Shown here one piece after another: positions 1 to 64,000 of a stretch of 64,000 nucleotides of DNA. The DNA lies in the NCBI GenBank assembly GCA_025330725.1, contig JAIWND010000003.1, positions 62,001 through 126,000 of the forward strand, written 5' to 3'. The notes below the pieces were generated by a model, which was not told where the DNA came from, ran no database searches, and saw only the letters and a list, made by a program, of their open reading frames with translations. The translations under genes and the position numbers were made by a program. Position 1 is the stretch's first letter. The number at the start of each line of letters is the position of its first letter. The stretch comes from Chlamydoabsidia padenii (Eukaryota > Mucoromycota > Mucoromycetes > Mucorales > Cunninghamellaceae).

Positions 1-35
1 AAACTCCTTTCAAAAAATTTAAAACAAAAAGATCA

Positions 36-108
36 AGCCCTACGGGGGGGTCGAACCCCCAACCTTGAGATTAAGAGTCTCACGCTCTGCCGATTGAGCT
101 AGCAAGGC
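36..108 (-). tRNA. tRNA-Lys (anticodon CTT)
   Basis: On the minus strand the 73-nt sequence folds as a cloverleaf. The 5' acceptor GCCTTGC pairs with 3' GTAGGGC, the D arm contains TAGCTCAATCGGCAGAGC, the anticodon stem TGAGA/TCTCA encloses loop CTCTTAA (anticodon CTT), and the T arm contains GGTTCGACCCC-type sequence. The discriminator base is T, as in yeast tRNA-Lys(CUU). No intron is visible. A run of T residues follows on the minus strand (A-run at 26-30 on plus), a normal Pol III terminator. Confidence 0.95.
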
Positions 109-291
109 TTCAACTGAAGAAAAAATTGCTTGGTGCTATATAAATCACAACGTCGGGTGTTGAAAAAGCACGTGACATGACTCTCAGCCAATCCAGTCTC
201 TTGTTGGATGTGAAATCAATTTCACAAAGTGCGGCTCCCCTTTTTGCTTTCTTCCCATCCTTCCCCTTACACTCATACACACTTGAACAAA

Positions 292-400
292 ATGTCATTG
301 GCAGACTATTTTGAATGTACCATTGTAAGTATTTGGTTATAAGATGGAATTTGGACAGTGACTAACTTGGGTGTTTTTGATAAATGATCTCCATCTCTCT

Positions 401-438
<38 letters not shown>

Positions 439-859
439 CGAATGGATAGGATTTCGAAGGACAACGACTTGCTGAAAACGTTGTATATCTTCTTTTAGTG
501 ATCACTTCAGTAAGTATCCGTGACACATTAACCAACAATGACTTTTTTAACTGGTTTTATCTAATTAGGTGGTTGGTTTCTTTACTGGGTATACTCTTGA
601 ATCGATTCAAATGACGCTTGCCATCTTTGCTTTTGGTGTCCTTAGTACTTGTTTGGTAAAGTTACCTGTCATCGATAATAAAACAAACGCATACTAACAA
701 CAACAACAACTGATTCCCCTCTTTCTTTTTGTCTAGATTGTTATTCCACCTTGGCCAATGTTCCGTCGACATTCTGTCCAATGGGTAGCTGTAGACTCGA
801 AACAACAAGTAGTACCTTCTCCAACAGAAAAGACCGACCTATCAGACGCATCTTTATAA
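292..859 (+). CDS. SPC1: Signal peptidase complex subunit 1 (SPC12 family)
   Basis: Small ER membrane subunit of the signal peptidase complex, non-catalytic, thought to help present substrates to the Sec11 protease. Four exons (292-324, 450-509, 569-655, 737-859) sum to 303 nt, giving 100 residues, the usual size of the family. Seen in the protein: the family signature DFEGQRLAEN directly after a short N-terminus, two predicted membrane helices (VVYLLLVITSVVGFFTGY and MTLAIFAFGVLSTCLIVI), then IPPWPMFRRH, matching the conserved PPWP motif after helix 2. Intron 1 carries a 35-nt T run before the acceptor. A polyadenylation-like AATAAA lies at 929-934. It converges on CDC123. Confidence 0.9.
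404..438. repeat. Poly-T tract (35 T) in SPC1 intron 1
   Basis: Uninterrupted T run just upstream of the intron 1 acceptor. It acts as an extreme polypyrimidine tract; similar runs occur before many acceptors in this window. Confidence 0.9.
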
Positions 860-1059
860 TGTCTATTGCAGTATAGTTATAGTAAATAGTAAATATAGCA
901 TTTGATTGCTTGATTTGTTTATTGTTTTAATAAAAGTAATAGTAGATGAATGATTACAATACATGAAGATAGGAATGATACATAATAGAGGGGAAAAAAA
1001 GGGGGTTTGCAATGTGTGATGTGTGATGATAGTATAGGTAAAATAAAAACGATGGTCTA

Positions 1060-1692
1060 TCAGTCCGAATCATCATCGGATGCTTGATCATTATATGGGT
1101 TCACAGATAAAGCCATTGCACGTTGGAATTCTTCAGCAAATTCAGCAATAGATTTTCCATCTGATAAATCAATGACATCTTTTGGAACCATGTTGGCAGC
1201 AAATCTTGGTGCGTTACAGGCAAGGGCATTGGCTTCGGGCGTGGAGTGGATGATTCTAAATTCTGCTTCGTCTTTTTCCGTGTCAACTAAGCATAAAAAC
1301 AAGCAAGGTGAGTATGATATGATACACATGATTTTATGCATTTGTCACTTACATTCTAGTAACTTGTCATAACTATAAAGTAATCCATCCGTTGTTTCAG
1401 CAAAAGGGTTAAAGTCAATCAGCCATACTTTTCGTCGATCTTGTTGTACATATACATCAAACACATCTATCCACAAAAAAGAGAGAGGGAGATAAGTATA
1501 ATTGTTTTAAAAGTTAAATAAAGGGATACTTACAATTAGTGTTTGGGAAGTTATCACGGATATGATCTTCAAAGAAGTTATATATCTTGGTTTCCAGTTC
1601 TTCTTGAATGTCCACTAAGAAGCCATAGAATGTCATTTCCCGTTGAGAGATACCTAAAAGTGAAGCCATGTTAGTATCCACCTGATATCCTT

Positions 1693-1734
<42 letters not shown>

Positions 1735-2542
1735 CCCCATCTTACCAATGATTTCCTTTTCTTTAACAAAGCACCTAAATTCCAAAGAAGGTTGTAGATC
1801 ATGCCATTTTCGAAGTATCAAATCATAGGTGATATTCTCTGGTTGTCTTTCGCAGTGTTCGAATGCATGGTTGAGATCGTGGTTGATAAAGTCCGATGAT
1901 TTTAGCAACAAGAATACATCAAATGGTGAAGTGCATTTTAATGATTGTGTCGTCGCGATCCAAGCAGCATCCTAAACCATAACGCAATAAAAGTAATCAA
2001 CATATTGGATCCATTTTCTAGTTGCTACTTACCCTTGGTGAGCTCCAGTTGAGTTTGGGGAATACAGCACCTCCAAATTCATCCACCGCCTGTCGGATAG
2101 CTTCTTCAATCATAGGGAAATGAGGTCTCTATGAATAAAGAAAAAGTTAGTTTCCATCAAAACATACAAGCGTTCTCCCCCAAGTTTAACTTACATTTAC
2201 TTCTTCGTCAACTTGATAGTTATTATCTTCTTGATCGTCACCAGAAGAGTCGAGTTCGTCAATAGTAGAGGCGGCCAGAGGTTGACTATTGTATTGAGAA
2301 GAAACACGTTAACATTGATTGGTCAGCATAACTAATCGTTTTCTTTTTGTTTCTTACCCATCAGCAGGAAGATAGATCCCATCCTCCTTCAGGTATTGTA
2401 TAAAGTCAGAAGACAAAGGGATTACTTTAGACTTGAAGGTGATAGAGCTGAATCGTTCATACCAGGAAGAGAAGGAGCAGTTGAGAATATCTTGAGCAGA
2501 CACTGGAATAGTCAATACAGGGTTACTTGTTGGTGCAGGCAT
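1060..2542 (-). CDS. CDC123: Cell division cycle protein 123, eIF2 assembly factor
   Basis: CDC123 is an ATP-grasp-fold chaperone that promotes assembly of eIF2 (alpha-gamma binding) and so translation initiation and cell-cycle entry. Seven exons (2542-2358, 2285-2195, 2128-2033, 1971-1746, 1653-1534, 1466-1353, 1286-1060) sum to 1059 nt, 352 residues, the usual length. Recognised segments: CSFSSWYERF and IPLSSDFIQYLKEDGIYLP near the N-terminus, FPKLNWSSPRDAAWI in the middle, LEFRCFVKEKEIIGISQRE, and VWLIDFNPF followed by an acidic tail ending DDDSD. Start is the first ATG of the open exon, 100 bp downstream of a CDE/CHR-like box at 2639-2651. Two simple repeats flank or interrupt it: (TC)n at 1695-1731 in intron 4 and (GA)n at 2557-2580 in the 5' leader. 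Confidence 0.92.
1695..1731. repeat. (TC)n microsatellite
   Basis: About 18 TC units inside CDC123 intron 4; on the coding strand it reads as a purine (GA)n run. Confidence 0.9.
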
Positions 2543-2556
2543 TGATTGTTAAGTAA

Positions 2557-2588
<32 letters not shown>

Positions 2589-3447
2589 GAAAAAAAAAAA
2601 AGTTTTATTTCCAGACAAGCAAAAAAAAGTAGAACATATTCAAATCCCGCCGCCGAGAATCTCCTGTAAAATAAAAGACTAAGAGTAAGAGTGAGTCAAT
2701 GTGAGCGACAGTTCCCCACTATATCAAACCAGCATCCACGCTGGACTACGTGCTTGTGTCAAATAAGATATCTGAGTAATCAAATACCTTATCACTTTGC
2801 TTACCAATACGACCTTGAATCACCGACGCTGTTTCTTGACCTAGCAGACCATTTACCATGGAGTACCAGTAGGACCAAAACGAGTAACCCCCTCCAAGTA
2901 GAATGTTGTTACAATCGATTGATATCCATCGATAGATTCCAGGCGATCATTATCTTGAGGCTGCCTACTGTTATCATCATAATATCCAGTGTTTTTCGTT
3001 AGTACTATTAATGCTTTTCTTCTTCTTTAAGACACGTTTACCTTGATAGCAGTGGCATATCGGTTCAACAAGAGTTTGATGAGTTTTCCAATTGTAACAT
3101 AAACACCTTTACAAAGTAACAAACAATACTACTGTTGTCGTTATATTGGTGTGTATCGTTTGATAAGATTCACTAAAGTGACTTTTTTCCCAGTTCAGAA
3201 AGAAGAGGATGCAGTTTAGTTTATCATCATTCCAACTTGATTTTCACATTAGTTTTATTGAATTACCTTTAGACTGTCTAACTTTTCGAGACAGAGTTAC
3301 CACATCGCATAATTTTAAAGTAGAAGGAAAAAAAAAAGAAAAGTGTGGAAGCATTTCTTTTAAAAATGTTCGGGAGTTAAATCTTTTTTTTTTTTTCGCT
3401 CTTTTTTTTTCTCTCTCTCTCTCTTTTTATTTTTATTTTTTATAACC
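2543..3447. other. Divergent intergenic region CDC123 / MADS gene
   Basis: Holds a (GA)n repeat, the CDE/CHR-like box at 2639-2651 and, at about 2700-3120, a minus-strand stretch that looks spliced coding sequence (a segment VYVTIGKLIKLLLNRYATAIK ending at a GTAAAC donor, then an open stretch containing SIDGYQSIVTTFYLEGV). I could not build a full gene from it. It may be a small gene or a relic. The 3370-3440 part is a pyrimidine-rich leader of the MADS gene. Confidence 0.5.
2639..2651 (-). promoter_or_regulatory. CDE/CHR-like box upstream of CDC123
   Basis: Minus strand reads GGCGGGATTTGAA, about 100 bp before the CDC123 ATG. It is one of a family of near-identical boxes in this window. Confidence 0.6.
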
Positions 3448-4078
3448 ATGCAATCGTCCAGCCTTTACCACCAAGACAATCACCATACAGATCAACAAAA
3501 GGACGAAAATCTCACTAGACCAGTTACATCTTCATCAACGACACCCACTGAAGATTCAGACTTTCAACCATCTCAAAACTTGACCACAGTCGATGATTCA
3601 GACGACAATGAAGTAAAACCTGCCAAACGAAGTTATAAACGTAAAATCGCCATTGAATACATTAAAGATAAAAGATCACGATCGTTTGCCTTTACAACAA
3701 GAAAGATGGGTATAATGAAAAAGGTAAGTTGTCTCACCATGGGTGTGGCTTTTGTTTTGGTTTGTTTTAACCAACCTTTATTTATATTATCATAGGTCCA
3801 TGATTTTGGTATAATGACTGGCAGCGAGGTGCTTCTTATTGTAATAAGTGAATCTAACGTGGTGTAAGTATGAATGATTCCAGGTACCCCCCTCCCTTCA
3901 AAAAAAAAAAAGAAATAACTGACTCCGTCCCCTCTTTATTTTTAGGTACTCATACACAACAACTAAACTGGCGCCTATTGTCACAGGACGTACAGGGCGA
4001 GAATTAGTCGAGGCTTGCATGGTACATAACGACATTGTTGAACAAGAACCACACAATCAAACAGACTTTCCCTACTGA
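3448..4078 (+). CDS. MADS-box protein, SRF type, small and divergent
   Basis: Predicted DNA-binding transcription factor of the SRF/MCM1 class. Three exons (3448-3723, 3796-3863, 3946-4078) sum to 477 nt, 158 residues. The N-terminal 60 residues are acidic and Ser/Thr rich. The MADS domain begins at KRSYKRKIAIEYIKDKRSRS and continues with RKMGIMKKVHDFGIMTGSEV, LLIVISESNVVYSYTTTKLA and a short SAM-like extension PIVTGRTGRELVEACM, after which the protein ends in 18 residues. Compared with SRF, the central motif F(S/T)KRK is FTTRK and KKAYEL is KKVHDF, so the recognition helix is altered. The lack of a long C-terminal activation region suggests a paralogue with a specialised role rather than the general MCM1. 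DNA specificity cannot be inferred. Confidence 0.85.
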
Positions 4079-4327
4079 TTAAAACAGCCAGTTATTATCC
4101 CTCCCCTTTAGTATAGTATCATTCTTCAAATTTACCCCTAGCACCATTCACACACACACATATATGTATATATATATATATAATCAATAAAAACAAATAT
4201 TCTACTTTATTTTAATATGTATCAAATGGTCTAAAAAATGGATTACTTGGTTAAACTAGAGTGTCAATGTAGTAAAGTGTACTGGAATGCCATACCCAGT
4301 CCAGTGCTGCCGTCTATATCCTTCGTG

Positions 4328-5775
4328 TTATCGATAATGCTTGTCATTCTTCCTTCTTCCACCAGATCTTCTATTATACCCAAATAAAAAAGCATACCAA
4401 TCTTTTTTGTATCATTTGTGTACTTACATACGAACCGCACCATGATTAATTGATGACAGTTTTGGTAATGGAGCAGAGGATTGATTTATTTTTGCCGCTC
4501 GGACCACCCCTCGATATGGATTTGCTTCGGATTTTGGAGACGCCAGTGAGTGGTACCAGTCTATCGTTTCATCTTGACCTAGTGTAGAAGTTGGTGTTTC
4601 CCAGTATTACCTAATTAGATGTCGCGTTGGACTCCCCGCCCTTCTAATAATAATTTCACGTGTACCCTAAGAATAGTAAAAAAGAAGGTCAGTTCATCAT
4701 GATTATTGTTGTATAAAAAACCATCCTAATCCCCCACTGATGATGTAAAATCAACAAACGAGTACGTAAGCCCAGTTCTTTTCATTCTCATTTTTGTTAC
4801 AATAGTAGTTAATTTGAGGTTACCTAGTATATAAGATTATCCACTATCTTGGCTTACTTGTTGTTATTGATAGATAAGCACATCTTTGATCCTGTACCTC
4901 AACGGAGTTAAAACAAACGTATTTGGTCAATAAGGTCGCGTGATTCCTACTTTATCAGTCATTCTCTTTTTACCTTTAAAATACCAATAAGACTATATCT
5001 GGAGGAAGATCGTCGACTTGGCATTATCTATAATGCTGTTTCTTGTCACTTGACAATCAAACAAAAAAAAAAAAAAAAAAAAAAAAGTAATATAGAGTTA
5101 GTATCATAGTATTCCATTTTGTTTATTTATTCTTCGATTTACCTAATGTAGTGTGTGACATTGGGGACCCATTACCTTATCCGAGTCAATATGCCATTCC
5201 AAATATCCATAGGAAAATGGTTGTTCGAGAGCTTTATTTACAGTTTGTTGGTTGGTTGGTAGGATACCAATAGATCGCCATCCCGCCATTTCCCATCCCG
5301 ATTGATTATCCATAGTTTCAACAAAAAGTGAGCAGTCTAAATCTTGAAGCGTGAATATACCCGCCTTGTTCATAAAAGATAATGTCTACAGTCAGTTACA
5401 AAAAAGATAAAGCATAATCCTGTTTTGATTTGTTTTTACCATAATCAGTGAAGAGAATGACCAATCCAAATGTTCCTTTTTGCGCTTAAAAAAAGAAGGT
5501 CAGGAATACAGTCGTAACTCTATAATGAAACCATTGATAAGCTTACCTTTTTGTATGCTGTAGTAGTGAGTTTTTTAAACTTGCAGATACGATCCACCGC
5601 ATGTGTAACCCAAAGATGGATCCAGTCATTGGGAATCATGTGAGTATCATATCTTCTTCTTCATCCTATACCTTTACCTTTATATTCTTCTATCTATCAT
5701 GTAAGATTATGTTTACTGAGTTTGGATCGACAAATGTTAAGGGCAATGGTACGACTTGGGACCTACCTACTAATA

Positions 5776-5809
<34 letters not shown>

Positions 5810-6216
5810 TTAATGATTATTTTTAATAACATGATCGCTATTTAATCTTACCCAGTATAACCCAAGACCAAGTTATTGTATCATTCTTTGCTTGAATATG
5901 GTGTACAAGATAAAAGACACTATGCTACATAAAGAATATGAGGTCAATGTTGTTATAAAACAAACTATGATGTGTGTGTGAGGTCTCTTTTTCTTTTCTT
6001 TTTGCCTTACCCACGTGAGTCATACCCGCACGTTGATAGACTTTTAGTTGTCAAAAACTGTTCCATTGAATGTTCTTGAATGACAGGCTTGAATCTATTA
6101 GTATAATAAATACTACTAAAGTGACATTAGTTTACCATTAAACCATGTCTTGCTTTCTATAAAACAAGAGACAAGTAATTTTCATTTTCACTTACCCAAA
6201 AAGCATATAATGTCAT
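4328..6216 (-). CDS. Uncharacterised multi-exon gene (5' half unresolved)
   Basis: A real gene by splice structure, but I do not recognise the family. The 3' half forms one continuous frame through exons at about ?-5547, 5485-5441, 5385-5176, 5027-4974, 4897-4858, 4578-4428 and 4370-4328. It reads ...IPNDWIHLWVTHAVDR..., LSFMNKAGIFTLQDLDCSLF, YGYLEWHIDSDK, SSSRYSLIGILK, DETIDWYHSLASP and a basic C-terminus RSGGRRKNDKHYR. Further exon-like pieces lie upstream (for example HSVFYLVHHIQAKNDTITW near 5860-5930, and SMEQFLTTKSLSTCGYD near 6010-6090), but their joins and the start codon are not resolved; ATG at 6216 is a guess. A double CDE/CHR-like box at 6379-6404 fits its promoter. No signal peptide or membrane segment stands out. 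Function unknown. Confidence 0.5.
5777..5806. repeat. Poly-A tract (30 A)
   Basis: On the minus strand it is a T run inside an intron of the uncharacterised gene. Confidence 0.85.
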
Positions 6217-6770
6217 GGAAGCATTACAATGATAGACATTCGACACCAAATATTGAGAGATACAGTTTAGTGAGTAAAGAAACAAGAGACGGGGAAATCC
6301 ATTCCTGGTTCATGTAACAAAAAGGGAAAGAAACGAAGGAAAGAAAAAAAAAAAGTAGGGAATCAAAACATCCAAATTGCGGGATTTGAAATTCAAAAAC
6401 CGCCATTGTTTCAGGCAGGAACAAAGTATCGAGATTGCATGAAAGTGTAGTGCAGTAGATTGAACTATTGTAGAGAACTTTCTTTTATCAAAAAAGAAAT
6501 AAAAATACCCAATGGAGTGATTCGGAGGAATAGAAGAGAGAGTGGTGCAACGAGGAGAAGAATGGCGATTAGCTTGTGAGTTTTAGGAAAATGGTGCCAA
6601 ATAAAGTGATTTTTGAGTTACATCAAAAAGTATAATTTATATCCTTCTCCTCCCCCATTTATAAATTCTCACTTGACTTCTTTCTTATTCTTGTTTCCTT
6701 TCTTCTTTTTGTAACTCTACTAATAACTCTGAACAAAACAAAACAAAACAAAAACAAAAAAAAAAGCAAC
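6217..6770. other. Divergent promoter region
   Basis: Lies between the uncharacterised minus-strand gene and the RhoGEF. It holds the inverted pair of boxes at 6379-6404 and, from about 6640 to 6770, a CT-rich then A-rich leader before the RhoGEF ATG. No additional gene seen. Confidence 0.5.
6379..6404. promoter_or_regulatory. Inverted pair of CDE/CHR-like boxes
   Basis: Plus strand GCGGGATTTGAA is followed at once by ATTCAAAAACCGCC, so the box occurs head to head on both strands. It lies 163 bp upstream of the tentative start of the minus-strand gene and about 370 bp upstream of the RhoGEF. Confidence 0.55.
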
Positions 6771-8684
6771 ATGTATTATGATGGAGTAAAACATCAAAAC
6801 TTGTTGGACGTTTCTTTAGCATCACCCGTATCTGATATTGGTTCAGCATCTACTTCATCTTCATCACAAAGCATGAGTTTTTATGTTGATCAAAATGTTG
6901 ACAGTTATCATCAACTCATGGATGATCTTTCCATCATTGATGATATATATAACAGTTACGATCACGAACAATTGAACCTGGCTTTAGGTAAATAGAACGA
7001 GGGCGTTGGAGAGGGATCCTCATTTTTGGTTGTACCACGTGATGTTAGTCAAGAATCTTACATTTTGATTGGTAGATAACCAAGTTGCGTATTCCACCAA
7101 AAATGGTGCCCTGAAACAACAAATGGTTCAGCATCTTATTCAAACCGAATCTCAATTTATTGACGATCTGTATGCATTTCATACCCACTTTGCTACCAAA
7201 ATGCCTCAGTTCCATCTACAAAAGACAAAATTGGCCTTTCAGCCTAGCGATTGTGCCATTTTATTTAATCCCACTGCAAGTTTAATCTCTGTCCACCAAG
7301 ATTTACTTGATGAATTACAGCAAAGGTATAAAAAAAAAAAAAGAAAAAGAAAAGAGAGATTATCAATTATGTACTCATCCAATTATCTTCTCGTATAGAT
7401 TATCTATCTATGGTCCAACTCAGATTACAAGTGACATATTCCAGCGATTTGTAAGTTTATTGGTACATCCGCCGTCTCTCATGATATAATACTGATTTGA
7501 TTTTTTTCTCTCTAGTTTGAAAACATGCACTCGGGATACATCAGCTACCTGAATAGTTTTTCAACCACTCTGTTGACCTTGGATCGACTACACAAGACCA
7601 ATCCTTTTGTCAAGTTTTTAGAGGTAAGGTTTAATCGGCACTTGAAATTTAACATCAGGGGTAATTTCTAAAGTTATCTGGATTTTTAATTTTTTTTTTT
7701 TTTTTTATCTCTCCCTCTCTCTTTCCTCTCTTCCTCTCTTTTTATTTTACAGTCATGCCATCAATCTGCTAAACCACTACAAGAATTCGGCTACTATATA
7801 CGTCTTCCTCTTACTAGATTGAATGTCTATACACAAACTGTCGTCCAATGCACACAACTCACCGAACCTGGTCATCCTGATTACAATGCTCTTGTCCAAA
7901 TCTCACAACAATACAAAGCACGACAACAACAATGGCAAGCCTTGTAAGTTACCTATAAAGATAAACCTATCTTTACCTTGTTTACTTACACTCTTATATA
8001 TCATCCTATCTTAGAATAGACAACTGTCTTTCCCATTACCGAGTATATGAATGCTTCCGCCTGGTACAACATTCTCCTGCTTTAGTGACACCCACTCGAC
8101 GATTATTATTGCACAGTGAACTCATCCATATCGATCCCAGTACACCCACCGACATGTCCGATCGACGCATCTACATTCTCTACAACGACATGCTCATCTT
8201 TTGCAAACAACAAAAAGACGGGAAACTGACTTATAAAGGTACGGTCGTTCTCGACAAGACCGTGCTCCGACCGATGGATACCAAGATTACCAACAAGATA
8301 TATGAAAAACATCAAAAGATGGTGACACAACAACAACAAGGTGGACGTAAACTCTCACTGTTTGGTATGAAGAAAAATCAAGAAACCACGACTCGACAAG
8401 CGACAAGGACAAGTACGGTCAGCAGCAGCGCTTCTTCCTCCACTTCCTCCTCGACTGAAGAATTTTGTGTTTATGGTATCGAATTCTTCTTCCAGTATTT
8501 AATGGATAATAGTCTGTTGGCATATACAAGTCCTCTTAGTGGTTATGGTGGTACGGTCATGAGTAATAACTTGAACTCTGATTCCCTTCGTCGACATATT
8601 GTGCGTATGAAATCTTTGGAAGAACAACAACTTTGGACTACACATCTTCAACAAGTCATCAAGAATGTCTCTACAAAACGGTGA
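6771..8684 (+). CDS. RhoGEF with DH and PH domains
   Basis: Predicted guanine-nucleotide exchange factor for a Rho/Cdc42-type GTPase. Six exons (6771-6987, 7076-7325, 7399-7450, 7516-7623, 7753-7943, 8015-8684) give 1488 nt, 495 residues. After about 75 residues of Ser-rich leader the DH domain starts at LKQQMVQHLIQTESQFIDDL. It continues through FENMHSGYISYLNSF and the helix EFGYYIRLPLTRLNVYTQTV (the region equivalent to the LxxPxQRxxxY motif of DH domains) to roughly residue 300. The PH domain follows (RRLLLHSELIHID, RIYILYNDMLIFCK) but its middle is split by a low-complexity insert (poly-Q, Ser/Thr) before the final helix LRRHIVRMKSLEEQQLW. No CNH, DEP or SH3 domain is present, unlike the ROM2-like gene at 41 kb. 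Polyadenylation-like AATAAA signals lie at about 8873 and 8889. Confidence 0.85.
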
Positions 8685-9094
8685 TCTATCCCCTCTTCCC
8701 CTTCTCTTTTTTTTTTTTTATGTAATTTATGTCTCTTATCCTCTACTTTATGTATATTCCCCCCCTTCCTTGCCCATTACACTCCTTCATTCATCTGTTT
8801 CTTCCCCTAGTTGGTTAGTCATTCATTTTACCCATTAGGATGTGTTGTACTTTTATCCCTCACCCCACCCCAATAAATGATTTTTTAAATAAAAGCCGGT
8901 TTTTGATTTTATTTGGATGATTTACATGATGGATCAAGTAGATGATAAAGGGTGGCCTGTTTTATTGATTATAGACTATAAAAAAGAATAGATAGACAAT
9001 GATATATAAAAGTATACTAATACTAACAAGTAAAAAAGGAAGAAGATCCCAAATGTGTGTGTGTGAGTGGTTATGTGGTTATGGTTGTAGTTGT
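8685..9094. other. Convergent 3' region
   Basis: 3' ends of the RhoGEF and NFS1. Pyrimidine-rich on the left, two AATAAA-like signals, no gene seen. Confidence 0.6.
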
Positions 9095-11103
9095 TTAATG
9101 TTGTGACCATTGGATGCTCTTGATATCAATACCATCTTGGAACTATAATATAAAGAGACATGTGATTAGTAAGTATATTTTCCAACTTCATTACCAAGAT
9201 TATTACCATTTCCCATAGAGGTGACATTTCCCGAAGTTTGTGTACATGTTGGCGAACCTTTTGCACGACAAAATCAATTTCTTCTTCTGTGGTGAAGCGA
9301 CCAATACCAAAGCGGATCGAGCTATGAGCCATTTCATCATCAGCACCCAAGGCACGTAACACATAAGAGGGTTCAAGAGAGGCAGATGTACAAGCAGAAC
9401 CAGATGATAAGGCAATATCCTTCAATGCCATCAATAATGATTCACCTTCCACATAAGCAAACGAGAGATTGACACATCCAGGGAAAGTAGCCTTGTCATC
9501 ACCATTTCTTGTTACTTGTTCAACATGTGAGGTAATACCATCAATCAATCGGTTCGCCAATCGACTAATACGTTCGTGATCATACTATTCAAGATAAAAA
9601 TGTGAGTCAACTATTATTTACAATTTACATTATAACATCATAGGAAGGAAATGGAATGAATGATGCCTCAAAACCCCTGCACATGAATCATTGCAGTGAC
9701 AGATTCACTGCTCTTCTTCATATACGTTTTTTGTAGATCATGTTTAACGTGCACCCCAAAAAATAATAAAAAAGGGACACGATTCATCATTGGCAAAAAT
9801 CATCCATTCCCCATTTCCCGCCCCCCCCAACCTTAAGTGACTTACCTCCATTTCTTCAGCGGCAATTCTACAAGCTTCACCAAATCCGACGACAATGGGA
9901 GTAGGTACAGTACCACTACGAATACCACGTTCTTGACCACCACCAGATTGGACAGCTTCCAAACGGACCCGAGGACGACGACGGACATAGATAGCACCAA
10001 TACCTTTAGGACCATACAACTTGTGACCAGAGATACTCATCAAATCAATGTTCATCGCATTGACGTCCAAAGGAATCTTGCCAACCGCTTGAGCCGCATC
10101 TGTATGGAAGAAAACCTTCTTGCTTCGACATAACTTGCCAATTTGTTCAATAGGTTGGATGACACCAATTTCATTGTTGACAGACATCACCGAGACAATC
10201 GCTGTATCAGGTCGAATCGCCGCTTCTAACACCTTCAAGTCCACGAGGCCATTGGTTTGTACAGGGAGGTAAGTTACTTCGAATCCTTCTTCTTGAAGGA
10301 CACGGCATGAGTCCAATACACATTTGTGTTCCTAAATAGAGATAGAGAAAAGTTGGTTGGTTGGGATGAATGATAAGATATATCTATATATATAAATATA
10401 CTTACCGTTTGTGTAGTGATGATATGCTTCTTCTTGTTCTTGTAAAACCGAGCCACACCCTTCAAACTCAAGTTATTTGATTCAGTAGCACCAGAGGTAA
10501 AGATGATTTCCTTGGGATCGGCGTTAATAAGTTTGGCGACATGCTATTGGTAATAATATATATAAAGAGAGAAGAGTTTGGGTTTTAGTAATTATGTAAA
10601 ACCGAGTATCCCCGCACAACCCATTTTAAAAAACAATAGCCACTACTTACTTCCCGAGCCTTGTCCATAGCCTTTTCACTTTCCCAACCGTAAGGATGTG
10701 TTCTGGAGTGAGGATTACCGTAAATTTCTGTCATGTAAGGCAACATGGCATCCAATACACGAGGGTCCATGGGACTTGTTGCTTGCATATCCAAGTAAAT
10801 AGGTCGTCCTTCGTTCTTTACTGCACTTGATTCAAACCCAAGAGAATCTACAACAATATATATATATATATAAACAATTCATTAGTTTCCTTTTCCTTTT
10901 ATTTTCTTTATTCCTTCCTTACCTGAAGTAGGTGTGACAGTTTCCGTTGGAGTCGCTTGCTGAGTCATGGTGGAGGTGGAGAAGTGGGAGACCAAACGCA
11001 TCGTAATAGCAGGTTTATATGTTTTGTTCAAAGATCCAACAACTTGTCGACCAAGTAAGCCATGTTGCTGAGAGACTAACTTTTGTAATCTATTTCCCAA
11101 CAT
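9095..11103 (-). CDS. NFS1: Mitochondrial cysteine desulfurase
   Basis: PLP enzyme that takes sulfur from L-cysteine for Fe-S cluster assembly on the ISCU scaffold, acting in the mitochondrial matrix with Isd11 and frataxin. Six exons (11103-10923, 10847-10651, 10543-10406, 10331-9846, 9584-9207, 9142-9095) give 1428 nt, 475 residues. The first ~60 residues are Arg/Ser/Thr rich with no acidic residue until TPTE, a mitochondrial presequence. Family motifs: [59 protein letters not shown] (PLP lysine) and the mobile active-site loop [20 protein letters not shown] (catalytic Cys). The C-terminus [10 protein letters not shown] is the conserved mitochondrial tail. Start is the ATG of MLGNRLQK; an upstream in-frame extension is only low-complexity Phe. 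Confidence 0.96.
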
Positions 11104-11723
11104 GTGTGTGATTTGTATATTTAATAGAAAAAAAAAAAAAAAAAAAAAGAGGAAGAGAAACAAAAGAAATAAAATTGTCGGGAAAACAAAAATTTAAGTG
11201 TTGAGATACCTGTGACTACAAGATGCGATCCCCGAAAATGAATTTTGACCAATCATAGTCTATTCACAAGAATAAGGGCGGAACTTCGGAGGGCTTGTCA
11301 ACCACCAGATAAGCAGAAAGCGAGGGAGTTTACATATACCGGTGTATAATCTTGTCCGCAAAGAACATGATTGTCATTTGATAATTTTGAGATTCAAGCT
11401 CCATGTCATTGATGCAGAAGAAGGGGATAGACTTCAACCTGTGTTTATCAGGAACGATGAATCAGATAAGCAACCATCCATCGAAAGGTCGCTTTTTCCA
11501 GGAAATTATTTAAACGCCGACAGATCATCAAAAAGGGCACTTGTTTGAATCCAAGTGGATAACATGGTAGTATGTATAATATAATCAACCTTTATTAATC
11601 ATTGTTAAAATAATCAAAAATAAGCATCATTGCTTCAGGGAAAGGGGGGGATATTTACTATACGAAGAGAGTGATGACTAGAGGGTAAGGCTATGCAATA
11701 AAATAAGGGGTGACTTTTGTCAA
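11104..11723. other. NFS1 upstream region
   Basis: Contains an A-tract leader next to NFS1 and a weak box core CGGGAAAA at about 11179. The plus-strand open stretch at 11342-11548 lacks an ATG start and resembles nothing known. No gene supported. Confidence 0.5.
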
Positions 11724-12724
11724 CTATTGTAGATCAGATTGTCTAAAGGATATGGAGATAATAGTGATGATGATGTTCAGCTGAATAACTTGGTTTCTAT
11801 TTCGCTGGTACCGATTCCGTAAGTCAATGCAGGTCCGACAAACATCACGAAGAATAGATATGTCCATAGAAGTAAGTACCGGATCTACATATACCAATAA
11901 AGAGAATATCCACATTACCTAAAACATAAAATGAAAAAGTAGCATAAGCATAACCAGCATGGTCTGTCTTTATATGGTACGAAAGAGTTTGACTTACGTG
12001 ACAACTCCATGTATTTTCTAGGGACGATGATAAAGATGTGTCTTCTATTGCGGACTGTAACCATTCCTTGTTAAGTTTTAGTAGCTTCAATATTGTTTTC
12101 TAATAAAAAAAAAAAATAAGAGTTGATCTTTCCTATATTTTGTATTGTTTTTGTGTATACCTGTTGTAGTGGAGCGATGGTTTCTAATAATCGAGAATCA
12201 TCCATTTTCAAAGTGGTACAGTAGGCGCGCCACTGTTGGTTTGTCACTGGCATTCCTGGTGATGATACAATCGTGTGTTTGGTGTTTTGTTGTTTCTATA
12301 AGATATATAAATGGTCAATAGATATCCACAATGTCAAATTGGAGTAAAGAAAATAACACTTACAGTACGAAAGGCTTCAAAGCATGACACAAATAACTTT
12401 TGCCATTCGAGGTCAGGAAGCACATTAGGATTGGTTGGAGTATCCTTGGTGAATTGATATTCAAAGGGAAGATCTAGTTGTTTGATTTGTTGTGGAGGTG
12501 GTGCAATAACAGTTTGAAGACACTTTTCTGCTTGTTGCCTATATAAAAAAAAAAAGAGTGAGCGTTAGTGTTAGTTAGATCTGTATGAGTGGTTCTTACC
12601 TGACAAGAAGCAAATAGTCTTCGCCTGATACTGGTATTCCATTAACAAGTTCTGCTTCTTTTTTTTCAATAGCAAATGCTTTTCTTGATAGAGTGTCATC
12701 GACCTTGTCTTGATCAATCTTCAT
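11724..12724 (-). CDS. Gemin2/SIP1-like SMN complex protein
   Basis: Gemin2 binds the Sm ring and SMN during snRNP assembly in the cytoplasm. Five exons (12724-12600, 12538-12364, 12295-12161, 12099-11998, 11918-11724) give 732 nt, 243 residues, close to Gemin2. Similarity is by pattern: VSGEDYLLLVRQQAEKC corresponds to the Gemin2 TPQEYLRRVQIEA segment, QQWRAYCTTLKMDD to the GWKKFC segment, and VMWIFSLLVYVDPVLTSM followed by ILRDVCRTCIDLRNR and VIQLNIIITIISI to the WLYALLACLEKPL / LIRQLARRCSEVR / LNLLICLV helices. A start at 12724 is preferred; an in-frame ATG at 12805 would add a low-complexity extension. It is divergent from CWH43, with 209 bp between the two ATGs. Confidence 0.72.
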
Positions 12725-12846
12725 TTGCTGTGCATAAAAAATGTCGTTGTTGGGGTCCAGAGATAAAAAAGAAAAAGAAAAAAGAATAGCCGAAGATCCG
12801 AACACCTGTAAATTTCAACCTTTTTGAATGTTCCACCATCGGAGAT

Positions 12847-12860
12847 CGGGCTTTGAAAAG
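12847..12860. promoter_or_regulatory. Variant CDE/CHR-like box in a divergent promoter
   Basis: CGGGCTTTGAAAAG lies between the divergent starts of the Gemin2-like gene (about 125 bp) and CWH43 (about 75 bp). One base differs from the common core CGGGATTTGAAA. Confidence 0.45.
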
Positions 12861-12933
12861 TAATCAAACACAAAACTGTGCTTCTCATTTTTCCCTTTTC
12901 TCTTTTCTTTCCCAGTGAACACTTGTCCTTCTC

Positions 12934-15900
12934 ATGGCGGAAAAGCATACAGCTTCTTCTGCTCACCATGAGCCAACTCCTATGACTATTGCAAAGGTAA
13001 ATATATAAAAAAAAGACATACTCAAGCTTATAAAAGTGCTTTTAACAAGACGCGCCCATTGATATAATGGAACTGGCGTGAGTATCTTCTAATTGACAAT
13101 TCACCCATATATCTACTCCACTTGCTTTCTTCTAGATTCCTGCCAAACTTATTTCCTATTCACACACAATATTCGCATATAGTAAGTAAGGGAATTAAAA
13201 AGGGGAATAGTCAAACTCATTAATGCTAACCGTCTTTTACATATAGGCGCCTTCCTAATTGCCTTGTTTGCTGGCTGTTATACTCATTATGAAAAGATCG
13301 TACAAAACGAATACTATGGTTACCCTGACGTAAGTAAAACAAAATGAACAAATTTAATATCAGTGCAACACTCTGACCATCGTTCTCTCTCTCCTTTTTT
13401 TCTTTTTTGTTGTGTTGTTGGTATTATTGCATCTTTATAGGAATGGTAAGCAAAAACATAAAGTCAAGTCTGACAAGGGTGTGTGTGTTTGTGGGAACTA
13501 TCAAGCGCACTATGATACTAATTGTCTTTGTGTATTATAGGTTCCCTAGTGTCAGCGCTACTACTGGTGATCGGTATCCAGCTCGAGCCATATTTCAAAT
13601 CTTCATTGCTCTGACTTCTGGTCCACGATTTGCCTTGGTATTCCTTTGGTATTATTACACAACCCGCTCTTCTGGTTCCAGCTCACCTGCTTTTGGCAAG
13701 TTTTTGCTTATTGTTGGTCTGGTACGAACAATCTCCTGTGGTGGCTGGACTTATATTACAAGCACCGATGACCATCTGGCTCATGACATTGCAATGATTG
13801 TCTACCTTGTCTGCACTCTCCCTTGGCAACTGGGTAGTTTGTACACCACTCCGAAAAGAAACCATGCAGCTTTAAAGTGGCGTCGATTCTTTACCATGGC
13901 CTTCTTTGCCTCTCTTCCTCCTATGATTTACTTCTTCCTTCAACACAAGATTCACAAAGTACCTGGTGGTAAGTAGGGTGGGTGGGTGTAAAAAAGAATT
14001 ATCTTCACGTGCTCGATCACTTGTTAACTTGTCTTTTTTTGTTTTTTTATGTAATAGCCTATACGACATACGCGTTTTTTGAATGGTCCTTGATCTTATA
14101 TGATGTGGCATTTGATGCGGTCACTGCTCTTGATTTCCAAACCTTTGAATTCACCATCGTTGACTTGTCTGGTAATAGCACACCCAATCCTGTATCATTC
14201 TCAAAAGAAGGGTAGGTCTAGAAAAGGAAAATGTAATAACTCGGGATTTGAACTACTAACACTCGATCTTCATTTCTTCTTATAGATCGGCGACAATTCC
14301 GGGGTAACAAACAAAAAAAAAAAAAAAAAAAAAGAGACAAGAACAAAGTAGCAGGCTAAAAATGAAAGTATACTGGTAATTAACAGGGGATTTATTCTTT
14401 TTTAGTCACGCAGAAGACGCCATCTCGCCAATTGCACTACGGTCTTTGACTTTGGCAAGAGGTTTCATCACCGAAACTTACCTGGGTAAGATATATATAT
14501 ATATAATTATATATAAAACTTTGCTTCTCGTAACTCACCAACATCACATTTATACTTATTATAATAGCTTATGTCTTTTGGTCTATGCTCACATCACTAG
14601 CTCTTCTTATCTGGTATGTAAAAAAAAAAAAAAGAACATAAAGGTGATTAAAACATTCATTGTCTTATTAATAATGTCTCTATTTAGGTACTTCCCCCTA
14701 TGGCATATGGGTATCTCTGGATTTGAAGCATTCCTATTCATCACATTGTCACCAATGATTCTCGGTATTGGTCCTGTTCGTCGTCTGTTTGCAAGATATC
14801 GTGGATTCTTCCATCTTTTGTCTCTAATTGGTGTAGCCTCTTACTTGAAAGTGGATCCTGTCTGGCGTTTATCTTTGACTGCGGTCGGTCTTGGCATCAG
14901 TTTAACAACATGGTGCGCCACTTGGTTTGAAACTCGTGATCACGTCGGTACTTTGGATCGATCGATTATGATTTGGGGTCTTGGTCTTTTAGTACACAAC
15001 GTTATGAAGATGGCCTGGTGGTCCGAAAATCCTATCTGGCCAATCATGCACAAAGCAAATGGTGGTATCAACGAAATTGGAATTGCTCTCGGTATTATTG
15101 CTTCTCTAGAGGTATTTGCTCGTGACATAGCAAACCCTGTAACGTTGGCTTCCTCTGGAAACCCTGTGGCATCAAAATCGAATGACGGATCAAACTGGTT
15201 ATTAGCCTCGGCTGGATTTGGCTCCTTGTTGTTTGCTCTTCACTCCATGTATACAGACTCCTCAACTATCATGCGGTGGTCGGTTGATGGTTATCCTGCG
15301 TATGGACCAGAACCTGTTCCTTGGGGTGTAGCCACTATTGGAGCTTTGGCCTTTGGATTACTACTATCTTCTCATCGCCGTTTGGTCACTAGCTTGCCTT
15401 GGTTTTTGCTAGGCTGTGGTGGTTGTACTGTATTCTATGTATATTCTGGTTGGACGGCATTTTACGGTGGTCTTGTTTTGGGTATGGTTTTATCCTCTTT
15501 GGTGTCTGTGCTTGTCCGATCTATCACATCCCATGGTGTATTCAAAACATTATTCACTTCCTTCATGGTCTACAACATTCTGTGCTTGGCCCATGTGTGG
15601 GTTGTCGCCTATGCATTTGTCCCCGGTGGTGTATATGCACGTGAACGTACAAACTGGGTACTTGGCTCGATGATGCTCTTGATTGGTGCTGGCGTATACA
15701 ATGCACGCAAAGCTGATGTAAATGGTCAAGCTGGTACTGGTATAGGGGCTTGAAGATCAAAAAGGTGACTCAATTACATATCGTCAAGGACACTCGCTTT
15801 TTAAGCCGCCTCTCTATTGCTGGTATTTTGGTGTCTTCTATCCTTGTGGCTCTCAACCGAAACCTATCTGCTGTGTCGCCTGCTCCATTTACTACTTCTG

Positions 15901-16241
15901 CCAAATCTTTTACAGCTGCTATCTGGACCATTCATTTTGCATTAGATGATGATATGTGGGCTAGTGAAGTCCGAATTCGTGATGCTCTTCGTGATCTGGA
16001 ATTGGATGTTGTGGGTAAGTTTAAACAACGTAAAAGATAGAGCATATGTGAAACTAACTCTATCCTCCTCCTTTTATTTTATTTTATTTATATTTAACTC
16101 TAGGATTGCTTGAATCGGACACCCAAAGAATCATCATGGGTAATCGAGACTGGGCTCAATTTATCGCTGAAGATCTCGGCTACTATGTGGATTATGTAAG
16201 CACCACAACAAACATCATCATTGTAGGGGATGGTACTAACA

Positions 16242-16275
<34 letters not shown>

Positions 16276-16906
16276 CTTCTTCTTGTGACAGGGACCATCA
16301 ACAATGAAACACACATGGGGCTGCCTTATGCTCTCAAAGTTCCCTATCATCAAATCAACCCACCATCTTTTACCATCACCTGTTGGCGAACTGGCGTGTG
16401 CGATTCATGCAACTTTGGATGTATATGGACAACCTGTTGACTTTATTGTCAGCCACAATGGACAAGAAGAAGATCCTGTGGACCGAGAATTACAAACGAC
16501 AGAGCTGGCTCGAATTATGCGTACAAGTCCCAACCCCTTTGTTTTCCTTGGTTATGTCGTGACAAAGCCTCATGAATATCTCTACAACCTCCTATTTGAT
16601 GGCGGTGACATGAACGACATTGATACGACGGACGATTGGGATCGCTGGTGTGAATACGTTGGTTATCGTGGATTACGTCGTGTGGGCTATGCACGTATCA
16701 GTCATGGCAAGATCACCGATACTGAAATCCAAAGTGGCAAATTCCAAGTGGTGGACGATCCTAAACAATACTGGAAGGCATCTTATGATCAAGTCCCGGA
16801 ATCCTCCATTCCTCCCGAATTGCGCTATCCTCAAATGTTCCATGGTAATGGTGTCCGCGGTCATCGGTATCATGTCTTTAACGAACCTCGTTATTATAAT
16901 CATTAG
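12934..16906 (+). CDS. CWH43: CWH43, GPI-anchor lipid remodelling protein
   Basis: ER/Golgi membrane protein that replaces the diacylglycerol of GPI anchors with ceramide; the fungal form fuses a PGAP2-like membrane domain to a C-terminal exonuclease/endonuclease/phosphatase-like domain. Thirteen exons: 12934-12996, 13136-13181, 13247-13329, 13441-13445, 13541-13968, 14058-14211, 14286-14303, 14406-14485, 14568-14613, 14688-15717, 15765-16014, 16104-16195, 16292-16906; sum 2910 nt, 969 residues (yeast Cwh43 is about 950). Motifs: [20 protein letters not shown] at the start of the PGAP2-like domain, many hydrophobic helices, then TAAIWTIHFALDDDMW, LLESDTQRIIMGNRDWAQ, YGPSTMKHTWGCLMLSKFPI, TDDWDRWCEYVGYRGLRRVG and KITDTEIQSGKFQV. 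Exon 4 is only 5 nt. The frame change at 15718-15764 needs a 47-nt (or 38-nt) intron. Confidence 0.95.
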
Positions 16907-17062
16907 TGGTAGTTTAGTGATAGTTTTTATTATTGTTATTTATTGTTGGTAATAGAATAAAGTATGTTTTTTTTTTTTTTTTCTTAACTGTGATCATTCA
17001 TGTCGCCCCACACAATTTAAACCCAGCCCTTATGCAACCCGTAGTGGAATCAAAAAGCGGGG

Positions 17063-17101
<39 letters not shown>

Positions 17102-17441
17102 GTCTCGGTGTGCCTGAATCGTTTAACAGATATGAACTCTGTTGAGTAGAATATAAAACATTAGCAATAGTGGCACTGTAGGATATTCTTTTTTTTTTTT
17201 TAAAGTTTAGTGTATTGGTCTTGGTACCTTTTTCAACACTGTATGCGGGACCTTGATGGTGGTGTGTCACAAGTTCAAAAATGTGGCGGGTTTTATAAGG
17301 CGGGTTTTCTCCCTCCCCCCCCCTTTTTTTTTTTCTTCTTCTTTCTTTTTCTCTCTCTCTCACTTTTATTTACTTAAAAAAAAAACTCTTCCTTCTTCCT
17401 CTTCTTTATTCTATATTCTGTAAAATCAAAACCTTATTATC
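16907..17441. other. Region between CWH43 and the tubby-like gene
   Basis: CWH43 3' end (AATAAA near 16954), a 37-nt T run at 17064-17100 and, before the next gene, two GGCGGGTTTT copies 14 bp apart (about 17285 and 17299) in a CT-rich leader. No gene seen. Confidence 0.55.
17064..17100. repeat. Poly-T tract (37 T)
   Basis: Intergenic homopolymer run. Confidence 0.9.
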
Positions 17442-18902
17442 ATGTTTTCGGTAGACGAATCAGTCACTCATTATACTTTGGCCAAACATCCACGCAACCC
17501 AGCCATTGTTAACATAAAAAACAAGCGAACGAATGAACTTCGATATATCAAGATTAGACATCGTCTGGCCAACTTTTACGCAGTCTCGTTGGTGGATCCT
17601 AGTAAGTAAACAAGTTGAACAATGATAAGACTTGAACTAATTCTTTTTTTTTTTATATATATATATATCTTTTAATGATATAGAAACCTTTGATGTATGG
17701 GCGGAAACTCAAGTGAAAAGTGCCGGAGCTAGACTCAAACCTATTACTTTACAAGGCTACAAGGACTCGGTGGCACTTAAGGATACCTCCTTGTTTGGTT
17801 TTGAATGGTCCTTTGAATGGGAGAACCAGAAATACAAATGGTAAGTGATATAAATAGAATAGGATGAACTTTTTATTTAAAAAAAACCAACTTGATCCCT
17901 TCTCTTGGCAATAATCATAATAGGGTACGAGAAAGTCCAATACGACCAAGCTTGGAATGTAGAGCAGTGATTGGCCGTGGTAATGATATCTGTGTGGCTC
18001 AATATTTACCACGTGGGGTGAAAAACGAATACTTTGGATTGGTCTCTGTGCTTGGATATAATTTGACAAGGTGCCAAGTGGAAGATCAAAAGGCCATGGA
18101 ATTACTTTTGATCACCTCATTGATGACCATATTGGACAAGGCAGGCGACAATGGTTGGAAAAAAGAAACAAGTGGTGGATTCCTGGAACCGAATGAAATT
18201 CCTAGCGTGCATCATCCAGGTGATGATGATGATAATGAAGGCAATGACTCTGACTCGGATAGTACTCATCGTTTGGGCGGTAAAGAACAACAACAAAAGG
18301 AAAAATCCGAACGAAACATCGAACAAAGGTTACAATGGATGTTGGAAAAGGATGTTCGTCGATCTCAGAAACAGTTAAAAAGACAACAGACTGGTTATGC
18401 ATCACAACAACAAAGTCCTTTGGGTAGTCCTCGTGGATCATCATCTCCTATTCCGTCACCTTCTACCAGTACACATGATCTTCGACTCAGTCAGCAACGT
18501 CAACAATTGGAACACCTCAGTCAGGTCCTATCGGCAATGAAACATTCGGGTGATGCCACTGCAACTTTACCCTCCTATTTTGTACAACAAACAACAGCCA
18601 CGGGCCCAACAACACAATTGCAATCGATGTGGGATAATAACAATTATCACGAGCAAAAACAACAACAACAACAACAACAACAACAGGACGAGGATGAAGA
18701 TTATGGTATTCCTTCTCGGCACCATAATAGTCATCATCGATCTCAATCTCAACGTCGACTATCAGCAACGGATCCCTATCGTGTTGCCGCTCTTCCATAT
18801 CAACGTGCACCCCCGTCCATGACGTCGTATACAACAAACAACAATCGTTACTCCGTGCCTGTCCCTCCACGCCAATACTATATACAACAACATCAACGTT
18901 AA
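17442..18902 (+). CDS. Tubby C-terminal-like / LURP-one-related domain protein
   Basis: Three exons (17442-17601, 17684-17840, 17924-18902) give 1296 nt, 431 residues. The first ~190 residues look like a compact beta-rich domain: RYIKIRHRLANFYAVSLVDP, LFGFEWSFEWENQKYKWVRE, LECRAVIGRGNDICVAQYLP, ending in helix AMELLLITSLMTILDKAGDN. The order of an aromatic W-x-W-x(5)-Y-x-W core followed by a terminal hydrophobic helix is what tubby-like/LOR proteins show, but I assign the family by pattern only. The remaining ~240 residues are disordered: acidic DDDDNEGNDSDSDS, a coiled-coil stretch, poly-Q and Tyr/Pro-rich tail. Possibly a phosphoinositide- or membrane-associated adaptor; function unknown. 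Confidence 0.6.
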
Positions 18903-19210
18903 TAGCTTTTGTTTATCATATTTTCCCTTCTCCCACCCCTTTATTTAGGCTGTATTTACTGGTTGTGTATATGTTATATTTTAAATAAATAAAAAAACCA
19001 CCCCCTCTTTATAAATAATCTATAATGGTGACACTTTATTACAGGCAAATACAGATATAAAATGATGATGGCTTTTTATTTATTATTATGGTGGTTGACT
19101 AAAGGGACTAGTATGATATGTGGATGGGTTTCTAAAATGTGTGGATGTATAATGTGTAAATGTGGCAAAAAATTAATGCGTTTGGACCATGTGTGACAAA
19201 TAAAAGGGAT
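18903..19210. other. Convergent 3' region
   Basis: 3' ends of the tubby-like gene (AAATAAATAAAA near 18981) and of the ERT1-type gene. Nothing else seen. Confidence 0.6.
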
Positions 19211-21378
19211 TTACCGAAGAATAGGCAGGAACTAGTTAATATAAAATAAACAAATCAATAAACAAATCAAATGTGTCATGTTCCTTTTATATATAGTATG
19301 GCTACTTACATTTCCCACAATAACACTTGGTAGATCAAAGATATCACGCTTGATGATGAAACAAAAGGTACACGGCACCACACGTTTCGTCGGACTGACA
19401 AGGATGCAAGAGCTATAAACCGCAGAGTCCGTGTTATCAAAAGCATGTAGGGCATATTGTTCCCAGTATTCTATGGCCGATGAATTGCTCATCAGCTTCC
19501 AAAAAAAAAAGTAGTAGTTAGACGATGCATCAACACACATACCCGCCCTCTTTCCTACTTACTTCATATATGTATGTCTTTTTGTTCATCAAAGTATCCT
19601 TGGGCCATTGTGTTAACAAAGAGAATTCTTTTCCCACCAAAGCGATTTCGCCAGTCCGCCGCCATACAACCGTAGGTGTCCCCGAGTAAGTGATTAACTT
19701 TTCATATTCCAATAATGTTCTTTGTAAGCATTTTTCGGTAAATATCAGATCATCGGTAGTCAGGTTCATCATGGAAGCCAATACTGAAGGTCGGAAGAGG
19801 GCCAAGGCGCGACTGATCCGCATCAGATCTTCTTGAGTCATACTATGTGCATAATAAAAGAAGAAAGTGAGTACCTTCATCTTGAGTCACATTTTCCCTT
19901 CCCTATTCAACTTACTTTTGACGTGCATACTTGACCAAGTAATGATATCCTTCAGCATAACTGAATGGTTGAGTCACACTAGAGTAGGCCATTTGAGGAG
20001 TCACCAATTGATTTCTTCGTTTAACAGCTGTGCCGCCAGGAGTGGTTGGATTTGTTACCTTGGTTACAACTGCACCTTCACCATAAGGGGACATGGATGT
20101 AGCACCCGGGGATGATATTTGAGATGTACCGATCGCAGATGATGTTATCGAGTGTAACGGAGAGTGGTTTGTCGATGTTGTTGAAGTGATTTGATTTTGG
20201 TGAGAGGTCGATGATGACGATGATGATGATGATGGTGGTGGTGGTGGGTGTGATAATGGTAATTGAGTTGTCGAATCGATTGGTAGAGGTATTGTAGATG
20301 ATTGTGCTATGCCGTTAGGGTAGTTATTATGTGGTGTCATTATTGTTGAATTGGATGAAGAGATTGAATGAAGTGTGTTTGTCGGTGAGCCTGTAATAAA
20401 GTTGTTGGTAGTAGGTATCGGATCGACAGATGGTGAATTGGACCACATGTTGACCAAATCGGAGGCTTTACCAAATTGCTGATGATGTGGAGACTGGCTA
20501 TTAGGAGAGTAAGTTTGTTGATAAGGTGTTGTATTGAGCATATTCGAAAGCATTGAGTATTCCAAATTGGTGGCAGAAGATCCAAATCCATAATCCAAGC
20601 CAAGTATTGAAGTGTTGTTCATTAAATTTGTTGTTGATGTGTCTAACGTATCACAAAAAGAAAGAGCATAAATGTCGATACAGAAGAAGGGTATTTTTTA
20701 ATAGAAAAAGAGTAATATTTACCTTGGTGATGAAGTTCAGTCATGGGGTTCCCAAAAGTAGTGTTGTCCAACTGTTCAATAGGTGGTTGTGATTCCAAAT
20801 CAGATCTACCAGGGTGATAGTTCTGTTGTGACACTGGTGGTGATCTGGCGGCATCTAATGATATAAATGTAAAAATATTAACATTAGCGATCTAAGTCAC
20901 AAGGATGTGAATACAAATCATACAACCTAGTTATCTATCTATTCCAAGTCATGGTATGTGAAGGGCAGGAAGGATTGTACTTACCGTCAATGTCCTGAAG
21001 ATACTTTGCTTTCTTCCTAGTTCCATCGGCACAAGTTGAAGCCAAACCACGTTTGATACAACGATGACAGGGTCGACCTAAAGTAATAATAACAAATGAT
21101 AAAAAATAAAATAAAAAAATACATGGGTGAGTGGTATTGAAGACTATAAAGATCATTAATAGTGAACCCCTTCCACCAATTCCTTACCATCATCGCAAGT
21201 TAAATGAGCCTATGTTATGTTAACGATAAAAAGAGAAGAAGGTTAAGAGTGTTTTTCAAATTAGCCATATAGCACTAGTTTACTTTATTACCTTTTGGCA
21301 ATGAATACATGCCCTTGCAGCCTTCTTTTTCCTTACTGCTTGTTTTTGAGAAGGATCCTGCTGATTGTTTTCTGGCAT
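19211..21378 (-). CDS. ERT1: Zn2Cys6 transcription activator with PAS domain (ERT1/AcuK type)
   Basis: Fungal regulator of gluconeogenesis and non-fermentable carbon use. Eight exons (21378-21292, 21209-21188, 21077-20985, 20854-20723, 20642-19916, 19842-19563, 19495-19310, 19231-19211) give 1548 nt, 515 residues. The binuclear zinc cluster is near the N-terminus: ACIHCQKAHLTCDD then [16 protein letters not shown], spacing C-x2-C-x6-C-x5-C-x2-C-x8-C, followed by the basic linker [14 protein letters not shown] long Ser/Thr/Asn/Pro-rich region with poly-Pro/poly-Ser follows. The C-terminal third carries the ERT1 region, including [15 protein letters not shown], the PAS-like [20 protein letters not shown], and the terminal SVIVGNFLPILR, matching the ...VIVGQFLPI end of ERT1/AcuK. 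A CCAAT box lies about 135 bp upstream. AcuK versus AcuM paralogy is not resolved here. Confidence 0.85.
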
Positions 21379-22023
21379 CGTGGACTGATCAATAGAGAAT
21401 CATAACTTTCAATAAAAGCTAGATTTGGGAGAGAAGAGTGAGGCAGAAAGGAGTCAGAAAGAAAAAGGACCTCTTGGTCCTAATTTACAACCCGACGATC
21501 TTACTTTTTCAGCCAATCAAATGTTGATTCCTCAAAAATGATTTTGTACTTGAAGCACCGCCGCTCTAAAGAAAAGGAAGTTGAATCATGCAAAAGAGTG
21601 ACAGATGATGGGAAAGCTGTCTATTCCCAATCATCATTCCATAGAAATGTCAAGTTTGATTGCTTAAAGTATAGTTTTTTTTTCTCTTAAAAGTGCTGAT
21701 CGTGATCACCCCTAGAGAAAAGTTCTAAACGAGTGACAGCAATTAGTAAGCATATATGAATCAAAGTGAGTCTTGGTAAAGGGATCATCATTTTCATTCT
21801 TATCAAACAAAATGTTAATTTTTTATGTCAACATCAATTTTTACAGTTGTAAATTAAGTACCAGCTTTATTGATTCAAATGTAAATTAAAGAAGGGTGAG
21901 ATATCTATTAATAAGATATACGTTAAAACTAGATATCAGCTAAAGTATGTGTTGTGATGGGTAGACTATATCAGTTACAAGGAGGGAGAGAAGACAAATC
22001 ATTCCAGATGGAGATATTAAAGA
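21379..22023. other. ERT1 promoter and start of lipase tandem unit 1
   Basis: Has a CCAAT (about 21512), a weak CCCGAC core near 21490 and, from about 21760, the 3' flank of lipase 1, which is repeated beyond lipase 2 at 25118 onward. No gene seen. Confidence 0.5.
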
Positions 22024-23746
22024 TTACAAACAGAGTCCTTCATTGATACCATAATAACTATAAAAGAGAGAGAGAGAGTTGATTGAGTACAGTTTCAATT
22101 GAGATAAACAGCGTAATCATAAGACTTACTTCAAATGGTCGTCGATGGAGAGGAAGGGAACAGCAGTATTAGAGCAAGCATTGGATTCAAAATCGGCTTG
22201 ACAAATTTCTACAAAGAATAAAATGTTAACACAGCACCATATCATATATATATATATATATATATGAATTACACCACAATTAGCCATAATGTTATAAACT
22301 TACCAGTATTTTTGGATGCATTATCCGTGATCCAGTATTCAGTGCCGGAATGGAGGAAGCCCATATCCATAGGAGGAAGATGAGGGACAACTGTAAGTAG
22401 AAAAAGAAAAAATAAAGTGAGTATGTGAATTTCTATTTTTGTTCTAGTATCACTTACTATCTGCTGCATGGACAGTTCGAATCTTGGGGATACCAGTCGA
22501 TTTGACATAGGCAGCGAAGTTTTGGTTTCCGACACGAGGTTCACCTGAAATACAACAATCAATGAGTATACCAATACCAAGTGACTTTTTTGTTTAATGT
22601 TTTTCAGACTTACCGTAGGTATAAATGGCTGTGTTGGAAGCGGTGACATGAGTGTTGCGTTGGAATAGATCCAAACAAGCAAGAAGAGCTTGGGCAGCAC
22701 CAAGAGAATGGCTAGATTAAAAAAGAAAGTTTAGTGAGTAACTGCAAGTATAGCGTAAGAAGCTTTTTTATTATTTTGACACTGTTGCTTACCCTGAGAC
22801 GTCAATCTTGTAGTCTGGATATTGGATAAATAGTTTGTTCATGGTAGTGACAACCTTGTCCTGCACAGATAGGTATGAATTGTAGAAACCCTGTTGTTAA
22901 AAGATACAAAAGAGATTATGAGTATAATTGCTTACTTTTTATTTTATATTACTTACAGTATGCACTTCAGCACCATTATTAACAGGAGGATATTTACTTT
23001 TAATGAATTGAAGATCCTAAAAGGAAAAGAGAGAGAAAGAGAGAGTAAAGAAAGGTGAGAAAAAAAAAACTCAACCCCCTTTTTGTCAGACATTTCAATT
23101 CCCGCACTTACCACAATAGCACTTCGGATAGAGTTGGTACCTGAAAATCATGCAAGACGGACATTAGAAATATAAAAAAACCATCCCAAGAATGATGGTA
23201 CTTACCTCGGAAGACCAAAAAGATAGTTTTTTGGCTTTTGCTAGTGATGATGTACCCATTGGTATCATCCAAAAGGGTAGTAAAGGTGAGTTCAAGGTGA
23301 GCGTCTGTCACGGCCGATTGACAATGGGGGCAATTCCACGAGTTACCCGGTACGACTTGACGGCAATAGGCATCTGCCACTAATTCAGCACGAAGGTAAG
23401 AGACAGAGACTTGACTGGCAGAAGCAATGCTCACGCCAGCACCAAGAGATTTCATCACCGTTTTTTCCGTTCCGTTCTTGGGTAGATCCAATGCCCAGGG
23501 ACCTTTCTTTTCAGTATTAGCAGGCAGAGGACCATTGGCTTTACTGATGTCTTGTTCCATCGACATGTCAAACTTGGGAACTGTACTTGCAGGTTTGATG
23601 CGACCAGGGATCAAAGGTGGAAGAGTGGCAGTGACATTAGTAGCTCGGCTGGAAAGAGAAGATCCTTGAGAAAGAGGAGCAGCATGAGTTAGGCCGGATA
23701 TAATCCAAACCGACAAAGTCAAAGGAAGGAGGAATTGGGTCTTCAT
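22024..23746 (-). CDS. Secreted class 3 lipase, copy 1 (Rhizopus/Rhizomucor type)
   Basis: Extracellular triacylglycerol lipase. Nine exons (23746-23206, 23140-23112, 23016-22957, 22890-22793, 22711-22614, 22544-22458, 22390-22304, 22208-22130, 22057-22024) give 1113 nt, 370 residues. Signal peptide MKTQFLLPLTLSVWIISGLTHA is followed by a ~75-residue propeptide, then the mature alpha/beta hydrolase. Catalytic Ser lies in VSGHSLGAAQ (split between exons 4 and 5), Asp in VHAADIVPHLPP, His in DDHLNYYGINEG. Other family hallmarks: AYCRQVVPGNSWNCPHC, IFLVFRGTNSIRSAIVD, TYGEPRVGNQNFAAYV. Both cysteine pairs expected from Rhizopus lipase seem present. It is intact and nearly identical in its 5' part to copy 2. 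Confidence 0.95.
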
Positions 23747-25473
23747 TATTTGAATGATTGGAAGGGGAGTTGATTGTTGATATTAAAGTGAGTAATGAAG
23801 GAGAAAAAGAAAAAATTGACATCGCACATTAGGTGGGGGTATTTATACTTTTTTATATCTTGAACAACCTTGTATATAAAAAGAAAGGCTCGAATAAATC
23901 TTAATGACAAAATAGAGAGCGAAAATGACAGAAAGATAAATTGAAATCCCGATTTTCCCGGCGGCTGTCAAATTAAGGGGTAAATTACCCCACATTTTAG
24001 GCTCCCCCTCTGTATCTGATGCTCCAGGTGCTCTACTAACAGGATATAGCTTTGATATAATCTGATACCTTCAATCACTACCTCTCATGTCAAGTAATAG
24101 AATGATAATAATCAATACATCGAAAAAACCAACCATGCAAGTGGTCCTCTTCACAATGCCATTAAAAGCAATAAACCTGGGAGATAGACGTGACCCAGTC
24201 ATGCTTAACTCAAAACAATTTAATGATGCGGCTAATGATTTAAAATCAATTTGTCATTCATAAGAGAGGAATACAGGCTTGGCGAACATTATGAGAAAAA
24301 AAACAGGAGCTACTCAAAGAAGAGACACCTACACAATTAAGGCTCAGCTGATAAATTATACTTGTGTTAGATTGTGGGGAGTAAGGTACAACGAAGAAAA
24401 ACGTTAACATTCACCTATCACAATGTGATCGTAATATAAAATTAATTTGAACTTTAAAACATTAACAACTTTTCTCTTCCTTTATGAAAAAAGAAAGTTG
24501 TACAACCATGATTCTCAGGGACAATGTTGGTTGTGAATATCAACACCCAATTCTTCAAAAGGTTTGGTTTTGAAAAAGGGAGAATATTACTATTTGATTC
24601 CATCAACATGATTAAAAGCTTTTTAATATCACTCTGAGGCTCATGGCTTTTATATAACACGGGAATGGTTGTTCTTGTTCTTGTTAAAAGTCAATTGATG
24701 GAAAGGATAGAGGGTATTCTTCAAATGTAGTGATCGGGCGGGATTTGAAAATATATTAACGCCATTTCGGAATAAATCACATTCAAACCCAGACGAAAAT
24801 TGCATGATGGTTTCCCTGTCTTTTCCCGTTTTTTCACACTGCTTTAAACCAAAGCTTTTTCCAAAATAGCAAATTCTTATCTAGAATAGACAACCGTTGT
24901 TTTGGACCTGCAATTAATCTCATCAATGATCGCACTCGTTTCATCATCAGATACATGCAACGAAACCGATGACACTTTTATGCAGGAACACATCATTGCC
25001 ACATACCCTTCCTTTTTTCCTTTTTCCTTTTTTATCAAGACACTGTGTTACATTCAAAAGCTAAGCAACAGAGTAGTACTTTCTTGTGACTTTAATTATT
25101 AATACTAGATGAGAACTATATCTATGTAAGTGAGTTTTGGCGTGAAGGGATCATCATTTTCGTTCTAATCAAACAATAAAATAGACTTTTTTATGTAGGT
25201 ATCAGATATTTACAGTTGTAAAATAAGTGCCAGCTTTATTATTTTAAATGTAAAAAAAAGGGGAGGGGGAGATACATAATAAGATAAAAGTTAAAAAGAG
25301 AGATCATTCAAAGTGTGTGTGTGTGTGTGTGTGTTGTAGCAGATAGACTATGTATATCAGTTACAGAGAGGAAGAGGTAGTGTCAAGAGGAGTTTGTAAA
25401 GGATTGGAATAACCGCCATAAAGCAAGAATAAAGGGAGAGAAGACGAATCATTCCAAATGGAGACAGTCAAGA
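23747..25473. other. Promoter of lipase 1 and spacer to lipase 2
   Basis: Next to lipase 1: a box relative GAAATCCCGATTTTCCCGGCGG at 23944-23965, and a conserved block TAAATTACCCCACATTTTAG near 23981 also present before lipase 2. Further left a perfect GGCGGGATTTGAAA at 24737-24750 sits 77 bp upstream of a minus-strand open stretch (24660-24454, MLYKSHEPQ...), which is also kept, diverged, in unit 2. (GT)n at 25313-25334. No confident gene. Confidence 0.5.
24737..24750. promoter_or_regulatory. CDE/CHR-like box inside the lipase spacer
   Basis: GGCGGGATTTGAAA, perfect copy of the recurrent box. The equivalent place in unit 2 (28124-28138) reads GGCGGGATGTTAAAA. Confidence 0.5.
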
Positions 25474-28440
25474 TTACACACAAATTCCTTCACTGATACC
25501 ATAATAACTAAAGAAAAAAAAAATAAGTTGGTTGAGCACAGTTACAAATGAGATACAGTGTAATCATAAGACTTACTTCAAATGGTCGGTGGTGGAGAGG
25601 AAGGGGGCAGCAGTGATAGAGCAAGCATTGGATTCAAAATCGGCTTGACAAATTTCTACAAAGAATAAAATGTTAACACAGCACCATATCATATATATAA
25701 ACTACAACACTATTAGCCATAATGTTATAAACTTACGAGTGAACTTGGAGATATTATCCCTGATCCAATATTCAGTGCCAGAATGAAGGAAGCCCGACGC
25801 CATAGGAGGAAGATGAGGGACAACTGTAAGTAAAAGAAAAAAAAAAAGTGAGTATGTAAATTTCTATTTTTGTTCTAGTATCACTTACTATCTGCTGCAT
25901 GGACAGTTCGAATCTTGGGGATGCCGGTCGATTTGACATAGGCAGCAAAGTTTTGGTTTCCGACACGAGGTTCACCTGAAATACAACAACTAATGAGTAT
26001 ACCAATATCAAGTGACTTTTTTGTTTTTCAGACTTACCGTAGGTATAAATGGCTGTGTTGGAAGGGGTGACATGAGTGTTGCGTTGGAATAGATCCATAC
26101 AAGCAATAACGGCTTGGGCAGCACCAAGAGAATGACTAGATTAAAAAAAGAAAACTTAGTGAGTAACCGGAAGTATAGCGTAAGAAGCTTTTTTATTGTT
26201 TTGACACTGTTGCTTACCCTGAGACGTCAATCTTGTAGTCTGGATATTGGATAAATAGTTTGTTCATGGTAGTGACAACCTTGTCCTGCACAGATAGGTA
26301 TGAATTGTAGAAACCCTGTTGTCAAAAGATACAAAAGAGATTATGAGTATAATTGTTTACTTTTTATTTTATATTACTTACAGTATGCACTTCAGCACCA
26401 TTAACAGGAGGATATCTACTTTTAATGAATTGAAGATCCTAAAAGGAAAAGAGAGAAAGAGAGAATAAGAAAGGTGAGAAAAAAAAAACTCAACCCCCTT
26501 TTTGTCAGACATTTCAATTCCCGCACTTACCACAATAGCACTTCGGATAGAGTTGGTACCTGAAAATCATGCAAGACGGACATTAGAAATATAAAAAAAC
26601 CATCCCAAGAATGATGGTACTTACCTCGGAAGACCAAAAAGATAGTTTTTTGGCTTTTGCTAGTGATGATGTACCCATTGGTATCATCCAAAAGGGTAGT
26701 AAAGGTGAGTTCAAGGTGAGCGTCTGTCACGGCCGATTGACAATGGGGGCAAATCCACAAGTTACCCGGCACGACTTGACGGCAATAGGCATTGGCCACT
26801 AATTCGGCACGAAGGTAAGAGACAGAGACTTGACTGGCAGAAGCAGTGCTCACGCCAGCACCAAGAGCTTTTGTCACCGTTTTTTCCGTTCCGTTCTTGG
26901 GTAGATCCAATGCCCAGGGACCTTTCTTTTCAGTATTAGCAGGCAGAGGACCATTGGCTTTACTGATGTCTTGTTCCATCGACATGTCAAACTTGGGAAC
27001 TGTACTTGCAGGTTTGATGCGACCAGGGATCAAAGGTGGAAGAGTGGCAGTGACATTAGTAGCTCGGCTGGAAAGAGAAGATCCTTGAGAAAGAGGAGCG
27101 GCATGAGTTAGGCCGGATATAATCCAAACCGACAAAGTCAAAGGAAGGAGGAATTGGGTCTTCATTATTTGAATGATTGGAAGGAAAGTTAATTGTTGAT
27201 ATAAATGTGAATGATGATGAAGAATAAGAAAAACCTTGCATACTAGGTGGGTATTTATACCTTTTGTATCTTGACCGAATTGACATATAAGAAAGAGGAA
27301 TGGTGAGAAAATGATTTGAAATCCCGACTTTTTTTTCGGGACCTGTCAAAATAAGGGGGTAAATTACCCCACATTTTAGGCTCCCTCTCAGTATCTGATG
27401 CTCCAGGTGCTCTACTAACAGAATATAGCTTTGATATAGTCTGATTTTTCAGCTACTATCTCTCATGCCAAGCTATAGAATGATAATTACCAACACTTTA
27501 AAAAGACTCATCATGCAAGTGGTTCTCTGCAGCAGATCATAAAAGGCAATAAGCCTGGGAGGTCGACATGACCCAATCATGCTTGATTCAGGATAATTTA
27601 ATGGTATAGCGAATGCTGTAAAAACGATTTGTCATTCATAAGAAAGGGTTACAGGCTTGGGGAGCACTATGAGAAAAAAAAAAAGCCCATCAAAAAAAGA
27701 AGTGCCTTCATAGTTATGGCTCAGCTGACAAATTGTACTTGTGCCAGCTAGTGTGTTGAGAAAAGAAGGGTGGGATCAATTACAGGGGAAAAAGCATGAG
27801 TAAGGAAAATATTAATATTTACCTACCACGATGCGATCGTAAAATAAAATGAATTTAAACTTTAAAACACCAACAACTTTTCTCTTCCTTATTGGAATAA
27901 GAAAAGTCTATAATTATAATTCTCAGGGACAATATTAGTTGTGAATATTAACATCCAGTTTGCGAATCTCAAGTCCCATTCTTTAATAGGGTAGGGTCTT
28001 GAAAAAGAGGGAATATTACTAGGTGATTCCATCAACATTATCAAAAACTTATTATTCTCACTCTGAGGCCCAGGGCTTTTATATAACACAGGAATGGTTG
28101 TTCTTGTTCAAATGTATTGATCTGGCGGGATGTTAAAATGCATTAACGACATTTCGGAATAAATCACATTGACACTCCGATGGAAGTTGCATGCTGCTTT
28201 CACACTGATTTTAACCCAAGAATTTCCTAAATGGTGATTTATCACCTGGAATAAAGTAACATTGTTTTACATTTAATGATTGTGTTTCTTTCCATGCAAT
28301 TAAACCGATGGCACATTCAGGAACACATCATTAGCCACATGTTCATCCATGCATTTGGCATCGTGTCACACTCAAAAACCAAGTACCATAGTAGCACCTT
28401 CCCGCAACTTTGATGATTAACACTGCTTGAGAACTATATC
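25118..28440. repeat. Tandem segmental duplication, unit 2
   Basis: Second copy of the 3.4 kb lipase unit. Offset to unit 1 is 3419 bp at the lipase start codon and 3450 bp at its stop, so small indels have accumulated unevenly. Confidence 0.75.
25474..27165 (-). CDS. Secreted class 3 lipase, copy 2
   Basis: Paralogue of the lipase at 22.0-23.7 kb with the same nine-exon structure (27165-26625, 26559-26531, 26438-26382, 26315-26218, 26135-26038, 25975-25889, 25823-25737, 25655-25577, 25507-25474); 1110 nt, 369 residues. Same signal peptide and propeptide, SGHSLGAAQ nucleophile elbow, HAADIVPHLPP acid and TTDHLNYYG histidine, so it should be active. Differences cluster in the 3' half: QAVIACMDLF for QALLACLDLF, GVGL/ASG changes around PPMASGFLHSG, YWIRDNISKFTQ for YWITDNASKNTE, and the C-terminus SEGICV for NEGLCL; exon 3 lacks one Asn codon. 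Exons and introns 1-4 are almost base-identical to copy 1. Confidence 0.95.
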
Positions 28441-30345
28441 TATATGAAAAAAAAACTAGGGCTTGCAGTTCTTACAAGATCATCTGTCATGACCATATGC
28501 CTAACAATCCATCGGGATTTAAACGATAAAGATTATTAGGTTGATGACACTGATATTCTATCCAAGTAAACGTAGTCAATAAAGCATAATTTGGGTTCAA
28601 TTAGTAATTATAAAGGGCGATGGTCCTACATGTATACTACGCATCATTATGTGTCTTTGTACACTTTTCCTTTCCGTGTCACCTTTTACCCAATCAGTCC
28701 AATTCTAAGGAAAAAAGAGTACCAATAAAAAAGCATTGTGCGATAAAACCATGGAACTGACAGTCAGGAAAACATATTGTGCCACCACTGGAACATGTAG
28801 CACTGTGGGGTGAGAAGGTCAAGAAACGGGAAAATATTCAAATCCCGATTATGCAGATTGGAACTCTTCGCTTTGAGCATTCTCACACACCTTCCACTGT
28901 GATGTATTGCTCGCAGTATTAATCTTCCTGTGAAAAGCTAGATAGTTTAAACTCTTGACCAAGGCCATAGTCAAGATCCTCACAGGAGCCAAATTATCTG
29001 CCATCATTCTGCTTGTTGGTCGGGGATTACCGAGTATAGCAGATATTCAAATACCGACATAATTTAAAATTCTCACGTCGGGGTGTGCTGCTCTCTTAAT
29101 ACTTCTTTCTTTCCTCTCGCTCACTCCCGAATCATTGATCTCGTCTCACCACTATGCTAATTCACCAACAGTACTTGTCAACAATTATATGATTTGCATC
29201 GGTTTAGGTTTACAACTCTAAAGATCTACTTCGATTTGGTCTCGCTAAATGGTTGTCCGTGGTTAGTTTTATCTGGTCAAGTAATCTACCATCTTCTTTT
29301 TGTGGGGGAAGAACAACAAAAGAAGCTCATGATAGTATCCTTCTTTTTGTGGTATCTATTCAAGAACTATTCTCTTGAAGTGGGTCACGATGGGCAAAGG
29401 ATCAATTAGCTAGGCAAATTACTTGATAACCAAAGCCATTCACCGCTGTCAACCTGTATTAGAATTAATGAAGAAAATGGTAAGAAGATTCGGTATAGTA
29501 AAAATAATCATGTTACTGACATTCTTACATTCTAATATAGGTTTGGGTAATCAACTACTGATGGGAAGGGCAAACACTTTTACTCAAGATCGACACAAGG
29601 TTTTGACTACTTTGGACTTGTAAGTAAGGATGACAAGGGAAAGGCAAAAAAAAGGGTCATTGTTAATGCGTTACTTTTGCAGGATGCTTTGCTTTATTTT
29701 TTGAATAATCAAAATAGACTATCATTCTACCTATCAAGATGATGCTCAATAAATACGATATGACTTTTACACACCAATGTAAGCACCCACAGGTTATGAT
29801 GAAACGGCTGCTGTAAACAGGAAACAAGGTGCCTCCAGCAAATATGGTACTAGCAATTGGTCTCTCATTCACGCAGCTTGAAAAAGAGGTAATGAAACAA
29901 GCCTATTGTAAAAAAAAAAAAAGTAATGTCTTTCCATCCATGGACATCTTTACAATAGAATAGATCGCATCATCTCTCTTACTAGACATAGATACCTTCC
30001 CCCTACTTTTTATGTAAACCAATAAAAGTCTATTTATTTAACCATATAACAATCTATAAAGAAATAAAAATGATGGGTAAATGTAGAAACTACCAGTAGC
30101 TTTTGATCAGACTAGAGGAACTTTGTTTTTCTGATAATAGAACATAATTCATGCGAGCGGGATTTTAATAATTGATATAATGAAGGCAAGATTGTTCCCT
30201 TGTGAAGAACTTCAATGTATTCAAACAGCGCGCATGAAATTGACATCCCGACAGGACCACAAAATTTCTTGGGTCGGACTCCTCTTTCGTTTCTTTTTCC
30301 TCTTGTTTCATCACTCACCCATTCTTCCCATTGATCACAAACACA
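27166..30345. other. Long gene-poor region
   Basis: Left part (to 28440) is the promoter and upstream spacer of unit 2, including the box relative at 27315-27327 and the decayed box at 28124. From 28440 to 30345 I find no confident gene. There is a box TTCAAATCCCG at 28837-28847, a variant at about 29047, short plus-strand open stretches at 29194-29409 and 29423-29623 with intron-like GT...ATAG signals, and a GCGGGATTTTAA variant at 30157 before VPS33. Possibly a decayed gene at 29.1-29.6 kb. Confidence 0.4.
28837..28847 (-). promoter_or_regulatory. CDE/CHR-like box without an assigned gene
   Basis: Minus strand CGGGATTTGAA. No start codon with a credible frame was found 80-160 bp downstream. 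Confidence 0.35.
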
Positions 30346-33234
30346 ATGAACAACACAGGTGCTCATCTAGGTCAGACGCCACTCAATATAGCAAAACTAC
30401 GAGACTTGTCTCGAAAAGCTTTACCTGAAATTCTGGACAAGGTATGTAAATTAATAAATGAAAACGGTAAACCGGAGAACTTTATCATTGTCTAACACTT
30501 TTTCTTCTTTTTTAATAATGCATTATAGGTGCGTGGTAAAAAGGGTCTTGTACTTGATCCTCAACTCACTGGTCCTTTAAGTCTATTGACAGAATTCAAG
30601 CTCTTGAAGGTAAAAAACAATCATAACAAAAACATAGTGGACGCGCCCTACTCTCTTCTTTGTATTAATCCATTTTGTTACTTGTTAGGATCATGGTGTT
30701 GAAAAGATCTATCATTTGGATTCTTCAACTTTGGAAAGCGACTGTACAGGAATAATATACATATGTCGACCCAAAATGGAATATATGCGCTACATTGCCA
30801 ATCATATCAAGCGATGGACACAAGCGGGTACCAAGATTGATTGTTGGCTGTTTTTTGTCCCTGAACGAACTATGGTGTGTGAACGTATTCTCGAAGAAGA
30901 AGGTGTCAAGGGGGATATTACTATTGGTGATTATGCTATGGATTGGATTCCTTATGAAGATGATTTGATCTCAATGGAACTTGATCCTGCTACTTGGAAG
31001 GAAATCTACTTGGTAAAAACGAAACATATGTCTTTATCCTACTTGTATGTTTTACCAATACTTCTTTTTCTTCTGTTTAGGATGGTGATACGACTTCAAT
31101 TTATTATGCAGCCAAGTCATTGATGAAACTCCAATCAATCTATGGATTATTCCCGCGGATTATTGGAAAAGGTGATGCAGCAAAGGTAAGTGGGATCTTT
31201 TCATGTGGAAGGGAAAACCAAATGATCAATACTAACGTGTGTTTTATTGATAGCAATTGGCGGAAATGCTACTACGAACACGCCGTGAACAAGCTGTAGT
31301 AAACGAAACACCAGTATCGACATCAGTCAAAATGCCATCACTTCTCAACACTGTATCCAATCACATTGATCAACTCATTATTATCGACAGAAATGTGGAC
31401 ATCATTACTCCTTTATGCACAGAACTCACTTACGAAGGTCTTATTGACGAAACGATGGGTATTCGTCATGGATTTGTCGAATTGGATGCATCTTTGGTAG
31501 CACCTCCTCCTCCACAACAGCAACAACAACAATCCCAGCAGCAGCAGCAGCAGCAATTACCGAATTCTCCAGGACTTGGTCTTCCAAAAGCAACTCCTGC
31601 CACCGCTGGTCAACCGGGTAAAAAGAAGAAACAGGTTCTCAACTCATCGGATAAATTATTTACGGAACTTCGCAATCAAAATTTCGCGGTCGTTGGTGGC
31701 ATGCTCAACAAACTGGCAAAAAGGATCAACGAAGATTATGAAGTAAGTGTTTTGATAGTATCATATCATGATTACTCACTTGTATGGTAATTTGTAGGAA
31801 CGTCATCGCGCAAAAACTGTGGCTCAAATTCGAGACTTTGTTAGTCGATTAGGTGACTTACAACAAGAACATCAATCTCTGCGTATACGTAAGTTTGGTA
31901 AGGGACATGCTCGGAAACTGGGTTTAACTTTTATTTATAATTATAGATACAAGCATTGCCGAACAGATCATGGAATACACAATCACTGATGAATTCAACA
32001 AGATTCTAGAAGTCCAACAAAGTAAGTTACCAAGAAAAAGAAGAAAGGGGTAAACAATGCACATAACTTAATATCCTGTATATCCTGTTTTATATAGATG
32101 TTGTTGCAGGCATTGATGGTACTAAGGAACCTGATTATATTGAAGAAATGATCAACAAGCAGAAACCATTGATTCAGGTGCTCCGACTACTTTGTCTCAT
32201 GTCTTTGGCTCAAGGTGGTTTAAAATCGAAAATCTATGATCATTTTGAACGAGAAATCGTCCAGGTAAGAAACAAGACCCACCCATCTCTCTCTCTCTCT
32301 CTCTTTCTCTTCCACTGATACAAAACTCTTCATCCTTTATAGACTTATGGCTATGAACATATTGGTACTCTCCATCGTTTGATCAAACTAGGGCTGCTTA
32401 GTCGGCGTACTACCTCCGCTCCATCAAGAAGTGCCTTTGCTGCTAGCCGAAGGTCCTTGCGATTGATTGTGGATGATGTCGATGAATTCCACCCCAACGA
32501 CATCTCTTATGTCTACTCTGGTTATGCTCCATTAAGTGTGCGATTGGTACAATGCGCTCTACAGAAACTAGGAACAACAACATCATCAGCTTCTTCTATT
32601 ACTGCAGGGGGTCTATTGGCTACAGGGGCAAGTACTGCAAGTCTCTTTTCCTATGGTGGTGGTGGAACAAGTATCAACAATGCTAAAAAGGGTGGACCGA
32701 TAGATTTGAAACAACCGGGAATTGCTAACGGAAAATCGGTGATGAATGGAACTACTATATCAAATGGATGGCAAGGTCAAGATGATGTGCTTAAAGCATT
32801 ACCGGGCAAGGCATTTGAAATTGATCAAACTGTGGAATATGGACCTGAAACAAACGCAGCATTGGCAAGGGCAAAAAGTAAGAATAATGATAAAAAAGGG
32901 AGTGTGGTAACTAACATCCTCTTTTTTTTTTTTTTTTTTTTTTTTGTTTGATATAGAACATGGTCTTCAACATACCAAGACAACAGTAATCTTCTTTTTG
33001 GGTGGATGTACTCATACTGAAGTGTCGGCTATTCGATTCTTGGCCCAGCATGATGAAAGTAAGTTTTATCAATGACTTGTTATCACTCTACTTTGTTTTT
33101 AATCTTTATTATATATAATAGGCCGGGACTATTTGGTGGCGACAACTCAAATGATTAATGGAAACACATTCTTGGAACCTATCATTGAACGAAGCCAGCG
33201 ACCTACTACAGATAACATTGGTGCCTCTCTTTAG
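30346..33234 (+). CDS. VPS33: Vacuolar sorting protein VPS33 (SM protein of HOPS/CORVET)
   Basis: Sec1/Munc18-family subunit of the HOPS and CORVET tethers; it templates SNARE assembly for fusion at endosomes and vacuoles. Eleven exons (30346-30441, 30529-30609, 30689-31012, 31081-31185, 31254-31742, 31798-31888, 31947-32021, 32098-32264, 32343-32877, 32957-33058, 33122-33234) give 2178 nt, 725 residues. Motifs: [101 protein letters not shown] and, at the C-terminus, [19 protein letters not shown]. Two low-complexity inserts are lineage features: a Pro/Gln-rich stretch in the domain 3 region ([18 protein letters not shown]) and a Ser/Thr/Gly-rich loop before [14 protein letters not shown] near 33444. 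Confidence 0.95.
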
Positions 33235-33674
33235 TTTAATAGACCCTTGTTTAATAGTATTACTTTATTGATCTTCTGTTGTTTATCCCCTTCATACCCC
33301 CCCAAATTACTCTCACACCCCTTATACTCCCCCTCCCCCCACATACTTTATTTTACTTACTATACACGGATCGAAATGTTTTGGATCGGAGCCACTTCCC
33401 CATTATTATTATTCTGTGTGGGAAAGATTGATCTTTTTAACCAATAAAAATGCCTCAATATTGCAGCAACTCGTATGGCGGATGTTGAAATCTTTTTTTT
33501 TTTTTTACCCCTCTTAATTTTTTTTTTTTTTTTTTTTTTTTCCCACTAGCTCTTTCTATCTCTCTTCCACAATCTATACTCATATATCCGTACATTTGTA
33601 TACCATAGCACTTGTATATATAGATATTTAAACACCACCAACCTGTTTTATCCTCATCTTTTACATTTTTACTA
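33235..33674. other. VPS33 3' end and GATA gene leader
   Basis: AATAAA near 33444 and T runs at about 33491-33506 and 33520-33541. No gene seen. Confidence 0.55.
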
Positions 33675-36019
33675 ATGGCGCCTCTTGTTTTAAAGATCAA
33701 AGGCAACAAATCCTTCTCACCCTTCTCCAACTTGGCTTCTGAAGATGATCTCTCGAAAACGTGGCGGGTCTGCACCAAGGTCAAGGATTCTCTAGAAAAC
33801 GGGTCTCGTTTGGAAAACTTATCGTGGCGACTATGGTTTCGACAACATGCTATTAATGAAAAGTCAAACGGTGGCCCTTTTCAAAAGTTATCCAAAACAA
33901 CAGCTTCACAACTGGATCACCATCAAGCCGACATTATTCCTCCTCCTCCTCCTCCTCCTCCTCCTCCTCCTCCTATTCCTTCAAAAGACAAAAACAAGCA
34001 TAGAAAACAAGGTGCGACGAAGACTACGACAAAGATGGAATTGGATGATTCTGGCTATTCTAACTGCGCCATTGGTCAACAAGGTCTTATCTCAAACAAC
34101 AATTCTGCCTATGTGATGGAACAGCCGTTAGAACAGCCGGGTCTTTTTCCATCATCCAAGCCGCAAGCACCACCCCTGATGATCGACACCAATCAAACCA
34201 CCAGCAATTTCACACTACACCAATTCACATCGGATCAAGCAAGGGATCAAATTGTGGAATTGGAGGATATATTTAAAGTATTCGACGGAGGATTTTTACA
34301 ACAGGAAGCAGGGACAGCACATCTTATCATGGATGAATCGAATTGGGAATTAACGGCGACTCCAACGGCATTATCATCAACAACCAATTACAACAATGGT
34401 CTTTCAACAGAGACTATACAATCATTTGGTAACAACAACAATACTGCGACAAGTAATTATTGTACTCCATTATCATCTCCTATGGAAACTCACTTTTATA
34501 CTCATACATCAATGCAATCACCCACACAACAACAATACAACTATAACTATCACAATAATACATATCAATATCAACAACAATATTTAAATCATAACAATCC
34601 TCGACCACAATATCATCAACGACCTTATACATCTTCTACAAACAACAATAACTATGGAATGGTGATGTCGATGCCATCTAGTCCATCTCTTTTATCTCAA
34701 CAGTTGCCTAGTGATTTCGATTCCATACCAAACAGGGAAAATGAAGCCATGTATGTTCCCAATTCATCGTCTGTACAACCGACTCTTCCTATTGGCTCTT
34801 TGAATTCAAAACTATTGGGTAAACATGGGTCACAGCAACACACCTCTTGCATCAACAATACTTTGTCAACACCACCATTATCTACATCATCATCTTTAAC
34901 ATCTGCAACAATATCCACCACTCATAACAACAAAAATGATGAAATCAGTAATACAGATGATGACTGCTCAATGTAAGTGACCAACTTAAACTATAATATG
35001 ATATAGTGTTGGTGTACCTAACCTTTTTCTTTAAATAGGGAAAACATAAACGGTAACACAAATTACAATCTAGCCTCCAGTTCGACAACAATGAACAACA
35101 ATGATCAAAACTATCCACTGACACAATATCAACATCAACATGTATTTCCTGCATCAGCACCCACCACTCCACCTTTCCATACCCAACATCAATCCAATCC
35201 ATTTGATCACGTACCTCCTCCTCACACCACGACAATATCAGCAACCACGGCTTCCTCGGCAAGAACAGATGCGAAACCTATATGTACAAATTGTGGTGCT
35301 ACTTCTACTCCTTTATGGCGCCGTTCTTCCGAAGACGAATTATTATGTAATGCATGTGGACTCTAGTAAGTTAACAATTATCCAGAGGAGGGGGGGGGAT
35401 TATTTACTTACCATCCATTTTTATCATCTTACTAGTCAAAAGTTACATAAAGCACCAAGACCAAAGACACTCAAACCCAATAATGCAAGAAAGGAAATCA
35501 GGGAAGAAGAAGCGATTCAACTGATTTGCTCAAATTGCTCTACTACAACTACACCACTTTGGCGTCGGGACGATGAAGGGGCTCCTCTTTGTAATGCGTG
35601 TGGATTATAGTAAGTACACACAACCCCTCCTTTTTTTTTTTTACATGATAAATCGAATTGACTTTTTTTTTTCCCCCCTCTCTCTTTCTAGCTTGAAACT
35701 ACACCATGAACGACGACCATTGTCAATGAAGACAGATATTATAAAAAAGCGACAACGATATGAAACCAACACTCAATCTAACTGCGGCAGGAAAACTGGC
35801 AAGAAGACCAAAGGCGAATCATCCTCATCCTCATCACTCTCATCACCTTCTCATTCCTCTCCACCTTCACCAGAAGGGTTGGCCAATCTGATGGACAAGG
35901 ACTACCACATGGTCCAACCATCCCCTGGAACAGCACCTTCATCACCAACATCTTCCATCTTACTACCTTATCGTTATATTCATTTACCTAATCATATGAA
36001 TCATACCTCTGACATTTAG
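33675..36019 (+). CDS. GATA transcription factor with two zinc fingers and AreA-like N-terminus
   Basis: Four exons (33675-34972, 35039-35365, 35436-35609, 35692-36019) give 2127 nt, 708 residues. The N-terminus has [20 protein letters not shown] then [12 protein letters not shown], the fungal AreA/GAT1 N-terminal domain, followed by poly-Pro and a long Asn/Gln/Ser-rich region. Finger 1 is [14 protein letters not shown]...CNAC and finger 2 is [14 protein letters not shown]...CNAC, both C-x2-C-x17-C-x2-C. They are separated by about 37 residues without cysteines, so it is not the SreA/Urbs1 siderophore type, which has a Cys-rich linker. A basic segment [14 protein letters not shown] follows finger 2. 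Likely a nitrogen-regulation-type factor by its N-terminus, but with two fingers instead of one. Introns fall at the same codon after each finger. Confidence 0.9.
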
Positions 36020-36688
36020 TATCCCCTTCATTCATCCCCCCTGTTTGCTGCTTATTATCCATACATATATATATATATATACATCCCCCAATTGTCTCTT
36101 TTGTTTTTTAAATAAACATTTGTTTACAATCCTACATACATGTTTGGATGATTCGATTCATGTAAGAATCATTAACCAGCCTTTGTCTTTTTTTTTTGGT
36201 TTGGATGATTCGATTCATGTAAGAATCAAAACCAACCTTTAATAAAATCTTTATTTCAATTTTTTTTTGTTATAAAAAGTATTTTGGGAACCAAAGATAA
36301 AAAAAAAAAAGTGGAGAGAGGGTTTTGTTTTTTGTAGTTGTGACCAATATGATGATCGCCAACATAACAAAAAAAAAAAAAAAGAAAAAAAAAAAAAAAG
36401 TGACAGAGAGAGATTAACTATACTATATATAAAAGGGAAAAAAACCTACACCTGAATAGGTGAAGGAAAAAAAAAAAGAAGATAAGTGATAAAGAAGGAA
36501 TAAGCTAGTCTAAAAAGGTTGTAGAGAGGGGTGGGTGGATGGGGAAAGAAAAAAAAGACTAATAACTATATGTATAAGTATAAAAAGAGAAGAAGAATGG
36601 TGTAAGAGAGTCCAGTATGTATAAAAGATAAAGGGAAGCAAAAGGAAGGTTCCAAGATCCCTTTTCCCATATTGTTGTTGTGTGTTCA
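36020..36688. other. Convergent 3' region GATA / cyclin
   Basis: (TA)n near 36065, AATAAA near 36109, the duplicated 30-bp element (36142-36171, 36199-36228) and A-rich purine tracts. No gene seen. Confidence 0.6.
36142..36228. repeat. Exact 30-bp direct repeat
   Basis: Copies at 36142-36171 and 36199-36228 start GTTTGGATGATTCGATTCAT and are identical over 30 bases, 57 bp apart. Each contains the inverted repeat GATTC...GAATC, so each could form a small hairpin. They lie just downstream of the GATA factor stop codon, probably in its 3' UTR or its flank. Confidence 0.85.
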
Positions 36689-38229
36689 TCATTCACCCCA
36701 TGCGCAAGTAGCCCGGAGAGCCGGAGGAGGTACAATAGTCACTTGGCGTTGATAAGGATGGAATGGTTGATGAGAGTAGAAGGAATCCCCACATCGATCA
36801 TAACGTCCACCATGACTGACCAAAGGTTCCCAAGGTGAAGATCGGCGTTGAAACCCAGGTGGAATAGAGGTGGATGATCGATAGACTGACGATGCGCGAT
36901 GAGATCCACTGCACACAGGTGGCACATATGAAGTTCGACCTGTCGTTCCATTTCTACCCGATGTGTTGTTGTTTGTTGAATCATGTCGAGAATAAGTACG
37001 ATTGGATGAAGATGACGATGATGATGACGAAGATAGTGTCAAAGGTGGTGTAGATTGATGTCGGTATTGTTGTTGTTGCTTTTGTTGTTGTTCCATGAGA
37101 TACAATTGATATTGGCGTTGAGATTGTTCCAATTGCACTCTGGTAGCCGATGCAGCAGCAGACCACATTGCCCGTTGTTGTTCTTCCTGTTGACGAAGTG
37201 TTTGTTGGTGATGCATCATTTGAAACAATTCTTCTTCATCATCGTCTTCGTCGTCGTCATCGTCGTCATCGTCGGTTTCGATATAGTCGTGAAGATGTTC
37301 ATCCCAAGCCTTTTCCCCACCAGTCTTGTAAAGTCCCAAGCTGTGTAATGTCAATGCAATCAATTCTTGACGTTGGATAGGATTTTCCGGCATCATCATC
37401 ATCATTGTATGTTGACCCCATCGTTGACGACATGTATCCAAAGCTGATTTCCATTTCGTGTATTGTTCTTCACGGACAAAGAGATTATATTCCAGTGCTT
37501 CCAAGAATTCGGATTCCATAATGTTAAGATCTTGTACCTTCATACCACTAACTTCGGACCAGGTCTTGTTGGTGAAGGTATTGTCATCCAAGAACTTGTT
37601 GGCCAACATCAATGCAACAATAAACAACCTGTATTCAGACCCTTCAGCACCTTCAATGGATGGATTAGCTTCAAGTAGATTTGCAATGTATTTGAGTGCC
37701 AAATAAACCGCCGATTCCGATAATTGTGTTGCAGTCAAAACCTACATGATGATAAAATACCGCATAAGATTTGATTAGTTAGTTTTTTTGATAGATTAGT
37801 TGTTTTTTAATTTACCTGGAGACAAAACTTCTTGAAGGCAGGGCTAGCATTCCCAGATACCGAGGAAAAGGAATGTCGATAAGGAGATGTCGCTTTGGTA
37901 GTTGCCATCAAGGAGGGTTTTCTTGCATGCCACATTAGATAGATGATCGTTGCAGCAAAATCAGCCAAAGTAGGTAATCTTTCCATTCCACTAGTTGGTG
38001 TCACAGGTGGCGAAGTCGACATTACTTGTTGTTGTTGTCGCTGCTGCTGCTGCTGCTGCTGCTGTTGTTGTTGTTGTTGATAAAACAAAGGTTCAAATGC
38101 CGATGAGGAGCGTTTCACAGTAGAATTGAAACCGCCACCATTATAAGAATACCCTTGTTGTTGCTGTTGTTGATATGGGTGAGGATAAGGTAAAGTTGTC
38201 GAAAAAGGTTGATAACCCAATGATGAAGT

Positions 38230-38270
<41 letters not shown>

Positions 38271-38349
38271 GAGGTGGTGGTGGATTGACAAAGGTCGGTT
38301 TTGTTGGGAACAACATATAAGGTTGAGCTGCTTCCACACGTAAATGCAT
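36689..38349 (-). CDS. Pho80/PCL-type cyclin
   Basis: Partner of a Pho85/CDK5-like kinase by family. Two coding exons (38349-37816, 37741-36689) give 1587 nt, 528 residues. Residues ~135-290 form the cyclin box: LPTLADFAATIIYLMWHAR, FCLQVLTATQLSESAVYLAL, KYIANLLEANPSI, YRLFIVALMLANKFLDDNTF, TNKTWSEVSGMKVQDLNIME, EFLEALEYNLFVREEQYTKW. This layout is the PCL1/CLG1-like group. Both flanks are low complexity (two poly-Q blocks upstream, acidic DDDDDD and Gln/Ser-rich downstream). Start chosen at MHLRVEAAQPYM: the ORF is open upstream to an acceptor near 38410 and a 5' exon with no in-frame ATG, so there is probably a 5'-UTR intron (about 38410-38486). Confidence 0.85.
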
Positions 38350-39321
38350 TTTAAAGTCAAACAAGTGCTGAGGAAGTTGATATGGAGCCAGTGTCACAAA
38401 GGTAAGGATCTAAAAATTGATATATGAAATCAGTTATTAATAAATAACTCCCAAGAAGTTGCTAGTCCTTTTTTTTTACTACTTACAAAGTAAAAAGAGT
38501 TATTAAAGTGTTGATCCAAAAGAAGTAGCCACAGAGAGAAACAGTGAAGGTGCCCAAAGTGTTATTTTTTTTTGTTGGTTTTGTAAAGAGATTGAGTGGA
38601 TTCCACAAGTAAATAAGAGTAAGAAGTGGTCCGTTATTTCTTTTGGTAAAGGAGGAGGTGAGAAGGAGAAAAAGTTGAATGTATAAAGATCGAACTAAAC
38701 TACAGACAACAAATGTATGGTAGAGGGTGAATCAAACAAAGAGCAAGTCAACGTTTAATAAGTAGGTGGAAGGAAGTTTAAAAAAAGTAAAAAAAGCTTC
38801 AAGTATGGTTCTTTTTTCCTTTTGGTTGCAACCAAGAGAGGATTGTAACAACAAAAAAAAAAGGTCAACTGTTCAAGCTAGTTTTGTTTTTTTGTGGGTT
38901 TGGTGTATTCCTTTGTTCCTTTTATTCAACTAACAAAGAGTCAATCAAAGAAAAAGGGAGGACAAGGGAAGGAGAAGGGAGGGGAGGGGAAAAGCTTTGG
39001 AGATGTACTTCAAAGAGAAAAAGTGGAAAATTGAAAAAAACAAAAAGATTTATAAGAGTGGCCCAAATCCAGCCATTTGATTGGCTGAGATTGTGTGGGT
39101 CTGTTTGATAAAAAAAAAATTTTTTTTTTTTTTTTTTTCTTTGCTTTTCACTTGGATATTTTGGTTACCCTACCCAACAAGATGGCAATACAGTATCAGG
39201 TGTGCATGTGTAAATATGTATGTTCCACAAACAGTCATTCTTTATTAAACATAATCAGGTATAAAGAATAAACCAATAATTACTATTACTAAATGTTATA
39301 TGTATACTATAAGCTAAAATT
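38350..39321. other. Cyclin promoter region
   Basis: 5' leader and long purine-rich promoter of the cyclin; a CCAAT-type ATTGGCT near 39080 and an A/T switch at 39109-39140. No gene seen. Confidence 0.5.
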
Positions 39322-40801
39322 TTAATCAACAAGGGAATATTGGGAGACAGGGGAACACGGAGATGATTCGGTAGTGGATAATGTGTGGCTAATACTAATA
39401 CTAATGCTACCATTATCATCATCATCATCATCATCATCATTTGTGTTCCGCTGATGATGATGATGAAGGTGATGATGATGATCGTCTTTGCTGGGTGGTG
39501 GTAGTGGGAATGCATGGATATCGGAAAAGGAGGATTCGGATTTGATGATACGACCAGAATAGTGCCAATCCTATCGTCATAAAATGCAAAAAGTTTAGTT
39601 TTGCAGGTTCAAAAAAAAAAAAAAAAAAAAAAAAATCAAGGGGTAGACAAGTAGGGGCCCTTTTCCCCTTAATTTGACCCCCGCCGAAGACAGATCGTCT
39701 CTCTTCTTTTATTTTTACCTTTTGTAAATCCAATACTTCTAGTTCCATTCGTTCAAAGTCCTTTTCCAGCTGGCTGACAATAGCATCCTTCATCCGTAAT
39801 TCGCTTTTTAATACTTCAGCTTCATCATCTTTTTCCTTGAGTAATAGATAGAGATCCTCTTGTTCCACCTTGATAGTTTCCATTTGTTGTCGTAGTTGAC
39901 CATTTTCTTTTTCCAATGAGCTTGCAAAGGTACCACGGGAGATATTAGAGTGAATGACAGGTCTACAGATATGTTGTGCTTCCGGTCGTTGTTCTTCAGT
40001 TTCGGGTGGTAAGGTTAACACCGAGAATCCTTGACTGAGGGGTAGGTTGGTATAGCAACAAGTCTGGTCACAATTGCTTTTTCCATCTATCTGCATAAGG
40101 AATCGAAATACTTCTTTTGATAAGTATGACACATTATATACAGTATAATATCTATGTTTTGGTTACCTGTCTGTAAAGCAAATGGATCATTTGCACCAAG
40201 TATTCATATTCGGGACCCACGTTTTTCATTTGCCGTATTTGATCATCACGCACCGTACGCAATTCTTCCTAAACACAAATCAAATAAAAGAGTTGAATAT
40301 ATATATATATATATAAAAGAGGACATAAACACAACTTACCGTTTTCAATATCATATCATCCTGTAAGAGCCGATTACTTCGTTGTAATTGTACATTCATT
40401 CTTCGGAGTTCCTGAATTTCTTGTTTGAGGGTTTGAGTTTGTTCGTCCACCAATCGATCACAGTCTAGTTTTAAAATACGGTTGGTGCGAAGAAGTCTGA
40501 CATTGGATAATGTTAATTGTTCCATGTCGTGTTCTAACTGTCGAAGTCGGGTATGTACGTCAGCATGTTGTATTTGTCGTTTTGGTGGTAGTGGTATATC
40601 ATCAGGTAGCTATTGTTTATCATATATAAAGGAGGATAATTAGTAGATGAGGACATTGTTATGATCTATCCATTACTGATAGTATGTACTTACTTCTAAA
40701 GAAGTCATCGAATTGGGCATGGAATAGTTCATTAGATTATGAAGCGTATCCGAGCTGTGGTGAGTAACTTCTGAAACATCAGCCATTAATGATCCGTCCA
40801 T
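39322..40801 (-). CDS. Coiled-coil protein of unknown function
   Basis: Five exons (40801-40694, 40609-40340, 40268-40167, 40090-39719, 39570-39322) give 1101 nt, 366 residues. Residues ~45-125 are a long coiled coil (LRQLEHDMEQLTLSNVRLLR, TQTLKQEIQELRRMNVQLQR). A second coiled coil, residues ~200-285, includes SLEKENGQLRQQMETIKVEQ and SQLEKDFERMELEVLDLQKD. Between them is a segment with CDQTCC and an aromatic/hydrophobic stretch (PEYEYLVQMIHLLYRQ). The C-terminus is His-rich then Asp-rich (DDHHHHLHHHH, then poly-Asp). No known domain recognised. It is divergent from the ROM2-like RhoGEF (231 bp between ATGs), sharing the box at 40921-40934. Confidence 0.7.
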
Positions 40802-40920
40802 GTCGAAAGGGAAAAAGAAGAAAATAAAAAAAATAAAATAAAAAAAAAAAGAGGAGCGTAAATAAAATAATTAAGCAGAAAACGAGGATCGAGATTTCAC
40901 CAATAATCGGACATTAAAAA

Positions 40921-40934
40921 CCGGGATTTGAAAA
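40921..40934. promoter_or_regulatory. CDE/CHR-like box in a divergent promoter
   Basis: CCGGGATTTGAAAA, almost midway between the coiled-coil gene start (120 bp) and the ROM2-like gene start (99 bp). Confidence 0.55.
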
Positions 40935-41032
40935 TGGGGTATTTCTCTTTTTAGGTTGTGGTTTTTATTTCTTTCACTCTTCTTCCTCTTCTTTTCCATT
41001 TTTTGTCATATTTGTGTATTACTCTTCGATTG

Positions 41033-44000
41033 ATGGGCTTGATGAAGGTAACTAAATGACTAGATCACTTTACATGCATCGATGAAAAGGAACGAAAACG
41101 ACGGTTGATTTTCTTAACTTCCCTCCTTTTTCTTTATATATTCAAACATAGAAAGACAAGCATGATAACACTTCTAACAATAACTATCATACGTCCCCAC
41201 TGCTATCCAAGTTATGGTTGACTTTTGTTGAACATATCCATCGATCAACATTGACTGAAGATGATGTATTGGTAAGGAGATCAACGGCGGGTATCAAACA
41301 GGGATTTTTTTTTTTTTTTTGTAAACTAATCTTATTTGCTTTTAGGCCACGCTCAGTTATTGTTTCAACCTACCGTCGACCATGACCGGACAAACACGAA
41401 TCCTATTCAACGCATTCCTCGCAGCCAAACTATTATTACCAGAATACAACAACACCAATGAACCTACCACCAAAGACAATCAGCAACCAACATACGTCAT
41501 ACCAGCACACCAACAAGACCAAGTGAATGGGTTCCTAGTCGGTTTTGCTCATTGTTATGCCGCCGGTTGTAATCCAACTCAGTTATCATGCTATTCTCCT
41601 ACCTGTCCTCACAAAATTTATACCCAATGGCTCTCCGTTTACAACCATCACAAGGAAAATCATCAACATCATCATGATTTGGAAAAGGTAAAGAAAAGTG
41701 TAACTGTTTGTTTTTGAATGTTACATCATGATCTACCAGATTAGGTAGTTTATTGTGTCAGTGGGGCGGGGAAGGGTTGGTTGGGTGGTCTGACCTGATT
41801 CGGGTAGCTAGGCGGGATTTTAAAAAAGGAATCACCTGTGGGCTCTCCCCCCCCCCGTTCTTTACTCATTCTTTTCTCTTTTTAACTTTATTATCAACAA
41901 TGTAGGATAAACAACAAAACCAGCAACTTAATTCTTGGACTGGACAAGTGCCACGGCATATACTCAATACTTATCCATTACGTGAAATCAAACGACAATC
42001 TGCTATTGCTGAACTATTACAATCGGAACTTGATTATTGTCAAGATCTCACTCTTCTTGATCAAGTCTATGCGCAACCTTTTATCAACAATGCCACTGAC
42101 CTGATGGAATCAAGTACAAGACGGGATAAACTTTATGCCATCTTGTTTGAACATGCTTTGGACCTCAAGACCTATCACCAGCATATTTTTTATGAATTGG
42201 TCCGTCACCGACAAGATCCCTTTTTACTGTTTGTCGACTTTGTCGGTGCAGCACTTTTACAACATACATGTCACCTTGTGGATCCTTATATCAGTTATGC
42301 TGGGCAACATGTACAGGCGAAATATATTTTTGACAAGGAAAAATATCAAAATCCTGCTTTCCGGCGGTGGGTGGATACTCAAGACGAAGACACACGGGTG
42401 CGGAAATTGGACATTAAACACTTTTTATCTCGACCGACCTTCCGGATTGCCAAATACAAGTTACAATTGGAAGCAATTGCCAAGTACACTGACCATATGG
42501 CTGATCAAGTGGCTCTTTATGCTGCTATAGATACGGCTCAAGATTTATTGTATCAAATGAACGAAGCTATCCGTAAAGCCGAAACCACCACTCATCTTTT
42601 ACGTATCACTTCTTCTTTGGTCCCAGCATCGACAGCGGCGTCTTTGGGTCTGCTACCTTGTCCTTCTTCTTTTGTCAAGGTGGATGGGTCTACTACTTTG
42701 GATGTTTGTTTGTTACATGAAGGAAGGTTTCGCCTGACCAGACTCTCCTCTCATTCGCTTCGGGCTCAAGCTTGCCATGTCTTTTTGTTTTCACATGCTC
42801 TGGTGTTAACGAAACCTCGTGGTCAACCGGGTCATGAAAAGTATGTGATCATAGGTAGACCCATTCCTTTGCCAATGCTTAGCGTAAACACCCATCGATC
42901 GTCCATCATGCGCCGATTATCTGGACGGATCATCACGTCTCAACAATGTCATCAACAACGATATGATCATTATCAATTAGCAAACAATATCAGCAATGGA
43001 CACGATATCAATGGATGTAATAGAACAGGATCTTGGACAACTGATTTACGGCATCGGTTTAGTGTCACATCTACAACTTCCTCTTCCAAATCATCATCAT
43101 CTTCTTCTTGGATGACAACTGATTCATCACCATCTACTCCTTCTTCGCCAACATCTTCTCTCTCCACTTCGCCAACCAAGCCAAAGTTTACGAATGGGGT
43201 CACTTTGTCTGAACCAACCAGTGGGGACTCGGTACAACAATCAACCATTGAGTCGCCTACAATGTCCGGATTCCATGTACGAGCACGACTAATCCAGCGG
43301 TTACAACATATGAAAAGATCTCACCAAACATACCCTGAACCAGCCACTTTTATCAAATCATCATGTATCACTCGGGGGTCTCATCAAGATTCTTTTCACG
43401 ACACGACACTACTGGTATCGCCAATGACAACAACACCACAATTCTCACCATTTGCTTTCGCCAAACGGAAAACCTCATTATTCCGATCTTCATCCTCTAT
43501 ACTCGGGCGACGTGGGTCATCCTCCTTCCTCTCGGCTTCGAAAATGTTATCATCATCATCATCGTCATCATCATCAAAAACAAGATCAGCTAGTATATCA
43601 TCACCCATGCAACAACAACAACAGGATGGGAAGGAACAGCAACTGACTGGATACCGGGGACAATCAAGACTGACTATTCGACATCTAGCTTATCCTGAAT
43701 ACACATTTGATTTACAATGCAGGCATCTTCACCAACGGGATCAATGGTATGAATGGATCCAAAAAGCACTAGAGGACTCAGCAATCAAGACATTCTCTCC
43801 CTCACCACCACCACCAAAAACAACACCAGGATCTCCACTTTTAAATGCTACTGACGGGAAGAATTCTGGTTTATTGGACGATACTATAAAACCACCTTTT
43901 CGACTAGGTCTTATTTGTCAAGTACCGGTTGGATCAACTAATCCAATCAACATCAATGGGGATCGGAAGCTACCTGCTGGCTGTGGTCGAATATTTTGTA

Positions 44001-45354
44001 GTTTGCCTTTTGGTAAGTGGGAGAGAGAAAATAAAAAAGTATTATCCTTATTTGTCTAACACCAACCTTTTTTTTTTTTTTCTTCTTCTGTGCATACTAG
44101 TGGGATTGGATGGAAATCCACTTATTGCATTGGGAACGCAGCATGGATTATGGGTTGCACCACGAGATGGGACAGGTGAAGAATTCGAATTGATTGAAAT
44201 GATGGAATGCCATCAAATGGGGACTTTAAATGGTCACTTGGTGATCCGGTGTCATCGTGCATTGAAATCGTACTCTCTCACTCAACTGGCTGTCTTGATG
44301 AAGAAACGACCTGTATCAGCAACATCGTCTCCAACAAGTGGATCGTCAGCCTACCCATTCCAGTCTGAAGGAAGCAGCACGGGATCATCATGTGTAACAC
44401 CTTCAACAACCTCAGCCTCCGAAGAGTCGTCAATGACATGCTATCCTCTACCCATCTCTTCAGTAACCATCAAACGATCATCGGTACTGGATTTCGTGGT
44501 GGGCACTTTATATGGCTGCTCTGTGCTGTGTTATCTAGGTCGAACACGTAAACATCGGAAATCACACAATCGATCCTCTTATTTACGGCGCAACTTTTGT
44601 TGGGTGAGGGTGTTGGTCATCTATACAGTCAAACCATCCAAACGATCATCACTATCTCTGAAAAAAGAAAAGGTAAAAGAAGAAGAAGAAGAAGAAAAAA
44701 GAAAGTGATAGAACAAATGGATACTAATCTTCCCTCCTTTTTGTTTCTTGTTTTGTAAAGGTGATTCCTTTATTGTTAGAAGATGGGATGGGACTGGCTA
44801 TTCACGATAACAAAGTGTATATACGATCGGCAAGCCAAGGGATTGAATGTGTCAATGTCATCACTGGACAATCTTCAATTTTAGGCGACTTGGCATTGGA
44901 CGACAAAATGCATTCACCGGCACAATGGCTAGATATGGTCCATTTACCGGCAAATACCTATGACGACGACGATCTTGCATTATTATGCGCCAACGATGCT
45001 GCGTGGATGATCAACAAACGAACCATGTCTTTTGAAGAAAGGTATCCCGTCTTCCGATTTGAAGCAAATGTCAAATCGGTGGCCTTGATCTATCCTTATT
45101 TGATCCTCTTCTCAACATGTATCATCGAAATTCGGCATATAGAACTTGTAAGTATAAGGGGTGGGGGTAATAATGATTGGTTACTGACGGTCTTTCACTC
45201 TTAGGATGAATTGGTCCAGGTGATTCCTGGGTATAACATTATGTGCGTCCACATCTCCTCGCCAAGCGATAATTCTCAACAACCTATTATCCATTTTACC
45301 ATGCTACATCATCCCGATGAACGGGTCTCAAACGTTTATCAGCTTGTATTATAA
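41033..45354 (+). CDS. ROM2-like Rho1 GDP-GTP exchange factor (DH-PH-CNH)
   Basis: Predicted activator of Rho1 in the cell-wall integrity pathway. Seven exons (41033-41047, 41152-41271, 41346-41687, 41906-44012, 44101-44672, 44761-45147, 45205-45354) give 3693 nt, 1230 residues. An N-terminal helical region (SPLLSKLWLTFVEHIHRSTL) and a Cys-containing segment (CYAAGCNPTQLSCYSPTC) precede the DH domain (from REIKRQSAIAELLQSELDYC to about YQMNEAIRKAETT). The helix FLSRPTFRIAKYKLQLEAIA is the equivalent of the conserved LPxQRxxKYxLLL element. The PH region is interrupted by ~230 residues of Ser-rich sequence and resumes at LTIRHLAYPEYTFDLQCRHL. The CNH domain runs from LPFVGLDGNPLIALGTQHGL to the C-terminus. 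Intron 3 contains a promoter-like box (41811). Confidence 0.88.
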
Positions 45355-45839
45355 ATCTTTATCCTGCCATATATATTCCGTACATACTTCTTAAAGCTGT
45401 TTTAGTGCCATACATAGTTTACCTTGTTATCTTAATCATTTGTAGTTTTTTTTTAGTGTAGTTTATCTTAATTGACTTCTTTTAGATACCTTATGTAGAT
45501 AAACCCCTTGTTGAATAAAGACAATAATTACACTCCTTGATTCCAACCACTTTTTTTTTAAAAAAGAACCTGATAAGCGGTCTTTCAATAGTAGCAGCTG
45601 CATGAAACTGGTAATAAATTTCAAGCCCCGGCTGTGATAAGGATATACGTGCACAGTGTGGTCCTTCATCATGACAAGTGAAGACTTTTTTGACATACAA
45701 GAATAAAGTAGTAGTGTTTTTATTTGAGTAGATAGATACATAATATAGAAGATGAGGGATAAACTAGGCATGTAGGGGGAAGATGTGTGACTAATTCATA
45801 ATGGACAAGAGATAACTAAATTCTATGACTACAATGTTT
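45355..45839. other. Convergent 3' region
   Basis: 3' ends of the ROM2-like gene and AP-1 beta. AATAAAG-type signals on both strands. No gene seen. Confidence 0.6.
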
Positions 45840-48764
45840 TTAAAACAAACCAGCAAAAGGATCCGCTTTGGTATTGGTATTCTTGGTGGCAGGCTGTTGC
45901 TGAGGTTCGGACATGGATGAGAGATCAAACAAATCATTCATTGTAGAAGATGGTTGCTGTGGTGATTGTTGTTGTTGTTGTTGTTGTTGAGTTGGTTGCA
46001 TAAAGGTGCTAGTAATAGGTGAAGACACCAACATGGTAGGAGATGGTTGGTTGTTGTTGCTGTATAATTTCATAATGTCATCCATGCTGTTACTGCTTGT
46101 AGCTTGTCGTTGCTGTTGTTGTGTGCTTTGTGTATCGAGTGACATCAAATCGCCCATTGATCCACCCATATCATTACCCATGAGAGATGAGCCAGTAGCT
46201 GCTGGTTCATCCCAATCCAAATCCAGCAAGTTGTCGATATCATTATTCTTCAGAGCTTCTTGAATCTTGGGTGGTGGTGCAGTGGCATCGTCTTCATCAT
46301 TAGCATGTCTTTGTGGAGATAAAGAAAAAAAAAAAGAGTGAGATTCAAATGAATCATCATTATAAACTGTGGTGCTATCTACTTACTCGTTGACAGATCG
46401 AGTGACATTATCAGCACCATATTTCTTGCCAGCAATAAACGTTTCCGGAGGTTTATGATACACTGAGGCCAGGGTACCAATATGATATAACAAGTCATCA
46501 AGAAGAGCAGGGGATAGACCAGCACCTTCTCCAGCAACAGGAGGTTTGTCTGACAACACCACAGTCTTAGTATACATATACATATATAGAGTTAGTATAT
46601 AACTATAGTTGTAATATCTTTTTTTTTTTTCATCTTACCTTGGCAGCTTGAGGATCCGTGGACAACAATCGCCAGTAGACATAAGCCCGATCGCGTATAT
46701 CAGCATTGTCACATTCAGTAGTGGCTGTCTGAAGGACACGTTGTACAAGGTCTTGGTTTTCATTTGGTTTCTTCAAGAAAAGCTTGACTGTGGCGGTAAG
46801 TAGTTGCAGTTGTACCTAAATACCATCAGATATAAAGAAGAAGGTTATCGGGGGTGGTTTCAAGAGTGTCATTTGTATTTACCTGAGCATTTTCTTCCTT
46901 GAAGTTTTCCAAAAAGCTGCTAATCAAATCATCCGCGTTTTCGATTCGTTCAGCATATTCACCAATGATCCAAGTTAATGAGGCTTTTGCGTCAGGTTCG
47001 TCCAAAGCATCCAGATTTTCACACAAGGTGGGGATGATGCCTTCATACCTATGAGGATACTTTCTGAATATATCCTAATATAATATGTATTCATTAATCA
47101 AAAAAAAAAAAAAAAAAAAAAGAGGTAATTGATTAGTTTCATATCGGAATCCAGTTTACTTTTACTTTTTTTTTACCTTGATCACAACAATAGCTTCTTG
47201 CACCACATAACTGACACCTGTATTGATAAGATCCAGTAATACATTGATACATCGTTCGGCGGCTTCTTCAATTTTGATTGCACATCGACCAATAGCATTG
47301 ACAGATTTACGCACAAAGTCCACATCCACTTCATTAGCATATCTATATATATATATGTAAAAAGAACTAGTCAGTATGTGATAATCATACCCCTTCCAAC
47401 TTACTCTTTGAGTTCACTTAGTAGTTGATCCACATTACGATCATTACAAAGTCGGACCATGATTTCCAATTTTTCCAATTTGACATAAGGAGGATCATTG
47501 TATTTACAAAAGAATACACGCATTTCATTACTAAGGACTTCAGGGCGTCGTTGTAAGACCAAGTTGATGTTTCGTAACGCAATGTATTGGACTTCAGGTG
47601 GGCTAGACAAGAGTGTAACTATAAACAAGTGTAAGTAACAAACAAGGGGGTTGATTTTGCTCCTAGTTTTTTTTTTTTTTTTTTTTTCATTACCTAGAGG
47701 AGGAGCCATTTTCCTACAGAGAGTTTGGATTGCATTCTTATCCTTGAGATAACGCATATTGATCATCAACACCTAGATATAATAAAAGAAGAAGAGTGAG
47801 TCCCCATTTTTAACTGTTTACACCTCATTGATTACCTTGACCACAGAGAGTACCACGGCACCATTAGCATGTTGTAATCGAGGTACAATGCGTTCACACA
47901 CATTTTCAGCTTCCTTGGTCGAGGTAACCTTATAATCTGCCAAAGCTGTCAAGATAGCAATTTGTCCCCATCTATACACATATAAATACAAACCAGTGAG
48001 TAAAAAGGTTATATCATTTTCTTATTTATATTTCAAAGAAAGCCAAACACTTACTCGGTACATTCATTCAATGCGTTTAAAAGTTTGTTGAGCGTAGAGG
48101 CAGTGATTACAAATACATCCTTTTCATTCGAGATTTCGTGAATATCAGCCAAGGCAACCACAGCATTCGCCACCACCATAGGATTCACATCAGATACCAT
48201 TTCCTTGACATCCTTGACAAAGTCTTGTTCCATGGTGAGTTCTGGGTTTAATTCGTATAACTTGGCCACACATAAAGCGGCTGTTTTTCGTACATATGGG
48301 TTTTCATCCTATCAAATAATAAGAGTTGAGTAAACCAGTACCACCAGTAATGTTATTGTTATTATTACCTTTAAACATTTGCGCAAAGGTTCGGTGAGGT
48401 AATCAATGATCTTGTCCACCCGCAAACACCCCATGGTTCGAATAGCCAAGGCACGAATCAAAGGGTTTGGGTCATCCGAGTCCTTGACAAAAGTATTGAC
48501 GGCAAGAATCACCAGTTCGGGTTGGGACTTTGCATAGTTCATGAGATAAAGATAGACGAGTTTCTTGAGTTCCAAATCTTCGGTTTGCATGTTCTTGAGA
48601 ACGTCAGGGAAGAGACCAGATACATCCTTGCCCACCGTCATGTTCGCAATCACCTTTTTTACTGCATCCTTTCGCACATGTCGGTATTCGCTGTTGAGTT
48701 CCGCTTTCAATTCAAAGTTTTCACCTACAGATGATAAAAAGACAAGTGTTAGTTATTATCGTCC

Positions 48765-48795
<31 letters not shown>

Positions 48796-48860
48796 GTTGA
48801 CACTAATACTTGCTATTCTTTACCTTTCTTGTTGGTGGTAAAAAACTTTGGACGATGCAT
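45840..48860 (-). CDS. APL2: AP-1 complex subunit beta (beta-adaptin)
   Basis: Large subunit of a clathrin adaptor at the trans-Golgi network/endosome. Eleven exons (48860-48824, 48724-48369, 48308-48055, 47971-47836, 47772-47694, 47618-47405, 47342-47177, 47074-46883, 46815-46639, 46565-46387, 46308-45840) give 2259 nt, 752 residues. The trunk is highly conserved: [119 protein letters not shown]. The hinge has a [14 protein letters not shown] acidic motif ([10 protein letters not shown]) suited to clathrin binding. The protein then ends in a Gln-rich tail with DPFAGLF and no appendage (ear) domain, as in many fungal AP-1 betas. AP-2 beta sharing cannot be excluded. Confidence 0.93.
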
Positions 48861-49188
48861 GTATATTGAAAAGTTGAGAGAAGATGGGGAATGTGAAAGA
48901 AGAAAAGAAGGTAGAAAAAAAAAAAAAAAAAAAATACGAACACGAAACAAAATGAGACGGCAATCCAAAAACGGAGATTTAATTTACAATGTCCAGGAAG
49001 TGAAAACCCGATTACTAGAGGTAACAGACATCCATGTCTATTTTGGGAATAAAACAATACGCCTTTTTCAAATCATCAAGACCCTGCTACCATTTCAAAT
49101 TGTATGTATATAAAGTTTATTTATGTATTTATTGACAAGAAGAGGGAGAGAACTACAGTAATATGACAAAAAATTGTTTCTATTCCTA
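48861..49188. other. AP-1 beta promoter / APC4 3' end
   Basis: Purine tract leader, a weak box ACGGAGATTTAA at 48970. A 53-codon plus-strand open stretch from ATG at 48951 has no support and overlaps the promoter. Confidence 0.5.
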
Positions 49189-52100
49189 CTATGTATCGCT
49201 ATCCATGTCTTCGTCGCCTGCAGAATCCAGTTCCATCACCCGAAAAAGACCATTGCTTGCTGCCACCGCCATAATACGTCGCTTTTCTCGACCATTGGAT
49301 CCCATGATAACATTTTTCATATCCGGGAGATACATATATCTTGATACTATGTCGGCCTACATAACAAAAACAACAACAACAGGTCAGTACGAAGCACTCA
49401 TTGTTCATGTTATTGATTATTACCAGCGCAAAGGAATGTGGTATGGATGATGATGATAAGGTTGATCCATCCAGTGAGTAGTAAGTGAGACTATCATAAT
49501 CGATTGCCACCAAATAACTACCCGAGCCTTCATCATGATTGCCTTCTATCGTATAATCAGTATCTTCATACTGTAAAAGAAGAGCCAGCTCCTTTTCATC
49601 CAAAAAGTCAATGTCTGTCACTGACCAATTCGGACCGATATCAATCGTGGTGTATTTCTTGTCGATGCAGTACCTTGAAGAGGTGAGTAATGGATCGGTT
49701 TCGTTTTGTTGAATCGTACTGGCCCAATATGTATGCATGACATAAACTAGAGGGACAAAGATGAGTCAAGTACTAGTATGGATACTTTTTCTTCTACTTA
49801 CCTTGTTGATCTTTACCAGAGTCTCTTTTCATAAATGCATAGTATTGGTGTAACATATCCTATTCAAAAGAAAAAGTATGATTAGTATTCCTGTTTCAAT
49901 ATTGTTCTACTGTTTACCTTTTCCTCCTTGATATAAGACGTGTTGATGGACTTTTCCCCTTTTTTATCTTCCACCGACTGATCCGATAAATCCAGTTTTA
50001 CACCATCCACATTTTTGACAAAATGAGACATCAGATTAGCAGGTTTTTCCAATATCATTTTGCATTGCTTGATGAGTTGTAGTAGTGAGTCCGGCAAGGG
50101 ATTGATGGTCATGGGTTGGTTTTGCTGTGTCTGTTTACTATCTATAAGTAAAAGGGTGGTTGTCATTAGTATAGTCAGTTCTTTCAAGTATCATGTTGCT
50201 TACCAGTGGATGTTAACAATGTCGGATTTGATAGAGATTGTGCAAAGTAAACTTCCAGACTATCCTTTACAAAATCATTCATCAAATAATCCATCACAAG
50301 ATTAGGGTTTTGGTAGAGTGGTCCAGGTGTACTGTCTTGATAATCCCGCTGACTTTGGTCGATTAGTTTTTGCACCACTACATAAAAAATAAAATAAAAT
50401 AAAAGCATAATGTTACTACTGATTACCCTAGGGATTCTTTTTTCTTACCTTTACAAATCCAAGAGATGAACTCCTGGAAACGCTTTGACACTTGACCCAC
50501 TGATTTCAAAAGTTGCTGTAATGTCCACATGTATTGCTGAGTGAGATTAATGGCTGTTGTGATAGTATCCAGACAGAGCAAATCACCATAATGTTCGGTC
50601 CTAATGATATCAATAAAACGATTGTGTTAATAGAGAGTTTGTTCAATTTCCTTTTTCTTTTTCTTTTTTTGGTCTTTTCACTTACCATAGCCCATAACCA
50701 CGTAGTTTACCAAGTTGTAATAATAATCGTTCACAGGCTGGTTGAAGGTATTCGATAATGATACGTTGGACACATGTATAGCTATGTATGGTCTTAGTTT
50801 CCCATTGTTTTGCATTCTAATTACAAATAAAAAATAGTTTAAAGAATCAATCACAGTTGTTAATTATCATCTTCCCCTCCTTTTTTTTTATGCACTTACA
50901 CTTGGGGTCAACCCTGCGCTAAGGTATTCATGGATGGCCGGATTAAGGTTTCCTGTTGCAAGTAAACCCAATAGTTCAACATGAGGTAAAGGAATGGTAT
51001 CATCTAAAATAACAAAAAAGAAAACAAGAAAGAGTGAGTATGACAGATTAGAGAAGATTATAGTCAATTACCATTTTCATAATTCAAGATATTTGATATC
51101 TTTTTGGCATTGTTCTTGGCCAAGTTCGTATAGGCGGTGTGGTGAGATTCCATAATTTTGGCGCAATGTTGTATATAACGTAAGAGATAATCGATTTGAC
51201 GTTCAATGGCGGCCACATTACATAGATGTTTCTTCTTCTTTTGTAGTACTTTGGTATCCAGCGTCACCAGATCATAGCTACCAATACTGACATGTTCAAC
51301 CAATACTTGTGCCCTGCTGAAGTCGTCGGATAGTTCTATACTTGCTATAGATCCTTTCTACAAATAATAACATACAAGTTAATATGATCCAATTACCATA
51401 GACTAGTTTTATACTTACAGAAGATAAGAGACTACATGGTATTGTTCCAATATGATAACAAGCATTGAGACTAGAAGAATAAAAAAAAAGAAGATGAGCA
51501 TTTAATCCAATGACTGATATGATTTTACCTCAAGTTTAGTGATCCATTTTGATCGCCAATCAGTAATAAAGTTTGTATCTTGTTGTAACATTTCAATGGT
51601 TCAGGTAAAGGTCTTTTTTGAGCTTTTCGGAATGCCAAAACAGGGCTATTATAAAGACAAACAGAGAATGGTTAGTGTATATCACTTTTCTTGAACAAAA
51701 AGAGTAAAAATCTTTTTTTACATTGGTTCTTCCAAAGGTTCCATGTTGAGACTAGGGAGATACTCTTCCATATCAAAAGCATTGGGATCAAATCCACGCT
51801 ATATAAAGTCAGGCCTAGGGTTAGTAAGTGTATCATTTCAACTAGTTTTATTTACTTACCACGATCGGTGCAGACTGACTGGGTGTATAGTTAATCCACA
51901 CCAAAGAAGAAACACCAAACACAGTACTTGGGTCAACGTCTAAAGGAGGCCAACACCGAACCGGATCGAGGGAGAAATGAGTCGTTTCCATTTGATAGAC
52001 AGTACCGTCTTGACACCCAAAAACAAATTCTAGACCTACAATAAACAAATGAGTAAACAAGACCCCCTTTTTTTTTGTTCTCTTACCGTTAGGATGCCAG

Positions 52101-52303
52101 GCGACACATGTCACTTTTGATGTCAGTTTTGAAGAAGTCCAGATGGGTGTGATACCAGTACGGCAAAGAGATAATGTGTTGTCATTATATACAAGCACAC
52201 AAAGATCGTTCGACGGACTCCAGGTAATAGAATCGACTGTTTCTGGTTGGATGGTATATTCGTACAATGGGAAGGCATCGGGATCAGGATCTTGAGGAAA
52301 CAT
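49189..52303 (-). CDS. APC4: Anaphase-promoting complex subunit 4
   Basis: Scaffold subunit of the APC/C ubiquitin ligase. Fourteen exons (52303-52087, 52035-51860, 51798-51722, 51645-51529, 51470-51419, 51357-51072, 51003-50900, 50816-50686, 50600-50449, 50377-50204, 50141-49918, 49859-49802, 49746-49424, 49356-49189) give 2259 nt, 752 residues, typical for APC4. The N-terminus is the APC4 WD40 domain: DSITWSPSNDLCVLVYNDNT, VTCVAWHPNGLEFVFGCQDG, LVWINYTP. The middle is the long helical domain (DTIPLPHVELLGLLATGNLN, LSAGLTPSNAKQWETKTIHS, ERLLLQLGKLRGYG). The C-terminal beta domain closes with VIMGSNGREKRRIMAVAASN and an acidic tail. A CDE/CHR-like box lies 78 bp upstream of the ATG. Confidence 0.92.
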
Positions 52304-53046
52304 GATTCAAACAAAAGAAGAAAGAAAAGGGGGGGGGATAGAATTCACCGCGTTTTCTGGGATTTATTTTTTCAACAAAACCGGGATTTGAAAAGTAGGT
52401 GAGGAGGTGGTACGAGCTCGAACGAGTGAACATTACACTTTTTCATGCATCAACTGGGTCTTAAACACACACGTTTTAAACATCCCATCTCCTTACTATA
52501 GTATATTTGTTTGAGCGATGAAATGACAACATCGGCTCTTTAACACATGTGCATAGGACATGTACACAATGATTCCTTGCGTGACCGGCAGGGATCCTAT
52601 CATCAAGTACAGTTAAAAAAAAAAGTGTAGATGCATTACTACAAGAGGAGATGTCGGCATTCAACATTATCATATTTACCCCTCTTGACTTTAAAGAAGG
52701 ATTATCAAAGACATTTGTTTAACAAAGAGGAAGGGAATAAAAAAAATAAAAAAAATAAAAAAAAGTCATCTTTCAACTTTTTAAAACCCGCCAATTCATG
52801 CATGTATTACAAACGACAAATCAAGTCTGTAAGCATGAGGAGGAGCATTTTATTGTATTAATACGGTTTAGAGAGAGGGAGAGAGGGAGAGAGAGAGAGA
52901 GATACTAATTATATTATATTATAGGTCAAGTTAATGTATGTATTATAAACTACTAATATGAAGGAATATGATACTAAGTAAAAAAAAAAAAAAAAAGAAG
53001 GGAGAGAGAGAAACTACTATTAACACTACCACGTCCTGAATCCTGT
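52304..53046. other. APC4 promoter and 7TM gene 3' end
   Basis: Box at 52381-52394, an AAAACCCGCC variant at 52783-52792 and a GA-rich repeat at about 52871-52900. No gene seen. Confidence 0.55.
52381..52394. promoter_or_regulatory. CDE/CHR-like box upstream of APC4
   Basis: CCGGGATTTGAAAA on the plus strand, 78 bp before the APC4 ATG on the minus strand. Confidence 0.55.
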
Positions 53047-55150
53047 TCAAGAAGAGGAGACACCTTTTGGAGATTGATGTAACCACATTGAATCTTCCGA
53101 GTTTTCACGTTTGACATTGGTAGCCGCCTTTTCAGAGAAGTCCAGAGATAATTGCCAGTTGCGTTGCTGTTGTGGTGTGGTATTTGATTCAGTCAGTCGT
53201 TCTTCAGTTGTAGGAGAGAGAGAGTTGAGAGTTCGGTCAGAGAGAGATTCATTCGAGTAGCGCTGTTCCACATGAATCGTCGTATGCATAGGAGTTTCAT
53301 TGTTCACTTGTTGTCGTCGACATTCATGACAATTTCGACAAGCATTATCGTCAGGACTAGGTACACTGCCAAGTGGTGGTGGTGGAGGCATACCATTGTT
53401 GTGATTGTTGTTAGTACTGACAGGACGGTAAGGTGGCAAGTGAGTGGTATCGTCAATCATACTTTCCGTAGGATCCACATGAATGCCTTTGGACCTTGAA
53501 TTTCTACTTTGGTAATTTGGCGAAGAGACGAGGGTTACCGTGGATGGAGTCGAAGATACCCCCGAGTGGTTGAGATGCATATTCTCTGGTGGTGGTGGTG
53601 GTAAAGGGCCTAGTTGATAAGTAGCACCAGATTTGTTGTTGATCGAGACACCGACAGATTTCGTATATTGGAGATATTCACTGGATGCTTGAGATTCTTG
53701 TGTCATCATAGGTGGTGAGCTAGGGTAGCCTCCGAGTTGTTTGCCACCAGAGATAAAGTCGTTGGTTGGATTCGGCATACATTGTGAAGTACTTCCTTGA
53801 GGTTTGGGGTGGAAAATCAACATTACCAAAAACCAAACAATCAAAGTACTAATGTTGACTAGAGAAAAGAAGAAGAAGATTAGAGATGATGATGATAACC
53901 AGACGTGTGCATGTGTACGTTTTACTTACTGTTACAGATCAAAAAGTCAGCAGAGAATTTGTGAGCGTTGAGAGTTTTTCTTCCAGTAAGACCATCAGCA
54001 CTGAGGATGATAAAGGCAATAGAGTCAATAAAGAGCACCACCGTTAGAATAAGGTTCAGTTCCTGGAAGTATCGGATCTTGTGGGTGATTGATCTTGCAT
54101 TATTGGAATCCCGGGAATTGTTCAGCAACTTTCTAAACCGAAAGTGAGAGACCACACCCAGACAAGCAACAAATAAGAGTTCTATATATATATATATATA
54201 TATGTATAAGAAAAAAAACAAGTTAATACAAAAATAAAATAAAAAAACGATAATAGTAGTCAATGACTTACCAAAGCCATATACCAGTTCAGGCATGATT
54301 TCTTTGTAAGTAGGATCATATACATCACGAGAGAAGTTGTATTGGAGTACAGGGAAAATGATGATACTGACAAAGGTCCTACAATACAAATATATAAAGA
54401 TTAATGAGTGATAAGAAATGATATATTACAATATAAAAATATTACCAGATGATGTAGAATAAGAATTCTCGGCTACTCATGAAGCTAGCCTTTGCTACAG
54501 AGTTTGCCAAATAGTTCCAAAAGCATTGTAAAAGTAAGAGTGTTCCACTAAACAAACATTAAATTAGTACATCTGGTTTATATTAGATTTTGATTGATTG
54601 ATTGACTTACGTCTGTAATGATAATCCAATACACAAACTATAATCTATATAATAGGAGAAGGTTTAGTATGACAAACATCATTATCAATTTCCTTACTTG
54701 TCGGTACCACCAGTTGTTGATCAGCTTTGGTCCACATCATTTCTGGTTTGGTGATTACATGGCCAAAGATACTTGCAAATCCTTCTTCATATTTGATTTT
54801 ACAAGAAGTGACATCTAGATAGGATTAAAAAAAAAAAAAAAAGAATGAGTGACTGTACCTCCCTCCCATTTATTTTTTCATTTTTATAAACACTATTTAC
54901 CATAATATAGCTGGAAAGGAATCATGATCAGTATAAGTGCCGTGACCACACTTTTTAGTTCACCTTGACGGAAACGATGTGGGGAAAGGCACCTGAATCT
55001 ATCTAGTTTCCATACCCGATACACAAACCAGACAGACAAGTAGGCCAGTGACACCATACGCTCTATTCATTTATATAAAAGGTTAGTTGATAGGATTGAC
55101 GTTGGAATGGTTACCTTACGTAAAAAACTAAAGTCGCTGAGATGGGTCAT
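53047..55150 (-). CDS. Seven-transmembrane receptor-like protein
   Basis: Eight exons (55150-55120, 55062-54901, 54814-54698, 54644-54611, 54547-54446, 54378-54272, 54181-53930, 53858-53047) give 1617 nt, 538 residues. Seven hydrophobic segments can be counted: MVSLAYLSVWFVYRV; VVTALILIMIPFQLYY; LCIGLSLQTGTLLLLQCFW; LFYIIWTFVSIIIFPVL; LLFVACLGVVSHF; LNLILTVVLFIDSIAFIILS; ISTLIVWFLVMLIF. A basic loop with RFRKLLNNSRDSNNA between TM5 and TM6 and a long cytoplasmic Ser/Pro-rich tail (~265 residues, with ACRNCHECRRQ) fit a GPCR-like topology with an intracellular C-terminus. I do not recognise the exact family; it could be another class of fungal 7TM protein. Exon 1 uses the internal GTAAGG donor, the only choice that keeps the frame. 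Confidence 0.65.
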
Positions 55151-56804
55151 ACAGAAGTTTGTATTGTATAATAGATAATGTTGAAGAAGAAGAAGAAGGA
55201 GAGGTAGATAATTAGGATCATGTTGGTTTTTTATTGATTCGTAAAAGTGAGTAGTAATAGGAGTTCATCTTCACGTATATAAGGGAGATACACAAAGAAT
55301 AAACAAAAGGAGAGATAAAAGGGGATGAGGAGCAATTGGGAAAAAGATGGATAGGTGAATTGTAAAGGAGAAAGAAAAGAACGTCGAGAGAGAGAGAGAG
55401 GAAGAAAAAGGGCTTTGATTGGAGCGGAGTTGAAATTTTATGAACAAAGGACCACAGCAGGAGAAAAAGGTTCATTTCATTTGATGCATTAAAAAATGGA
55501 TGAATACATGATGACAGGATAGTAATTTCAATTCAAAAAAGGGTAAAACTTTGTTTCATGCATACTTCTTTGACTGATAGAATGATAGGTGGATGATCAG
55601 AGCATTTGTAAATGAACCGAGAAAGACAACAACAAAAAAAAAAAAAAGGATCAAAACAATCCTAATTCATGCCAAGGTAGCCGAGAAATAACAAGCCATG
55701 ATGATTTATACAGATTAGGTCACGATACATGCACTCTGTACAATTATATATAAATTGGTTGATAAAGAAGGGATAAGGGAGCTCGTTGTTCAACTTTATC
55801 CTTGTGTGTTATCAAAGAAGGGGAGCCTATCATTGATTGCTAATAAAAAAAACAAGACAAAAAATAAAAAAAACGGTATTTGAAACAATGAAATGCTTCA
55901 TTGATCTACAAAGGCCCGATGATCTAGATCTTGGACAGGATCAAAGGCGGGCGATCTTCTTGTTAATTCAATCTCCGCATTCATGCACCTATTTAAAGTT
56001 TTGATATGCCGATTAAGGAATTATAGTCATTGGCTCTCCATTTCGTTGTCATGTTCTGATACAGATGGGAGATTCTAGACATTCATGTAAACAAGAATCA
56101 TCCGAGTGGGTATAAAGTTCCTTGAGGGTCTCTTTTTATATATATATATATGTATCGAATCTGTACTACAACTCCTAAAGGGGGGAAATGGATGGTATCT
56201 CTCACATACTATATCAGGGACTAACCCATAGACGAATAAATCAAGTTAATTCCCTATGTAATAGGAGAAAAAGGCTCAAAGATCTTTTAAAAGAATCTGT
56301 GAACATAAGAAAAGTTTAAATTCGCTGATGAGGTACCGAAACAAAAGCTATGATCAATGATCCACAATTCAACATAAACCCCAACTCTACACATGGTAAG
56401 GTCTGAGTAATGGGTTTGCTTTTGTTTTGCTTTACTGGATCGAATAGCCAATAAACCATCCACTATAAATAGGCATTTTGCTTGAGTCTTCCCTTTTGTT
56501 GTTTAAACCCCGATCACCCACTCCCAAAAAGACAGCATACATATTCAAAGTGTTGTCCATCACCATGCACATCAACGTGAGAGAGACATAAATATATAAA
56601 CTGTTTCATTTTTATTGATGTTCTAGTTTTTCTAGCTATGGGGGAGGGGGAGTACATATGCATAAAAGGTAGAGAGATATGATAGGAGGTCAAAGAAGTA
56701 GAGTGTGAGAGATGAAGTAAATATTAAGTATTGGTAGACGAGTGTGTTTTTGCGCCTTGTTTATACAATCCATCGTTTATTATACAATCTACAAGAGGAA
56801 TAAT
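55151..56804. other. Long intergenic region upstream of the 7TM gene
   Basis: GA-rich leader, a box variant ACGGTATTTGAAAC at about 55872, (TA)n at about 56139. No ORF of interest, no RNA gene seen. Confidence 0.5.
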
Positions 56805-57770
56805 CTAATCTAAGAAGTGAGCCTTCACCTTTTCCAAAGCCCGGAATCGATGAGAGATGGTGTTCTTGACTTCTTTGGGCATTTCAGCATACCTAATTTC
56901 CAAAAAGCAACAAAATGAGTGGGTGAAGTATAAACCGGGAGTATCGGTAAAACTTACGTTTGATCAAATCCATGAGGTTCAAAGACAGGATCCCATCCAA
57001 AAGCAGGGGGACCACGTGGAGGTACAATGTTACCCTATGTCAAAAACCATTAATTCAATCATCAGTCTTTTTCTTTTCTTTTATTTTTCTATTCCTACCT
57101 CTGTTTTGCCTTCAAATATAATGGGTTCATGTCCAGGTCCTTCACAATAAGCAATAGTACACAAAGCATAACCAGTTTTATCATCAAAGCCAACCAACAT
57201 CTTGTTCAAACCTTCTAGTCCAATAGATTCATGGAACCATTTGCTATATATATAAAGAGATTAGTTCCATTTCATTCTTTATCACCACCATTAACAATTA
57301 CTTACATATAAGGTCCAGGCAATCCATTCAATGCATTGAAGCATAAACAAGTATCTTCGGTGATACAGGGTCCTTGAAGCTACATAGAGTTTATCAGTAT
57401 TGGATCAACCCCCTCCCTCCCGTTTTACTTACGATATCCGCTGCCATTTTGCATTTCTGTGCTGCAATATCCTGGGAAGTTCCTTGAAGTTCGGGCACTA
57501 AATCACAAAGAATATCAGTCAAGTAGTTCCAATATATTCCCCCCCCGTCGCCTCCTTCATTACATTACTTACAGTCCACTTTATGAGAATCTATATCAAT
57601 GACATCTTTGAAGATCGCCTGTACTTCAGCGAGTTTGTTCTTGTTTCCCGTCACAAATACTACGGTACAAAATAGAAGAAGGTGAGTCCATTATTATGGT
57701 TTGACAGTGTATCATTCCTTTTTTTGCCTTATACAATACCTAGTTTTTTTCTGTCTTGGGTTGCTGCCAT
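56805..57770 (-). CDS. HAM1: Inosine triphosphate pyrophosphatase (HAM1/ITPA)
   Basis: Hydrolyses ITP, dITP and XTP to monophosphates, removing deaminated purine nucleotides. Seven exons (57770-57740, 57659-57573, 57497-57433, 57379-57306, 57243-57099, 57034-56958, 56892-56805) give 567 nt, 188 residues, the normal length. Motifs: [17 protein letters not shown] (nucleotide-binding P-loop-like start), [72 protein letters not shown] and [16 protein letters not shown] box TTTAAATCCCGCC lies 91 bp before the ATG. Confidence 0.96.
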
Positions 57771-57860
57771 AATGTGTAATGAATGAAAAGAAGAAAAAAA
57801 AAAAAAAAAAAAAAAGACGAAACCTATTGAAAAAAATAGAAAAGTTTACAAAAGATAGAT

Positions 57861-57873
57861 TTTAAATCCCGCC
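57861..57873 (-). promoter_or_regulatory. CDE/CHR-like box upstream of ITPA
   Basis: Minus strand GGCGGGATTTAAA, 91 bp from the ATG. Confidence 0.5.
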
Positions 57874-58044
57874 AACAGCCACCCTCCCAGTTTGGTGCGA
57901 GAACTTTGTTGGCTGTATGACCCTTTGCATAAGTATCATGGCGAGTAAAGTGAATAAAAGTTTCAAGTTGAATTCATGCTGGAACAAGTAGCCATACCAA
58001 GGAATAGGGTTTATAACCGAGACTTTTCAGTATGAGAGTTAAAT

Positions 58045-58058
58045 GGCGGGATTTGAAA
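58045..58058 (+). promoter_or_regulatory. CDE/CHR-like box upstream of Sds3-like gene
   Basis: GGCGGGATTTGAAA, 95 bp before the ATG. Confidence 0.6.
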
Positions 58059-58152
58059 TATACATCTTCAAGAGTTTTTTTTTTTTTTTTCCCTTTCCCT
58101 TTTTTATCTTCTTCATTCCCTTCTACATACAGTTTGTTTGAATCACATTTGA

Positions 58153-59089
58153 ATGATTGAGGGCTCTCTCAACCGACCTTACTCATTCCATCGTCCTTCC
58201 AACACTTATATATACACTCCACTCTGCATACCATCGACCATTCATCCTTCCACTGCGCCGACAAGACATATCGACGGCGATGACCAGCCATCTACTTGTA
58301 AACGATACAAGCTACCTACACCCAGTATACCAATGGACAATGATATAACCAAAGAAACCAAGGGAATAGGCTCACAGGTGGAAAATAGAATGACATCAGT
58401 TCCTTTTACGACAACGGGAGTAGAGGCCCTGGACGATAACTGGCAGACAAATCAACGTAAGTAAGGTAATTTAATGATTTGTTATATCGTCTCACGGTTA
58501 TACTTGTTGTGATAGGGACTTGTTTAGATCAAATTGTCTCCTTGGAAAAAAGTAAAGGGAGTAGGTGGGAAGCATGTAACAACTACTGGGAAAACCTTGA
58601 ATTAAAACAATACAACAACTATGAAAGGTAAAAAAAAAAACATGGAATAGCCCAGATATTAAACTAACATTTTATGATTTAAAGAATTTATTTAGCACAA
58701 CGATTCGAATTACAAACCCAAATACGATCAGTCCTCGACGGCGAACATCCTGTATTGACAGACATGGAAGACGACTATATTCAACAAAAACAAGATCTGG
58801 ATATTCAAAGACAATCCGAAGAAGTATCTATTGACGAAATGTATAATTGGGAAAAGACAATGATCGACAATGAAGCCATGGTAACTATATACTCATTAAT
58901 GAAAATTATGGTTCTAATATCTTTTTCTTTTTTTGGCAGGCAAAGATCAAGAACCTGGATAATGAACTTCTCAGCTATATCAATGAAAAGAAAAGACAAC
59001 TACTCATTGAAGCTGATGAAAAAACTCACGTCCCTCAAGGTAAAACATCGTTTTGTTGGTCATCATCATCGCATACTCATCATCTCTCT

Positions 59090-59149
<60 letters not shown>

Positions 59150-59679
59150 TTGTTACATAGATTTACTATCTCTATACCAAGAATACAAACCAGAGCGAAA
59201 AAGCATTGCACAAACCATGTCACGCCAGACATTACTGAAACAAGAATATCTGATAGCTAGGTCGAATGATGAAAATGAAAGTGACCTTGATGCTATATTA
59301 AAGGTAAGTGCCAAACCCTCCCCCCCCAGGTACAAAGCTTTACTAATCTGATATTTTATATATAGAGCATTACCAAACTTAAATAGTTTACTTTAGCTAA
59401 TAGGAGATTAGATATACCTTAATTCATCTAACTGTAAAACTAATAAAATCCTACTTTTTACATATCTGCAACTTTTTAATGCCCGCCGCATGATTTATCT
59501 CGGCGTCTTTGTTTTTGCAGGTTATAACCCAGCCATTCCAATTACGATTATATTCAGCTATTCCAATCTTTGTCTACATCTACGATCTATTATCTTTACT
59601 TTATATTGATATACATTTGAACCCAAGGAAGCATGGAGCCATTATAGAGAAAAGGTATTGTCGGGTTTTGAATGTGTGA
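58153..59679 (+). CDS. Sds3-like coiled-coil protein (tentative)
   Basis: Six exons (58153-58456, 58516-58627, 58685-58880, 58940-59039, 59161-59303, 59521-59679) give 1014 nt, 337 residues. The first ~100 residues are low complexity. The core is a charged helix: ERIYLAQRFELQTQIRSVLD, GEHPVLTDMEDDYIQQKQDL, then YNWEKTMIDNEAMAKIKNLD and EEKTHVP-like sequence, followed by KPERKSIAQTMSRQTLLKQE. The pattern of a long helix with QIRSVLxGxHP resembles Sds3/BRMS1-family subunits of Rpd3/Sin3 histone deacetylase complexes (LxxIxxGTHPEY). This is inference from pattern; another coiled-coil protein is possible. Intron 4 ends with a 55-nt T run. The C-terminal exon is hydrophobic and its end is less certain. 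Confidence 0.5.
59093..59147. repeat. Poly-T tract (55 T)
   Basis: Longest homopolymer in the window, upstream of an acceptor in the Sds3-like gene. Confidence 0.9.
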
Positions 59680-60318
59680 TTTTGATGTGGAGCCAGCGAC
59701 TTGAAGGATAACGATGAGCGTATGGAAGAAGTAGTTACATACTTTATTTGCTATAAAGAAAAGAACATTCACAATGATTATGATTGCATGTATTTTGTGC
59801 TGAATTTTTCGTTCAGTAGGCGGAGAATGAAATATCAGTTGGTATTATGTGTATCTTCTGTTCCAGATGGTTACCTGAGTATACCCTTACCTGAAACTAT
59901 GATAACAATGAAGACTACAACTGTTCCAAACACTATGTTCAGTGGTTCCAGTTGATGTTTTTAAATGACCATGCCCATGTCATGTCAAAATTTACATTTC
60001 CCCTGAGCCAACATCCTTATTTGACGTCGGGTTTTCAAAAAGAAAAGGGCTGTGTGGCTGAATCAACGTCATCTAAAAAATGTGACCACCGGGCTTGCCC
60101 TTGTCAGTGAAGAATAGCGAGGGCGGGGGGATTAATCGACCCTCGAAGAAAAAAAAAATCATACTTTTTCTTCTTTTCCCTTTCAAGATAACTATTTTAA
60201 TTTTGCTTCATTAAGCATACCCTTCTTCTCCCCCCTCTCTCTTTTTTTTTCTTCTTCTTCTTCCTACAACTCCTAACAACAACAACAAACTTATAGTATC
60301 TTGGAAAAAAAAAACATC
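59680..60318. other. CYT1 promoter region
   Basis: Contains box relatives (CGTCGGGTTTTCAAAA near 60026) and a CT-rich leader just before CYT1. The plus-strand open stretch at 59701-59955 has no ATG at its start and no recognised similarity. Confidence 0.5.
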
Positions 60319-61557
60319 ATGTTCTCTCGCCTCTCTGCCCAAGCTTCGAGACGATTCGTCAAACCTACCATTCAACAAGTAAGTCCAACGCAAAACAAGT
60401 CGTCCACATCTTCATATATACATTACTCACCTAACTTTTTATTGTATAGGCTCGTTTTGCTTCCACCAAGCCTGCTGTTGCTGAAGTAGGTATTCATTTT
60501 TAGGCACATTCTTCCGATAAACTAATCAACACTTTTTATTTTTATTTTATAGAACACCAAACAAGTGGCTGCTGTCACCGCTGGTATTGTTGGTTCCACT
60601 GCTTTGGCTTACATGTATGTCGACAACACTGTGTCTGCCAACATGGCTGATGAAGGTCTCCATCCTCCTGAACACCCATGGCCCCACAACGGTCCTTTGG
60701 ATACTTATGACCATGCTTCCATTCGTCGTGGTTTCCAAGTCTATCAAGAAGTCTGCTCTGCTTGTCACTCTTTGGATCGTATTGCCTGGAGAAACTTGAT
60801 TGATGTGTCTCATACTGAAGATGAAGTTAAGGCCATGGCTGAAGAACATCAATACATGGATGGTCCTGATGATAACGGTGATATGTTTGAAAGACCAGGA
60901 AAGGTAATAAGAGACATCTATGTGTGTGTATGTATAGATTACTAACTTGATCCCGTCTTTTTATAGCCTGCTGATTACATGCCCAAGCCTTATGCTAATG
61001 AAGAAGCTGCTCGTGCCGGTAATGCTGGTGCCTTACCCCCAGATCTCTCTTTGATGACCAAGGCCCGTCATGGTGGTGCTGTAAGTGAACAGATAGATAC
61101 AAAAGACAACCAATCACTAACTTTTTATTATATATAGGATTATGTCTTTGCTCTTTTGACTGGTTACATGGATGCCCCTGGTGGTGTTGAAGTCCGTGAA
61201 GGTTTGAACTACAACCCTTACTTCCCCGGTGGTGCTATTGCTATGGCCCGTGTCTTGTTTGATGGTTTGGTGGAATACGAAGATGGTACTCCTGCTACTA
61301 CTACTCAAATGGCCAAGGATGTGTCTACCTTCTTAAGCTGGGCTGCTGAACCTGAACACGATGAACGCAAGAAGATGGGTATGAAGGCTACTGTCATGTT
61401 GACCGGTTTACTTGCTTTGTCTCTCTGGCTTAAGCGTTTCAAGTGGGCTCCTATCAAGTCTAGAAAGATTGTTTACAAGTAAGTCAGAAAAAAAAAAAAG
61501 TAATGATGATGATCGATACTAACTCTTTTATCTTTATGTAATAGCCCTCCCAAGTAA
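60319..61557 (+). CDS. CYT1: Cytochrome c1, mitochondrial complex III
   Basis: Heme subunit of the bc1 complex, passing electrons from the Rieske protein to cytochrome c in the intermembrane space. Six exons (60319-60378, 60450-60485, 60553-60903, 60967-61080, 61138-61478, 61545-61557) give 915 nt, 304 residues. A basic presequence ([16 protein letters not shown]) and a hydrophobic sorting segment ([16 protein letters not shown]) target it to the intermembrane space. The heme motif is [27 protein letters not shown] holds the axial Met. [19 protein letters not shown] leads into the C-terminal anchor helix. The last exon is only 13 nt. AATAAA near 61726. Confidence 0.97.
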
Positions 61558-61902
61558 AACCATTAACCAACAAACAATGATTCCATGCCTCTTACGACCT
61601 AGTATTAGTATTTATTTTATCACTTCCCATCACCATCACCACTTCTTCCCTTCCCCTTTTTTATTTTTATTATACATGTGCTTCTTTTGTTTTATGTTAT
61701 GGTATCTAACAAACTGGTCATACATTAATAAAAAAAAACTCTCTCTAGATACAATCTGTCTCTACTTACATTGTTTGCCTTGCAGGGATCGCTTGACGGG
61801 ATTTGAAATATGGGTTTCAATCTTATTTTTTTTTTTCTTGTTTAAATTTGAAAATCTTGGTCTGGCCAATCTTTTCTCTTTCTTCTTGATACTTTTGAAA
61901 TA
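61558..61902. other. CYT1 3' end and HAP3 promoter
   Basis: AATAAA near 61726, box CGGGATTTGAAA at 61797-61808 and a GGCCAAT (CCAAT at 61866-61870) 33 bp before the HAP3 ATG. Confidence 0.6.
61797..61808 (+). promoter_or_regulatory. CDE/CHR-like box upstream of HAP3
   Basis: CGGGATTTGAAA, 95 bp before the ATG. Confidence 0.6.
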
Positions 61903-62688
61903 ATGTCAAGTAACTCTGCCGATGAAGCTGACTTTGATTTGAAGGAACAAGATCGCTTCCTTCCTATTGCAAAGTAAATATAAAACGAACTTTCTTCTTT
62001 TATCTTATTTGCTAACTCTCTCTCTCTCTCCCTCTCTTATAGTGTGGCGCGTATCATGAAGAAATCCTTACCAGACAATGCCAAGATTGCTAAAGAAGCC
62101 AAAGAATGCGTACAAGAATGTGTCTCTGAATTCATCTCCTTCATCACTAGCGAATATCCTTTTTAAACAATAACGACACGTCTCTTTTTTATATATCACT
62201 AACACCATCTTACACTCTTTAATCCTTAACCAATTTTTTGAATACAGCTAGTGATCGATGCCAACAAGAAAAAAGGAAAACAATCAATGGTGAAGATATC
62301 TTATGGGCCATGCAATCTCTTGGATTTGAAAACTATGCAGAAGCACTCAAGATCTATCTAGGGAAATACCGCGAAGTAGGTTATAAAAAAAAAAGGAAAT
62401 AATGGGTATATGAGACTCACTTGTTTGAATAGGCTACCAAGATTGACCGAGGACCCAAGGAAAAGGATGATGAAGGAGGTGGTGAACCATCTACTTTATT
62501 CAATGTACAAACTGAACATTCTGTTGGTGGACCCTCTCTTGCACCCACTCTTGCTCAAAATAATTATTACAGCCGTAAGTACAATCTCGTACATAATCAT
62601 CTTCATTGAAACTAAATATTTATATATATATATATATATATATTTTGTAGACATGGCTACCAATCCTTATATGGATCCAAAGAATTGA
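61903..62688 (+). CDS. HAP3: CCAAT-binding factor subunit NF-YB / HAP3
   Basis: Histone-fold subunit of the CCAAT-binding complex (with HAP2 and HAP5). Five exons (61903-61973, 62043-62153, 62246-62375, 62433-62574, 62651-62688) give 492 nt, 163 residues. The histone fold is textbook: [91 protein letters not shown]. Intron 2 (62154-62245) is not GT-AG: it starts ATATCCTTTTT, has TCCTTAAC at 62223-62230 and ends AC, a U12-type AT-AC intron. Only this join restores [11 protein letters not shown]. The other three introns are normal GT-AG. C-terminus short, Gly/Asn rich. AATAAA near 62788. Confidence 0.97.
62154..62245 (+). other. U12-type AT-AC intron in HAP3
   Basis: 92 nt. 5' splice site ATATCCTTT matches the U12 consensus over nine positions. 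Branch-point element TCCTTAAC at 62223-62230 matches the consensus fully, with the branch A about 16-17 nt from the 3' end. The intron ends in ...GAATAC. Removing it gives GA|A GCT AGT GAT, i.e. the invariant E-A-S-D of NF-YB. Confidence 0.93.
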
Positions 62689-63300
62689 ACATACAAAACC
62701 TCCTCCCTTTATACATAGTCATCTTTTTTTTATCTCCTTCACATTGGTATAGCTCTTTTTTTTTTGTGATTAATTACATCATTTCAATAAACTATATATT
62801 ACGTTATGTATGTCTCTATCTTTTGTAACAGATGTTGTTAACAGCTTAAACAAATGATGACGGTATTGATATTCTTTGTCTTTTTATTTTATTTTTTAAA
62901 AAAACATCCTATTGATAGTGTGGATCAAGGTCTTTATGTACAAGCATGAATCGGGGCTCAAATTCAAATCCCGCTTTTCAAAGTGATCTTGCTTTGCCTA
63001 TTCTTTAGTGAATCTCTCTTACCATGACTTTGGTAATCTTAGCAGCGTTTGCTGATTCATCACTTGAGGGGATAGAAAAAAGTCGGGAATTCAAATTTCG
63101 AAGATCATCAGGGTCCTGTCAGTTTGCCAAAGCCATATACACCAAAGATCATCTTCCAATCCGAATCCAAAGCAATAAACAAAACAAGTCATTAAAAAAA
63201 AACAATAGCATAAGACAAAGTGATTTCAATCAAGAGACATTTTATTATATATATATATATATATTGATTTACAAACTATACTATACTAAAAAAAACACCC
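62689..63300. other. Convergent region HAP3 / URA5
   Basis: 3' ends of both genes plus a perfect box on the minus strand at 62963-62974 and a plus-strand open stretch with ATG at 63024 (MTLVILAAFADSSLEG...), unlike any family I know. A second TTCAAATTTCG at about 63089. (TA)n near 63247. Confidence 0.45.
62963..62974 (-). promoter_or_regulatory. CDE/CHR-like box in a convergent spacer
   Basis: Minus strand GCGGGATTTGAA. No known gene starts near it; see findings. Confidence 0.4.
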
Positions 63301-63954
63301 CTAGTTCTTGAGTCCATATTGAGCCTTGTATTCCTTCATCAAAGCCAATTCCTTTTCATAGGTCCCTTTTTCCGCCATGAATTCCATGATATGGTCCATA
63401 GTAATAATAGCACGCACGGGAATATTGTTCTTTTCCTGGACAGCTTGGATCGCCGATTTACCTGATCCATCGGGAGCCACTTCAGCACGATCGACTGCCA
63501 CCAAGACACCAGCGAGATGAGCATTGTTAGCGCGAATGATGCCAATGGATTCGTTAATAGCCGTGCCCGCCGTAATCACATCGTCTACCACGACAATTTG
63601 ACCTTGTAAAGGAGTACCCACGATATCACCACCTTCGCCATGATCTTTCTTTTCCTTGCGATTGAATGCAAATGGAGCTTCTTGGCCATGTTCAGTAGTG
63701 AGGGCCAGAGCAGTCGCACACACCAAGGGGATGCCTTTATAAGCAGGTCCAAACAGTACATCGTAGTTGAAGCCAGCATCCACCAAGGCTGCAGCATAGA
63801 ATCGACCAATAGACCCCAAGGTCTTGCCGCTGTTGAAGAGTCCAGCATTAAAAAAGTAGGGTGAGGTACGGCCAGACTTGAGGAGGAAGGAACCAAATTT
63901 GAGAACTTGGTTTTCAAGAGCAAATTCGATGAATTCTCGTTGGTAGGCCTTCAT
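63301..63954 (-). CDS. URA5: Orotate phosphoribosyltransferase
   Basis: Fifth step of pyrimidine synthesis: orotate + PRPP to OMP + PPi. One exon in the window, 217 residues from ATG at 63954. Motifs: FIEFALENQVLKFGSFLLKS, GRTSPYFFNAGLFNSGKTLG, YDVLFGPAYKGIPLVCATAL, FNRKEKKDHGEGGDIVG (catalytic flexible loop) and VVVDDVITAGTA (PRPP-binding loop). The frame stays open upstream to about 63981, where ACCCAG could be an acceptor, and the first residues before MKAYQREF (SLIDNPVQQ) may belong to the protein, so a short 5' exon may lie beyond the window edge. Confidence 0.95.
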   Translation of the reverse strand: MKAYQREFIEFALENQVLKFGSFLLKSGRTSPYFFNAGLFNSGKTLGSIGRFYAAALVDAGFNYDVLFGPAYKGIPLVCATALALTTEHGQEAPFAFNRKEKKDHGEGGDIVGTPLQGQIVVVDDVITAGTAINESIGIIRANNAHLAGVLVAVDRAEVAPDGSGKSAIQAVQEKNNIPVRAIITMDHIMEFMAEKGTYEKELALMKEYKAQYGLKN

Positions 63955-64000
63955 TTGTTGTACAGGGTTGTCAATTAGACTGGGTATCAAAAAGAGAAGA

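Follow-up and report, generated by a model that had tools for sequence, protein, structure and literature searches.

Evidence for a U12-type AT-AC intron in the HAP3 gene of Chlamydoabsidia padenii and for the apparent age of its position

The HAP3 gene and its AT-AC intron

The window, a 64,000-nt stretch of the genome of Chlamydoabsidia padenii (Mucorales, Cunninghamellaceae), carries a HAP3/NF-YB gene immediately downstream of a cytochrome c1 gene (60640-61437). The HAP3 gene lies on the + strand and has five exons, placed at 61903-61973 (exon 1), 62043-62153 (exon 2, with the 3' end ...ATC ACT AGC GA), 62246-62375 (exon 3, starting A GCT AGT GAT CGA, that is, E-A-S-D-R), 62433-62574 (exon 4) and 62651-62688 (exon 5, including the stop). 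All five follow from the splice model, with additional direct evidence from the sequence for exons 2, 3 and 5. The joined exons encode a 163-aa protein that is 100% identical (163/163 residues) to a deposited C. padenii protein, P0001, the same identity that supports exon 1. The product contains the CBF/NF-Y histone fold (CBFD_NFYB_HMF, PF00808) at 102.4 bits, with a cut-off of 21.4. Three of the four introns are ordinary GT-AG introns; the remaining one, at 62154-62245, is AT-AC.

The AT-AC intron is 92 nt long, lies on the + strand like all features of this gene, and interrupts the Glu codon of SEASDRC in phase 2. The junction sequence reads ...ATC ACT AGC GA|ATATCCTTTTTAAAC...TTTAATCCTTAACCAATTTTTTGAATAC|A GCT AGT GAT CGA TGC..., and the layout of the intron is GA|ATATCCTTTTT...TCCTTAAC...TTTGAATAC|A. 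The 5' splice site, ATATCCTTTTT (62154-62164), has the RTATCCTT form of U12-type donors, and its CCTTTTT complements the U11 5' end AAAAAGG (U11 alignment). The branch site, TCCTTAAC (62223-62230), has the form TCCTTRAY near the 3' end of the intron; its branch A is presumably at 62229. Between the branch site and the 3' end lies the stretch CAATTTTTTGAATAC, and the first AC past the branch site (62244-62245) closes the intron, so that 15 nt separate the last branch-site base from the last intron base. AT-AC is one of the two pairs of termini that characterise U12-type introns (AT-AC or GT-AG), and here it is forced by the reading frame. The product would be identical if the intron were written one base later (TA-CA), but AT-AC is preferred because it fits the consensus.

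The initial annotation, made from the window alone, had proposed an AT-AC U12-type intron in NF-YB/HAP3 and had claimed that no GT-AG alternative restores the invariant residues of the histone fold. Our analysis agrees with the first proposal: donor, branch site and AC end are exact, and splicing yields the deposited 163-aa protein. The second claim also stands. Left unspliced, the frame runs past exon 2 into S-E-Y-P-F and then reaches TAA, and no GT lies inside the intron ahead of this in-frame stop, which excludes an alternative donor within it. If a donor upstream of 62154 were used instead, conserved residues would be expected to be lost.

A second HAP3 copy (L013) is interrupted at the same base, also in phase 2, by an AT-AC intron of 99 nt. 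Donor and branch site are those of the first copy, and the interior has diverged. The exons flanking this intron match another deposited protein, P0005, which is 78% identical to P0001. Like the copy in the window, it lies immediately downstream of a cytochrome c1 gene, and for the two exons compared between the cytochrome c1 copies, protein identity is 100% over 87 aa and 99% over 100 aa. The comparison indicates that cytochrome c1 and HAP3 were duplicated together onto another contig, by a block or whole-genome duplication, and that the HAP3 intron is older than the duplication that gave rise to the two copies. Both HAP3 copies of C. padenii would then have retained the AT-AC intron.

The second copy also bears on whether there is an intron at all. 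The segment could in principle reflect a pseudogene or an assembly error in a HAP3 copy, a reading for which we found no support; the TAA in the unspliced frame is equally expected of an intron. Since the second copy has the same structure, the remaining exons are intact and the deposited protein is identical, the chance that there is no intron appears negligible. We are highly confident, from sequence, splice model, product identity and second copy, that the HAP3 (NF-YB) gene of C. padenii contains at 62154-62245 a genuine AT-AC intron of the minor-spliceosome (U12) type. In such an intron U11 would pair with CCTTTTT at the donor and U12 with the branch site TCCTTAAC, U6atac would then take the place of U11 at the donor, and the first AC past the branch site would serve as the 3' splice site, so that exon 3 completes the Glu codon of SEASDRC. 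We infer that HAP3 splicing in the cell uses the U11, U12 and U6atac snRNPs.

Minor-spliceosome components and genome-wide pattern matches

We searched the genome (34.2 Mb, 95 contigs) for minor-spliceosome components, alongside 14 control genomes. The checks suggested by the initial annotation either favor its reading or are neutral. Among the snRNAs it had named as something to look for, the four expected in a host of U12-type introns (U11, U12, U6atac and U4atac), U11 and U6atac were found over their Rfam gathering scores, U12 was found as a candidate under it, and U4atac was not found. U11 scored 64.2 bits (gathering 39), and its 5' start, AAAAAGGGC, is complementary to the donor CCTTTTT. 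U6atac scored 54.9 bits (gathering 33), and the match carries AAAGGAGAGA. The U12 candidate (L001, G000:C6:583203-583374) scored 35.7 bits with an E-value of about 3e-4, well below the gathering score of 53, and matches poorly in its 3' half. Despite the sub-threshold score, it retains AUGAGUAAGGA intact, the segment of U12 that base-pairs with branch sites of this type. Over the cut-off, the 14 control genomes gave no match for U11, U6atac or U12 (0 each). At loose E-values the U6atac model matched in 8 control genomes, the U11 model in 3 and the U12 model in 0, with none of these matches over the cut-off. Five more U6atac-model matches in C. padenii (L003-L007, 25-28 bits) and two weaker ones are all below threshold; L003-L007 are perhaps U6. 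Within the window, the sole Rfam match over its gathering score is a tRNA gene at 36-108 on the - strand (62.4 bits).

No U4atac was detected by the Rfam model to an E-value of 1 (48 of 970 first-look candidates scored), and a pattern of exact complements of the U6atac found here gave 0 matches. A pattern that allowed wobble pairs gave 4 matches, compared to 4 for the reversed control, and was set aside; the three matches that were inspected by eye look unlike U4atac. The missing U4atac may reflect a limit of the model or real absence.

The initial annotation had also suggested a search for a U11/U12-specific protein, and here the result was positive. The genome contains a Ubiquitin_4 domain (PF18036) at 39.5 bits (cut-off 22.8), the domain of SNRNP25 (U11/U12-25K). 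An adjoining exon matches the earlier part of the PF18036 profile at 20.6 bits, under the cut-off and with one stop inside, and further matches at 18.8 and 17 bits are both under the cut-off as well. A search for CCDC84/CENATAC gave no match in the genome and none in any control genome, and is therefore uninformative.

The set of RNAs found in C. padenii resembles that of Lichtheimia corymbifera, for which no U4atac was detected and for which, as 'for all basal fungi', the third stem of U12 is described as atrophied (PMC4133162); in C. padenii the U12 match is sub-threshold and U4atac was not found. Absence of U4atac is not general, because the other basal fungi in that report each show one U4atac copy (PMC4133162). 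In its accessible text, the L. corymbifera report is an RNA inventory without the HAP3 intron. For the genome of Apophysomyces, also of the Mucorales, no U4atac and no U12 are reported (PMC5604411). In contrast to C. padenii, where U4atac was not found, all four minor snRNAs are reported in Rhizophagus irregularis (PMC10639083).

To place the HAP3 intron among others of its kind, we counted matches to its signals across the genome. The pattern ATATCCTT-N25..85-TCCTTAAC has 26 matches, compared to 3 for the reversed-pattern control, and GTATCCTT with the same strict branch site has 2 (control 0). The resulting ratio of AT to GT starts, 26:2, applies to the strict branch site only. The donors of the 26 AT-type matches vary little, with ATATCCTTTT in 23 of them and ATATCCTTTTT in 19. 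With the looser branch site CCTTRAY, GTATCCTT has 48 matches compared to 13 in the control, and with the still looser CTTRAY, ATATCCTT has 330 compared to 111. These loose sets were left out, as many of the GT matches look by eye like antisense coding sequence. However, the loose GT matches do exceed their control, so the AT bias holds for the strict branch site alone, and the loose sets allow for additional GT-type introns whose branch sites vary. Within this scope, the minor-intron complement of this genome may be nearly all AT-type. Such AT-rich sets have precedent, since AT-AC introns make up ~26% of minor introns in human and 77% of those in Blastocystis (PMC10639083). Within the Mucorales, to which C. 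padenii also belongs, both AT-AC and GT-AG U12 introns were described from EST data for Rhizopus oryzae and Phycomyces blakesleeanus (PMC2846911). The two types are similar in number in Phycomyces (8-9 AT-AC and 8-12 GT-AG; PMC2846911), while the 26 and 2 of C. padenii are a pattern count rather than an EST count.

Several of the AT-type matches contain a motif that recalls a U2-type branch site. In the window, CTAAC occurs at 62199-62203, within CACTAAC upstream of the U12 branch site, and CTAAC is found in 9 of the 26 matches (the window intron, L014, L015, L017, L020, L022, L026, L031 and L036). Between donor and branch site TACTAAC occurs in 5/26 and CTAAC in 9/26, compared to first-order Markov expectations of 0.4 and 1.7. 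This null is not strict, because the enrichment of some other words is equal or greater (CTCTT in 9 with 1.2 expected, CCTCTCT in 3 with 0.02 expected). The motif would be explained if the AT-AC intron were excised by the major (U2) spliceosome, with CACTAAC as the U2 branch site and the U12-like signals incidental. However, the donor fits the U12 consensus and is not a U2 donor, CTAAC is not common to sister copies, and the second HAP3 copy keeps the donor and TCCTTAAC yet lacks CTAAC. Branch-site scars in other species, described below, are also compatible with TCCTTRAC. We therefore consider excision by the major spliceosome very improbable and continue to treat the intron as U12-type.

Traces of the intron in HAP3 proteins of other fungi

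Whether the intron position is ancestral was a further question of the initial annotation. We compared 132 different HAP3 proteins, 120 from a first search and 12 more from a second, each list being the best 120 of ~7,990; taxon groups were assigned by us from the printed genus names. Because scar-bearing proteins supplied the profile of the second search, enrichment among its additions is by design (9/12 irregular). Between SEFISFIT and EKRK, 21 of the 132 listed proteins are irregular, and all belong to the Mucorales (13 of 48 listed) or the Glomeromycotina (8 of 10), with 0 of 69 among other named taxa and 0 of 5 among unnamed ones. Mis-annotation at this position is recurrent: 21 of the 58 listed Mucorales and Glomeromycotina models are broken at or across the intron site, compared to 0 of the 74 others listed. 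For the first, unbiased list alone (best 120 of ~7,990), the corresponding values are 12/49 and 0/71. The spacing of other core segments is constant in all 117 comparable proteins of the first 120; the search strings missed in P0043, P0047 and P0101, which were thus left out of this comparison. It should also be noted that P0043, a deposited NFYB of Cricetulus griseus, has the stretch RCHQEKRKT...KFRE repeated, and looks like an exon predicted twice.

The irregular proteins carry what appear to be translated splice signals. Nine of the 21 have the donor scar SEYP[FL], the expected translation of GA|RTATCCTTN (Absidia glauca, Gongronella, Apophysomyces ossiformis, Fennellomyces, Circinella minor, two proteins of Dichotomocladium, Gigaspora rosea and Rhizophagus clarus). 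Because a GTATCC donor can also yield EYPF, AT termini do not follow from these nine scars by themselves. Three further proteins have a 3'-end scar, ILN in Apophysomyces sp. and Phycomyces blakesleeanus and VLD in Paraglomus occultum, which NTCCTTRAC can encode. In each, ILN or VLD is followed by 11-23 nt and then by T-ASDRC, which AC|A GCN AGY can encode. While ILN or VLD is present in 3/3 proteins that enter exon 3 as T-ASDRC, the 3'-end scars were spotted by eye before the scripted test, and this count is post hoc. Each of the three signals, donor, branch site and AC end, is thus legible at the HAP3 site in proteins of other species. In the remaining 9/21 irregular models, residues are missing at the site or across it, as expected when a predictor is forced to GT-AG. 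Regular and broken models both exist for Phycomyces blakesleeanus and Rhizopus microsporus, and the window protein is itself regular, so a regular model does not mean that there is no intron.

With scars of the splice signals at the same site in other Mucorales and in Glomeromycotina, the simplest reading is that one intron predates the Mucorales-Glomeromycotina split, evidence that comes from protein translations of other species rather than from their DNA. The intron would have been present in the common ancestor of the two groups and would go back to a single event for both. Alternatively, a real U12-type intron could have been gained twice, once in Mucorales and once in Glomeromycotina. 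Scars are absent from all 74 other listed proteins, which include those of Mortierella relatives, and under a single origin these taxa must have lost or converted the intron or have been annotated correctly. However, the two groups have the same site as well as compatible donor and branch-site scars, which makes separate gains improbable. We therefore favor a single, old intron.

Rhizophagus irregularis, of the Glomeromycota rather than the Mucorales, is like C. padenii in having both U12-type introns and minor snRNAs (PMC10639083). Its 205 minor introns include a subset at positions common to other fungi, animals and plants, and its signals are described as closely similar to the animal and plant ones; HAP3 and long branch-to-end spacing are unmentioned in the accessible text (PMC10639083). 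The same source describes the two largest groups of fungi as without convincing minor introns (PMC10639083). The kind of intron reported here is already known, as minor introns have been published for Mucorales and Glomeromycota (Rhizopus, Phycomyces and Rhizophagus; PMC2846911, PMC10639083). Our literature search found no paper on minor or U12-type introns in NF-YB or on Chlamydoabsidia introns, although supplementary files or introns.info may list the HAP3 intron. What appears to be newer is the apparent age of the HAP3 position, its recurrent mis-annotation, the excess of AT over GT starts (26:2 with the strict branch site), and spacings of 10-39 nt over T-rich sequence in 13 hand-picked introns. 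The HAP3 intron adds an apparently old minor-intron position in a very conserved fungal transcription factor.

Spacing between branch site and 3' end

U12 introns are described as having no distinct polypyrimidine tract and a branch-to-3' spacing that is optimal at 11-13 nt (PMC3584512). We determined the spacing, from last branch-site base to last intron base, for 13 hand-picked AT-AC introns, which are those of the 26 AT-type matches judged convincing by eye, from either the spliced peptide or a sister copy. Eight matches with a possible but ambiguous junction were left out (L019, L021, L022, L023, L025, L026, L032 and L035), as were five with no acceptor that passed the open-frame filter (L011, L012, L016, L033 and L034). 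The 13 spacings are 10, 11, 13, 15, 21, 25, 26, 27, 27, 29, 31, 34 and 39 nt, with a median of 26. In the same 13 introns, T makes up 65% of the branch-to-end stretch (last 3 nt excluded) compared to 43% of the intron body.

The window intron lies near the 11-13 nt optimum, and spacing differs between sister copies (judged from peptides), at 15 and 29 nt for HAP3, 13 and 31 nt for L027 and L020, and 11 and 34 nt for L031 and L030. The clearest long case is DCP2 (L036), with 39 nt, where the sole AC in the stretch is the one used. In 11 of the 13 introns the AC used is the first at least 8 nt past the branch site, and the other two introns have two ACs that lie two bases apart and use the latter. 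No closer second branch site was seen by eye in the stretches of L013, L017, L030 and L036.

These observations raise the idea, for which we see about even chances, that the minor spliceosome of this Mucorales lineage has relaxed the short fixed branch-to-3' spacing and uses the first AC at least 8 nt beyond the branch site, across a variable T-rich tract. As the 13 introns were chosen by eye and from sequence alone, the spacing result is a lead. First-AC use in these AT-AC introns resembles first-AG use by U2-type introns. If true, the short spacing, a defining U12 trait, would have been given up, with donor and branch site still rigid. Since sister copies keep the intron and differ in spacing, this genome offers ready pairs for testing what the minor spliceosome needs at the 3' splice site.

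We scanned ten of the spliced peptides against Pfam and obtained a family match in six and none in four. Four of the six matches span the junction: IBN_N, DCP2 (L036, where the box A domain crosses the junction at 104.4 bits), LSM12_LSM (at its cut-off) and DNAPKcs_CC3. LSM12 (L023, spacing 43) and DNAPKcs (L032, spacing 17) are outside the 13-intron set. In the other two peptides, an IPK match starts just past the junction in one, and the second has matches on either side of it, one of them under the cut-off.
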